From the NCBI GenBank assembly GCA_963971405.1, contig OZ020485.1:41971469-42035468 (forward strand): 64,000 nucleotides of DNA, written 5' to 3'. The notes beneath the pieces were generated by a model, which saw nothing but the letters and a program-made list of their open reading frames with translations, searched no databases and was not told the origin of the DNA. The translations under genes were made by a program, and so were the position numbers. This DNA comes from Psococerastis gibbosa (taxonomy: Eukaryota; Arthropoda; Insecta; Psocodea; Psocidae). Shown here piece by piece: positions 1 through 64,000 of this stretch. How positions within the stretch are numbered: position 1 is the first letter of the stretch; the number at the start of each line of letters is the position of its first letter.

Positions 1-85
1 CGTAACTCGACACAAGTACCTGTTAGGTAACTTAGTGAGGCGACTGAAGAGGTCAATCGGATACATTCATTGAATTGTTTGCATG
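1..85. repeat. Dispersed repeat cut by window edge
   Basis: The first ~85 bases reappear in inverted orientation at about 49130-49213 with roughly 90% identity. Both copies share the opening CGTAACTCGACACAAGTACC and the end around TTGTTTGCAT. Beyond that the two copies diverge. The rest of the element lies outside the window, so its class is unknown. Confidence 0.6.
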
Positions 86-349
86 CGATTAACCTTTTTA
101 TAAAAAGAAAAAAAATGTTCGATGACTATGAGGCCCGTGCCTCTAATTACTATTAACACTGCAGGCAATTTAAGCCCAACGAACCCTTTGCTAAATACTT
201 AAAAGTCATGTTAAATACGAATGCACGGGGATATGAATTGGCCTTTTGATAAAGGTACCAGTTTACCAATATTGGGGGTAGAGTGACCATTAATTATATT
301 AAATAATAAACCCTAACCAGTTCAACAAGACCATTATTAAATATTAAAT

Positions 350-572
350 ATTGACTTTTTGTTCTATTACTAAGCTAACCTAGCGGAGTTAGGGCTGTAA
401 AGCCCTCTCTTACACTCAACTAGGAAGGCCACGGGACCGCCTGCTTTACATGCCCTCCGAAGCATGGCCAGAAAATGTAGCAAGTGTGGGACTCGAAGTC
501 TCGAACCAACAACCTTTCGGGTGAAAGTCTGAGTCTGTACCACTATTTTACATGTCCATCATGGTGTCCATC
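350..572 (-). repeat. tRNA-derived SINE copy 1 (near full length)
   Basis: This is a minus-strand copy of the window's main SINE. Read on the minus strand it has a tRNA-like head with a B-box-like GGTTCGA, an ACTTTCACCCGAAAGGTTG segment matching the anticodon arm of tRNA-Glu(UUC), a central block ending in CTACATTTTCTGGCCATGC, and a tail ending in GGTTAGCTTAGTAATAGAAC. An extra GACTTCGA-like insertion sits beside the B box. Nine copies occur in the window. Confidence 0.8.
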
Positions 573-1204
573 AAAGGTCATTCTTCATAAGTAGACGTAG
601 CTTTACAAAGAGTATGTGTTAGCCTACTTGAGACTATGAGAAAGCCGATGAGAGAAAATTTAAGAAAAAAAAAGGTCTTGACGCAATATTATATAAAAAA
701 ATTCTTTTAGCCTACCATACTCGAATAACGCGGCGTTTCCTTTTTTGAAATAGGCTACATAGTCGACGGAAATATTGGGCAAATATTTAAAAGTGTTTGA
801 TGTTATACAAGCGCATATACAAAGAAGTCGACGTAAAAAGGTTCGGGTTTAATATGGCATTGGGCTTGGACACGACGTTTCTCTTATCAGCACTTTATCT
901 GATTTAGCTGACGGCCTTAGGGACACATTGATTCTCCCCGGCTTTGCTTTGCTGTAGGAAATGGGCGGGCAAAAGGGTTATCCTTGATTTTAATGTTGGT
1001 TAACCTGCTCCTTTGAATCCTTGTTATATACTGGATGGAATGTCGCTTAATTTTCAATTTAAACTACGCTACTGCACTGTCGCTTTCATCCAAGCGTAGG
1101 TTGTTTGGCTTTTGACTGATTTGCAGGGCCAAGACAGATACTAAATAATAATAAAAATATTAACAAGGTAAGCGTCACTTAAATAATAATAAGCATTATC
1201 GCCG
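573..1204. other. AT-rich unannotated spacer
   Basis: I see no gene and no recognisable mobile-element end here. There are short A/T runs and only short spurious reading frames. Confidence 0.5.
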
Positions 1205-1498
1205 GATCGTTATATATACGTTGCCGGCCGCCATACCAAGTTCAATCCAGCGGGCCAGAGCTGGTTCAAAGATGCAGATAACTTGGTCGTGTGCACAGTG
1301 CCGGTAGGGAAACATGGTAGGACTTGTCCTGGTCACCTTCGAACTAATCGTGTGACTTCACTGTGTTTCCCAAGTGGTTCGGAATCCACTATAATCGGGA
1401 GGTCCACTGTCCTATGGGCTGGCATAGGACAGTCAAGTCGGGGTCGCTCTATGGGCCCAAATATGAGGCCTAAGTCGTTATTAACCCGACGAACACTA
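1205..1498 (-). repeat. Moderately GC-rich unidentified repeat-like segment
   Basis: This stretch is less AT-rich than its flanks. On the minus strand it is open for 88 codons starting in the neighbouring element, reading through a (TAG)n microsatellite as poly-Ser. The translation has no domain I recognise. It may be the 3' part of an old retroelement. A coding role is not supported. Confidence 0.25.
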
Positions 1499-1520
1499 CT
1501 ACTACTACTACTACTACTAT
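1499..1520. repeat. (ACT)n microsatellite
   Basis: Seven consecutive ACT units lie between the segment above and the hAT-type element. Confidence 0.9.
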
Positions 1521-1549
1521 ATACTTTTATAACGTAACAACGTATTAAG

Positions 1550-1835
1550 CAGGGGCGTAAAATTGAAGGGGGGGGGGGGCACGGTCCATCTTGCCCCACC
1601 CAGCCTCGAGCATTGTAAGACGTGGTTCATACTTCATGGTGACCCTTTGCAGCAATATGAATATAAGCATTCCTTTGTTAGCTGTAAAATCTACAGCTAC
1701 ACTTTACTACTATTGAAATGCGTAAAACCCTACTATTTTGCTCTTATATTTTCAATTTTTCCTTATCCTGCCTGTTGACGTCATAAGGTCTCCTTAGTTT
1801 TGCCCCCGCCATCATTCTAAAACTTTGCGCCTCTG
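1550..1835. mobile_element. Non-autonomous hAT-type MITE (286 bp)
   Basis: The termini are imperfect inverted repeats: CAGGGGCGTAAAATTG at the left, and the reverse complement of the right end reads CAGAGGCGCAAAGTTTTAG. Flanking 8-mers are GTATTAAG (1542-1549) and GTACTAAG (1836-1843), a 7/8-matching target duplication. CAG-type ends and an 8-bp duplication are the established hAT signature. A G11-12 tract lies just inside the left end. No coding capacity. Confidence 0.75.
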
Positions 1836-2088
1836 GTACTAAGAGTTTTTATTTTTACCATGAGTGACAGTAAGTTTTATAATGTTAATAAGGAGACTAT
1901 TTACTATGTACAACTAAGATTTAATTTTGGGGAGACAAAAACATTTAGAGACAACATGGGGACTTGCCCAACAGGTTTTTACCTTTCATTACTATCACAG
2001 CGACGGAGGAAATGTTAAAAGTACATGTTTAAAATGCACCTTTTTTTTAGTATTTTTATCTAATGGATAAATACGTAAAAAATAAATA

Positions 2089-2168
2089 AGGACTTTTTAT
2101 TGTTCCTATTACTAAGCCAACCTAGCGGAGTAAGGGCTATAAAGCCCTCTCTTACACTCAACTAGGAA
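2089..2168 (-). repeat. SINE copy 2, 3' module only
   Basis: Only the tail module of the SINE is present (on the minus strand, CCTAGTTGAGTGTAAGAGAG to the final TAGGAACAA). The tRNA-like head is missing. This is typical of 5' truncation during target-primed insertion. Confidence 0.7.
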
Positions 2169-2877
2169 CTTACATGGATTCAAAACATTTAAATTTTATG
2201 AACGCTAATAGAGTAACAGTTATGAAATAGGTAGCCTTTGAAATATTTGCAAAGCTCATATTAATATGCGAAGGGTTACGATATTATATTTTATTATTAT
2301 ATATATTTTTTTTGCTGTTTCCACAATCAAGCTTTCGAGGGGAGAACAGTACAGTAGCTCTTCGTAGCCAGCGGTTGAGAATTCGCCATAGTCCATAGTT
2401 GGTTCTAATGGCCCATGAAGCCTCTTCAGCTAAACATAACCTTTTTAACGAGCTTCCATAAGTGCTACAATAATGTTGTTCGCTAATTATCATGTACCTA
2501 CTGTATATTTCAATCAGCACGCAGCGTGATGACAGGACTTGATAGAATTAGTTGCGTGACCCTTCAACCTCGAGTATTTGTCAGTGATGAACGACTCTTA
2601 GATACAATTTAACCCCGCATGGTTCAAGTCCTCTTTACAACAGTCTGCCGAGCTCCTTCTCTTTAAAAAGAGGCTTCATGAAAAACTATTCTACGGTCAC
2701 CACTTCGATATAATTACTGATTTTGTTAGGGGTGCAGTCGCTGATTCCATGAGCTCTTTTGGTTTTTTAATGATATGTATACCTGTATGTTAATATGATT
2801 ACAGATGTAAGTTTTGTTACTGGTTTTGTGAGTTCTTAGGCTCCAGCAAGCATAGACCAACGGAAAAGAGTAACTTA

Positions 2878-3261
2878 GGCGCCCATTCCATTGACCGGCT
2901 AGGGCTATTTCCAAAAACAGTGACGTGGTAGCAGACATTCAAGACTTAGGTTGCGTTTCCACAGATCTCGCATTGCAGAATGCAAATGACATTGACGGAA
3001 ATTAGAATTTTTCTTTTTATAGAAATCTATTAAAATGTTTGTACTTAACATATCCCATGACGCCATTTTTTAATTTTAGTTTGTTTGTTTGTGATTTTAC
3101 TGTATGATCATTGATCAATTTTAACTATGGCATATAGGAAAATAAACATTTCCGTCAATTCTGCAATGCGAGGTCGGGGTAAACGCCACCTAAGTCTTGA
3201 ATGTCTGCTACCACGTCACCGTTGTTGGAAATAGCCCTAGCCGGTCAATGGAATGGGCGCC
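2878..3261. mobile_element. Palindromic PIF/Harbinger-like MITE, composite (384 bp)
   Basis: The termini are GGCGCCCATTCCATTGACC and its near-perfect complement at 3243-3261. They are flanked by direct TTA trinucleotides (2875-2877 and 3262-3264), the TWA target duplication known for PIF/Harbinger elements. Inside the outer arms, which contain GACGTGGTAGCAGACATT, sits a second inverted repeat (2949-3190) with its own ends, GGTTGCGTTTCC and GGGTAAACGCCACC. Related copies lie at 35016-35398 and 57195-57510. No coding capacity. Confidence 0.75.
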
Positions 3262-3264
3262 TTA

Positions 3265-3984
3265 CCAAGGATTCATTTTTACTATTAAAATTATAATACT
3301 GTTTTTAATATTCCATATTAATCCGCTTCAAAGCAGCCAACTGCTGTATCATAGTGGGGCCAAATAGAGCCCATAAGAAGATTTAGATTTAGATAGGCTA
3401 TCTTTACGGTAATTTGGACCTTGGAGACTCTGAAAAGGGATGTCGTACTTTCTCCAAACCAATGCCACAGTTTTTTCAACACATAATATTTCACCATTCT
3501 CCATCGAAGGTCCAACCGCTGATTCCGGCACCGATGAAGTACTTTCCGCGTTTTGATGAAGACATTTCGAACATAAGCTATTAACAGCAATTAATACCTA
3601 TATAATGTCTTTAAATCCTGGAAGTAAATTTACATTCATTGGGGTTTATTTAGGATAATTTACACCTATTACCGGATAAGTAATTCTTTTTCGTTGGTGC
3701 TAGGCCGGCTAATGCAGTAGTAAATCACTGGAGGATAATATGTTGAGAGTTGCTGCCAAACAATCGTGAAGATTGTGACTTAAGAAGATCATTTTAGCCT
3801 ATAATGATGAAAAAACTGTAGCGGGATAAAAGAAACTTTTAATAAATATTCCGTGAAGCACTCCAGACGACATTGATGGTCGGGGATACAATCCCTGTCT
3901 GTCTTTTTTGCGCACCATCTTATACAAATCCATGTTGCGCTCATGTTTTTATTTGTGGGGTGTTTGTATTCGAAAATTATAGTC
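3265..3984. other. AT-rich spacer, no gene recognised
   Basis: Minus-strand frames of 60-90 codons overlap here, but none has a recognisable domain or coding-like context. I see no repeat boundary. Confidence 0.4.
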
Positions 3985-4282
3985 CAGGGGTTTCCAAACT
4001 GTGGTCCACAGACAAATATCAGGTAGTCCACGGACCAAAGTAAGAAATAAGAAAATAAATCAGCTGAGAAATTGCAAATGTGAAGTAAAATACAGTAAGT
4101 CTTGGCACTGAACTATGAAATCAAACCGATACCAGTCCTAAACATTTAATAAAAAATTAGCACGTAATTGTAGGTACATATCATCCTAGAATTTGACGAT
4201 TTTCCTGTCGCAGCTATGGTGGTCCAAAGAAAATCATAAAATAATCTAGTGGTTCACGTACTAAAAAGTTTGGGAACCCCTG
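3985..4282. mobile_element. Non-autonomous hAT-type MITE (298 bp)
   Basis: The left end is CAGGGGTTTCCAAACTGTGG and the right end is AAGTTTGGGAACCCCTG, giving ~17-bp imperfect terminal inverted repeats. Flanking 8-mers are TTATAGTC and GTATACTG (5/8 match, with a central TATA), a decayed 8-bp duplication. CAGGGGTTYCCAAAC-type ends are common in animal hAT MITEs. Internal sequence is AT-rich and non-coding. Confidence 0.75.
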
Positions 4283-5034
4283 GTATACTGCCATAAAATA
4301 ACTGCATCACCCTGTTGTGCCTTACTCCTCATGTTTTTTCCCTTTGCAGATATTGTATATATTGTATACTTGGGGGTGCTTTTTTGGTACACTACGTACT
4401 TTGCATTGAAGTGTCTGAATTACAATAATGTACATTTTAAAAATATGAAGAACCAGTGAGTGAGGAGCTATTGGCACTCCCCACAAGACAAAAAGTAGAG
4501 AATGTCACCGGCACATGCTCCTTAATAGCTTAAATCTTGGCTCTGGAGTCAAATATTTTTTGCACTCCAGCTCGCAACCAATGAGGTAAAACGCGGGACA
4601 AGGTGGGCGTCGGGTGATGAACAGTCTGGTTCCATGCCAGATAGCTGTCTGTGACCACGTAATTATTAATAATTATCTGCACCACAGCATATCATAAATT
4701 AATTGCGTTTCTACTGACACGACTAGCCTGGCTGCACTTGCCTGTTGATATATTCAAAATGGCTTTAAATTAATTCATAGACTAGTTCGTGGCAGGAAAT
4801 TTATGAGGGTTTGCGGTTTCAAAGCTTTTCTACTCGTTTTCTTGGTGCTTCCGTCATTACTATACGGTTCTTTATGCTCTTTTCATCGCTGCATTTAAGA
4901 ATTTACAATGCACCTGTAGCAATGTAATGCATGCCTACTATTGTACAATATCATGTACATATATCATATGTACATGCAATTGTGTTAATGCAAAATTTGT
5001 AATATTGTTCTTTCTGAAGTAGTTCATTGACACC
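4283..5034. other. AT-rich spacer upstream of the Academ element
   Basis: No gene or repeat boundary is seen. The last three bases (5032-5034, ACC) form the left target duplication of the Academ transposon. Confidence 0.5.
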
Positions 5035-5560
5035 TAGTCCAGTCAAATTGTACATTAAAAATGGGTCGTGCATGCAAAAGGTCATGTAGTTCTAATTTTT
5101 TAGTATGTTGTTAGGATCACAACCATTAGTAAAAAACCAAGTTTGCCCCCCTTAAAAAGTTGTGCGACCAGCGTAATGGCCGAAAAACTTCGAAATTTTC
5201 GGACATTTTTTGGTTTTTGGTTAAAATCTCCCAGAGTATGCGTTGGACCGAAAAAACCCCTATATGCAGTATTAAACTGCATTTAATTATCTACCATTTG
5301 AAACCAAAACCATATCCGTAGGGCAATTACTTTAGAAAATACATCATTTCGGAAACAGGCAAAATTTTCGGACATGTGGAAAATTTTCGGTTTTGCATTG
5401 TTTTTCTTCAAATAACGTCAAAAATACTCATCACACAAGAAGTTAATCTGTACTAATGTAAAGGTACTTTAATAAGCTTTCTTTTGATCCCAGATGGACA
5501 CCTACAGCCCTATTCGTACTAATAAATTTCAGATAATCAGCGGAAACAGTGTAATGCAAA
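5035..5560 (+). repeat. Left TIR of the Academ element
   Basis: This arm of about 526 bp pairs with 10488-11004. The inner limit lies at GTGTAATGCAAA (5549-5560). The outer ~60 bp are the most diverged, with a few length differences. The arm holds three AAATTTTCGG blocks near 5193, 5362 and 5381, candidate transposase-binding sites. Confidence 0.9.
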
Positions 5561-5936
5561 CTGTTTCTTTCCCTTGCTCCTGCAGGTCTGCTCTAACTAT
5601 AGAAGCTCCTCCTCCCGCATTCCGATCCCGTGATTCACACTATCAGCAGCACTCAATGCCTTTACCTTTTGGGTTTTCATAAGTGTTAATGTAAAATGAA
5701 TTAAGACATAATACATAATTCATTGGAAATTCAGCCTTATTATGACTGAGTTAACAGAATGAACAATGAATTACTATAGCACTTACACTCTTGTTTACCT
5801 TACGACAGCAGTTCCACCTTAGCGACTAAGTCTAATGAAGAAACGTCAGCATTTCTATGCCAAGTATAATAATGCAATACTTTACTCAGTTTGTTCGTGT
5901 TGTGCAACGTGCAAGTAGTGAAAAACAATCAGTGGA
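5561..5936 (+). promoter_or_regulatory. 5' leader of the Academ transposase gene
   Basis: This non-coding interval lies between the inner end of the left TIR and the start codon. An initiator-like TCAGT lies at 5886-5890, about 47 bases before the ATG, which would suit an arthropod-type start site. No TATA box is convincing. The promoter assignment is inference from position only. Confidence 0.35.
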
Positions 5937-8900
5937 ATGTCTATTCCTGCGGGAGTTTGTTTTATTTGCCGGAGGTCTCTCGATGAAGGCCCTATTGCAA
6001 TCGTAAAAAAACGGGGTGTTCAATCATTCATTGAAGCGAGTGTGAAGCGTGGTCTCACGGATATTCAAACTTTACTTCAAGGGCTCCATGAAGTCACAGT
6101 TCATGAGGCGTGCAGAAAGAGGTATGCAACCGAAAAAAATGTTGATATTTCAGTTCGTCGACGAGAACGGGATTCTGCTCCACAAGCATGCAGATCTTCA
6201 AGAGCATCAAGTGCAGTCCATTTCAACTTGCAAAATATTTGTTTTTTGTGTGGTGAAGATATCACTGATGATTTTATCAAGCTTCAACAGAAATTGCCCT
6301 ATTCACGAAGGAATATTATCCATACTGTTGAGCAGCTGGGCGTCAGAAAAACAGTGCTGGATGCAGCCCAACGCCGTGGTGATGAATGGGGGAGAAGTAT
6401 AGAAATGCGCCTTCGTGCAAGTGAAGACGACTTGGTAGCTGCTGACGCAAGATATCACAGTCTATGTTATAAAAAGCTATTTTCCATGCCGTCAATAACT
6501 GGAAAGAAGAGGGGGCATCGCCCAGCCAATGATATAGAAGAAGCAATGGAGGGTATATACGAATATCTGTTGGAAAACAGTGATGAATGCCAGTTCTCGT
6601 TAGATGATCTCTTAAAACTATGTGAAGGTGGTTACGTTCCTGACTCACGCACTGCAAAATCTCGCCTTATCAAACGTTTTGGCGATGACATCGTTATATC
6701 TGAGGCTGGCGCTAACAAGGGAGCAGTAGTCTGTTTCAAACACACGGGTCACAAAATTTTGTACGATAATTGGTATACTGCAAAACAGATTGATAAGCAA
6801 CAAGAGCGATTGAGGGTGGTAAAGGCAGCGGCAGAGATAATATTAGAAGACATTCGCTCTCAAGTTTACGACACAAGTGACTATCCTCCATCCGATGAGT
6901 TTTTAAATAATCTTGATTCAGTTATCCCAGAGTCTGTGACTCTATTTTATGAAACAATTGTCCTAAAAAACAAGCGTGGTCTACAGGAATCATGGAAGAA
7001 GAAGTGTGTGTCATTTTCCCACGCTCTCATATCAGCTGTACGACCGCGATCTTTTGTGTCTCCTCTACTGATCGGTGTTGGGACCTACTTTTACAGAAAA
7101 TTTGGTTCCAAGCATCTTGTGAACATGTGCTCCGCACTAGGGTTCTCCTGCTCTTATAATGATGTCGTGCAGCTTGAAAGTTCTGCAATATTGCGGCCTG
7201 AATCGTTACCATCCATCGAGGCAGGAGCTTTTGTGCAATTTGTTTTCGACAATGCAGATGTAAACGTAAACACTCTGGACGGGGAAAATACATTCCATGA
7301 AATGGGGGGCATTATGTGCGTAACGCCTTACACTGCTGTATTGCGGGACAAAAACATCCCACGCTTAAAGAAATATGTTCCCGCTGACAAAGTTACCTCT
7401 CAAAGTGACATAGAAATAAAACATTGCAATATAAGGAAAAATTCAGGGTTATCAACAATCGTGGTAAATGACCTAGAGGGAATTTATAAAGTGGACGGGG
7501 AAATATTGCCTTCAGCCTCAGACCTGTTTTGGTTGTTTGGAAAGTGGAGAAAACCTCTAAGTATGTCAGGATGGAATGGGTTTATGGAGCAAGTGACTGA
7601 AAAACTTGACTTTTCACGCTCCAAAATCCTTTTCCTTCCATTCATTCGAGCCCCCCCTACGGACTACGATACGGTATTCACTTCACTCATTGAAGCAAGT
7701 AGGCGAAGTAAAGCATGTTCTCAGAAATTCACCTTTGTTACTTTCGATCAGCCGCTATTCATGAAAGCAAGAGACATTGTTCAAAGTGGTCAACATCCGG
7801 AGCTAAGTTGTGTGATTGTGAGACTTGGTGGTTTCCACCTCCTTATGTCCTTCATGGGTTGCATCGGTTCGATAATGGCTGGTAGTGGATTGAAGGAGTT
7901 ACTGACGACTATATACGCAGATCATAGTGTTGATAAAATGCTAAATGGCCATGCATATTCACGAGCAGTCCGAGCACACATTTTGACAAACCTTACATTG
8001 GCTGGCATTGTTTTGGATGAAGTGCATCTGACTGCTGAGGAGATCAACGAAATTGAAAACTTGTTGTGGATCAGTGAGAGGTCTCACATCATATCTGCAA
8101 AGGAAACTGAAATATTTCAAATCCTCAACGCAAAGTTCAAAAGTGCATTGGATAAAATTGAAAAAAACGGCCCAACCTCGCAGTTATGGGTCCAATACTT
8201 TAGGATGACTACTCTCCTTAAACTATTTATCCAGGCAGAACGGATGGGTGATTGGGACCTTCACTTGTATAGCGTCCATTTAATTATGCCTTTCTTTCAT
8301 TCAGCTGGACATTATTTGTACGCAAAGAGCACCCATCTGTACCTACAGGACATGATGGCATTAGAAAAAGTGATGGATAAATCTGAATATGATATGTTCA
8401 CAAATGGGTATTTTACTATCCGCCGATCAGACAAGTTTTGGTCTGGGCTATGGTCAGATTTAACAATTGAACAGAAGTTGATGAGGTCAATGAAGAGTTG
8501 CGGTGGATTAACCCAAGGGCGTGGAATCTCCAGCAGCGTGTTGGCAAGATGGACTGTAGGCATGGTATCCATGGTAAATATATGCGAGGAATTAGAGAGT
8601 TTCTGTCGCATTTCCTGTCCTACTGGAGAGCAGCATGTGGATATGAGACCTGCTCGCATCATCCGAGATAATAACGATGCTAAGAAACTTAGTAGTTGGT
8701 TCGCTCTTCACCCTCCATTCCCCACTACTGACAGGTTGCTGTCTCTCAGTAGTGGTTTAGTGGGAGGTCCAAACATTAATTGTCACATGGCCCAACAGCT
8801 TGGGACTGCTGGAGTTAAGCTCATAATTGGGAAAACGTTTGACTGCGTAGCGTTCAAAAGGAAAAACAAAGTAGCCACGCTAGCATCGACAACCTGTTCT

Positions 8901-10385
8901 GTTAAAGTTAACGACAAGAGACTAGTCATTGATCCACTTTCAATTTTTCAGCGTTTGTGTATAACAAAGCAGTCAGAAAAGGATTTAGAAGAGCATTTCA
9001 AGTATGAATTAGCCCCTTTCCCAACGTCCTTGTTTAATGAACAGGGGATGCGAAAAGGGACAAAATCCACATTCTATTCTGCCTTCACTCCTCTCTCGAG
9101 TCGCACGAAAATAGATGCCAATACCTACGTCGTTTTAGATGGTGGACATTTGTTACACAAAGTGGTGTGGCGACGTAAAACGTCAGTAGCAGACGTTGTC
9201 TCGGCCTACACTACCTACGTCAAAAATAACTTTGGAAAGAACGTCTCAATCGTTTTTGATGGCTACCCTGAAGACGCCACTAAAAGAAACACGAAAACAG
9301 CTGAGCGACTCCGTCGCTATTCTGTTCAGACAAGTTATGAATTATCGTTTGAGGAATCCACTGTAATTCAAATCCCTCAAGATAAAGTGTTGGGTAATGA
9401 GAAGAATAAGCGTCGTCTGATAGCACTTCTATGTAGCGTCTTTGAGCAGCAAGGAATAGAGGTGGCGGTTGCACAGGAAGACGCCGACCGAGAGATCATT
9501 GTCACGGCATTATCAAAAAGCCCTTCAAGCGAAAGAGTGGTCATTGTAGGAGAAGACGTGGACCTACTTGTCCTGCTGAATGGTTTATGTACTGGAGAGA
9601 CAAACGTATACCTTCAAAAAAGTGACAATAGTGAAGAAGGCTTCTGTCACTATTCCACGACTTCCTACAACTTTCGAAGTTCCCGTCTTTCTCCACAGAC
9701 GGTATTATTTACCCACGCTTTCACAGGGTGTGACACTACCTCAGCACCGTTTGCCATGGGAAAAAACAAATTTGCTAATATATTGGACCAAAAACTAGCT
9801 GAAATGACTGATGTCTTTCTACAATCCCAGTCCACCAAAGACGATGTGAAATTAGCCGGCATCAAGTGCTTCGTGGCTCTGTACGGGGGTGATATAGAAG
9901 CTGACATATTGAATCATCTTCGGTATAAGATATTCATCACCTCCGGTAACATTAACCTTGCGCGTCTACCTCCAACTGAGGATACTGCTGGGCTTCACGC
10001 TCTCAGGTGTTATTATCAAGTGCAGAAGTGGTTGGGGACAGACCTAAATCCAAAGGATTGGGGGTGGAAGTTAGACCACCATGGGCTTGCCCCAATTACC
10101 ACAACTATGGATCCCGCTCCTCTCTTGCTCCTCCGGAAAATATCCTGCAAGTGTAAGAAGGGGTGCAGTGGTAGATGCAGCTGCCGTAAAACTGGACTTA
10201 AATGCTCCGTTCTGTGTCAAAACTGCGGTGGCAAATCATGCACCAATGCTACTACAATTGACCTTAACGATTCAGACGACGAGGAAGAAGATATGACATC
10301 CTCAATAGATGTAGGCAGCACTGATGGGACTCCTATTGTTGGGAACTCTCATGAACCGGGCCCGTCAAAAATGAAGAAAATGTGA
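5937..10385 (+). CDS. Academ transposase-nuclease, 1,482 aa (Zn modules, DDE-like core, XPG nuclease, CXC finger)
   Basis: This is the probable mobilising protein of the surrounding transposon, expected to act in the nucleus on its TIRs. Two N-terminal zinc modules have the same spacing style: C8-x2-C11 with H56-x2-C59, and C102-x2-C105 with H174-x2-C177. The central part contains FDNADVN (D438, D441), then DGENTFH (D448-H454), FDQP (D604) and GGFH (H634). I propose these as the RNase-H-fold transposase core. The third acidic residue is not assigned; E810 is one candidate. The C-terminal third has the XPG/FEN1 nuclease series: LDGG (D1068), FDGYP (D1108), QEDADRE (E1181, D1182, D1184), GEDVD (E1206, D1207, D1209) and GCDTT (D1266). 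After it comes a tesmin/TSO1-like CXC cluster (C1404 to C1435) and an acidic tail. The ATG at 5937 directly precedes the first zinc module. No intron, frameshift or stop is present. Family membership is well supported; which domain does which cleavage is not settled by sequence. Confidence 0.9.
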   Translation: MSIPAGVCFICRRSLDEGPIAIVKKRGVQSFIEASVKRGLTDIQTLLQGLHEVTVHEACRKRYATEKNVDISVRRRERDSAPQACRSSRASSAVHFNLQNICFLCGEDITDDFIKLQQKLPYSRRNIIHTVEQLGVRKTVLDAAQRRGDEWGRSIEMRLRASEDDLVAADARYHSLCYKKLFSMPSITGKKRGHRPANDIEEAMEGIYEYLLENSDECQFSLDDLLKLCEGGYVPDSRTAKSRLIKRFGDDIVISEAGANKGAVVCFKHTGHKILYDNWYTAKQIDKQQERLRVVKAAAEIILEDIRSQVYDTSDYPPSDEFLNNLDSVIPESVTLFYETIVLKNKRGLQESWKKKCVSFSHALISAVRPRSFVSPLLIGVGTYFYRKFGSKHLVNMCSALGFSCSYNDVVQLESSAILRPESLPSIEAGAFVQFVFDNADVNVNTLDGENTFHEMGGIMCVTPYTAVLRDKNIPRLKKYVPADKVTSQSDIEIKHCNIRKNSGLSTIVVNDLEGIYKVDGEILPSASDLFWLFGKWRKPLSMSGWNGFMEQVTEKLDFSRSKILFLPFIRAPPTDYDTVFTSLIEASRRSKACSQKFTFVTFDQPLFMKARDIVQSGQHPELSCVIVRLGGFHLLMSFMGCIGSIMAGSGLKELLTTIYADHSVDKMLNGHAYSRAVRAHILTNLTLAGIVLDEVHLTAEEINEIENLLWISERSHIISAKETEIFQILNAKFKSALDKIEKNGPTSQLWVQYFRMTTLLKLFIQAERMGDWDLHLYSVHLIMPFFHSAGHYLYAKSTHLYLQDMMALEKVMDKSEYDMFTNGYFTIRRSDKFWSGLWSDLTIEQKLMRSMKSCGGLTQGRGISSSVLARWTVGMVSMVNICEELESFCRISCPTGEQHVDMRPARIIRDNNDAKKLSSWFALHPPFPTTDRLLSLSSGLVGGPNINCHMAQQLGTAGVKLIIGKTFDCVAFKRKNKVATLASTTCSVKVNDKRLVIDPLSIFQRLCITKQSEKDLEEHFKYELAPFPTSLFNEQGMRKGTKSTFYSAFTPLSSRTKIDANTYVVLDGGHLLHKVVWRRKTSVADVVSAYTTYVKNNFGKNVSIVFDGYPEDATKRNTKTAERLRRYSVQTSYELSFEESTVIQIPQDKVLGNEKNKRRLIALLCSVFEQQGIEVAVAQEDADREIIVTALSKSPSSERVVIVGEDVDLLVLLNGLCTGETNVYLQKSDNSEEGFCHYSTTSYNFRSSRLSPQTVLFTHAFTGCDTTSAPFAMGKNKFANILDQKLAEMTDVFLQSQSTKDDVKLAGIKCFVALYGGDIEADILNHLRYKIFITSGNINLARLPPTEDTAGLHALRCYYQVQKWLGTDLNPKDWGWKLDHHGLAPITTTMDPAPLLLLRKISCKCKKGCSGRCSCRKTGLKCSVLCQNCGGKSCTNATTIDLNDSDDEEEDMTSSIDVGSTDGTPIVGNSHEPGPSKMKKM

Positions 10386-10487
10386 ATGTAAAAAAAAATT
10401 TGTTCAAGTACATTTAAAATATATAGGCCTACATAAGTAAAGTAATATTGTTTGTCTACTGCTATTTCTGGACGTGTAGTATCAAAA
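10386..10487 (+). other. 3' trailer of the Academ gene
   Basis: About 100 AT-rich bases lie between the stop codon and the inner end of the right TIR. I see no perfect AATAAA here. The transcript end may lie inside the right TIR. Confidence 0.4.
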
Positions 10488-11004
10488 TTCGCATTACACA
10501 GTTTCCGCTGATTATCTGAAATTTATTAGTACGAATAGGGCTATAGGTGTCTATCTCGTCTCAAATGAAAGCTTATTAAAGTATCTTTAAATTTGTATGA
10601 AGTAACTTTCTTGTGGAATGAGTATTTTTGACGTTATTTGAAGAAAAACAATGCAAAACCGAAAATTTTCCACATGTCCGAAAATTTTGCCTGTTTCCGA
10701 AATGCTGTATTTTCTAAAGTAATTGCCCTACGGATTTGGTTTTGGTTTCAAATGGTAGATAATTAAATGCAGTTTAATACTACATATAGGGGTTCTTTCG
10801 GTCCAACGCATATTTAGGGAGATTTTAACCAAAAACCAAAAAATGTCCGAAAATTTCGAAGTTTTTCGGCCATTACGCTGGTCGCACAACTTTTTAAGGG
10901 GGGCAAACTTGGTTTTTTACTAATGGTTGTGATCCTAACAACATACTAAAAAATTAGAACTACATGACCTTTTGCAAGCACTGATGTCTTATTTGACTGG
11001 ACTA
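10488..11004 (-). repeat. Right TIR of the Academ element
   Basis: This is the inverted counterpart of 5035-5560. It begins at GCATTACACAGTTTCCGCTG and ends in ATTTGACTGGACTA, followed at once by the ACC duplication. It carries the complementary CCGAAAATTT blocks. Confidence 0.9.
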
Positions 11005-11371
11005 ACCCCAATAAATCTCATCTTATTTTATCTATCAATGATACGGTACTTCATGTGAAATTTGATTTTGTACGAAACCGAGTACATTTTAGTGGGGGTC
11101 TCCCATTTGCTCCTATTTGTGACTGTCATTACAATTTTTTTTTTGCATTCTTAAAATTTCTAGGACTAAAATCATTAATAAGAAACATTAACGTGACCAA
11201 CGATTTATTAGTCATTCAATAATACTGTATACGTATATCAGTAGGACTTAAAATTAAAAATTAAAAGGAGTACAAATTCTTAGTACAGTTAATCATTTAA
11301 TTTACAATCGGTTTCTTTTATGCAACTCGTTGTCATGATACAATACACGTACATGGTAAACAATTACTAAA

Positions 11372-11589
11372 AACACAGTTTTTAGTATTTAACATTTTAA
11401 AAGGTAACACCAACTATTTCAAATGACCACGTTATTTAGTACAGTTTTGTTATTAGCAATCTCTTAATTCTCCATTTCTAAATGATTTAGTATTACTACT
11501 AAGAACAAAACTGTACTAAACAACGTTATTAAGTAGTTCTCTTTTGTTGCCTTTCTAAATGTTAAATACTAAAAACTGGATCCTGTGTT
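11372..11589. mobile_element. Small palindromic MITE (~218 bp), family unknown
   Basis: The left arm reads AACACAGTTTTTAGTATTTA and the right arm is its complement with a small GATCCAG insertion. A second paired block, TTTAGTACAGTTTTGTT, lies nearer the centre. No clear target duplication is visible, so the superfamily is not assigned. Confidence 0.6.
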
Positions 11590-12504
11590 ATTAAGAATTT
11601 GTTAAATATTCATACCAAGCACCAGGCTGGGGGTGCAAGGGACCAAAATTTGATCGGATGGTCAATGTATTTACTGCCTCACAGGTGAATTACTACGGAT
11701 GTATCATTTATATATAAACAATTTTGTTCCAGCCCCCCCCCCAAAAAAAAAAACTGGGTACGGGCCTGCCATGCCGTACTGTATCTTGACAAGCTTGCAT
11801 GAGTTTTGTTTATTTTCTTTCACTTGGTGATGACGTGAGCTAAATGTTATGATTATAGGCCTAACTTAAAGCTGTACTAATGCCATGAGTGATATTAATA
11901 AGTATTTCGAAGTTAATAAAGGAGACTATTAGGCCTATGTATATACCAGTAAGACTTATTTTAAATTCAATCTATTGATTTGATTTAAATATCAGAAATA
12001 ACTCCTGCAATAAGGGCACTTCCTCACGTACATTACATTTCTACTTAGCAGCGGTAGACAAATAAAATATCTATAGGGTGAAATGTACACAGCTCACGGA
12101 TTCCGCTCTGAAATACAACCCCATAAACATCAAATAAAATAAAAAAGACTTTAGAAGAGAATCGTTTAAGCCTTTTAAGAAAAACCATGGATATCATGGG
12201 TTATCGGAGAAAATAATAGAATGCGATGAAAATAGAATCAAATTTATCCCGCAGTCCCAGATTTAAAAGATTTTCGATATTTTTACAAGTTTTCAATATT
12301 GTTCATTTTATTGTACATTTACAAGATTAATACAGTCTATCTAATTTACCAGTTCTATTATAACAATTATTTTGCGTCCGTAAGAAGTTCGTGAAGTTCT
12401 TTGTATGTCATCTGTTGGCTAAATGTACCTTGCATAGCAATTTCCAATATTTATTACTAAATTGACTATAATTTTTTATCAGGCGTATGAATGTTGTAAA
12501 AGAA
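11590..12504. other. AT-rich spacer
   Basis: No gene seen. A C9 tract followed by an A-rich run lies at about 11734-11754, with GGGTACGGGCCTGCC just after it. This resembles the termini seen in the hAT-like repeats, but no partner end is found. Confidence 0.4.
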
Positions 12505-12605
12505 AGAAAAAGATAAAGGAAAATGTCTTTATTTTCCATATGGGCGAATTTTGGGCCTTTCCACCCAGTCTTACAACTAACCCATTACAATTAACCCATT
12601 ATATT
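12505..12605 (-). repeat. 3' end of an unidentified retroposon, copy 1
   Basis: This is one of three copies (also 16512-16592 and 30032-30110) of a short conserved block containing CATATGGGCGAATTTTGGGC. On the minus strand each copy runs into a CTTT-rich tract, which looks like a microsatellite tail at the 3' end of a LINE or SINE. The body of the element is not recognised. Confidence 0.55.
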
Positions 12606-13675
12606 GCACCATTCAACACTTCCCAAGATACTATTGCACATACACCTTGTATTATTTTTTTTAATTTAAATTCTACGTAGAATTAAATGAGTACCTACTA
12701 TATCTGTAAACTGGAAATTTAAAGCTACTTTTAAATACTCAATTTTTAATTGCAGCAAAGTGTAGGTCGTAAAAGGGCCGGGCCTTTCCGAATGCGCGTG
12801 GGAGGAACCTAAAAACCTTGAGTCTGACAATGACAGTTCGTAAATTATATGCTATGTAGAGTAAACTCATTGCGTAACATTCTAAATAATTTAATAGGTG
12901 CAAAATTAAATAGTAAATTCAAATGATTAAAATAACTAGATTAACTAACTATTTACCTATGGAACTTTCCCTTTCGACGATGGTACAGATCAGAGATATT
13001 TTATTGCAGTACTAGGTATACCCAGTACGGCACGCGCCAGGTTCATTTGAGTATAACGACCGACCTAGGTCAATTTGGAACTCACGATTCTGTCTGCACT
13101 GAATTCAGGTATACCTACCTCCTAACAGGAAAGAAATCAACCGTAGAAAACCTAGCAAGTGTTTTTCTGGGTAATCAATACCGCTTTAGCCACAAAATTG
13201 AAGCACCTGGGTCTACATACAGTAGCATTTTAAATATGTGTCATTACCACATTACTTACTCCCTGAGATTTGTAAAGATATTTTATGTATTCTTCTAATG
13301 TGAAACTATGGCGTTCTCCCAACACTTTAAAATTCGATATTCAGCCGAATTCATGAAAAGAAGAATTTTATATACTTCAGGAGTAAGAAGTAAAGTTGGT
13401 GTATTTCATACTCATAGCCAATTACTTTTAAATCTGAGCATTTGCTTCCGGACAGTGAGTAAAAGCTCCATAAGTACAGATGACGCTCTTGGAGCAAGCG
13501 AAAGGCTTGAAATTATGAAGACTGACCTCTTATTATAAAAATTTTATGAACGGAAACTCAAGCATAAGTTCCAATTATATGACACGTAAGCACCTGCTTA
13601 TTTTTATGAATGATTGGTTACAGTACTATATGTTTACCGTACCTCGAAGTAGCAATGAAAATAACCTGTATGAAG
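12606..13675. other. AT-rich spacer, no supported gene
   Basis: Short plus-strand frames of 63-83 codons occur but none resembles a known protein. There is no repeat boundary apart from the start of the tandem duplication at 13676. Confidence 0.4.
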
Positions 13676-14162
13676 CCTCTAAAATGTACACTAGATCTAT
13701 GCAACTGCCATTGCAAGGAAAAGAAGCAAATGTTTAAAATTAATACAACTATTGTGATGTAATCTCTTCATAGAAAACGAAAAACAATAGAAGTAAGAAA
13801 GGCTCTATCAATTGTTCACAATAAGGACGAAATAGCATCTTTTGGTGACCAGTGAAACTTAAGATTGTAAGGAAAAATTAGAGCTTGAATGTTCAATGTA
13901 TAAATCAATTTAATCAAATTAATTCAATGTATAAATCCTCTAAAATGTACACTAGATCTATGCAACTGCCATTGCAAGGAAGAGAAGCAAATGTTTAAAA
14001 TTAATACAACTATTGTGAAGTAATCTCTTCATAGAAAACGAAAAACAATAGAAGTGAGAAAGGTTTTGTCAATTGTTCACAATAAGGACGAAATAGCATC
14101 TTTTGGTGACCAGTGGAACTTAAGATTGTAAGGAAAAATTGGAGCTTGAGTGTTCAATGGAT
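13676..14162. repeat. Two-copy tandem duplication, 261-bp period
   Basis: Unit 1 (13676-13936) and unit 2 (13937-14162) both begin CCTCTAAAATGTACACTAGA and align with roughly a dozen substitutions. Unit 2 lacks the terminal ~35 bp of unit 1. The junction repeats ATTCAATGTATAAAT, which may have primed the duplication. Confidence 0.85.
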
Positions 14163-14751
14163 GTGTCTGAAACAGGCGAGAAAAACTCAACAAGGGCAGC
14201 CGGAAATGAGAAGAAGCCCATAGCAGAATGGGAAATTTAGACGAAATAGTATTGTACCGCGAAATTCTTTTATTCGTCTCCTTTCTTCGCTTTTCTCTAG
14301 TGAGACAATGTGAATCTGTCGGACCCCTTTCCACCTCACCCCACGCCATCGTGCACACCCTCTTACATTCCATACCTATATTCCATTTTATTGGAAAAAT
14401 GTTTCTAATGTGTGATATCGGAAAATTGTTTCTGGAAAAATTGCGGTTACCAGAGTGTCACAGCTACATTTTTATTCTTTTCCCGTCTTGAATTTTGTAC
14501 TCGTGCGAGATGGAGTGAAGAAAACGGTACGTGTTTTTCTGGGAATTTTGTTGCTTGATATTCAAAAGCAGTTCAAATATAAATTAGTATCTAAATCGTC
14601 GTCATAATATGCCCTTCGTTCTTTCCAGCGTATCGTCTCCCGTCTGCTATTTGAAATAGAATATACAGTACGTAGTACGTAGCTGTTGTCTATGTACAGT
14701 TCATATGAAAGATATTTTTGTAACTATATGTAACCCTTTGCGATATTTATC

Positions 14752-14892
14752 TTCTTCTGATTCGTTGTCTGCAAACTTTCTGCGCATCATCTTCCAGCTC
14801 TCTTGGTTCTGCGCCTTCTTCTTCAGCTCTTAGTACGTTCGAGTTCTTGCATCCTGCTTCAGTTGATCCATGAATTTCTTCTTCAGCCCTCT
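14752..14892 (-). pseudogene. LINE reverse-transcriptase C-terminal remnant
   Basis: Read on the minus strand this gives LKKKFMDQLKQDARTRTY, a stop, then ELKKKAQN followed by ESWKMMRRKFAD. This matches the typical last ~45 residues of arthropod non-LTR reverse transcriptases, where a basic helix is followed by a 'DREKWR'-like segment. One stop is present. It sits directly beside a SINE head (14897-14985) in the same orientation. Confidence 0.55.
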
Positions 14893-14896
14893 TGGC

Positions 14897-14985
14897 ATGG
14901 CCAGAAAATGTAGCAAGTGTGGGACTCGAACTAGCAACCTTACGGGTGAACGTCGGAGTAGGTACCACTACTATACATGTCCTTA
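14897..14985 (-). repeat. SINE copy 3, tRNA-like head only
   Basis: Minus-strand copy containing the tRNA-Glu-like head (B box region AGTTCGAGTCCCACAC) and the ACATTTTCTGGCCATGC block. The usual tail module is missing and LINE-derived coding sequence follows immediately. Confidence 0.7.
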
Positions 14986-15429
14986 TGTGTATGAAATAGA
15001 CACCCAGAGGTCCACTCACGATGTGGATGGTGTGACGATTTGAATAACACTTTAAACTCATTGACTTCAACATTGTTAATAACGTTAGTATGTGAAATGC
15101 AATAGCAAGATTAGTTTCTTAAAAAGAACACCGGGTATTTCCCTAAAAAGTCAGTAGAATTTCGTATTTATTCCCATGACAGCCGCACAATCAACTAGGG
15201 GCACCCAAATAATTCATGTTATTCCGCAGTGTACCTTTGAAATTTTTAAATTGGGACGAAACTTATTCTGTTTGTCTGTTTATAGGAGACAAGTCTCCTC
15301 CGGCACTTATCCTTGTTACATTTCTTTGTATTTTGTAGAAGTACCCGAGAATAATCTCTGGAATCCTTTTATTCGGAATACGGATGATTTTTGTATATGT
15401 ACCCTATAGTAATTTAAATGGCCTCCAAG

Positions 15430-15870
15430 TGCCAGGTGCCCCCCCCCGTTATTAGCTTTACTAATAAGTCTTCGTATGTTAAATCTTAATTCCCCCCCCC
15501 CCCCCGTTAAACCCTACTATTGCACGCCTATATTTAAAGAGAGGTTCAATAAGTCAATGCTAGTAAATGTAAATGCTTGGTGTTATTTCAGTTAAATTTA
15601 GTCTGTAAAATCAAAATACTTAAACCCCCTTATATCAGGCCCATAATGGTTTCTCCTGGGGAGACCCCCGGGCCCCCTTGCTTACAGTAATATATGAATC
15701 TCTGCATGTAAAAATGCGTAAGCCCCACTATTCCGCGCTTATTATTTCCCAAAAAATCCCTGCTACTAGGATTCCCCCCTTTTTTTTTGCAAACCCTCGG
15801 GGGGGGGGGGGCTGTACATAAGTTTACATACATAAAATCCACCCCCCCTTCTCCCGAAGTGGAATCCTGC
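15430..15870. repeat. Cluster of long C and G tracts in repeat-like DNA
   Basis: C tracts lie at about 15439-15447 and 15492-15505, a G13 tract at 15799-15811, and further C7 runs at 15841-15848. The right side ends in AATCCTGCATACGTACCTGG, whose complement resembles a CAG-type hAT terminus. I could not identify its left partner. Confidence 0.35.
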
Positions 15871-15872
15871 AT

Positions 15873-16511
15873 ACGTACCTGGGTACTGTGACTTGTTAGT
15901 TATGATTTTTTTTATTAATAATGGTGAACGAATGGGTTCCAAAGTAAAGACTTCACTGTTTTGAATTTTTGATCAAGATTCACAACGTGGTGAGGCACTG
16001 CATATACGTACTCGTAAGCCATGACAGCCGTCAGAAATAAGGAAGTCTGAGACTGACAGAATCTTGATTACCTTAATTCTTATCATTCTGATGTAAACAG
16101 TGCGCCTTCTATTTTGGAACTTTATAATTTCCCTGCTAGGATAATATCGGTATGCACGAATAAACTGAGAAATTGCATTATACAACAGATTAGTCCGGAA
16201 GGCATCATGCGCAATGTTCAGCCTTTCTCAAAGTACTCGAATATCTACCGACCTTCGGGCACAGTGGAAAGTGGTCTAGTTGCGGCGGTGCCGGGCGTGG
16301 CGAGGTTTGCTAACAATAAGGTACCTACTTCTATCAATTATAATCGAGCTCTGGATGTGGACTCCTTGAACTTGCGGCTTGCAATCTTAACCCGTACAAT
16401 AAAAAATGCACTTGAAGTATTTTATTTCGTATGATTGAAATTGCTTATACTTACGAAGATAATATTGTAATGATGAAGGCTGAAATGAGACATATTGACA
16501 TATTGTATGTA
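15873..16511. other. Spacer with no supported gene
   Basis: A 106-codon plus-strand frame at 16114-16434 has no recognisable domain. No repeat boundaries are seen. Confidence 0.35.
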
Positions 16512-16592
16512 GAAAGAAGAAAGAAAGAATTGACTTTATTTTCCATATGGGCGAATTTTGGGCCTTTCGGCCCACTCTTACAATTAACAGTA
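16512..16592 (-). repeat. 3' end of an unidentified retroposon, copy 2
   Basis: Second copy of the block described at 12505. The (GAAA)-rich tract at 16510-16527 is the complement of the CTTT tail. Sequence to its right (16600-16840) is open on the minus strand for 128 codons and may belong to the same element, but I recognise no domain in it. Confidence 0.55.
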
Positions 16593-16859
16593 GCATTGTG
16601 TAGATAGGAAATCTGCTTCTTTCTATTCCTTCTGCATGGCTCTACAGCAGTTGTTGGGCTCAACAACATTGCCCTAAACTTCAAATATTTCGACGACCCT
16701 CCACCATCTATATACTCCCAACTCGCCGAGGTCGCTTTCCAAATTAGTTCTTCCAGCGGTTGCGTGGACGTCCGTGCATTCTTCATCCCGCCATGCTTGC
16801 TTTGCACATTTTGTTCGGCATGTGATCCTCTTACCACTGGAATCGTCGCATTGACTGCT

Positions 16860-18110
16860 ACAAAAAATTTATTAAAAAGTTAAAGAATATTCATTAAAAT
16901 ATCACATCCCCCAATGTACGAGTAGAATAGATTTTAAAAGTTTTTTGTCTCTTCTGCATATTAGCAATTTCAAGTGACTAACTGCATTTTGCGTACATGC
17001 TCATAAAGTTTCATTTCAAAAGTGGTTATATCCATTGCATTAGCTTTTTAGCCAACCCTCCCCCCTTCCCCCGAATTAACACAGTAGAATACCCACTTAC
17101 AGTCTAGAAATGAATAATCAATCAATCACGCATTTGAAAGATATAAAATAAGCAATTAGCACTGAAGAATGAAAAATTGTGAGATAGGAAAAGTTGTTTG
17201 GTGATGGTAGCGGGGGGGGGGGGGGGGGTAGTGTATGAGGCAGTGGATAAAGGAGTGTTTGAAGAGCTGGGCTCCAGTCCATCCCTGTCACCTAATGATG
17301 AATCGGTCCATCGATCATGGGGTAGATTGCTGTGGAGCTTCGCTTACGTCACCAGGTGCTGGCAGTGTGTTGTACTGGGATAATCAAGTACCGTACATTC
17401 TGGCGTACTGTTGAATGGCTGGGGTGCGGAATGCATGAGTAAGGGTTGTGCGTTTGAGAAAGGTACCGAGAAATGCTACTAACTTCCCCAAATTGTTAAG
17501 AGACCAGCTTTTAGAGAACGCTTTCTACACACTCACTGACGGACTATACCCCACTTAAGCCGTGCTTGATAACTACTACCGTTAGAAACTGCACACCATC
17601 CAGGGGTGGCCAAAATGTAACGAACCAGTGGCGGATCTAGATCTCAACCCACTGCAAATGACAAGCGAACTAACCTTACTCCGTCGGTTCTTCCCAATCT
17701 GAAAAGATATTGCCACATACATCGGGATGAAAGTCTATGTTAAACATTAATAATATCTATGCTGATTCGGGTGTTAGGGTAGTTTGAGGTTTGTAATTAT
17801 TGCTCTGGTCGATAAACAACATTAGGCTAGCGGGATTATCATAGCAAGAGTAATATGAAAACTTTAATTCTCGCTGTCTTCATAATTTTGTAAACAGAGG
17901 AGCATTCTTACATTTCGCGATTAATGAGAGGTCTTCTAATGAAAAATGGTATCAAGCAAGGCCTAAAGCCTGAGTATAGCAGCTAGAATGACATTGACAG
18001 AACTGCCTGATTTTAACGATTTTATTTTTTACTTACTTGATTGTATTTAATGTAACAGAATAATATAGGCTATTTATTTATATTGCCGTATTGTAATATC
18101 GTAGTTAGGG
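16860..18110. other. Spacer with a G17 tract; no supported gene
   Basis: G17 lies at 17212-17228. An isolated AACCAGTGGCGGATCTAG at about 17625-17642 looks like one end of a hAT element, but no partner end is seen. A (GA)n stretch follows G8 at about 18109-18126. Confidence 0.4.
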
Positions 18111-18430
18111 GGGGGGAGAGAGAGAGACTTTTCTGTACAACACATAACTCACTTAACGTAATGGTGGAGATACAAAACTCGTAGCTAAAGAGTAAAACCG
18201 ATAAATCTATATGGAAGTAGTAATGGGAATATTTGTAGCTGCCAAATTGGAGCAAAGTATGCTGAAGTGTTAAATGTTCACTTTCAATATGGAATAAAAC
18301 AAATACGATTTAAGGGAGAACGTTCCAAATTTTTTGTAAACAAAAGCTGACCTAAGTTAATTTTACAAATTGAATTAATATCGTGTTCCACAAATTAGGA
18401 TAGTTTTTCGAAGAAATCATAAAAAAAATA

Positions 18431-18838
18431 CTAACTTTCGCAGTAAATGTATTTTCTCACCAAAAAATCCAACTCTACGTCGTCAAGCCTACGTATCCGT
18501 GGCCTTCCCGCAAATCTTTTCCCTGGGGGCACCATGAACAATTTCGCTCTTGTTGCCCTATTGTCTGGTATTCGTTTCACGTGCCCTAGCCACCTGATAC
18601 GGGCTCCCCTGATTTCGGCTACTATCGTAGGTTCTCGGTATATCAGGTAGAGCTCGGTACCCCCCTCAAGCTTTTCCTCCGTCTCTCCCCCTAATTTTTT
18701 TGCATTTTCCAACACCTTTTGGACAATCTCACGCTCCCTAATTTCAAGTAGCTCCCCCGAGTCGTAACCGCATGCCTCACACACATAGGTTACGACTGAT
18801 CGGATTATCGGTCGATATATTATTTCCTTGGATCTTCT
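18431..18838 (-). pseudogene. Non-LTR retrotransposon RT, C-terminal fragment
   Basis: The minus-strand frame is open without an ATG from about 18838. It reads RPIIRSVVTYVCEACG, then EIREREIVQKVLE, then RIRWLGHVKRIPDNRATRAK and GRPRIRRLDDVE. This order (R..V.TYG.E, WLGHV.R, GRPR.RW.D) is the classic C-terminal end of RTE/CR1-type LINE reverse transcriptases. The RT catalytic core lies upstream and is missing, so this is a dead 3' fragment. No frameshift is needed across ~130 codons, so it is only moderately old. Confidence 0.8.
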
Positions 18839-18839
18839 C

Positions 18840-19097
18840 GATACAGTTATTGAATTGAGTATATGGCGTGTGCTGTTATAACATCGTTATTGAGTTTCCT
18901 TCAATGAATTTAAACTTGTATATTAACATTGTAAACTTAAAAAAATACTTTATTAGTAATTTAGCCAACACAATATGTAAAATATATATATAAAATAGTC
19001 TACTCTCTATTTAAATTGTTGTACTGTAGGTATCTTTTAACCAGGATCTAATTGTGTGAAACCTAAGTAATTCCAAATAATGCCATACAAACATCAA
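18840..19097. other. AT-rich spacer
   Basis: No gene or mobile-element end recognised. Confidence 0.4.
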
Positions 19098-19320
19098 TGA
19101 ATGACTGGTATCTGTACTTGTTTAAGCCATGCTTTCACCATTGTGTCAATGGTATGCTTGTTCCAGCTTGTCCACTATCGCTTGTAGCTGGTGTAGTTTG
19201 ACATCGAGGACACATACGAGTTTCTCAATAGCCAAAAATCCATCGGGAAACAATATAAATAATGTCTGAAATCCAAGGGGACATTGGCAGTGGACAGGGG
19301 ACCTATGGGCTACTGTAAGT
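19098..19320 (-). pseudogene. Diverged copy of the coding-like segment found at 58830-59080
   Basis: On the minus strand this aligns with the captured segment at 58.8-59.4 kb. Shared peptide-level text includes GFLAIEKLVCVLDVKLHQL followed by QAIVDKLEQAY. Relative to the other copy it has a 5-base deletion that shifts frame before GFLAIE, and an in-frame stop after QAYH. Several differences between copies fall at third codon positions, suggesting an originally coding exon. The protein family is not recognised. Confidence 0.5.
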
Positions 19321-19339
19321 AGGCAATAGGTTCTTCAAG

Positions 19340-19760
19340 ACATTATATTATATATTATTATTATATTTATATTATATATATTTATATATTTTTATTATAT
19401 ATATGTGTCGCCTGAAATCAAACCCCGTTCCCTCCTTTAAATTCATCTAAAAAAATTATAAATAAAGCTGACAATAAACATTTACTTCAAATATTTCAGA
19501 ATTCTTCATAGATCTCTTCTCAAATAACTTTGTGCCCATCGAACCTATAGAGACTACAAGTTTAATTGTATTTTTTTATTTTTTATTCTACTCAATTTTA
19601 TACTTGTTGGATATAAGTGAAAATAATAATAATATTAAATTATGTGTTGTACTTAACTTTTGACCCCAGCGTGACATGTCATTTTTGTACTTAGTGCTGG
19701 GGATTTATGCTTCGATTTTTATTGATTGTTCGATTATATATATACTTTTTTTTTTTTTTT
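19340..19760. repeat. AT-rich region with (TA)n-like tract and T19
   Basis: A TATATTATTATATT-type simple region lies at about 19344-19405 and a long T tract at about 19745-19763. No gene is seen. Confidence 0.6.
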
Positions 19761-20003
19761 TTTATAAATTGGGGTACAGGTGTTACCTGTGTGCACTTAA
19801 GCCTATTGGCCTATTGTGCCCCCTACAACAAAGTATCTACATCACTTGTACATCACTTTCTCGAGGCCTATCTCCCTCACGAGAGCCAGGATCTTGAGGG
19901 GATTCAGAAGTGGTAGGGCTTTTACATGTAACTGCAAGCTTTCCGAGCATGCTGCTCTTCTTCGTGCGATTGCATCGCATCGCATCGCAGGTCCTCCGCA
20001 CCT

Positions 20004-20420
20004 TCATTGCAGAATCTGCATGACTATAGCTGTCTCCCTAAGAGACTCCAGATATTTAACCCCAGGACCAAAGACGCTAAGGCCTGTTCTTGGTTTGGTA
20101 CTTCCTAGCCTAGAGCCATCAGTAAACCACTTGATTGTGTGACTATTGAGAATTCCTGCTGATTCGCAGCATTCTTTCATTGTCCCTAATATAGTTTCGA
20201 ATTCCCTACTAAAACAGTATTTTGGATGGATTCTATCGCTTGGCATATCCAGGCAGTGGTCAGACGTAGTCAGAGAGGCTGAGTCTCTCTTAATTGCCCT
20301 TCCACTCCTAGTGATGCCATTTCTGCTGAAGCTTCCACTGTAACATGGAGGGGTGGGAAGTCCAGTACTATCTCCATTGCTGCAGTGGGACAGGATTACA
20401 TAGCCCCTGTAAAGCATCAT
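20004..20420 (-). pseudogene. LINE RNase H domain fragment
   Basis: The 138-codon minus-strand frame contains IKWFTDGSRLGSTKPRTG followed by LSVFGPGVKYLESL. This matches the first strand and catalytic Asp (TDGS) of the RNase H domain in R1/LOA/I-group non-LTR elements. The remainder of RNase H is degraded beyond about 20004. Upstream residues correspond to the linker after the RT domain. Confidence 0.65.
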
Positions 20421-20551
20421 GTTAGAGAATACGGGCTTCTGAATGTAGCCATAATTTGGATTATTCAGAGAAAAATTCTCATGTGGTTTGATTTTGCCAT
20501 GTCATGAAGCCATGACCAATGGTATGGTTACAGCAGGAAAAGACAGGCAGT

Positions 20552-20579
20552 ATATATATATACTTACTTACTTACTTAC
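20552..20579. repeat. (TA)n plus (CTTA)n microsatellite
   Basis: A short TA run is followed by four CTTA units. Confidence 0.85.
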
Positions 20580-20819
20580 AATGAGTCATTTTTCATGGCA
20601 GACTCAAATTCCGACAGAACTGTTTTTGATTCCAAGGTACAATATTGAAGCCAAATTTAATAGGGAAAAGACTGGTTTTGAGTCCAATCAAAGTTCAGAT
20701 AACCAGCCAATCAAAGAAATGGCGCCAAAATCTAAAAATTTCAAAATTTGGGGAGAACTGCTATTGATTTCAGGCGACTCATGTAATATAACGTCAATGA
20801 ATGAAAACAAGCGGTAAAT

Positions 20820-21870
20820 AATTGACCCTTTCACAAATTTTATAGCTTGTGATACTTTAAACCGGCAACCTATGAGCACGTCCCAGTAGTAAACAATAAA
20901 AGCCCTTATTTACAACAGCGTTTCAACAGAGAGAAAGAGGAAATGGCGTACAGCGTGATTAACAGTTCAATATCCCATTTTACGATGGGTCCGCTGGGAA
21001 AATCTAAGTTATAATTCAATAAATCTGAAAACAGGAGAAAGAGAAAGGTGGGAAGACGGTTGTTGGGTGAAAGTTTGGGAAGCATGCTGGCCGGTGCTGA
21101 GCTGGTCAGCAGTGCGTGCTTTTCAACTATCCCGAATCATGGGAAAGCAATGGGTGAAATTCGACGGGAATTGAGAATTCTTACGTGCGTCATGGTTTCA
21201 AGGGGGGTTTAGGTTTGTCTCGCGGCTTATTTCCACGAGATAGTTGTTTCGGAAAATATTTAGCAGTCTGGGTCCATCCACGTGTTTAGCGACATTGAGG
21301 GCTTACTTTTGATACCGTTACAGTATTTCTGCGTTATTTGCTTCCCATGAGTTTTAGCGTTCGAAATGCGTTTACTTTGAAAATTGTAGTCAATTTAACT
21401 TATTTCCAGTGCGGTGGCTTATTAGGAACCAAATAAGGACACCCCCCCCCATTTCTACATATTTGAATTTCTCATAAAATTTTGACCACTATAAATGAGT
21501 ACCGCACCAGTAGAAGAAACCAGGAATTTAATACATTTTATAACTTAGTACGAAGTCAAGCAGCGTTTGGCCACTGGTTATGAAAAATGCAAGGTTAGAT
21601 TAGGTATACGCCTTCAAAAACGGTGGTGAGTGGTAACATCAGTAAAATCACGGTATACATTGACTGGAACATAACGTGTAAGTGTTACGCGAGCAAGAGT
21701 CATCTTACAAATGATGTATGCGATGTGAGCTTTCATATGTATCAGCATTTGCAAGATGCCTGTTGATCGCGTTCTATATGGTATATGGAGGGATGGAGTT
21801 TTGGAAAACGGAATCAGTCCATTTGAAATCTATCTTTATAAAAATCAAACCACTTTCCCGCGTGAGTATA
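20820..21870. other. Spacer without supported gene
   Basis: No coding or repeat feature recognised. A C9 tract at about 21442-21450 interrupts otherwise mixed sequence. Confidence 0.35.
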
Positions 21871-21873
21871 GGT

Positions 21874-21899
21874 GTATGTATGTATGTATGTATGTATGT
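21874..21899. repeat. (GTAT)n microsatellite
   Basis: Five to six GTAT units precede a conserved-looking block (CGCCATAACTCGGGACCC). Similar GTAT- or TGTC-plus-'CATAACTC' arrangements are common at phase-variable positions in invertebrate repeats. Confidence 0.8.
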
Positions 21900-22089
21900 G
21901 GACACTTTTTTGACTCGCCATAACTCGGGACCCACTGGCACTAGAAACTTGCGGATACACTCAAAATTTAGAGAAAAATCGGGACATGGTTTTCGTGTAG
22001 GGCCGAACCTTAAAAATTGAACCTGATCAGGTACAGGAGCGATAATCGGTTCGAAAAATCCCATAAGAAAGCATTGGAGGGTTCAACGC

Positions 22090-23755
22090 AATGTTTTAGC
22101 CTGACATTTGGGCCTACCTTAACTTAAATTACATCACTGTCTTCGTCCATTCTTCCTCTTTCAGGCCATGCTATACATGATGTGATTGGGCAAGTGGTTC
22201 GACTTTGGGGGGTGGAAACGTGAGGGGGTGCGCCCAAATTTTCCGATTTTCAGCGAAAATAGGCCTTTTTCGACCGCGTTTTTGGGGGTGTTAATATCAA
22301 TTCGAAAACTTGAAACTTCTTTAGTCCTTTTCCACCTTTCTTAGTCTTTTCAGACATGTATTCAGGTTTACTATACGCCTCTTCGTTTGGGCTCAGGTGA
22401 GTTGGTAAGCAGTCCCTGTTTTGACGAAATACCGGTTTAAAGGGTACATTTCCAAATACATCCATAGAGTAAAAACATTCCACAGCCAGCTGTTTTCAAC
22501 CGAAATTATTTTTTAATGTCTCATTAGAAGCAGTATGAAATAAGCTTTAAAACGAGTACACATACATAATTTCAATACCACCCCTTCACCCCTTAAACAC
22601 GAGTGGAACACAAAATTGTTAGAAAATCAGGCGAAAAAATTCATTTCCAGCATTTCTATTTATAATTGCATGGGCGGGTGTTAAGCAATTTTTTGGGCAG
22701 ATGTAAAAGGCCTATCTTGATTTAATTTATAACTATGTCTTCGTATATTCTTCCTCTTTTAACCCATGTTCAATTTATTGTTGAGCGATGAGAGGTTAGG
22801 CTTCGGCAGGCGAAGAAGTTGGGGTGTGCGCTTATTGATAAAGGAGTCATGGCGTCGCGTCGCGGGGGCGTGGCCTAATCAATTCGCGAACCATAATTAC
22901 TACGCAATAATGAGACATGAACCTGCAGAGACTTTGAATTAAATTATTAACTTTTATTTTTACCTTTTTACGCCTCTTCGTTTGGGCTCAGGTGAGTTGG
23001 TAAGCAGTCCCTGTTTTGACGAAATACCGGTTTAAAGGGTACATTTCCAAATACATCCATAGAGTAAAAAAATTTCAACCGAAATTAATTTTTAATGTCT
23101 CATTAGAAGCAGTATGAATTAAGCTTTAAAACGAGTATAAATACATAATTTCAAAATCACCCCTTCACCCCTTAAACACGAGTGGAACACAAAATTGTTA
23201 AAAAATCAGGCGAAAAAATTAATTTCCAGCAATCCCATTTAAATTGCATGGGTGGGTTTAAAGCAATATTTTGGGCAGATGTGGAAGGCCTATGTTAATT
23301 TAAATTATATCAGTGTCTTTGTCCGCTCTTCTTCTTTTAGGTCATGCCAAATTTGTCGTGATCAAGCAAGAGGTTCGGCTTTGGGGGGTGGAAACGTGAC
23401 GGGGTGCGCCCAAATTTTTCGATTTTCAGCGAAAATAGGCTTTTTCGGCCGCGTTTTCGGAGGTCTTGATATCATTTTGAAAACTTTAAACTACTTTAGT
23501 TCTCTTCCTCCTGTCTTACTCTTTCCAGAGATATATTCAGTTTAACTATCCGCCTCTTCGTTCGGGCTCAAGTGATTTGGTAAGCCATAGCCATCAGCGT
23601 TTTGACGGAATACAGGTCTAAAGTGTACCTTTGAAATTACATGCATAGAGTAACAGGATTCCACAGCCTGACCTCTTCCACCAAAATGATTTGTTAATGT
23701 CTCATTAGAAGCAGTATAAATTAACCAATTTTCATAGTTGTTAACTGCTTCGTTT
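22090..23755. repeat. Three-copy degenerate tandem array, ~550-600-bp unit
   Basis: Units of roughly 22090-22690, 22691-23250 and 23251-23755 share ordered blocks: GGCCTA-(A/T-rich)-TGTCTTCGT, TTTCGATTTTCAGCGAAAATAG, CGCCTCTTCGTTTGGGCTCA, and TGTCTCATTAGAAGCAGTAT. Unit 2 has lost part of the second block and gained a GCGTCGCGTCGCGGGGGCG segment. No TIRs or reading frame are conserved across units. The origin of the array is not identified. Confidence 0.8.
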
Positions 23756-23786
23756 GGGTTTGGGGGCATTCACATAAGTCATGCGA

Positions 23787-23913
23787 GCCCCGAAGGGGCG
23801 AGCTGCGTAATGCCAAATGGAACCACGTTAATGCGAGGCCCCGCAGGGGCGAGCTGCCGCCCGCGGCAGGCGCAAGGGGGGCGGGGCCGCGAAGCGGTCC
23901 CAAGCTCCGCTTG
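23787..23913. repeat. Run of five perfect GC-rich hairpins
   Basis: Within 127 bp there are five consecutive stem-loops: GCCCC-GAA-GGGGC (23787-23799), GCCCC-GCA-GGGGC (23838-23850), CTGCCG-CCCG-CGGCAG (23854-23869), GGGCCGC-GAA-GCGGTCC with one G-T pair (23884-23900), and CAAGC-TCC-GCTTG (23901-23913). The first two sit in a direct repeat (ATGCGAG...GGGGCGAGCTGC). The base composition is far more GC-rich than all neighbouring DNA. Confidence 0.85.
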
Positions 23914-23914
23914 T

Positions 23915-24106
23915 AGGTTATACAAACAAATGCTGCAAACATCTTGGAGAGATCGTGTTCCTTATGCCGAGGTCCTGAGGCGAATGAATAAGGAAGCCGA
24001 GTTGCTATTGACGGTTAAAAAACGGAAAGTAATATACTTCAGCCATGTGATGAGGAATGAAAAATATTGCCTTCTGCGTGTTGTAATCCAAGGGAAGACG
24101 GAAGGG
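23915..24106 (+). pseudogene. Non-LTR retrotransposon RT, C-terminal fragment
   Basis: Plus-strand frame reading LQTSWRDRVPYAEVLRRMNK, then VKKRKVIYFSHVMRNEKYCL, then VIQGKTEG. This is the well-known C-terminal stretch of arthropod LINE reverse transcriptases (SW.D.V.NEEVLRR, RRKL.YLGH.MRNE, I.QGK.EG). It is cut on the left by the hairpin run and on the right by a SINE. Confidence 0.8.
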
Positions 24107-24117
24107 CATGTAGGACA

Positions 24118-24318
24118 TGTCAGGGCATGTAGAGTAGTGGTACGGACTCTGACTTTCACCCGAAAGGTTGTTGGTTCGAGTCCTACACTTCCTACATTTT
24201 CTGGCCATGCTTCGGAGGGCGTGCAAAGCAGGCGGTCCCGGGCCTTCCTAGTTGAGTGTAAGAGAGGGCTTTATAGCCCTAACTCCACTAGGTTGGCTTA
24301 GTAATAGAACAAAAAAAG
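24118..24318 (+). repeat. SINE copy 4 (full length)
   Basis: Plus-strand copy with A-box-like TAGTGGTACGGACTC, the tRNA-Glu-like CTTTCACCCGAAAGG, B box GGTTCGAGTCC, central CTACATTTTCTGGCCATGC, and tail GGTTGGCTTAGTAATAGAAC plus A7. It abuts the LINE fragment at 23915-24106. Confidence 0.85.
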
Positions 24319-25530
24319 TCCTTATTTATTTAAGGGCTGAAGGCAGCAGTCTCCAAGGTCGAAATTGCCATTATGAACGTCAATCTTCGCTAGAATAGTC
24401 TTTGCTAATGAAGAAGAACTAGAAGACAAAGATTGCGTAACACTTGCACAACAGTATATTTCAGTCAACCTACCGTGATTTTTTAAGTTAATGATGAAGA
24501 AGATTGCGTAATACATGCACATCAGCCCGTTTCATTCTACTTACCGTGATTTTTCTGTTGTGACGTATGGCTGCGACTTACGAGCAGCATAATTTTACGA
24601 TAAAATATTATTTTATAAATTTCATTTCTCTTTTTCAGGTAAGGGAACGATATTGAAGAAGAAATTACTATCAGTTAATGAATTATTTGGTAAGTGTTCA
24701 ACTAATTGAGGAGGCTGTATACGAACATGGCCAACTCAAAGTTTTAGAATTTTTCAGGAGAGCGGATTTTCTGTTGAAAATTGCATTAATATATATATAT
24801 TAATATATAATTATATATATATATATGTATATATATATATAATAGCTAACCCTGGACTTCTCAGCGCTTCTGTGCGCAATCTGGCTGCTTTTGCCACTTT
24901 ATTTTACAGGTGGACATTAAAATTTTCTGCAAACCCCATTTTGTGTAAAAATGGAGTTGGCCACGTTTGTAACCAAGCTCCTCAATTAAGTAATTAAGTA
25001 TAGCCTATATATAATTGAACAATCAATAAAAATCGAAGCATAAATCACCAGCACTAAGTACAAAATTGACTTGTCACGCTGGGGTCAAAAGTAAAGTACA
25101 ATTCATTTTTTTTTTGTTTTTTTTTTGGCTGCTTGTTATAATGAATAGTTTTAAATTCTGTTTGTACAATATATTATTGTATTTTAATTAAATGTGGTGG
25201 AGATGATGATGTTACCCTGGGCAGCTGAAGTGACCCCGGCAGACAGGTGAAATGTGCCGAAATCCCTCTCACTCGCTAGGGAGAAACCCCAATTATGGCA
25301 TAGATATGCCCAAAGGCGAAGCATCTACTGAAAAGAGTTGAGGGGATTGTGGTCCCAGGAAGAGAAGAAGAAGACCAAAGATGACGTTGCCGAGAAAGAT
25401 CCAGGTAGAAACGGCCCGACTCACACTTACAAACCAGGACCCCCTAAATAGGGGCCCCTCGTAGGGGAAGAGGCGGGGAAAAGTAAAAGTACTTCAATTA
25501 CAGATGACCAATCTACCAAAATATTTCCTG
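24319..25530. other. AT-rich spacer with TA-rich palindromic tract
   Basis: A (TA)n-type self-complementary tract lies at about 24789-24841. A purine-rich segment ending AGAGAAGAAGAAG at 25360-25372 may be the tail of an old retroposon. No gene recognised. Confidence 0.4.
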
Positions 25531-25544
25531 AGACCTCGCAACAT

Positions 25545-25645
25545 TAGCCGAAAACAATATTCCCAGTGGAAACTCGAAACAGATTCACCAGGGTGGTAGG
25601 CTGGTAGCCGAACGTTCTACTATTGGACTGACCGGGCTATCAAAC
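25545..25645 (-). repeat. Possible second-type tRNA-derived SINE fragment
   Basis: On the minus strand GATAGCCCGGTCAGTCC resembles a Pol III A box, and GTTTCGAGTTTCC, about 55 bases further on, resembles a B box. The spacing suits a tRNA head. It is unlike the tRNA-Glu-type SINE. Weak evidence. Confidence 0.3.
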
Positions 25646-26852
25646 TCATCTGTTGCTATCCCCAGTATGCATTGTTAGCGGGGGCAAGTGGACAGGTTTT
25701 TATGTGGGGAGGGGAGGGGGCTGCAATCCTATAGTATACAATACAATACAATATATTTTTCCGTTAAATTATACAATACAAGTAAAGTACAAAATAAAAT
25801 CGTCACAAGTTGTCACATGTTTTAAACTTGTAAAAGATCACACGTCTGGAAAGTTGAATTACAAAATATCTAGTGTAAAGCCAATAAATCAATAAATTGG
25901 GGAGGGGGCAGCCCTTGAATACGTGCCTGGCTTTAGCGCTATAACCCTATAAAATTTTAGTCTAAGGACTGGTGGAGGATACCCTTTGTTCACCAACTCT
26001 GCTAGTCTGTCAGTTTTCTCCGCGGCAACAAACTAATTCCTTGGTCAATTCCAATTTTTATTATTTTAACTTAAATTAACAGGTTTCATTCATGAAGTAA
26101 CCGAATTATTGAGCTATATAAAATATGCGGAATATTTAAAGGAAAGCTATAAAAAAAAACTAAAAGACAGCAGCGGAAATTAGCAAATTTAAAGCCTTTC
26201 CTCAACGAGACTTGGACAAGTCAATTAAGTGGAGGTGGCAGCAGGCAAGGGGTTGCTGCCGGGGGCAATCCAGGATCACATAGCAGCAGCTCATTTTGAA
26301 AGGTTTAAAAACGCCAAAACCTAGCTGTGAAAAGGTTTAAAGCCCATCAAGCGGCATATAAACACAAATCAACAGTCTGAATTACTTTTTGCTCGCTCGC
26401 TCAGTACGGGACAACCCTTTTAAATATGATGTTGTCCCTTCCTTACGCTTTCAAGCCCAGTAGTATTATTTACTGTAATTGCGCAACAGACCTTTTATTC
26501 CGGAGTATTGACTGTATTGTTTCCTAGTCGAAATAGTTTTACTCTGCTCCAGTCGGAAATGCGCCTCAGGTGACGTTTCAATTTTGCGAAAGTCAGATTG
26601 CTTTTTGTCTTAATGTCAACTTTACATTGGTTTTCCCTTACGAACATATTAAGCCGAGTTTATATCATACAAATATTTCATTTTTATTGTGAATACATGT
26701 GCGAAGATACAAGTGTTTTATTTGGTGTGGTTGTGGGACGTTCTATAGCCTAGGTACACCTCTGTAATCATAGCGAAAAACTCGCTGATAAACTTACTTC
26801 ATTGGAATGCCCAGTGCCATGTATTGTTACACAGTTATTGTATAGTAGGAAG
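25646..26852. other. Spacer with G-rich tracts; no supported gene
   Basis: Two G-rich tracts flank 25705-25910, with a short (ATACA)n run between. The last part is featureless AT-rich DNA. Confidence 0.35.
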
Positions 26853-27167
26853 CAAGGCCGTAGCCAGGATTTTGTTGGGGGAGGGGGGTGGGGGGTCTGT
26901 GGTGACTGGTATCCCTGTGGTGGAACAATTTTGCGGACCTGCGAAACATAATGTTAAAATTATGACGGTTTATATTGCACAATACAGACATAATTATATT
27001 GGCATTATCTTATCCCAAAGATATAAAAAAAAATTACATACAATATAGTAGAAATATAGGAATGAAAAAGTGGATTTTACGTATTTTAACAGCAGTAAAG
27101 TTTGGAATTTACAGAAGATTTTTTCCCAAATTTCGGGGGGGGGGGGGGCTTACGACTACGGTCATGG
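26853..27167. mobile_element. Probable hAT-like MITE with G tracts
   Basis: The left end CAAGGCCGTAGCCAGGATTT is followed by a G-rich tract. The right end is a G15 tract (27135-27149) then TTACGACTACGGTCATG, an imperfect complement of the left end. The CAAGGCCGTAGCCAG terminus is shared with the element at 34931. The flanking 8-mers match poorly, so the right boundary is approximate. Confidence 0.55.
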
Positions 27168-29710
27168 ATGAAGCGTATACTAATAAATCGTCAACAGTGA
27201 CATTTTATAGGGATAGGCACTATATGACAATGGTATCAAGTAACTTAAATTAAGGTTGATTGTTGATGCTTTGAAGCATGCTATACGTTTCAGTGGCAGT
27301 GATTAAGTCTCTCTCAAAGGTTCGCCCCCCGCTTTTGATCTCTTCCCCCCCCCCCTTTCTTTAACCCTCGCATACCTACCGGTTTCACATTCCTACCCTT
27401 TTCCTCCGCAAGATTAAATCTCTCTAGAGGTTTTCTTATTTTCTCTCGGGTCAACTAAGTGAGGAATGAGTGTTATAAGGTTTACTTTTGTTGAGTTCGG
27501 GAAAATTTACTTCCCTTTGGTAACTTACCAGTATCCTTTTAATTTAATGAATTAATTAATAATAAAAATGGAACTATAATGCAAGGCTAATTAAGAATTT
27601 AATTTAGTAATTCCATTCACTCTAAGCTCTAAGCTAAGTTAGTTCTTCTAACTTTAAATGGTTATTTTTTTTTAAATCGGATCATATGATATGGTGACTA
27701 GATTTGTTGAAGATATTTTTATTATATTATTAGGTTCGGTTCACACAGACGTCTGGGTCCCCAGGGATCTAATGTAAAATTTTCCATTGGAACAAAACCT
27801 GCCCAATCCGCAGATTACTACTGTACAGCAGCAGATTGTTGTAGCTGCGATACGCCAGCGACAATATACGATGCATACTTATATATATGTAAGCCAACAA
27901 AAATCTGCAGTATACTGTTCCCATGGATTGTTCCCAAATTTCTCAGTGGATCACTGGCAACCAAATCGTCCGTACTACTATACAACCTCCCTTGTAAATT
28001 CTATGGTAAAATTCAATAAGAACAACAATATCCAACGCTCACTCTGCTGTCGACGGTTTCTGAAACTTACATCTTACTGCGCCATAAAAGGGTTGAAGTG
28101 TAATCAAGTTAGGACTGAAAGCACTCTCCCTGCTGCCACGTCGTAAACACCAGTCAGCAATGAAGGGCCATGTGCGTTTTTCGTCCAGGTTCCTTTTTAT
28201 AATGATGGCGACGTGTCATCACACCTTTATCTCATCGTGAGTGAGAAGTAATGGTCGTTGCTGAAATTCATTTAAGACCTCGCCATTTTTGTAACATAAC
28301 ATCCTCTGTTTGCCTCATGTTTTTCAAGTTTTTAATCTTGAGCTGTGTATACAACTTATATAGAGAATGTCATATTTTCAGTGCGGTGTGTCATCCGACA
28401 ATAATGTTAATTTAAAATGCAATGTTTTCAAATTACATCACATCATTTCTGTTTAGATGTACAATAGTATTACTACAAAAGACACGATCGCTGGCCGTCA
28501 CGAAACAGTCATACACGGTACCAAAAATTCCAATTAATACAAGAATTACTTAGACTCAAAAGACAGGTGTTTCCGCTCGTACTCGGTGTACGGGGAAGGG
28601 TTGTGCTCTTGATGGAGAGAAGGAACCACACAGGTTGGATTCAAAAACTCGTCTCATATATTTTACAATTACATGGGCAGACGCCCCAATTAAAGTACTG
28701 TGAGCCGATTGGTCCCCCACTCCAGTGCAACCCCAACCACTACGTCAGTGGAGAAGGCAGTGGCGGATTAAGGCCCACCACATTCACTAATCTGGTTCAA
28801 ATTATATGACTTTGTATGTTAGGCCAATTCCTGCTGGAAGTTGGCCTTAACAACAGGTATGTAGGCTATATTCTATTCGAGCGTGAAAAATGCGTCAATT
28901 TGTTCAAACATATAAGTAGGTATTCAAAGAAATATTTTTACATTGACGTGGGTTCTAATAGCTATTTTACATGTAGAAATGTAGGCTTACTACAATGATA
29001 TCTTTTATTATTATTATTCGTTCCTTACATTTTTATCTTGTCCAAATAATGTTTGCCGATTCTTACATCGAGTCTCTCGATTTATTCTTCCCATTATTTT
29101 CAAAAGAAATGAAATTTGAAAATCAGTTACCTCATTTTATTCAATTTGAAGTGTCATCCTTGGCATTTCAAAAAATGATATTGTGTAGCATATAATACTG
29201 CAATAGAATTTCCGTATCAATTGTTAACTTTACAAAATTTGCTTTCGTTCATTATAAAATAAAAATGTACACTTATTATACTTTGTAAAGAAATTTTATT
29301 TTTAACGGGACAATTTGCCGGCGTAGCTGCACAAGAAGTATCTGCTTAACTTGATAAATACACTTTGAAGTACAATTATTGTACCTTTCCTTTCAAAGAA
29401 TAATAATAATGGGGTCGGGAATAATGGGAGAAATATCGTACCTATGCTGTATACTTTAAACAAATAATTTAATATTTAATAATAATTTAATAATTTAAAG
29501 GTAAAGGTTATTATTATTGATGTAACGATAATAAACCCTTTGTCTGATGACGTTTCAAGCATAAACTCACGAAAAGGTAAAGAGCATTTGCTGAGGAAAT
29601 GTCACTGAGGTCATTAATGTCGTTAAAGTCACCAAATAGACATTCTATTGTGTTGTTATTTATTGAGAGCCAAGCTTAAATAGTTTGAATTTAAGTGTAT
29701 AACTGCGAAT
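27168..29710. other. Spacer, no gene recognised
   Basis: Contains a C10 tract near 27346, and an isolated GGCAGTGGCGGATTAAGGCC near 28759 that resembles a hAT terminus without a partner. A 119-codon plus-strand frame at 27787-28146 has no recognisable domain and I do not call it a gene. Confidence 0.4.
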
Positions 29711-29722
29711 TGCAATATTGAC

Positions 29723-29890
29723 ATTTGTTCTATTACTAAGCCAACCTAGCGGCTTTATATCCCTCTCTTACACTCAACTATACATACCCTCCGAAGCATG
29801 GCCAGAAAATGTAGCAAGTGTGGGACTCGAACCAACAACCTTTCGGGTGAAAGTCGGAGTCTGTACCACTACTCAGCAGTCAGCATGTCC
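29723..29890 (-). repeat. SINE copy 5
   Basis: Minus-strand copy with intact tRNA-Glu-like head and B box (GGTTCGAGTCCCACAC), central block and tail. It has an internal deletion in the tail module around 29753 and another around 29778. Confidence 0.8.
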
Positions 29891-30031
29891 TACAATGCAC
29901 GTAAGTTATATTGTTGCAAATTGGAACTTTATGCACATTGTGCTTTATACTGTGAGTTCAAATAATTGCGAGTGTAATGCTTGTAAATATTTATTTATGT
30001 TTAAGAAAAAAGAAAACACGCATCATTTTAA

Positions 30032-30112
30032 AAGAAAGAAAGAAAGAAAATTGTCTTTATTATCCATACGGGCGAATTTTGGGCCTTTCGGCTGACTCTT
30101 ACAATTAACCCA
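30032..30112 (-). repeat. 3' end of an unidentified retroposon, copy 3
   Basis: Third copy of the block at 12505, again with a (GAAA)n tract at its left (30033-30049), the complement of a CTTT tail. Confidence 0.6.
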
Positions 30113-32540
30113 ATATAATTATATTGTCTGACAGTCTGAAAAAGTAAACATTTGAAAACAAAAAAGAAGACATTTGAATTCAAACGTGACGAGATTCTTA
30201 AGTCTCTTATACTGCGTCGAGAACATCATGTTCATACCACCTTATTTGCTCGCGGCTTCCTATAGATTTCAAAGAAGCTTTTAATACATTTCAAGGATTT
30301 GTATGTTGATTGTAATGCGCCATTGCCCGCCTTACATTCACGCTCCGCCACTGGTGAATTCGTAATTTATTATTTTCCAATTACATTTGCTAGATACAAA
30401 AAGAAAATTATCGGCAATCTAAATATATTGTTCTGTAACTATTGTGCTTACACAATTATTGTGTAATCACCTATGTTCAAAATCTCTATATTTTTTATTA
30501 TATAATACTGAAAATTATTTCGTACGATAACTCTTATGGCCTGTATTATCCGGTAATACCCCATAGAAATACCAGAATAGTTGGGATCAAGATATCTCAT
30601 TAAGTTCAAACATTATCTTCTCAACTAATAATACTGAAGAAATAGTTGCAAGGCAAATGGGGTTAGGCAGATCCTAAGACGAAATTCTGACAAACTTTCC
30701 CTCGCCAACGCCCCCTCCCCCCCCCCCCCACATCCACACCCCACCCTTACTTGGCACGATGACCCAGAACCCCTGGAGCGCCAACAAAAACTTTTCTAAT
30801 TTGAGCTGAGTAATTATTTATTTTTTGTCTTGGACGTCATGGCTGATCTGTCTTCTATAATTTTGGAGATCAACAAATGTATAAGACTGAGTAGAGATGT
30901 TGTTTTTTTTTATTGGTGAACATTTAATTTTCTGATGGTCTAGTTTTGGGCTAGAACTTACTGTTGCTCAGGTTTCAGTGCCTGTTTGTTAACAGTTTCC
31001 ATTGCTAGTCCATAATAACTTAAGTGCTTTGCGACCCACTGGCCATTCCTAATCCAATAGCTCCTTATATTAATGGATTTATGTATAATATGTACGTTAT
31101 CAATGCATTGTGGCGCCACTTTAGATTTTTTTATATTTTCATTCGGATGGCAAAACCAGAAGGATTTAAACAAATTAAAAAATTGCTATTGCACAAGAGT
31201 GTCTAATGAAATATTGGCAACTAGGATGGGATAGCCTATTATTATGGCCGACATTTAAATTAAAATTATATTTACCTCTCTCAATAAAGAGAGAACTTCC
31301 AGAATACTCATCTGTTCCTCTATTTTTATATGTATATTAGATTAAATTACATAGTGAAACGTCAAGGCAGACAATAGTCGTAAATTAACAAACGTATTAT
31401 GAGGGAGGAACAAGCGAAAAAGTGCGCGAAGACTCAACGGAAGCATTAAGCTCTAAATGTATCCTTGCTTTTGTTTGTCCGATTATTCTCTCTGCTTTTC
31501 TATTTCTTATATACAGTTTTATGTATATATAACAGTATAATTTATACTCCTTTCTAAAGATTTAACAGAAGAAGGCGTTCTTCGCGGCAACAAGGTCTCT
31601 TAAAATTTATGATGGTAGCGTAGGAACGAAAACTGTAAGGGTGATATGTCTATTATTGCATGAATCGCAAGAAGGAGAATAAAATAAAATTTCAGTGATG
31701 TCGAATATATTAACTTATTTTAGACTTCAACCGTATAAAGATTATCAAGAAAACAATGGAAATATAAAATAATTTTTTTTGGAAGAAACCCTGGTGATTA
31801 TACCTTCTGTAAAAAGTGTTTAGAGATAGAAATAGGAATATTTCGATGAAAAAAAACACTAATTTGGCTAATAGGTACCTGTTCAAAACATTCCGATCTC
31901 AGCTCAGTGTTCCACATAATAGCATAGCATAGCCCTCCAAGATAAATACCCCTGTTGACATTAAATAAACTGGGGTTTAGGTTTTTATATGACAGGACAA
32001 TAATAATTGGCAGGCAAAACAGTTAAAAACACCCAACTGACTCAAATATAATAAATAAATCACTTGTACAAAAATAAGACATGCTGCTATGCAAAACCTA
32101 ATTTATATAAACTTCTGATGAAAGACGTCTCCAGCAGGTAGGAGGGGTTACTGCTGAAAGCGAAAAGTGAGTGTAAAAATTTCAAAAGACACTTGACGGC
32201 ATCTACGGGGTTCTTCATATTAAATCTCTCTTCAAAAGAGCCTTGTTCCTCTAATTAAACCCTTCATTATTTCTAACTTTCATCCAAAAATTTTACCTAA
32301 ATCGCTCTTTGACCTTTTTTATAGAGAGTTTTTATTTTGGTCATACGCTTTAAATTCACTGATGCGAATGTGAAGTTCTTTATTAACTGCCCCGAGGGCC
32401 AACGATAGTATAAAATGTTCAATGTCTAAGGTCAAAAGTATGTTTCAGGTAAGAGAATGGGTAAGTTCTTGTTGTGAACATATCTGAAAGGTTTCAACCA
32501 TTTCCTAAACAGCTGCGGTAACTCATATTTCTTACATTTT
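30113..32540. other. AT-rich spacer, no gene recognised
   Basis: A C13 tract lies at 30717-30729. A 60-codon plus-strand frame and an opposite 71-codon frame around 30958-31206 look like chance. No repeat boundaries seen. Confidence 0.4.
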
Positions 32541-32860
32541 TGCTTTCCAATTTCTACGTAGTATAAGGAAAGCTTTGTGACGGTCCAAATTTTCAATTCC
32601 GAGATTTCCACGGAATTACACGTTTTGAGGTACCAGGAACCCAAAAAAAGTGGTTTTTACGAAATGTCAGTCTGTCTGTCTGTCGCTCTGTCTGTCTGTT
32701 CATCGATTTCCGGGCAAACTACTCAGTCGATTATGATGAAATTCAGCGTGTAGGTTTATAAAAATCATACCACTCCAAAATGTTCTCGGCATGGTTTGGT
32801 TTGCATGAAAGTCAGGTTTTTCTGAGGTTACAAGCGATGGTCGTATTACGGAGGCTTTTG
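32541..32860 (+). repeat. Hairpin-ended repeat family, copy A1 (right-truncated)
   Basis: Begins with a stem-loop, GCTTTCC...ACGTAGTATAAGGAAAGC (32546-32573), followed by a conserved body, a TGTC microsatellite (about 32669-32699), and GATTTCCGGGCAAACTACTC. The right half seen in the copies at 50489 and 55668 is missing. Confidence 0.7.
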
Positions 32861-33269
32861 ATGAGAGGGCCTTGCAGCACGTTAAGGCATCGATTTATAT
32901 CGGAAGGATCAAAATAACAAAGCTTCTGAACATATTGTACCGTCTATACTACAATTGATCGAATTTAATGGCATGAGAAGTTCACCATAACTTCTAAACT
33001 GTATAAGATACAATATTTATGTCTCTGCAGCCTGCTGCTACTGCTGCTAGCGAACATGATTATTTTATTTTTCGAAGAATCAGACTTTTATTTATTTTGC
33101 ATGAGAACTGTCTTGGTCATTGCTCTACTGTTTAGTTGTCAGCAGTATGCATGTAAGATTGTGCTCGGCCACCCGGCAAATTTTCCTCTGACGATGGAGT
33201 TGCCAGGTGTCCAGTTTTTCACCGGAAAGTCTGGTTTTTTGTACCTCTGTCCGGTGAAAAAATAAATGT

Positions 33270-33700
33270 GTGACCGGACAAAAGTGGTTTTTACGAAATG
33301 TCTGTCTGTCTGTCTGCGGCAAATTACTCTGTCGATTTTGATGAAATTTAGCTTGTAGGTTTACAAAAATCATACCTCGGGGCCATTTTTTTTATTTTGG
33401 GCTAACTCAATTTGGGGTTTTACTCTCAATAAACTCCCAAAAAACGTCTAAAAAAAATTATTTCTCAACTGCATTGCGCGCCCTGCCATTATTGCTGTGT
33501 CGTAAAGTGTTGGTCTGACCTATCTAGAATTTATCTCACCTCCAGTGACGTCAAGTGGACAACCCCCCCCCCCCCCCCCCCCCCGAGGTATCGGAATTTT
33601 AACCATAGCAAAATTATTTGCCATGAAATTCTCATTTTCTCTATCAACTAATTTTGATCAATTGGAAAGCAAGTTCGAGTAAACTCGGATCGGTTCATTA
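33270..33700 (+). repeat. Hairpin-ended repeat family, copy A2 (left-truncated)
   Basis: Starts inside the family at AAAAGTGGTTTTTACGAAAT, with a TGTC run. It then has an internal deletion, a C22 tract (33563-33584), and the conserved right end TTGGAAAGC...GTTCGAGTAAACTCGGATCG. Confidence 0.7.
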
Positions 33701-34289
33701 TCTCAGCTTCTGACTCTATTTTGTTTTTCATGACGTCATCCATATGTTTCGGAGGAACATCCTTAAGTTCTTCGTACTTTTGACTGAGGAAGTATATACT
33801 GGCCTGGACAGTCGCAAATTTCCGCTTTGATGGAGCACATCATGTCGTACAGGTCATCGTTTGTCCTCGTTTTGGATTTGGAGCCGTCCATTATTGAGTC
33901 TTTTTCTTGGTTACGACCCCTTAGTTTTGGACCCATCTGACACCCGGAATAAGACAATAAGTAATATAAATAACGTATAGCAAGGCAGATGTGCAGATTC
34001 AATTAAATTTGCAACTCGCAAAAACACGTCCACACACAACGAGGTTACAACAAAGACTGAAGTTAATAATTTGAGTAGTGGGAAAAACTTGTCTTAAGGT
34101 TCAATTTTGTTTGCCTCGGCTTTCCCTAACCCAAAGCGCTTAATTGAATGATGGAACGATTATATAGTCAAGACCTGTTGTATGTAAAGTAATATAACAC
34201 AGTAGTAATGCCAGGGTCTGCAATGAATTGGGGCATGGATTAGCAATCATTTTTCCATTTTCCAGAAAATAATTTTTTTTTCAATACTG

Positions 34290-34790
34290 GGGCTTTGCCT
34301 GAAAAAGTAATTTCTTCAGTTTTGTTACTCTATTAATTACCTGAAACATTTCTAAAGCTGGAAAGCATCGATACGAAGGTTCCGCAGATAACCTATTTTT
34401 TATTTATTTGTCATGAAAATTGAACTTTTCTTCTATTTTTTTTTTACTCCCAGAACCAAACTATCAAGGGGCAAGTGACCTATTGGGGTTTGTTTACATT
34501 AATAACTAATATACAATGTTTGTGAATTTAAAAAGAACAGTTCGAACCATTTTTGAAAATTTTAGCTTTTTTTTGTTATTAGATGGTAAGCTCCCAAAAT
34601 TGAGGTAACCGAAAATAATTTTTTTTTTTAAACCTAAAGTTAATATAAATCCACCGAGTAGTTTGCCCACAAATCGTCAGACAGACATGTCGTACAAAAA
34701 AAAAAAAATTTTCCTGGTACCTCAAAACGTGTAAATCCACTGAAATGTCAAAATCTAAAATCATCTTAATAAATTAACACCGATATTAGG
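34290..34790 (-). repeat. Hairpin-ended repeat family, copy D (minus strand, degraded)
   Basis: Complement of the family body. Landmarks are CTATCAAGGGGCAAGTGACC, CCGAGTAGTTTGCCC, and ACCTCAAAACGTGTAAATCC. Several A/T-tract expansions. The terminal hairpin is not preserved. Confidence 0.65.
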
Positions 34791-34798
34791 TTTAATTT

Positions 34799-34814
34799 CC
34801 CCCCCCCCCCCCCC
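34799..34814. repeat. C16 homopolymer
   Basis: Uninterrupted C tract in AT-rich DNA, next to the degraded repeat copy. Confidence 0.9.
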
Positions 34815-34930
34815 ATTGTTGCTGCACACGGACTGCAGCATGTTATAATTGTAATTGTAAATACTTTTGATGAAAATAATAAAGTTATGTTATGTTTTGT
34901 CATCTATTAAAAAAAATTCTCCCTGGGAGG

Positions 34931-35471
34931 CAAGGCCGTAGCCAGAGGGGGGTCCAGGGGGTCCGAACCCCTCTCAAAATATTGTATACACTAGATAGAA
35001 TGGAGTTTTAAGTATGGCGCCCATTCCACCGACCGGCTAGGGCTATTTACAAAAACGGTGACGTGGTAGCAGACATTCACTCTTAGGTGGCGATTCCACC
35101 GACCTCGCATTGCAGAATGCAAATGACATTGACGGAAATTAGAATTTTTCTTTTTATTGAAATCTATTAAAATTTTTGTACTTAACATATCCCATGACGC
35201 CATTTTTTAATTTTAGTTTGTTTGTTTGTGATTTTACTGTATGATCATTGATCAATTTCAACTGTGGCATAGAGGAAAATAAACATTTCCATCAATTCTG
35301 CAATGCGAGGTTGGTGGAAACCCCGCCCAAGTCTTGAATGTCTGCTACCACGTCACTGTTTTTGTAAATAGCCCTAGCCGGTTGGTGGAATGGGCACCTA
35401 AATTGAGGTTACCTCACCTAATGTGTCGTCAGATGGACCCCTCCCGAAACAAATTTCTGGCTAAGACCTTG
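34931..35471. mobile_element. hAT-like MITE carrying a nested MITE
   Basis: The left end CAAGGCCGTAGCCAGAGGGG pairs with the right end CAAATTTCTGGCTAAGACCTTG. The flanking 8-mers are CTGGGAGG (34923-34930) and CTGGGAGA (35472-35479), a 7/8 target duplication typical of hAT. The body matches an uninterrupted relative at about 46821-46980. Between TTTTAAG and ATTGAGGTT it is split by a 383-bp PIF/Harbinger-like MITE. No coding capacity. Confidence 0.75.
35016..35398. mobile_element. PIF/Harbinger-like MITE nested in a hAT MITE (383 bp)
   Basis: Same family as 2878-3261. The termini are GGCGCCCATTCCACCGACC and GGTTGGTGGAATGGGCACC. Flanks are TAT on the left and TAA on the right; the empty site in the relative at 46.9 kb reads AAATATATT. 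The inner inverted repeat (35086-35327) again lies between the GACGTGGTAGCAGACATT arms. Confidence 0.75.
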
Positions 35472-36214
35472 CTGGGAGAATATATCCCCTCCTCTTTCTG
35501 TGACTTAACAATAATGAAACAATAATTTTTGAGACTCTTTCTTGGCAGTCATCACGTTTTAGAGGAACTCGCTCGCGATGTCTTTAATACAAAATGATTT
35601 ACAGTAAACGTGGCAAAGTGGTTTCCAAGCCATTTCACAGAAACCTCGTTCTAACTCGAATTAAATGAGGCGATACGAAAGCTAAGTGTAGGAGATGCAA
35701 GGGACAAGGACGGTTAATAAAATGTTTATTGTGATATCCCCCATTACGCGATTATCCGCAAACCTATTCTTTTCACTTAGTTTGATCATTTTCGTTATTT
35801 AAATTAAAATGCCTAGGTTAGTTTGCAAATTATACATTATCATTAACATCTGAGCTTTCAATTACAGTACCTACCCTTATACTTTTCAAAGTGTGTGTAG
35901 GCTACCGAGTAGTCTCAGCCGTTCTTTCCGAAAAATACGAATTTACTACCGTCATGTAAATACACGGAAATATTGTCTTCTTGTGTTTATACTTTTGAAA
36001 ATACCTTTAAAGCTTCCATTTTGTTTATATTATTGATATGATTTTATTTTAATTTTTTTTTTCTCTCTATTTATTTAATGTTTTTGTCAGGATGTCTGAA
36101 GTCTTGCAAGACCAATTGGTCTGTCTGCAAGTTCTTCACTAAATGTACTTGTATCTTTTTGAGACGTCTGTAGGCCATGTCTAGTATTCTGTTATTTTAA
36201 TTTAAATTAAAAAT
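35472..36214. other. AT-rich spacer
   Basis: No gene or mobile-element end recognised. Confidence 0.4.
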
Positions 36215-36531
36215 TTATTCGATTTTACTATGGAGCCATGACTTTACTTGTTGTTTTATTTCCCTGTATTTTTTCAGATCTTTTATTGTATTTGGTATAT
36301 CATTGAAAATGTGAGGTATCATGTATTTTAATGTCTTTCTTCCGTAGTTGTTCGTTATGGTGGGTGTGAGCTGTCTTGATTCGGTTATAGATCTTGTTTC
36401 TATGTCATGTGTTACTGGTTGTTTGTATTCTGTTTTATAAAAGTACTTAATGATGGTAATGTATTTGTAAAGAGCCGTCACTGTTAGTACGTCATATTTA
36501 TATTTAATTTTGATGAAGCTTGGAACAAAAA
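36215..36531 (-). pseudogene. LINE (CR1/Jockey-group) RT C-terminal tail
   Basis: Minus-strand frame, open from a stop at about 36531. It reads IKYKYDVLTVTALYKYITII, then THDIETRSITESRQL, then MIPHIFNDIPNTIKDLKKYR. This follows the pattern at the end of CR1/Jockey-type reverse transcriptases (..L.LYKY.., H.TR......, .FN.LP..IK.L.....FK..LK..L). The catalytic RT domain is absent. Confidence 0.55.
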
Positions 36532-36534
36532 TTT

Positions 36535-37335
36535 ACCATACTAACATCTTGATCAAGTTTCTACCCACATAGCCTACCATAAACAAGATTTAAAATACAC
36601 TACCTCCTATAAAAAACATGAAATCATCAACAATAATTAATCTGGTATACAGTTGTACCGCACAGCACTATACTACCTGTACTATACATTACTGGGGAAC
36701 CAGCGCTTCCATTAGAGAAAGGACTGAATGATGGTCTTGTGTCAATGTGAATTTCAGTTTTTCCATGACCTGAAACATTGAAAATAAAAAATGTAGATGA
36801 TCCCGAACGCCAGAAAGGTTGTCTGCAATATAAACGTAGTTTGGTTGGGTTTCATTTCCTCGAGCTTTGAAGGGTCGGAAAAATTGTGAAATTAAAATTT
36901 GTCGAGCAGAACCAACATATCATTTCACAATGTATGCTGGGGGGGGAGTTATAGCTGGAGCCTAATTCAACAACACTTTGATCAATACTGAAGCCTACGC
37001 ATCTTTCGACAAATCGCCGTTGTCAGAAAGCTAAAATATAAATATGTATCTGCATATTTCATAGAAAACAATTATTCATTGAAAAAAAAATATTCAGGGG
37101 CTATTATAGCTGTCCTACGTAATCCTAAGTAACCTCTCAAACCTTAAAAACCTCAATATTTTTAAGTTGTGACTTAATCTGCTTAAAGTTGGCTACAGAC
37201 TACATTTGTTCCGTCAGCTACATGCAGTATATCTACAGTGGACCATCTTAATTCTTAAGACAACCGTCAACTTCTCTAATTTTATACCAACGATTACTGA
37301 AGCTATCTTTCCTGTTGGGAAATAAATGAATAATG
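36535..37335. other. AT-rich spacer
   Basis: Nothing recognised apart from a G8 tract near 36940. Confidence 0.4.
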
Positions 37336-37337
37336 AC

Positions 37338-37470
37338 TTTTGTTCTATTACAAAAGCCATCCTAGCGGAGTCAGGGTTATAAGGCCGCTTTACATACCCT
37401 CCGAAGCATGGCTAGGAAATATAGCAATAGTGGGACTCGAAGTTTCGAACCAACAGCCTTTCTTGGAATC
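37338..37470 (-). repeat. SINE copy 6 (degraded)
   Basis: Minus-strand copy with tail, central block and part of the head. The central region has a ~25-bp deletion. The anticodon-arm segment is lost to the right of 37470. Confidence 0.65.
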
Positions 37471-40400
37471 CGCACGACTCTACAATACTGCAATACATAC
37501 CCTGACTATGTTCAAATGCACTAGACTACTTAACAACTCGTTCTGTTATTCTTTCCGCTCCCGTCACCAATTAAATCATAAAGCTTAGAAGTTAAACAAA
37601 CTTTGATGTCCTTTAATGACAAACCACGCAAGAGAGCATAAGCAAACACTCGACAGCAACTTTGTACCGTTAATTTTATGATAGCGTATCCGTGATGAAG
37701 GAATTGGTTCTGGGTACTCACTCTGCTCATCTGTTACATTTCATTCAACCTCAAGAATAGTCAAGGAAGCAACAATTGCAACTGCAGACCTCACTTCTCC
37801 CCGAAATTAGAATAGGGACAGGTTAGCTTGGAAAGCTCTGACACAAGAGTGAAGCGATTACATAAGCATGAAGAGCTTGAAATTGGGTCAGACTGGAGCT
37901 AAAGATCCCCCTGAGACGGGGCACTTTCCCCAATAATACTGGAGCTTACATAGGCATTCCATCTGACATCTGTCAAATCGATCCAGGTAACAGCTCCAAC
38001 TTAATCCGTGGCTTAACCACTCCACCAAAATAATTAACAATCCTCCAAGATATGGGGATTGGAATGAAGCTGACAGTATCATCAGTTATTGCTCAGAGTG
38101 ACATTTCAAAAATGCAAAGGCGTCAGCAGCTGAATTTCGAAGAAGAAATTTCCATTGCTCAATATTTTAATAGCGGGTATAATATATTATTATTTTTTTA
38201 TTTACCTATATGTACATTTAAAACGCCACTGTTCATATATTGATCGATTTTATAGCGTATGCTATTAAGAGTGTATATCCCCATATAAGTTCCCCAAATT
38301 CCATTGTTTTGGCAAACTTTTTATTTTATTTAATTCATTAAACAAGATATTAAAGATTTGTATCATTAAAGTTGCAGAAGACTAGGCATACATCATGCGA
38401 CATGCATCATACTATGTAATAGGGTATTTTTAATTTTTGGTACCGTAGCTTTTGCATAAAAATGATTAAGGGCTAAAATTTCACGTAAACTAGATGCCAT
38501 AAAAATCTACAAAACCAAAAATTAATAATATCCTATTATATGATGCATAATGTAGTCTTCTATACAACTAAAATTAACCAATATTTTAATAACATGCTTA
38601 GTTAATTAAATACAAAATAAGAAGTACGGTATTGCATATCTGATATCGGGCTGCCAATATCCTACGGGACGGGACGTACACTCTTAAGATACATGCTTTT
38701 TAATTATTATAAATATATTATCTTCTTGGGTTGATGTTCATTGGAAACCTGGCCAAAGGGATTTCGTAATTTTGTGTTTAGAAAATTCGATACCTACTCA
38801 GCTTGCAATAAACTTATTTTAGTCAGAGGAACGATATTTGTAACTTATCGAGGGCAGGATAATATCAAATAACAGTCAGCGCATAAATATTTGGTCTTTA
38901 TGGTAGAGACCTAATGGGTCCTGTCCAATTTCAAAATGGCATGTAATGAGTTTTGTATATATTTAAATTGCAGCTACCAATTAATTTTTTTTACTGCCTA
39001 CGTTATCTTAAAATACATTTTCATTGTCTATGTTGGTACTCTTCGATATAAATGCTTATGTCCTTTTTACTGTACCTCCAGGTTATAAGGCGCAACGTGA
39101 TTTATTACTAGTGGGCGTATCCAAAAATATTTTTTGAGAATAATTGGTTCAGAAGATCTTTTTCTTATAATATATTTTAGAAATATGCCTACTGTACACA
39201 CGTATGCATTTCCAGCATTATATTATATTATATTATATTAATAAATGTTAGCGCAATGTTTTTTGTGTCCAGAGAAAATTTCAGAGGAAACAAAAATGGC
39301 CACCAGGTACGGCGAATAACACTTAAACGTTCCTCGGCATTTTTTTTTTTTTTAATTGCGCCCATGTTTAAACTATACTCTACTGGTCTAACACAAGACC
39401 CTCACAAAAGATATCGCCCGATTTAAGACTCAAACCGCGAAATAGGTATAATTTCTTTTTTTTCATAACCGAGGGTGAATTATGAAGTTGATGTACTTTT
39501 TATGGAGCAGCCAGCTTTATTTCGTCTTGTAAACACATTTTCACTTTTTTTTCTTTCCTTTTGAATCAATGGACCCGTTCGCTCATCCACAGCCATTTTA
39601 CATTTTCCATCAAGCGGCTTTGCATAAAACTCTCTTCTTTCACCAGTCTGTGTTGCAAAGAATATTTTCTGTAATAATGTACCTCTCAATTTTCAGAACC
39701 TATTCAGATTTCCTCATTCGTTGTTTGAAACTCTCTCGCAAAATATTTTACAAAAGGGTGTTGCGTGTGATTGTGAATATTTTGTCACGAGGAATTTTCA
39801 AAAATCCTGATTCTTCGTGAGGTTTAGGCGGACATGAACATTTTTTTGTGAACTTATTTCATTAGTGAAATCTAATAATGCATAGGGTCTACTACAAGTA
39901 ACTAGTGGAGCCGGCGAGCTTAGTATAACCTAATTCCACGTTCGGTTTGTTTACTTTTTGAGTTTCTTAATAAACGTGCAATGTCGAAACTATTTTAAGT
40001 TAATGTATGTTGTATATTTATATATTTTTTTGCTCAGAAACCAATAGGGGCGTCCCCGGAAGACCTTAACAAAATTCCATTGCAATCTCATCAGTGCGTG
40101 TCAAAGCGTTTGACTACCTGTGAATCCGGAATATTTGGAATATTCTTGCTTTCCTATTTGTACGTTAGAATAAGGAAAGTATAGTAGGCTAATGGTGGAA
40201 ATAATCGTTTACACTGTTTGAGGTCCCGATAACTAAAACTAGTGGGTCTTACGATATGTGAGTACGGAAACACTGCAATTGTGACAATGTTAGTACAAGT
40301 GGAATTATTACGGTACATACAGTATGATATTATAAAGCATGTTGCAATTGGCTTTCCTCCTAATACTATTTACTGATTCATGGAATACAGGTTACACTTC

Positions 40401-41640
40401 TGGTTAATAATATTACACCTGGTTAGCATTCTGTTGAGACCAAGTTCTTGTAGAAAGTTGCGTCTGTACAAAGTCATACAAAACAGACAAAAAATGAAAG
40501 TGTTTAAATTTTCTACCTGACGATCTTGTCAAGCAGGAGCCGGTCCCAATATTTGGCAGTGGGCCGAGAAGGCCAGGAAGACAAATAAATGGATCCCTTA
40601 AGGAAAGCGTTCAATTTCGGGGAAAATGAAAATCGAGGGGCGAAACTTGTCGCTAATACTTGCCAGACCCCGAATTAGGCTGGCATGGGGCCTAAGGATA
40701 AAGAATGGTGCCTCCCATTTTGGACCGCCATTCTTCAATGTCTGTGGAAAAACAAATTATTGAAAACAACAGCGGCAGCTTAATATGGCCAAAGTCCAAC
40801 GTCCAACGTCAACAGAAGTTTAGGAACTTTTGCCGTATTTTATGTTTTGTGTAGCCGCGCGGAACAAGAAATAGCCTTTTGTATGCTCTGTGTATACAGT
40901 ATAGGTAAAGTCATTGAATAGTCAATATATTTACATCTATAAATTATATCTAGAGACACATATAGAATCGTAGAGTACATAGACGCAAAACAGGATTTAA
41001 ACTTGAGGATTCTACATATTTTCCACATCGTATGGAAGTTAAATTATCTTGTACCCAGGTTTAAAGGCTTTCTCCAGCAATCACGCAAATACGCAAGAAA
41101 TAGCGTAGCAGCTGTGCAAATGGGTAGAAGCGGCGTAGGTAGTTTACTGTAAAGTAGATATTTGATTCCCTGACCCTCCCCAGAAAAAATCCTACACACG
41201 TTCCTGGTCTGTAGCTTGCTTTATTACAAGCACTCCCGTGGTTCTGGGAGCTGTTTGATGTTACAGTTACATGTTCACAAATTGTCAAAAAGTAATAATG
41301 AGGAGACCATTGCTCCCTAATTTGACCCTATACCCTTCGCTAATAACATTTTGAGACCTTCAATGTAACGCTCTGGATAGATTTTATTTTCGTCTTTACA
41401 AAGGTACCTAAATAATGAATGTTTACACATGGGAGTGCAATCATTGATAAAGAGAATACTTAGTTTAAAAAATATTTACTTATTTATATTACATTACATT
41501 ATTACATTTATTTACCATATATATATGTATATGGTGATCAAAGCTAACCTGCATAAAAGACGAAGATGCGAAAATACTAAAGAAAATAACCTTAAGCTGA
41601 TCATTGTGGTATCCCTTTGCGGGCCTGGCCAACTCACTTA
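37471..41640. other. Long AT-rich spacer without supported genes
   Basis: Contains an (ATTAT)n run at about 39218-39240 and T-rich tracts. Short frames of 60-83 codons are scattered without domain content. At 41179-41208 a CCCAGAAAAAATCCTACACA block ending at CTGGT looks like one end of a hAT-like element with no partner. Confidence 0.4.
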
Positions 41641-41644
41641 TTTA

Positions 41645-41806
41645 GGCGCCCATTCCATATACGTCAATCGTTAATGAAAAATTGAAAAATGACGTTTTAG
41701 CAGACATTAAAGACATACTAAAAATTCGGCTACCACGTCAATTTACGTCATTTTCACGTCATTTTTCAATTTTTCATTGCCGATTGACGTATGTGGAAAG
41801 GGCGCC
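41645..41806. mobile_element. Palindromic PIF/Harbinger-like MITE (162 bp)
   Basis: The termini GGCGCCCATTCCATATACGT and ACGTATGTGGAAAGGGCGCC are flanked by direct TTA duplications (41642-41644 and 41807-41809). Nearly the whole length folds into one stem (ACGTCAATCG...AAAATGACG). The centre carries TAGCAGACATTAAAGAC and CTACCACGTCA, also found in the larger family. Confidence 0.8.
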
Positions 41807-42186
41807 TTACTAGATGGTGAGAGGGCTCACCTTTTCTATTTTTATATTTACGATATATAGTTTTTTGTATAGTTGAGAATAGTTGTGCATCCCTCTAACA
41901 TGAACCTCATTCATTTATTGATTGGGGAATATTCCAGTGGTCCCTAATTCCTCGAATGTCCAGTCCCCGAAATTCCTCTTAAAATCTTGACCTGTCTAAG
42001 CGAAAACCACCGGTAAAAAGGGCGTACCAATGGGCAATGGCGTATTGATGGATTTGAAATTTAGATAAATCATTCAACAAATTACGAAGCACTGAAAAAT
42101 CGGAATTTGATAGACGTGGGCTCGGTTGCGGACATACCGTACACAAGTGCTTGTCGATAAATGACATTTTCATTGAGTCCGTCTCA

Positions 42187-42206
42187 CCCCCCCCCCCCCC
42201 CCCCCT
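42187..42206. repeat. C20 homopolymer
   Basis: Uninterrupted C tract preceded by GTCTCA. No element end could be assigned. Confidence 0.9.
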
Positions 42207-42918
42207 ATCTACGTAGTCCCCTCTTCCTCAATCCGGAATACACGGGTCCCCATGGGGTTTCCCTGTGTTTCTCCTCACCATTGTATTCTACAGTAGCTTC
42301 CCACATCCTCACACAGGATTTTCCTGTGTTTCCACAGTATAGCTGTATTTATTTCTTCGCGCTTTAATACACAACTTTTGGTTCCAGTTTCCATTGGAAA
42401 TACTTTTGCATAAAGCAATATTGTTAGATGTTTGATTTTCTATGGCTATAAAATCAGTTCCATCAGTGGAGACATCTATATTTTCCCTTGTATTATTTAT
42501 TATATGAGCTCAAGATATGTCTACAGTGAAAAATACATGAGTTTTGATAGGTTTTGTGTTTAATTATAATTATAATAAAGCCTTTATTGAAAAATTTTTA
42601 GATGCAGCGAGATTAGAGCTCTCTCTTATACCTAACTGTACATATCAACGATAGTTTAATTGAAATATTTGTATTTACTGTAATACACCATTCATCCGAA
42701 AATCAGCCACATTTTCACGATATTCACGATAACATTCACACTATATCAATTTCGCTACCATCCACGTTCATTTTCTCACACATTTACAGCCATGTGTTTA
42801 TTGTGTTTATTTATTTTTTGAAACTGCAAAATGTCCAACTGGCCCCTATAAGGATTTGTGGTGCATTATGGTGTGTTTCAATCAGATTATTTTTTGGAGA
42901 CCTCAGACCTCCAGTAGT

Positions 42919-43108
42919 ACCTGTAGAAGTCAGGAGGCAGCGATGCGGACTCCGTCTTTCACTCGAACGGTTGCTGGTTGGATTCCCACAATTGCTGCAT
43001 TTTCTGGCCATGCTTCGGAGGGCATATACAGTGGGCGGTTTCTTTCTAGTAGTGTGTATGAGAGGGCCATATAGCCCCAACTCCGCTTGGTTGATAAAGG
43101 AGTAGAAT
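42919..43108 (+). repeat. SINE copy 7 (diverged)
   Basis: Plus-strand copy with the CTTTCACTCGAACGGTTG anticodon arm, altered B box GGTTGGATTCCCAC, central CATTTTCTGGCCATGC, and tail GGTTGATAAAGGAGTAGAA. Among the more diverged copies. Confidence 0.75.
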
Positions 43109-43109
43109 C

Positions 43110-44004
43110 AAGGCTGATAGACAGATAGATGGACAATATGTTTATTTAAAAAAAGAATAAATAGGTACATCGTGAATTACAAAGCTGTGCCCCCTCAAAC
43201 CGAAGTGGTGATGCTACTGCTTCGTCATGTAGGTAGGTCACCGTAGGTGAAAGTTTTTTTAATTATATTCCGCTAGGTAGGCTTAGTAAGAGTGCAAGAT
43301 GTCATTATTTATTAATTAATTATTTTATTTGCCATTTGTGTTTTCCGCACATACATGTATGTTATGAAATAAATTCTAGTAAAATTATAGGCTATACTGT
43401 ACACCGCAAACTGCATTTGGTTCAATAGTGTCCACCCGAAACAATTCCGGATAGGTTTTTGTTACAAACAAGGGCCGACCCCTTCCAAATTTGGAACACA
43501 ACAGCTCAATAGCGCGACCGAGCATTGTTTCTATAGATGGGGTTAAAGTGGACCGGAAAACAATCGTCTCTCAGTCAGCTATTTTCCAAAATGGCTTCTA
43601 ACCATTCATTGTACCCCGTTGTACTGGTTTTCACGACAACACAGCTGAGGTTGAATAGAAATCATGCGCGAGTGCATGGAGCAGAGCATACAAAACCTAC
43701 ACTTTTGTTCGTCGTATCAATCGGGCTGAAAGCTGCGGCAAACTACAATAAATCGCGCTCTGCCTCAACATGGCAAAATTGTGCCGCAAACAACCTTTTT
43801 TAGGCTCATCCTCATCACTATAGGTGACCTATTCCAAAGCAACTACCTATGTCAATGATACAGGAGGATTAATATCAGAAACTATATCAATTAATGGTGC
43901 ATTCGAAGTACGAACGATAAAGTGCAAAGCAGCACTATTCACAAGTAAGCTCCTTACCAGATACCAAAGGCACGTTCTCGGTACGTCCAAATTGTTATTT
44001 ATGT
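43110..44004. other. Spacer, no supported gene
   Basis: An 88-codon plus-strand frame at 43537-43803 has no recognisable domain. No repeat boundary seen. Confidence 0.35.
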
Positions 44005-44312
44005 CAGCGTTTCTCAACCGGTGTGCCGCAAAGGATCTGTAGGTGAGCCGCAAAAAGAGACGAACATTTCATTTTTACTACAATTTTTAATGGATATGTA
44101 CATTTGAAAAACATTTTCTTGTTTGTTAATATTTGTTTTACCACTAACAAGGAGTTTTTAATTTGTTTAACCTATGATATAAACATACCATGTATTACTA
44201 TTTTCTAGTTTTGCCTAATTGAATGCAATGAAATGATAATAACATAGTGTGCCGTTAGTGAATTTGATTGTGCGTTAGTGTACCCTGAGGTAAAAAAGGT
44301 TGAGAAACGCTG
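44005..44312. mobile_element. Non-autonomous hAT MITE (308 bp)
   Basis: Perfect 15-bp terminal inverted repeats: CAGCGTTTCTCAACC on the left and GGTTGAGAAACGCTG on the right. The flanking 8-mers ATTTATGT and GTCTATGT match at 6 of 8 positions. This terminus closely resembles the CAGCGGTTCTCAACC ends of widespread animal hAT elements. The left subterminal GGTGTGCCGC is partly mirrored at the right. Non-coding. Confidence 0.85.
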
Positions 44313-44417
44313 GTCTATGTGATCTCGGAGGGTAAACCAAATCAAATAATGAACTTGATTAAGATGGACATATTATAATATAAAATATGTACTTATATAC
44401 CTTAATCGCATCTTACA

Positions 44418-44478
44418 GCTCTCTCTCTCTCTCTCTCACTCACACACTCTATCACGCACACTCTCTCTCTCTCTTCTT
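44418..44478. repeat. (CT)n/(CA)n microsatellite
   Basis: Compound CT-rich repeat interrupted by CA-containing stretches. Confidence 0.9.
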
Positions 44479-46280
44479 CTCAATCTTCTGAAGTCGTTTC
44501 ATCCGGGAATTGCCCTCTTAGTCGCCGTTACAAGTCTTTTATCACTTCAGGGAGTCTACCCATCCATGGTCTAAAAGACATGTAACTAACACTCTGATTG
44601 GCTAATAATGACGCACAATTGATGACAACAGGCCATAGGTATTTGAGTATGTATTTATTTGTTAATAAAGAAACGCAGTGTGCAATTAATTAATATCAAT
44701 ATCGTGGCCCTTATAACGATTACAAAACAAAAACAGGCATACACTGGTATATACACACGTGTATTAGCTGTCCAGAGTGAATCATTAATTATGCAATTGA
44801 GGAAAATGGTCAGCACAACACATTTAGTTGAAGAAAGGTAAACAGATGACTTGATCCAGCAAATAACGCAACTTGGAGTAGCTGGGAGTTTGGAGTAAAG
44901 GGAAGAAAGAAGAAAGATAATACAATCCAATCTAACAGGAGAAGCAAAAGTCCGACAAGGAGGAGCAACGGCAGCCTATGCTAAAAACCGCAAGGTGTGG
45001 AGAAGAATCCCCTGAAGATTGCCGTGTTGCTGACCCCTCCTGGGGATGATGCAATAAAGCGAGGGAAAATAAAGAAGAGAGTGTTACCATAAAGATAGAA
45101 GTGGCAAGATAACGGGAGGTGCCTGACACGATACGTACTTGATAGTTACAAGCAAATGGTAGCGAATTTTACCGGAAAGGTAGGTTTTTCGAGACAAGTG
45201 TGATTAAATTTTTGTTTTGTTTGTCTTAACGCGTTGGTCTAAAATACCTATATGTACATTAGGAAGAAGTAATATTTCAAGATAAGTCTCTAAAACTACT
45301 AAAGTATTAATTGGTGTAGACTCGTAACACAGTAAGTGCAGTGGACTGTATAAATTTATTAAGAGAGAGGGTGCTGGAAGAAAATAATGTTGGACACTTG
45401 TAAAGACTTTAAATATCTGGGTTTCTTCTTCGGTATAGCTGAATCAGTGCTGACCGCCAATGATCACATCTTGAGACAATACCTAATAAGTGGCACAGTC
45501 TTGCTTACTCGGAGATAATACGAAAAGACATGAATTAGTATAAATATATAGAGAATTTGAAATAATTAGGTGTTTCTTTAGAAATTGAATACTTGTCAGG
45601 TATCCCGAACAATTATCAGTTGGGTCTGTTTATTTTTAATTAAGATAACTCTATCGTAGTCTAACACGCACAATAAGCTGATGTACATGCTATAAGTTTT
45701 AATTTCAGCCAATTGTCAAAGGCCAACAGTAAGTTAATCCTTGTTGTAATCAGCCAGCATTGCAAAGGCTTCCATCTCTTTTATTTTCCAGCCATACGGG
45801 CTATCTCAAAGTACAATCTCGTGATTAATTACTGTCACGCCCTTACAATTTTACTATCTACAATTTCCATTTCTCCTATCTTCCGAACTCTTTTGTACTT
45901 CTCAATGTCTCTATTTCCTAGTCTTTGAGCAAGTAATCGTCATGGTTATAATGGAACGAATTTCATCAAGTAAATGACCATGGTTTTCAGTTTAGTTGTG
46001 CCCTTTGTCTTAAATTCTCCCACCACCCTTTTCCATGCTTCCTACCGACACTCTTAGCTTAGTAATTGTTTCTTTTCCAGGAAACTCGTTATTCTTGTAA
46101 CATAAAGCTTTCCAAAAGCGATTATTTCCTAACTTTAGAAAATGAATATCATTGATATCATAGAAGGGGTCGTAAGACTAATTAACGCGCTATTATTCTA
46201 TCTATGAATGCAATATTTTTGTTTTTGCAATAAATTTTGGGGCGAAAATTGGGACCTAGAATTGTAAATAAATAAATAAA
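44479..46280. other. Spacer, no supported gene
   Basis: Frames of 60-91 codons on both strands around 44655-45129 have no recognisable content. No repeat boundary is seen. Confidence 0.35.
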
Positions 46281-46282
46281 CA

Positions 46283-46412
46283 ATGACTTTTTGTTCTATT
46301 ACTATAAGCGCAACCTAGCGAAGTTATAGGGCTACAAAGCCCTCACTTACACTCAACTACGAAGGCTCGGGACCGCCTGCTTTACATGCCCTCCGAAGCA
46401 TGGTCAGAAAAT
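46283..46412 (-). repeat. SINE copy 8 (head missing)
   Basis: Minus-strand tail and central block, up to GCATGGTCAGAAAAT. The tRNA-like head is absent. Confidence 0.7.
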
Positions 46413-46820
46413 CTATTGTATAATATAACAAGTTGAATTGACTGCTTATTTTACATTTTCATGTAAAAATTTCAGAAATTGTTATTAATAGTAATATTAC
46501 GATAGGTTGATTTGCCACCCTCCCACGTTTCGGCACAGTTTCGTAATTTTCTTTTTTAACTATTTTTTTTTATAAATACCCGGATTTTCTTTTTTAGCTA
46601 TTTTTTTGATAAATACCCGGATTTTCTATATCTATCCACCTTCATCGAGAAATTAATTAATTTCAGCATAAACACCGTCCACTCTTTGTTTAAAATTGAA
46701 TTCCGACACTATACATTCGTAATTCCAATGCAGGCTACTTACTTTTCAATGATTTCGGGGCATGGAAGTCCTTATTTGATGGATCGTGTGATTACGGTAC
46801 AATTTAATTTAGAATTGGCT

Positions 46821-46980
46821 TAGGCCGTAGTCAGAAAGGGTCTAGAGGGTCCGGACTCCCCCCCCCCCTGGAATATTTCTAGCGTAAACTAGATAGAATA
46901 TAGTTTTAAATATATTGGGGTTACCTCACATCCAGTGACGTCAGATGCCCCCCTGAAAAACATTTCTGGCTGCGGCCCTG
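46821..46980. mobile_element. hAT-like MITE, uninterrupted relative of 34931-35471
   Basis: Shares left-end AGGCCGTAGTCAGAAA, CTAGATAGAATATAGTTTTA, GGGGTTACCTCACATCCAGT, and right-end ACATTTCTGGCTGCGGCCCTG. It lacks the 383-bp insertion, so it shows the pre-insertion arrangement. A C12 tract lies near 46858-46869. The flanking duplication is not clear. Confidence 0.7.
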
Positions 46981-47885
46981 CAATTGACCATCGGTTTGGC
47001 AATAGAAAACGTTTTGTTTTATAATGTGAGCGTTGAAAAAGACCTGTCTCTGCCCGCATGGTTGGAAATAAAAAGCTACGAATGAATTAAAAATAACGGC
47101 TTGGAGTACACCCATGTAAACCTCTTGAAAATTACATGCTCGCAGATAATCAAACCGTTGGTTACACTCGGAGTTCTAAGCAAGGAGGTTTTATGTAGAT
47201 AAAGCCTGTGAAGCCATACTGAAAAGATCAAAGATTAATCCCTATCCGAGCTTTTTATAAGTTACAGAAAATGTAAGTGTTTGTTGAAAGGCATGGATTT
47301 ACATTTGAATTCTTTATTTTTCGTGGGCTTTGAGGTTGAGCTTTGGGTTTGAGCGTGTGGTATTTGGTCTATTGGCTAAATCGCCGTTGGGGATCTTTCC
47401 AAAATGTCTGCCTTCGATGCCAGGGACCTAAACATCAATAACTCTTTGATTTCTTGCCTCGAACTGAAATTTCTGTTTAACGTACAATAGGAACATGTTT
47501 TTAGGTATAAAAAGATATAGAAATCGCGATAGTGGCGTAAGTAATACCTTATTTTCGTTTTTTTTTACAATAGCCCACAAGGGAGCTTTCCTTGGCCATC
47601 TGGCAATTTAATTTCAGAATACGAGGATTTTATTATTGCCATACTGTGATGTATCGTATGTAGAATTTTGATAATATACATAATTGTACGCGGCATACAA
47701 TATTAATATAATATAATATTGTATATAATATATATTATACAACAATTAGAGGTACATAGTACCTTTTTAACATAGAATATTGGAATATCCATAAAGCGCG
47801 GTATCTCTTAAAGTACCTAGCTAACCAACATGCAAGGCTAGACTTAAGTAGATATACTACTACTCGTTGTCACTAGTGTCGTGGA
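46981..47885. other. AT-rich spacer
   Basis: A self-complementary TA-rich tract lies at about 47700-47742. No gene recognised. Confidence 0.4.
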
Positions 47886-47962
47886 GGCTAAAGGCGGGAC
47901 GGATTTGGTGCAGTGGTTTACATACCACCCCTACAAGGTGGAGACTCAGGTTCAAATGCCGA
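47886..47962 (+). repeat. Possible tRNA-like SINE head
   Basis: TTTGGTGCAGTGGTTTACAT resembles a Pol III A box region. GGTTCAAATGCC, about 40 bases downstream, matches a B box, and CCACCCCTACAAGGTGG forms an arm between them. It does not fold as a complete cellular tRNA and lacks the Glu-like anticodon arm of the main SINE. Confidence 0.45.
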
Positions 47963-48734
47963 TTCCATTTCATTGGGCAATCTATTAAGGTGGCGCGATA
48001 TGGTTCATCTAAGCTCATTGTATCGGTATGAATTAAAGGCCAATGTTTTCATTCAATTTATTTTCAATTTTATACACGTGTCATGTCATGTGTGTAGGCT
48101 ATACTAATACGGTGTGGCTTGGATACAGTTTGTTTGGCAGAAATGCTACCGTTGGCGCAACATTAAAAAACTAAAGCTGTGTGTCAAAATGCAAAATGGG
48201 AGCTACACCGTACGAGTATCCATTTACAAGAGAGAAAAAGTTAAATACACAAACGTTTAAGTCTCATTTACTTTAATGCTCTGAAAATTAAAAACAATAT
48301 TATTTTCGCTTCTCCCGAGGTGCTTGCTTACGCTATACGAGTACAGTAGTATCTTTTTTCTGATTTTCTACTCATTTTTAGCTGAGTAGGTTTGCCCAGC
48401 GGGCGTTACTTTTTTATGTTTTATGGAATGAGCTAGCTATTAAAAAATTTAATCTTCTTAAATGAATCCACGGATATAAAATCGAACGAGGCATTTAAAC
48501 CCTGGTTGAAACGCTCTTTCAGCACAATAAAAGTATCTCATGTATTGTAGGTGTTTTAAATGCATTATCATTACGAATATCATTTCACTGTCTATGAAAT
48601 GCAACACGAAATATAGGGTAGGTACCTGGCTTATGCTACTATGTTTTTAATTTTCATAGAAATTTTGAAATATTCCGTTATTCCGTGCATTGATAATTTA
48701 AGATACGAATTGGAGTGTATGTTCTTATTGTTTA

Positions 48735-48883
48735 GGCGGATATTCCGCCGACGTCAATAGTGATGGTAATGGTGGTATTGACGTGGCAGCAGACATTTTT
48801 AGACTGTCTTTAATGTCTGCTACCACGTCAATCACGTCAATACCACCATTACTATCACTATTGACGTCGGAGGAATAACCGCA
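48735..48883. mobile_element. Palindromic PIF/Harbinger-like MITE (149 bp)
   Basis: The left end GGCGGATATTCCGCCGACGT pairs with the right ACGTCGGAGGAATAACCGCA. Flanks are TTA and TGA. The whole element is one long hairpin. Its loop region contains GACGTGGCAGCAGACATT and the complement AATGTCTGCTACCACGTC, the core shared with the other members. Confidence 0.7.
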
Positions 48884-49001
48884 TGACATCTCCTTCTACA
48901 AATTGAGTGGCGCATAAAAGGGGGGCTTAGGGGCCCCTCCCACATTGGGAAAATGAAGGACGAAATTAACTAATGTGAGTTAACCGAAATTAGAGGCTTT
49001 A

Positions 49002-49213
49002 GAAAAAAACCTCGGCATGGCGGGATTTGAACCCACAATCTACCCCTATATCCGGGCATCGTCTTAACCACTGGATCACAAGCCCGACAAGTACAGTGGA
49101 TGCCTTCTAAAGTTTCTACTTTTTTTTCTATGCAAACAATTTAATGAATGTATCCGTTTAACCTCTTCAATCGCCTCACTAAGTAACCTAATAGGTACTT
49201 GTGTCGAGTTACG
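49002..49213 (-). repeat. Composite repeat with tRNA-like segment
   Basis: On the minus strand, 49213-49130 matches the first 85 bases of the window. It is followed by a tRNA-like segment with A box GATCCAGTGGTTAAGACG and B box GGGTTCAAATCCCGCC (49092-49010). This could be a SINE of a second family whose copy at the window start has lost the tRNA-like part, or two unrelated repeats side by side. Confidence 0.45.
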
Positions 49214-50488
49214 ACACGTCTCCGATTGCAAAGTGTTTAGAGACACTCACAAGTATAAGCACGCTATCATCTTGCCCCCGAAGTTGTTTATATGCTCTTT
49301 ATTAACAAGATTCGATTTGCTAGACAGGTTAGCACAGCTACATAACTATTTAATGGAACAGGTCTGTGAGCTCACTTTATTGAATTAAGGCAATTTTCAA
49401 TACAATATTTTATATTATGATTATATGGTATCTCACACTGGCATTAAGTTTGGTTAAAAAGGTCACCTCCTCGTTATAACCGAAATTAGAGCATTTAGAA
49501 AAAAACATAGTTCTTGGTGTAGTTTTTTTTATAAACCCTCTAATTTCAATTATAACGGAGGGATTACCTCTTCAAGTTAGTTTAATGTCAGTGTCATATA
49601 CCATATAAAACTGCAATATACTAGTGTGGGTAGTTGTAATACATAACTTGCCATATCTAATAAATGTTCGGGTTACCAGAGAGTGGTAAGAGGTTTGATT
49701 GGCCCACGGCAAGAAGTTAATAATTCTGTCTTGCCACCCCCCCCCCCAATTGTATAGCCTTACATATATCCGCCAGTAGTGGGCATTATACCTTTAGTGT
49801 GAAATAGTAAAAATGACCGCGCTAGCCTTTATAATTTATTTACCAATCAATCTGAACGGTTCCAGTACATGAAGTCTATCATTAATATAAGCTTATCAAG
49901 CACGTATTGCAATAAGCAAGTCTTGAAATTGCCGCCTGAGCTTTCCATTGGAGTTTGTGGCAGCAGTGTCAGCACCATCCGCCTTCATTTACTGCGCGCT
50001 ATTGGCTTATTGAAAGCACCATATTGTTCAGGCAACACTCCTAACATATTCAAAGGGAAATTACTCTCCTCTCCAAACATAACGTCTAGAGTGAGATTTA
50101 TGTATCAATAGAATGACGATGGGAAGCAGGGTTCTTAGTGTGGTTGACGCAAGTTACCAATCTTCAGCCAAGGGATCGGCGAAACCGCCAATTAAGCTAG
50201 TGTTAGAAGCAATGTGATTTCGGAGCTTTGTGAGCTGTGTTGCTTATTGGATTGCGTTCAATAGGCCATTGTGCTGATTGACTGCTAAGCTGCAATAACA
50301 TCTGGGAAACCATTTCCGTTACAATCCTACTGCTGTGTGTAGCCAACGCCCTCAGTTAATGCAGCCCCAAAGCTCTTTAATTATTGTGTAAGCAAATCAA
50401 TCCACTATGTTCTCCATAGTGTTAGCGCAGCGCTCTATATTGACTGCAACGAAGCGAGAAGTATCGGGTGATGTTGGGTCTACTATTT
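49214..50488. other. Spacer, no supported gene
   Basis: A TTATAACCGAAATTAGAG... inverted pair lies around 49474-49560 (ACCTCCTCGTTATAACCGA versus TTATAACGGAGGGATTACC). It may be a small MITE with ends near 49466 and 49568. The rest is unrecognised. Confidence 0.35.
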
Positions 50489-51330
50489 ATTGCTTTCCAA
50501 TTTATACGTAGTATAAGGAAAGCTTTGTGATGGTCCAAATTTTTGATTCCGAGATTTCAACGGATTTACACGTTTTGAGGTCCCAGGAACCCAAAAAAGC
50601 GGTTTTGACGAAATGTCTGTCTGTCTGTCTGTTCATCGATTTCCAGGCAAACTACTCCGCCGATTTTGATGAAATTATGCATATAGGTTTACAAAAATTA
50701 TACCTCGAGTCTTATTTTTTTTATTTTGGGCCAACTCAATTTGGGGGGGTTTTATTTTCAAAAAACTCCAAAAAAACTTCTAAAAAAATTATTTCTCAAA
50801 AACTGCTCCAACGATTTCTTTTAAATTCTCATATATTGTAGTCGTTATTAATGTTGACAAAATGCGGGGGGTCGCTTGCCCCTTGATAGTTTACTTCTGG
50901 GGGTAAAAAAATAAAAATAACTCAATTTTCATGAAAAATGACTAAAAAATATATTTTCTGTGTAACCTTTCTATCGATGATTTCTACCTTCAGGTATGTT
51001 TTAGATGTTCAATAGGGTAACAAAAACGGCTAGGTTGCATTCCCAAAAAATATTTGCTTCTGTGCACATTTTTTTTTGGAGAAATTATGGAAAATTCACG
51101 CTGCAATACATTACGTGCCATGTGTGTGTCATTGTTACTACTGTTACAATGTATTGGTCTGTTCGTTCCAGAATTTGCAATTAAGTTTTAAGGGGGTTTC
51201 TACTATATTAAGGTGGACCCCCCCCCCCTCTCGAGGGATCTTAAATTCAACCATAGGGAAATTATCTCCTATGAAATTACACATTTCTACTAATTTATAA
51301 ATTGGAAAGCATGTTCAAGTGAACTCGGAC
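50489..51330 (+). repeat. Hairpin-ended repeat family, copy B (near complete)
   Basis: Begins with the stem-loop GCTTTCC...GGAAAGC (50492-50521). The body includes a (TGTC)n run at about 50614-50630, GGGGGGTCGCTTGCCCCTTG and a C9 tract (about 51229). It ends TTGGAAAGC...ACTCGGACCGGTTC. The first third is open for ~104 codons in a frame also open in copy C, but the microsatellite lies inside that frame and no domain is recognised. Ends are not typical of known TIR families. Confidence 0.75.
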
Positions 51331-51605
51331 CGGTTCTTTTTATTTTTAATTAAATTTAAACGCGTTTGGAATCAGTGGCGTAACGATAGGATGAAATTTC
51401 GCGGGAAATATTTGTTTGTTTCCAAACCCTGCTTTCAGCATTTTTGCTTTAAGCAACCCTGTCAGCATTGCCGGGGGAGTGAGTCTGTTCCTTATCTTGA
51501 GGCACCCTAAGGGCAGACTCCTTCACCTCAGGGAAAAGGGGAGTTGACGGACAGGGTGGACCTCCTGATTATAGTGGATTTTGAAATTTTGATTGGCAAC
51601 AGTTT

Positions 51606-54189
51606 TTGAAATCCTTCCTTCGCCCTCACTATCCTAACAGTGACCTATGTGTCAGGAAATTGGACGCCAACCGCTTTTGTTCAGAGCAAAACTTAGAAAT
51701 GTCAGCCATTGAATTAACCGATTTGTCAACCCTGGTTGTTTCTCTGTATAGGTCACCTAATGGATCTTTTCCAATTTTTTTAAGCAACTTAGACTCATTC
51801 CTCTCATCACAAAGTGGTAAGCACAAGACTATAATCCTAGGTGGGGATTTTAACGTACACTTTAACACTTGCAGTAGACACGAGATTGATCTCACAAATT
51901 TATGCCGAAGTTATAATCTTTTTTTGACGAATCGTGAGCCGACAAGACTGGATAATTGCATAGACAACATTTTTACAAATCATACAGAGTTCACTGTTTC
52001 TGTATCTGATCCTACTGTTGCAGACCATAAAGCTGTGGAAATGTCATTAAACTTCTTTAAACCAGAGTTACGCGTTCCTTCTTGGTGTGCCAATTACATA
52101 TCTACAACCAGGAAAGTAGACGAAAATAATTTTCATATTCTTATCTCGCGACTCAATGAAATAAACTGGGATATTGTAATAGAAAATGCTCATCCAACTG
52201 CTGTTAGTAAGTTCACTTCTTTTTTCAATGTATTAACCGACATTTTTAATAAAACCTTCCCCCAAAAACACATACACACGCCTCAGTTAGTCACAAAGAA
52301 AAATCATAAGCCGCCAAAAAATCCATGGTATACCCAAGACCTCAGAAATATTAAGGAATATCTGCTAACGTTGAACTATAGGTTTAAAGAGACCCCAGAT
52401 ACTGATTCCAAATCAGCGTTATATAGAAAATACCTGCGAGTTAAAAGTATTTATAAATACAAATTAACGCAGGCTAAGAAAAATTATAACGTAGAAACAA
52501 TAAACAAAGCCGCAAACCCATGTAAAGCCATGTGGGCCCTTGTTAACGCCCAGGCCAAAAAGCGACAGACTCCATTATGTCCTATCAGCCCTGATGAACT
52601 AAATAACTATTTCTCTGAGGCGGCAGATAAAATAATAAACAGCCTCCCACCCAGTAATACGGACCCTGTACTTGGAGTTACCAGTACAGATGTATCTTTT
52701 TCCACTTGGGCACCTGTAAGTTGTCAGGATGTAATCAAAATAGTAAATGGCCTAAAGACGTCTCAGAGTGCAGACGCATATGGGTTTTCGTCGCTAATAC
52801 TTAAAAGTATCATTGATACTATTGCCACGCCTCTTACTACTCTATTAAATATCAGTCTGAAAGAGGGAATCTTCCCTGATGAGCTTAAGATTTCCAGAAC
52901 CGTGCCCATACATAAGAAAGGAGATGTATACTCTCCAGGAAACTATAGACCGATATCAATTGTGCCAGTTATCGGTAAAGTACTAGAAAAAATTATGTGT
53001 ATCCAATTAGTGAACTACTTTGAAAAAAATGAATTGTTCAATGAAAGTCAACATGGTTTCAGGAGAGGTAAATCCACTTTCAGTGCTGCTTTAGAAATGG
53101 TTCAGGAGGCTCTAGACTGCTTCGAGGCAGGCGACTCCTTGGGCCTATCTTTCTGCGACCTAAGCAAAGCATTTGACTGTGTATATCATCCAATATTATT
53201 AGGTAAACTACAACGCTATGGTGTACGCAACGTAGTACTAACAATACTGACGTCTTATCTAGAAAACAGAACTCAGTTAGTAACCGTTGCGGGAGCACCT
53301 TCCACTCTTAAGTCTGTTAGACATGGGGTTCCTCAGGGCTCTGTCCTGGGTCCTCTACTATTCCTCGTAATGATAAATGATCTTAAAAACAGCACTATAC
53401 TCTTTGCGGATGACACCACACTGAAGAAAAGAGCCTCGTCCCCTGAAGGTGCTGTTGCTGAAGGACGACCCTTCTAGAAAAAACAGCTGATTGGTTCATT
53501 AATAATAAGTTCCAACTAAATGCAGACAAAACCCAGCATCTTGTTTTGACACTAAGGCATATCCAGACAACAACAGAGCGGTTAAGTTCCTGGGCTTTCA
53601 TTTAGATCCAACTTTAAGTTGGAATATCCATATTGATCAAATATGTAAAAAGTTATGTCGTATTACATACCTCTTCAGAAAGTTGAGGAATCAAGTTACT
53701 TCAACTCATCTTCTGAATACATATTATGGATTATTCCACTCCCATATAAATTATGGTATTTTACTCTGGGGGCACGCTCCTGCTGCAAAGGATATACTCC
53801 TACTACAGAAGCGTGTGTTGCGAATAATAACTAACAGCAGATCTAGAGAGCCTTGTAGGCCTATTTTTTCCACCCTGGGTATTCTTACAATATATGCACA
53901 ATATGTACTCAATAGCCTTATATATATAAAGGAAAATCTAGTTAACTTCAGCAACAGATGTGATGTTCATAATTACCCCACTAGAACAGCTCATCACCTA
54001 CAAATCCCTAAGTGCAGATTAACAAAAACAAAGAGTAGTTTCCCAAATTTGGCCATTAAGTTATACAACTCTCTACCGAGGTCAATCCAGACAGAAAATC
54101 TGCCCCAATTTGGAAAAACTGTTGAGTACATATTAAAAACACATCCCATATATTCCATAAATGAATTTTATGAACTAGTTTGGAGTTAG
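51606..54189 (+). pseudogene. APE-RT non-LTR retrotransposon (CR1/Jockey group), 5'-truncated and frameshifted
   Basis: The first open frame (51606-53477) starts inside the endonuclease domain. It keeps GGDFNVHF (D81, N83) and the ADH motif (D140-H141) but lacks the N-terminal catalytic Glu region. The reverse transcriptase follows: KKGDVYSPGNYRPIS, QHGFRRGKST, DLSKAFD (D518, D525), GVPQGSVLGP, and the catalytic FADD (D602-D603). A frameshift near 53455-53470 moves the frame to LLEKTADWFINNKFQLNADK. A second near 53575-53585 moves it to VKFLGFHLDPTLSW, which continues to the stop at 54187-54189 through the thumb and C-terminal tail. The element has no RNase H. The RT core is otherwise uncorrupted, so inactivation is fairly recent. 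Confidence 0.9.
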
Positions 54190-54412
54190 GTATAGGCCTA
54201 TGCACTGATAACGAAACCCTCGTGGTAAATTATTAATGTAATATTTATTATTAATGTAATATTAATGTAATATTTATTATTAATGTAATATTATTGTGAT
54301 AGTAATGTAGGCTAATATTATTGTGATAGTCATTTTTTTTGTACTTCAATTTTTGACGATGTGAATCCAGCTATGTCCTGGCACTTAAACTGATTATACT
54401 GATTATACTGAT
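54190..54412 (+). repeat. 3' UTR and tail of the LINE, with short tandem repeats
   Basis: After the stop come several (TTAATGTAATAT)-type tandem units (about 54231-54295). Near the end are three TGATTATAC-like units (54390-54412), which may be the microsatellite tail typical of CR1/Jockey-group elements. Confidence 0.55.
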
Positions 54413-55310
54413 ATTTTTGAAAAATCTACGATCGATATTTCACGAGACACATATGCGAAAAAGGCTTTCTCCATTCTGATTGTCAGAGTGGCATTCAGAG
54501 AGGGAAAGCCACTCAACTTGTAGAATTCAGTGGATTGCCAATCCATTAGAGTCATTACAAGGCTCTTGAATCAAACTCATGGTGCTTCTATAATAATATT
54601 TTTACGGTACGGTATTCATCAGAAAAATGTTGAACAGCAGCAGAGGCATGGAAGTTAAAAATAGATTGGTTATTAGTGGATTCCATCAAATTTGCAAAGT
54701 CCTCTGAGGTTTGTTCTGCCCACCAGCGTCAGCATCAGTATCAATGCAACATGGAATTGACCACAGAACGCCTGGCTTATAAACCGGACTATATTACTGT
54801 ATGTAACACTGTATACCTTGCCCTGAGCACGACTGCATTTGCTGTTTGAATGTGTCCACGGGGTGCTGTGATTTGTCGAAAATTACTAGCAGCCAGCAGG
54901 TACAAGGTCCAGAAATTAAAAAAAGTATCCTTAGCGGTAGTGAATGTCTCTTCTCTTATAGATAGAAGATAGCCCTCTCTTCTTCGTTTCAAAGGGGAGG
55001 GGATTGCCGATCACCTATTCAGCTGCACTGGCATTGAGGTAGAAAACCGAACTGAGACACAGGAGGGATTGGCCCAGATCTACTACACGGCACGCCGTCA
55101 AATGGACTACCAGCCAAGGACGGGCGTTAGCTGAAGAAGAAGAAGAAGATAGAACTCTAGTTAAATCCGAACAGACGTGTCTGCAACCACGCATTAATCC
55201 GTTCTAAAGCTTCGGCAATTCATGGAAAATGATTATCTGTAACATTTCCAGTGAATTCTTGTCGATAGGATTCAGAGAATATTCAACGAAATTGCCGGTG
55301 TTGACAAAAC
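54413..55310. other. Spacer with a possible retroposon tail
   Basis: At 55004-55150 a GC-richer segment translates as GEGIADHLFSCTG... before ending in (GAA)n at 55135-55149. This resembles the 3' tail of an old retroposon. I cannot name it. The remaining sequence is unremarkable. Confidence 0.35.
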
Positions 55311-55317
55311 TAATTTT

Positions 55318-55520
55318 ATCACCACCTTTGCCCCAATTTCATTGGCCAATGAATGAGCAAGGTCACAGAAACAAACTGACCAATCAGTAGTCCAAGGGAG
55401 TCACGACAATCGCGCGGTCCAGCCGCGGCACGACGTCGTGCGCCTCGCTCCGCTGCCCCCGCGTATGCCACACAATGGCGTAATGTCCAAAACTGCTGGC
55501 AATTTGGCGCAACGGTTCTT
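55318..55520. promoter_or_regulatory. CpG-rich patch with clustered CCAAT/ATTGG boxes
   Basis: Within ~200 bp there are CCAATTTCATTGGCCAATGA and GACCAATCAG, followed by a CpG-dense block with GCGCGGTCC, CCGCGGCACGACGTCGTGCG and CCCCGCG. In AT-rich animal DNA this resembles a promoter with NF-Y sites. ACGACGTCGT is also palindromic. No exon is recognised downstream, and a repeat begins at 55668. The promoter reading is inference. Confidence 0.3.
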
Positions 55521-55667
55521 CATAATTATAATTGGAGTCCTTTCACTACTTTCTTCTTCTATTACCATCGTGACATCTGATCCGCATCTGTCAAGGACAG
55601 CTGTTTTACTATAACTTATTTGGTTCGAATGAAGAGTTTTTTATGATGATAATGATGATGGTGATTA

Positions 55668-56508
55668 TTGCTTTCCAATTTATACGTAGTATAAGGAAAG
55701 CTTTGTGACGGTCGAAATTTTCGATTCCGAGATTACAACGGATTTACACGTTTTAAGGTGCCAGGAACCCAAAAAAGTGGTTTTTACGAAATGTCTGTCT
55801 GTCTGTCTGTCTGTCTGTGCGTCGATTTCCGGGCAAACTACTCGGTCGATTTTGATGAAATTTGGCAAGTATATTTACAAAAATCATACCTCGGAACTAT
55901 TTTTTTTATTTCTGGCTAACTCAATTTGGGGGGTTTTTATTTTCAAAAAAACGTCTAAAAAAATTATTTCTCAAAAACGGCTCCAACGATTTCTTTTAAA
56001 TTCACATATTTTGTAGTTGTTGTTAATGTTGATAAAATGCGGGGGGTCGCTTGCCCCTTGATAGTTTGCTTCTGGGGGTAAAAAAATAAAAATGACTAAA
56101 TTTTAATGAAAAAAGACTAAAAAATAATTTTTCTGCGAAACCTTTCTATCGATGATTTCTAACTTCAAGCATGTTTTAGGTGTTAAAATGAGTAATGAAA
56201 CCGGATAGTTTGGTTTCCAAAAAACTATTGGGTTTCGTGCAAATTTTTTTTTTTTTTTTTTTTTAAATGAAAGCAAATTCACGCTCAAATGCATTGCGTG
56301 ACCTGCCATTATTGCTGTGTGGTAATGTGTAGGCCTGACCTATCTAGAATTTAAGTCACCTTCAGGTGGTGGACGACCCCCCCCCCCTCCCCCCGTGATA
56401 TCCGAAATGTAACCATAGGAAAATTATTTACCATGAAAATAATCATTTTCTCTCTCTACTAATCGATAAATTGGAAAGCTTGTTCGAGTAAACTCGGACC
56501 GGTTCTTT
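55668..56508 (+). repeat. Hairpin-ended repeat family, copy C (near complete)
   Basis: Collinear with copy B: stem-loop GCTTTCC...GGAAAGC at 55671-55700, (TGTC)n at 55794-55817, GGGGGGTCGCTTGCCCCTTG, a long T tract (about 56246-56264), C-rich tract (about 56370-56395), and right end TTGGAAAGC...GTTCGAGTAAACTCGGACCG. Confidence 0.75.
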
Positions 56509-56597
56509 TGATGAGTTTCGCTTCCACTGACTTCTGACATATACTCATAGTTTTGCTTAGAAATAGGGCTTGAAAGAGGAGTGCAGTAGGTTATCAA

Positions 56598-57082
56598 ACG
56601 CAGAAACGGTGCAGGATTTACCTATGGGCAATGTTGGCACGTGCACACAGGCCCCTAAACAAAACAGGCCCCCCAAACATCGACATATTTACAAAAATAT
56701 ATATTTTTTTTTTAAATACTTGCCATTAGTAAAACATAATTTAGTTTCAAATAAGAAAGAAATGCAAACGAAATTGGAGGGAAAATAAAACATTTGCCTA
56801 AAAGAAGAAGCAAATTCTCCACCTGGGGTGATTTTACAGGAACCCTGGCCTCGCTGGACATCTTGCAGCCAAAAACACTTCAATGATCTAGCGATCCTTC
56901 ACGAGATCAGAAGCATTTTGAGACAAATTAACTTCTCTGGCGTATTAGAAGAGTTTGAAAGGAATAGTAAAGTAAATTTGTACATAAGTTTTTCATTTTA
57001 TGTAACAAATGTAAAAACAAAACAACAGCTTAGGCCCCAAATATTATGCCCAGAGACCCCATCAAATGTAAACCCGGCACTG
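56598..57082. mobile_element. Probable hAT-like element with CAGTGCCGG ends
   Basis: The right end reads in complement CAGTGCCGGGTTTACATTTG. The left has GGTGCAGGATTTACCTATGG, followed by GGCCCC-containing sequence mirrored before the right end (AGGCCCCAAATATTATGCCC). This matches the CAGTGCCGGATTTACC-type hAT termini common in animals. The left boundary is approximate and the duplication is unresolved. Confidence 0.5.
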
Positions 57083-57194
57083 CTGGCTATTTTATTATAA
57101 TTGATTAGAATGAAGATTTTTATGTTGTTCATGATTATGATGGTGATGATAATTTTGATGAGTTTCAAAAGAATTGGCGCGAAAATAAAACATT

Positions 57195-57510
57195 GCCAAA
57201 GGCGGGGTTTCCACCGACCTCGCATTGCAGAATGCAAGTGGCATTGACGGAAATGTTTGTTTACCCTATGCCATAGTTAAAATTAATCAATGATCATAGA
57301 GTAGAATCACAAACAAACAAAAATTAAAAAATGGCGTCATGGGATATGTTAAGTACAAACATTTTAATAGATTTCTATAAAAAGAAAAACAAACATTTCC
57401 GTCAATGTCATTTGCAATCCGCAATGCGAGGTCGGTGGAAACCCCGCCTAAGTCTTGAATGTCTCTTACCACGTCACCGTATTTGTATTTAGCCCTAGCC
57501 GGTCGGTGGA
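57195..57510. mobile_element. PIF/Harbinger-like MITE, shorter composite (~316 bp)
   Basis: The left end GGCGGGGTTTCCACCGACCT is the inner inverted repeat of the 384-bp family. The right end runs through both the inner end and the outer arm, to GGTCGGTGGAAACCGCGCC. The internal sequence is inverted relative to the copies at 2878 and 35016. It interrupts a short duplicated segment whose intact version lies at about 56775-56850. Flanks are AAA and TGA. Confidence 0.65.
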
Positions 57511-57805
57511 AACCGCGCCTGAGCAAAAGCAAATTCTCCACCTCGGATGATTTTACAGCTTCCTCTGAGTTCTGACAGCATTCTGTAATTTAAAGGAGTT
57601 TTTAATTAAGGGTAATTGTTTCTACTGTATTCAGTGTATTGTGCTTGTATCACGCTTTTGTGCAGGCATGGGCAAACTTTTTAATGGGAGGACCACATGA
57701 AAGAACAATAATTATCGAGGTGGGCCGAAAAAATGGAACCAAACACATATAAATGATTTTTGATTTTGACATCACTCACAACTTATACGCTACAACATTT
57801 AAAAA

Positions 57806-57839
<34 letters not shown>

Positions 57840-58829
57840 TTTAGTAGTGTATGAAGGCGTATGAGACTGATGAAACTGTGAATGAGATTCTAAAAGTTGT
57901 TCATTAATCTGGTTCAAACTATGATGAGATGGTTCGCGGTAGAGAAGCCAAATGGTCGCCAGTCAATCGGTTTCTAACGCTGTTCTTTCAGAGTTTTATA
58001 GTAGAAAACAGCTGTTCACAAGGAAGATGCACAAACATCGCAAATCTTCTGAGCGTGAGGTTCCAGGTTCTGGAAGCTTTAGTTTGGCAGGGCTTTCTAG
58101 AACTCAACTTTAGAAACATTGAGACATTTTTGATTCAATTTGGTTTTACATTGCAACTCAGTCAGTTTGAGCTGCAATGATGGTTTGACTGATCCACAGT
58201 CCACATTAAATGGCATGCTAAAAATGATAGGTCCTGTAAAATGACATTGAAGTAATGAAATCTTCGTTCATATAATAAAAATAGTGCCTGTTGTGTAAGT
58301 TTTGTAGAGTCCTATTGTGTTATTGTGAAATAATGGTCTAGCTACCAAGTCCTCTTAAACTTGAAAATATTCATTCAGTTACTGTACTGTACCGTACTCG
58401 TGTCCCTATATTATACAAACACAAAGCCAAATTCCCAATACATGTTTTTTGGATGGATGGACAGATATTCCGTGAGTAGTCAAGAAGGATATGCAATATA
58501 TATATATTACAAAGACTTTGCCTTCAGGCAATAGGTAATTAATGTCATATTTCATAATTTACAAATAATCACTACATCAACATAATTAATTAATTAATTA
58601 GTATTAATAGGATAGAGACTATTTATATATACACGCGAGGCAAAACCTCTCACTATCTAGTGAGTTGCCTCCAGTTAAATTTAGGGTTTTTCGCACGTTT
58701 TTGTCTTTTATGTAAGATTGGGTTAAATGACGTAGTCAGAGTAAAGTTAAGTAAAGTAAAGGAGATGCTGGCCATGTATTTTGATCGATAATGGCCATCA
58801 ACACTTTTTACACAATTTATGAACCTAGA
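57511..58829. other. Spacer with microsatellite and one orphan hAT-like end
   Basis: An isolated GCAGGCATGGGCAAACTTT at about 57663-57681 resembles a hAT terminus. An (ATT)n microsatellite lies at about 57807-57840. An 83-codon frame at 57929-58180 is not recognised. Confidence 0.4.
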
Positions 58830-59080
58830 CCAACTTACCCATTGGTCCCTTGTCCAATACCAACGACCCCATGGGTTTCTGTCATTATTTATTTTATATT
58901 GTTCCTGTATGGATTTTTGGCCATTGGCAGACTGGTATGCGACCTCGATGTCAACCTACACCAGCTACAAGCAATAATGGACAAGCTGAGACAAGCTTAC
59001 ACGTGCAATGGAACAAGCGAATGCATGACTTAACCAAGTACATATACGAGTCAAAAATAATAATGTGATACCTACTTAGG
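58830..59080 (+). pseudogene. Coding-like segment with a membrane-helix-like stretch (captured exon?)
   Basis: The plus-strand frame reads PLVPCPIPTTPWVS, a hydrophobic stretch (VIIYFILFLYGFLAIG), then RLVCDLDVNLHQLQAIMDKL. It looks like an exon with one transmembrane helix and an amphipathic helix. The same segment is inverted at 59220-59420 and exists as a diverged copy at 19098-19320. I do not recognise the protein. ATG at 58791 is the nearest start but is not conserved, so this is more likely an exon fragment than a complete gene. Confidence 0.4.
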
Positions 59081-59420
59081 CGGCTATTCCACTTGTCACT
59101 ATTCCGTCATTTGTGAATCAATAATTGATGATATATTTTCTTACTCTATATAAAAAACAAAAATCTCATCAATTATTGATTCACAAATGACGGAATAGTG
59201 ACAAGTGGAATAGCCGCCTAAGTAGGTATCACATTATTATTTTTGACTCGTATATGTACTTGGTTAAGTCATGCATTCGCTTGTTCCATTGCACGTGTAA
59301 GCTTGTCTCAGCTTGTCCATTATTGCTTGTAGCTGGTGTAGGTTGACATCGAGGTCGCATACCAGTCTGCCAATGGCCAAAAATCCATACAGGAACAATA
59401 TAAAATAAATAATGACAGAA
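58878..59420. repeat. Long near-perfect palindrome, arms ~255 bp
   Basis: The left arm (about 58878-59133) and right arm (about 59167-59420) are almost identical in inverted orientation around a ~33-bp spacer. The arms contain the coding-like segment outside and the GGCGGCTATTCC MITE end inside. Near-identity indicates a very recent inverted duplication or gene conversion. Confidence 0.85.
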
Positions 59421-59474
59421 ATCATCAATTATTGAAGAACAAATGACGGATTATTGACAAGTGGAATAGCCGCC
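59079..59474. mobile_element. PIF/Harbinger-like MITE enclosing inverted flank copy (396 bp)
   Basis: The left end GGCGGCTATTCCACTTGTCA pairs with a right end TGACAAGTGGAATAGCCGCC. There are direct TTA duplications at 59076-59078 and 59475-59477. Inside, after the left arm and its inverted copy, comes the inverted coding-like segment. The right arm (from 59421) differs slightly from the left, so it is the true far end and not part of the palindrome. Confidence 0.7.
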
Positions 59475-59477
59475 TTA

Positions 59478-60060
59478 AGCAAAAGTTTGTAGTCGTCATT
59501 GTGGTTCAAAATTTGGAGCACATTGTTTTGTTTGTTGATGTTGTAGTTGGAAAAGAATAGTCAATAGAGAACGTAATGTTTTTCTTATAGTTACATTTTT
59601 TTATTTTCTTATTACATACATAGCGTAGCATAGAGGAAAAGCGGGGTGTTCTACAAAATGATACCATTTACATGGGAAGAAGAAAACAAACCACCGCCCT
59701 GCCGCGTAAAGCGGAGTGTGCGACTGACTGTGCGCTTGCATGAAATCTCCATACACCTAATCGGCCAGAGCCCAGAGCTGAAAGGAGGGACTTTTATATT
59801 GTAGCCTAAGTGTAGCGTAAACTGGAAAATAATTTTTGTATATCAAAAACTTAATTAACCTGTGAAATGCTCGAAAAATTCTCGTCAAACTGATTAAAAC
59901 TACTCCATACAGCTCCTATATAGTATACTGCTCAATATAGGTAGACATAAAAACAGTGACCAAATAACAAAAATTGCCGGAGAGCCAAATTTTAGTAAAT
60001 ACCTTGGGTTTTCCATTATATATAAAATGTCAAAAATATAGCTTCCTTCTTCATCCTCTT
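59478..60060. other. Spacer, no supported gene
   Basis: A GC-richer patch (CCGCCCTGCCGCGTAAAGCG, about 59693-59712) stands out. Nothing else recognised. Confidence 0.35.
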
Positions 60061-60061
60061 T

Positions 60062-60290
60062 CCTCTTAGTGCCGCGTGCGCAGCTTGAGGGGGTCACCCC
60101 GGACCCATTTTTTGAACTCGCCCCGATCGGACGCTAACACCTTGAGCTCGGCCACTGTTTTCCCTCTTGCCCCGGCAAGTGGTTAAATTCTTTCCTCAAG
60201 GGTTGTCCTCGGTCTGCCGATGGGTCTTTCACCTTGCGTCGTTGCTTCCGTCAACCTCCGGGTGGTCCTATATTCTCGTCCATTCTATAA
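60062..60290 (-). pseudogene. LINE RT C-terminal remnant
   Basis: On the minus strand the sequence gives YRTTRRLTEATTQGERPIG, then RPRTTLEERI, a stop, then VAELKVLASDRGEFKKWVRG. This follows the terminal pattern of non-LTR RTs (G.RP.GRPR..W.., then ...A.DR..WR). One stop, no catalytic core. Confidence 0.5.
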
Positions 60291-60562
60291 CATGCAACAT
60301 GACATAAATTACGGAATGAGGTGAGCTGAGAAAAAAAACGGTAAAGGAAAATGATGCAATGAAATGAAATGGCTCTTATTTTCATCGCGAGGAAAGCCTT
60401 ATTTGAAACATCATTCAGAAGAAGTAATCCCTTTATGTTGCCATATTCGCCTTAAATGGTGGCAGTTATGCTTTACGCCGGTGCGATGTTTGCTGTGGGA
60501 TTAAAGGGCAGCGCGGCCAACACTTTGCTGGACAACCTGGACAATTTTTGCCGCTTTCAGGT

Positions 60563-60762
60563 CCTGTAGTGTAGTGGTACAGACTCCGACTTTCACCCGA
60601 AAGGTTGTTGGTTCGAATCCCACACTGGCTACATTTTCTGGCCATGTTTCGGAAGGCATGTAAAACAGGCGATCCCGGGTCATCCTAGTTAAGTCTAAGA
60701 GGGGCTGTAAAAGCCCTAACTCCGCTAGGTTGGCTTAGTAGTAGAACAACAAAAAGTCAAGG
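60563..60762 (+). repeat. SINE copy 9 (full length, least degraded)
   Basis: Plus-strand copy with A box TAGTGGTACAGACTCC, CGACTTTCACCCGAAAGG, consensus B box GGTTCGAATCC, central ACATTTTCTGGCCATG, tail GGTTGGCTTAGTAGTAGAAC, then AACAAAAAGTC. CTTTCACCC plus the flanking stem matches the tRNA-Glu(UUC) anticodon arm. Confidence 0.85.
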
Positions 60763-61445
60763 TTTTTTTTTCTTACTAATATATGTACCAGGTTTGTTAT
60801 TTTCCAGACTTCAACTTCGAATAAAGTCATGTTTGTCACTTCAGTTAAGGGCAACTGGATTTGGTACGTTTGTTGCTTGCTTCGGTTTGCTTACATTACA
60901 CAGTACTCCCTCTCTCAACGTATTCAAATCCAAATATTACAAGTTTCTCCTTAGTCAGCAAACCACTGTCACCAGCTGATCAAGGAAAATGCTGTATGTG
61001 AATATATATGAGAAAATTAGAGAGGATGGTAGCGAATTTGAGTTATTGTGACTGTCATTATGAATAGAAGGTATGATTGATATTCGGTTTGGATGTAGTT
61101 TTGTATCTACAAATATTTTAGATAAACTATTTTAGTTCATATGTATACACTAGGGTGGAAAAGAGGGCCCTTCGCCCTAATCCCACTGTATATATATTTA
61201 TTTACTGTTTCAAAATTATTATATAATTTATTAATATATATTTATAATTTATTATTATTATTATTTTATAGTAAGAAAAATAATATCATAATATCTTGTT
61301 TTAGCAGCACTGTATAAGTCCTTTGTCCCAATCGAGCTTTAGCCTGGGGATCATTATGTCTATTGTATTTTGTAAATATATGCTCCTTGTCCAGGGGATA
61401 CTGGGAAAGGAAAAAAAAATGTTTACTAGATGCATGGTGCATTGA
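60763..61445. other. AT-rich spacer
   Basis: A TTATTA-rich simple tract lies at about 61218-61270. The right part (about 61380-61450) is probably the 3' UTR of the LINE fragment that follows. Confidence 0.4.
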
Positions 61446-61451
61446 CTGACT

Positions 61452-61706
61452 ACCTTAATGAGACGCGATCAGCCCAGGGGGACTTTTGGCCGCTCTGACA
61501 ACTTCCCTCCATCTTTGTCGATCCTCAGCAGCCGCTGTCCAAACTGCTGCCTCGACGCTAACTCGATGGAGGTCCTCCTGGAACTGGTCCGCCCATCTTC
61601 GCCTAGGTCTTCCTCCGAGGGGGATTGCTTCCCACACGGCCTTTGGGGGTCTGTAGTCCGTCATCCGATGCACATGTCCTAACCATTGTATAGCCTTTTT
61701 GCTCTA
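61452..61706 (-). pseudogene. Non-LTR retrotransposon RT, C-terminal fragment
   Basis: Minus-strand frame from about 61706 reads KKAIQWLGHVHRMTDYRPPK, then GRPRRRWADQFQEDLHRV, then AAEDRQRWREVVRAAKSPPG and a stop. This is a textbook LINE C-terminus (WLGHV.RM, GRPR.RW.D, A.DR..WR). The catalytic RT is missing and a stop lies just upstream. It is unusually GC-rich for the window. Confidence 0.85.
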
Positions 61707-61712
61707 AGATCG

Positions 61713-62750
61713 TCAATGACGCTGAGGGCATTGTACTAATTATTAAAATTATTAACATTAAAAAAATATATAATTATATATATATATTTGTAATAGTTTT
61801 ACATTATTTAATAACGCAACGCTAAGTGGAAACATCTAGCGGCTAATCCTTTCACCACTGAGAAATGAAACCACAGACTTCAACGACTTTTGGGTGGGCA
61901 CCGACCATAGCGTCATGGTGGCAGAAACTAGGAGTCTCTTACCTTCGACACGAAAAACTAAACTATATAATAAACATAATGTTGGCGCTTCCATTGGTTA
62001 ATGTTTAATTGTTCAATTTAAATTGTTTACTTTATGCGATGCTGTGTGTTATGCTGACAATGAGTTTTATTTTGTTTTAGCTTGCATACCTTTTGTTTTA
62101 TCTGTTTTCAATCGCACTTGACGATGGCGTGAGCCGAAACCGGTTGTGAATTTTTAATTTAATTTAATTCGTAAAACTATACAAAGTTAATTTTAACAAT
62201 GAGAAATTATATAATAAAAAAAATCACAACCAGTTTTGGCTCACGTAGTATCAACAATAATCAACAACACCTTTTTATACGGTGTATGAAATCACCCTCT
62301 GCCATTTGAATGGACTTAATCTTTATAACTTAAGTATTAACTCAAACAAAAAATATTTTAGATACACTTTAAATTAAATAGTTTTTTTTCTAATGCCTGC
62401 TTTTTTCGTGGTTATTTATACTCGTACCTTGTCTGCATAAAAGTTAAATCAATTAAATTCACTCCTATACACAAGAGAGTAGAAATGCATCATGCCAAAT
62501 AATGGAACGGATACTTTTAAATACGGTATAGTAATTTAATCCTCTTTCCCCAGGCTCATCCACACAATCTAATCAATATCTAATAATTTCTAAAATGAGG
62601 CATGAGCAGAAACCCGTCCCGCATTTTTAATTGGATTATTGATTTGATACCGAATAATATAGCAAGTCTATACGTACTTACAATAGTCTAAAATTCTTTG
62701 AGACATAAAATGCACTATGTACCTACCGTTAGAAAGTCCAGAGTACAATC
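61713..62750. other. AT-rich spacer
   Basis: A TA-rich tract lies at about 61766-61791. The segment 62124-62158 (GATGGCGTGAGCCGAAACCG) and 62224-62250 (AACCAGTTTTGGCTCACGTA) are inverted relative to each other. They may bound a small MITE. Confidence 0.4.
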
Positions 62751-62762
62751 TTAAAGCTATAT

Positions 62763-63400
62763 GATTACATTAAACATTGCCAACAATTGTAGGGATACGA
62801 ATGACGCCAACATGTGTTGAAATCCAAAAGTTGGCAACATCTATCGGGCGACAAAATTTAATCAATTGATAACATTTTGTTGGCGACATTTTTTTCAACC
62901 AGTTTCTTGCAGAAAGTCAACAGTGGAAGAGCTTGCTGGGTATTGTCGCGATTACACCAAACATTGCGAACAATCGTCTAAAAGCTATGATTACATTAAA
63001 CATTGCCAACAATTGTAGGGATACGAATGACGCCAACATGTGTTGAAATCCAAAAGTTGGCAACATCTATCGGGCGACAAAATTTAATCAATTGATAACA
63101 TTTTGTTGGCGACATTTTTTTCAACCAGTTTCTTGCAGAAAGTCAACAGTGGAAGAGCTTGCTGGGTATTGTCGCGATTACACCAAACATTGCGAACAAT
63201 TGTCGGGATACGAATCACGCCAACGTGACGTGTTGAGATAGAAAGGTTGGCAACATCTGTTGGGCGACAAAATTTAATAATTTGATAACATTTGTTGGTG
63301 ACATTTTCTCCCGCTAGTTCCGTGTAGAATGTCAATAGTGGTAGTATAGATCTTGCTGTAGTAGCAGCAGCTTTTGTCATTATTGACAACACGAGGAGAC
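62763..63400. repeat. Tandem duplication, 226-bp period, plus an older partial unit
   Basis: GATTACATTAAACATTGCCA starts at 62763 and again at 62989. The following ~215 bp look identical or nearly so. Each unit ends with a diverged restart (GATTACACCAAACATTGCGA), and the second restart leads into a third, clearly older unit (about 63177-63390). So an old tandem array has had one recent extra duplication. Confidence 0.85.
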
Positions 63401-64000
63401 ATTACATTGACATTGAGGCGTTGGGAGAGGCCTTTTGGTCTGAACTTCCTTGGGCATCCTCATCACTCTAAGTCATTCTACACGAAGTTTTAAGATTTTT
63501 GTTTTTAAATAAGGGGTCTCCGCCGTGTAAACGCGACTTAACACATCATACTACAATAATATGCTATATACTCCCTAATGTATTACCCACCACTGGTTGT
63601 AAGAAGTAAATATGAATCAAAAGTATATTAGACAGCGAGGTTATATTGTATACCATAATGGAAAGAAGCACGCCCTCCCTACATGATAAACTTAGCTTGT
63701 CACTAATTTTCTTGAGACGTGACACCTTACCCCCTCCCTTGTACGGTCAGTTGCTCATTTATCATTTTTCTCCCCCCTCCTTGATTTATCACTTGTTGTC
63801 TTAACGTTTCCTGAGGGCTATTTAGCTGAGAGCTATCTAGTTAATGGTTTCAGAGGCATCTTTTTTATTTTCCTTTTGTGGTTTATCCCTTTTCTTTGCA
63901 CCGAAAATAAATGTTTTGGAGCTAGGTTGACTACTTGAATCCTTGTTATTTATTTATTTATTATTTAAGGACTTTTATGGACCCAGGCCTACTTATAGTG
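63401..64000. other. Unrecognised sequence to window end
   Basis: No gene or mobile-element end recognised. TTATTTATTTATTATTTAAG near 63950 is simple sequence. Confidence 0.4.

Follow-up and report, generated by a model that had tools for sequence, protein, structure and literature searches.

A complete, apparently autonomous transposon, very probably of the AcademX lineage, and its near-identical copies in the genome of Psococerastis gibbosa

The element at positions 5035–11004 of the window (the whole 64,000 nt stretch analysed) is very probably an AcademX DNA transposon, complete and apparently autonomous, and one of 19 copies that have spread very recently through the genome. The copies are two-ended insertions bounded by staggered duplications of 3 or 4 bp, and one protein, part of which has a predicted nuclease fold, is encoded per element. 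The AcademX reading is well supported but not complete, and the transposase part of the protein is a candidate, proposed from its sequence. The genome examined is the one that contains the window (C2:41971469-42035468) and comprises 409,210,807 bases in 68 contigs; all counts from searches of it are lower bounds. The features of the element, whose family is referred to as family 1 or the window family, are as follows.

5032–5034, no strand: left target-site duplication (ACC), from flank comparison
5035–5560, plus strand: left terminal inverted repeat (TIR), beginning with TAGTCCAGTCAAAT, from the TIR alignment and 19 left ends in the genome (99–100 % identity)
5937–10385, plus strand: single open gene for a putative transposase-plus-nuclease protein of 1482 aa, an ORF from ATG that is full length in 17 of 19 copies
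5958–6467, plus strand: two N-terminal CxxC...HxxC modules (C8, C11, H56, C59; C102, C105, H174, C177), likely zinc-binding, with these residues the same in families 1 and 2
7224–8666, plus strand: candidate transposase core, about residues 430–910 (FDNAD at 437, TFDQP at 602, GGFH at 631), strongly conserved with family 2
9120–9836, plus strand: predicted XPG/FEN1-type nuclease domain, about residues 1062–1300 (D1068, D1108, D1182, D1184, D1207, D1209, D1266), from Foldseek matches to T5 FEN, EXO1, Rad2, FEN1 and XPG and the placement of the acidic residues in the model
10146–10241, plus strand: cysteine-rich CXC-like segment, residues 1404–1435, nine cysteines invariant
10488–11004, minus strand: right TIR, from the TIR alignment and genome matches
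11005–11007, no strand: right target-site duplication (ACC), from flank comparison

Ends of the element and its copies in the genome

The element is 5970 bases long, and the boundaries first proposed for it proved exact to the base. When its TIRs (5035–5560 and 10488–11004) were aligned, 487 of 516 columns were identical (94.4 %), with one 10-base and one 1-base gap. Both ends carry TAGTCCAGTCAAAT and abut ACC, the junctions reading ...GACACC/TAGTCC... on the left and ...GGACTA/ACCCCA... on the right, with the 3-base ACC duplicated. The matched TIRs of approximately 520 bp and perfect flanking ACC of the original prediction were thus reproduced in coordinates, alignment and duplication. The 14-base end occurs 41 times in the genome, 38 times in the 19 elements and three times elsewhere, and the reversed control once.

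Copies were sought using the first 521 bases of the element as query. All 38 candidates were scored, and the 38 matches pair up into 19 two-ended elements, including the window copy, that lie on eight contigs (C1, C2, C3, C13, C14, C15, C19 and C20). The left TIRs of the 18 other copies are 99–100 % identical. When all 19 were compared with their flanks, 17 were 5970 bases long and two differed in length (L019, 5968 bases; L011, 8163 bases). Duplication lengths of 2 to 11 were examined at every site, and an exact 3-base duplication was found at 18 of the 19; at the remaining site (L025) the duplication is of 4 bases (ATTT), without any 3-base match. TAA was duplicated at two of the 19 sites, and the other duplications are ACC, CTT, TTG, TAT, GTT, TAG, TCC, AGT, TGT, AAC, CAA, ATG and ATTT. 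The further copies with the same ends on which the original prediction depended therefore exist, all with duplications of 3 or 4 bp, and because each of these 18 lies elsewhere and has its own duplication, a chance origin of the ends of the window element is excluded. As both 3 and 4 bp occur in one nearly identical family, the stagger is not set by the protein sequence alone.

At 12 of the 19 sites a C immediately precedes the duplication, in the orientation of the element, and there is no mirror of this on the right side. The excess is weak (p 3.8e-5, about 0.004 after 92 tests) and was noticed post hoc. Comparison of the 800-base flanks of the copies revealed no insertion point inside a shared repeat. 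Elsewhere in the window, a non-LTR retrotransposon with Pfam matches to endonuclease and reverse transcriptase lies at 51606–54189, its frame split in two. TTAGG telomeres are typical of arthropods, and five units of TTAGG occur 13,701 times in forward and 7,614 times in reverse orientation in this genome (controls, 0 and 1); among the first 100 matches listed, almost all are within the final 16 kb of C1.

Candidate transposase and predicted nuclease

The one unbroken gene of 1,482 codons that had been noted from the sequence is present, an ORF from ATG at 5937–10385. Of the zinc modules also noted, the two CxxC...HxxC modules are there and all eight Cys and His residues are invariant in families 1 and 2 (two sequences), but that they bind zinc is likely rather than observed. 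The middle of the protein is presumably a DDE transposase, a candidate singled out by its strong conservation with family 2, and the DDE-like motifs noted from the sequence are likewise candidates. A model of residues 1–1039, built from a two-sequence alignment, had a pLDDT of 34.7 and a pTM of 0.22. Searches of Pfam with the whole protein and with pieces that included the core found no family at E<=10, and neither sequence nor profile searches of the PDB returned a credible match or any transposase. The profile search put forward with the original prediction as a check for Academ transposase and XPG domains, when run against Pfam, failed to return either at E<=10. Relatives sought in viral contigs and prokaryote genomes were pattern matches, none of which was confirmed.

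The C-terminal third has a predicted XPG/FEN1-type nuclease fold. The C-terminal 453 residues were modelled from a seven-sequence alignment in which several sequences are partial, giving a moderate model (pLDDT 60.8, pTM 0.62) with core blocks at 80–89. A Foldseek search with this model matched 46 PDB chains at E<=1e-3, and the 50 PDB matches listed were all 5' nucleases of the FEN1/EXO1/XPG/Xrn type, with T5 FEN, a plastid exonuclease, EXO1 and Rad2 at the top and FEN1, ExoIX, XPG and Xrn1/2 lower. The TM-scores are low (0.23–0.40 by query and 0.17–0.52 by target) and the rmsd is high, and the match is therefore one of fold and does not indicate a close relationship. Sequence profiles alone did not find the nuclease in the PDB. 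Nonetheless, of the two folds that the original prediction had tied itself to, an RNase-H-like core or a PIN/XPG nuclease, the second is found, at the level of this moderate model.

In the model, the first two strands end in D1068 and D1108, helices begin at D1182/D1184 and D1207/D1209 after the next two strands, and D1266 comes next, within GCDTT. This is the order known from FEN1. FEN1 has ExE at the position where this protein has DxD (D1182, D1184), and the adjacent E1181 is not kept in family 3. The original claim that every acidic motif of the XPG/FEN1 fold is present thus holds for order and place but not for the ExE motif. In the tail, which resembles a CXC segment, nine cysteines are invariant in three families (three sequences); Pfam had no match to this segment.

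Variation among copies and related families

Pairwise differences among the 19 copies range from 0 to 9 bases, with a mean of 2.49. There are 22 substitutions in total, five in a single tract in L027 and 17 others, and of the latter 16 are private to a single copy and one (position 7073) is common to three. Seventeen changes in 19 x 5970 bases amount to 1.5e-4 per site, or an age of about 15,000 to 150,000 years at assumed rates of 1e-8 to 1e-9 per site per year. Eight of the 17 are in the gene and nine in the non-coding part, which is shorter (Fisher p 0.02). Seven of the eight coding substitutions are non-synonymous, so that comparison of the copies gives no sign of selection on the protein. 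The gene is full length in 17 of the 19 copies, and ten of the 19 proteins, including that of the window copy, are identical. In one broken copy (L019) a 2-base deletion stops the frame at 910 codons, and the other (L011) is interrupted by an insert of 2193 bases. This insert (L011:4232-6424) has the ends CAGGGCTGGAAC and TGTATA repeated on both sides, and a frame on its reverse strand has a Pfam hAT dimerisation match barely over the cut-off (21.5 vs 21.4 bits).

The five variants in the L027 tract, at 5233–5267, match the letters of the opposite (right) TIR at all five differing sites, and the flanking sites at which the TIRs differ (5072 and 5313) are unaltered. A variant in L020 at 10599 is likewise the letter of the opposite TIR. 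The L027 tract is what would be expected from gene conversion, or from template switching, between the two TIRs.

A search for decayed copies, using a 105-residue piece of the candidate transposase core as query with all 26 candidates scored, found no decayed copy of the window family: the 26 core matches comprised the 19 elements of the window family and seven of family 2. The full protein, with 32 of 214 candidates scored, found the same families together with nuclease-only matches, and the nuclease part found at least 114 matches that are more distant and in part broken (with 112 of 267 candidates scored).

The protein of family 2 (L028) is 47 % identical to that of the window family. The element is 5804 bases long with ends TAGTCCAGTCA, also written TAGTCCAGTCATTA, and TAG is duplicated (3 bp) in the single copy examined with its flanks. 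Seven two-ended copies and one single end were found (TIR matches to L028 of 96–100 %), and four of eight protein matches extend to residue 1458 without a stop, in the search with 32 of 214 candidates scored. Family 3 (L029 reverse strand 4902–6940; L033–L040) consists of non-autonomous 2-kb elements with ends TAGTCCGGTCAATT and TIRs of about 343 bases (93 % complementary). Of the protein, these elements retain just the C-terminal half of the nuclease together with the Cys-rich tail, encoded in a frame of 363 codons. Among nine copies compared, five have both ends and four of these have a 3-base duplication; L039 has none, with only 3 flanking bases on its left. Adjoining one family 3 copy is a 103-codon open frame (L033:1-312) that on inspection resembles a piece of a host gene, presumably of the gamma-tubulin complex type. 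That family 3 is a satellite selected for its nuclease was considered and rejected on 28 non-synonymous against eight synonymous changes (ratio 0.92, nine copies), which show no selection on the protein. Stops are present in three of the nine copies and frame-breaking indels in three others. The coding part is, contrary to this rejection, closer to the majority than the non-coding part in seven of the nine, and the frame looks young rather than protected. All three lineages have the ends TAGTCC(A/G)GTCA and 3-bp duplications in common.

Near-identity of this order could also arise if the copies were assembly or segmental duplications rather than transpositions, but the immediate flanks differ from copy to copy, each with its own 3- or 4-bp duplication, and the 800-base flanks have only short dispersed repeats in common, making this extremely improbable. 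Very recent mobility of the family is well supported, and the recent activity that had been surmised from the window alone has gained the backing of 18 near-identical extra copies. The absence of decayed members is consistent with recent arrival, though a possible alternative is that a single lineage recently took off again. As every copy has both ends and is close to identical to the others, and the searches turned up no decayed member of the family, we tentatively suggest that this is a currently active AcademX transposon that recently reached this arthropod genome by horizontal transfer, a reading whose chances we put at somewhat below even. It is also conceivable, if on balance doubtful, that the 19 copies stem from one short pulse and that the family is now silenced or inactive. 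The star-like variation, with 16 of the 17 substitutions outside the L027 tract confined to one copy, and coding changes that are non-synonymous in seven of eight cases, with no sign of selection between copies, would suit such a pulse, while the 17 full genes and near-zero divergence indicate that decay has scarcely begun. A finished pulse would be compatible with the AcademX assignment and would deny only present activity; the family may still be moving.

A mechanism can be proposed for such an element. DNA would be bound by the CxxC/HxxC modules at the N-terminus and by the Cys-rich segment at the C-terminus, the presumed DDE transposase in the middle would excise the element and join its 3' ends to the target strands with a stagger of 3, or sometimes 4, bases, and the nuclease would trim 5' flaps or overhangs, either at the ends left by cutting or while gaps are repaired. 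Repair of the donor gap from the sister chromatid would then increase copy number. The L027 patch is as expected if the element copies itself via gap repair with template switching, possibly aided by its own flap nuclease. Why a DNA transposon should have a flap-type nuclease of its own is a question of interest. Seventeen nearly identical copies with a full gene in one genome offer natural material with which to assay excision and integration, and the production of 3- and 4-bp duplications by one protein could be explained or refuted by mutating the catalytic residues of each domain.

Classification and comparison with known Academ elements

The AcademX nuclease is of the XPG type. Here, a nuclease of this type is encoded, as judged from the predicted fold, the duplications are of 3 bp (18 of 19) or 4 bp (one of 19), and TIRs are present (94.4 % over 516 columns). 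PIF/Harbinger elements make 3-bp TWA duplications, and that superfamily was rejected, with TAA in two of the 19 copies and TTA/TAA-like duplications otherwise absent. A fused XPG nuclease is not known to occur in any other TIR superfamily. It nevertheless remains to weigh a different or undescribed superfamily that came independently to an XPG-like nuclease and 3–4 bp duplications. The Pfam and PDB sequence searches, which matched no known transposase, and the poor core model (pLDDT 34.7, pTM 0.22) leave room for it, as does a comparison with Academ made by published description. However, a 3 or 4 bp duplication together with an encoded nuclease is the combination published for AcademX in the consulted text of PMC10045372, and we regard an independent origin as unlikely. 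According to the same text, in which the AcademX lineage of the Academ superfamily is credited to Kojima 2020, AcademX has 3 or 4 bp duplications and a nuclease, AcademH, of the same superfamily, has 9 or 10 bp duplications and a helicase, and the lengths are linked to these enzymes. AcademH was rejected, as duplications of 9–10 bp were seen in none of the 19 copies, all of which have 3 or 4 bp, and there was no helicase match in Pfam at E<=10.

Academ elements had been called sparsely studied. This is tempered by reports from bivalves, Bombyx, Bemisia and Daphnia, but a search of open-licence PubMed Central, which most subscription papers lie outside, found no report in which an Academ transposase had been assayed biochemically or in cells. 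In the consulted parts of these reports, Academ is plentiful in bivalves, with 100 curated autonomous full-length elements (PMC10294476), Bemisia has 42 full-length copies (PMC9143410) and one new Academ-1 insertion arose in Daphnia mutation-accumulation lines (PMC8594854). Hence, elements of this kind were already known. The unusual point is that 17 members of this family of 19 have full genes and that decay is absent.

The window family is like the AcademX lineage, as described in the text consulted, in its 3 or 4 bp duplications, TIRs and encoded nuclease. Set beside AcademX by this description rather than by alignment to named Academ sequences, it is a new family within a known superfamily, with 19 nearly identical copies, 17 of them with the full gene. 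A parallel among arthropods is the Academ of Lepidoptera and parasitoid wasps, which was recently active and for which horizontal transfer has been proposed (Zhang et al. 2016, as cited in the part of PMC5704228 consulted); in Bombyx one copy is seemingly complete (PMC5704228), whereas 17 of 19 copies have a full gene here.
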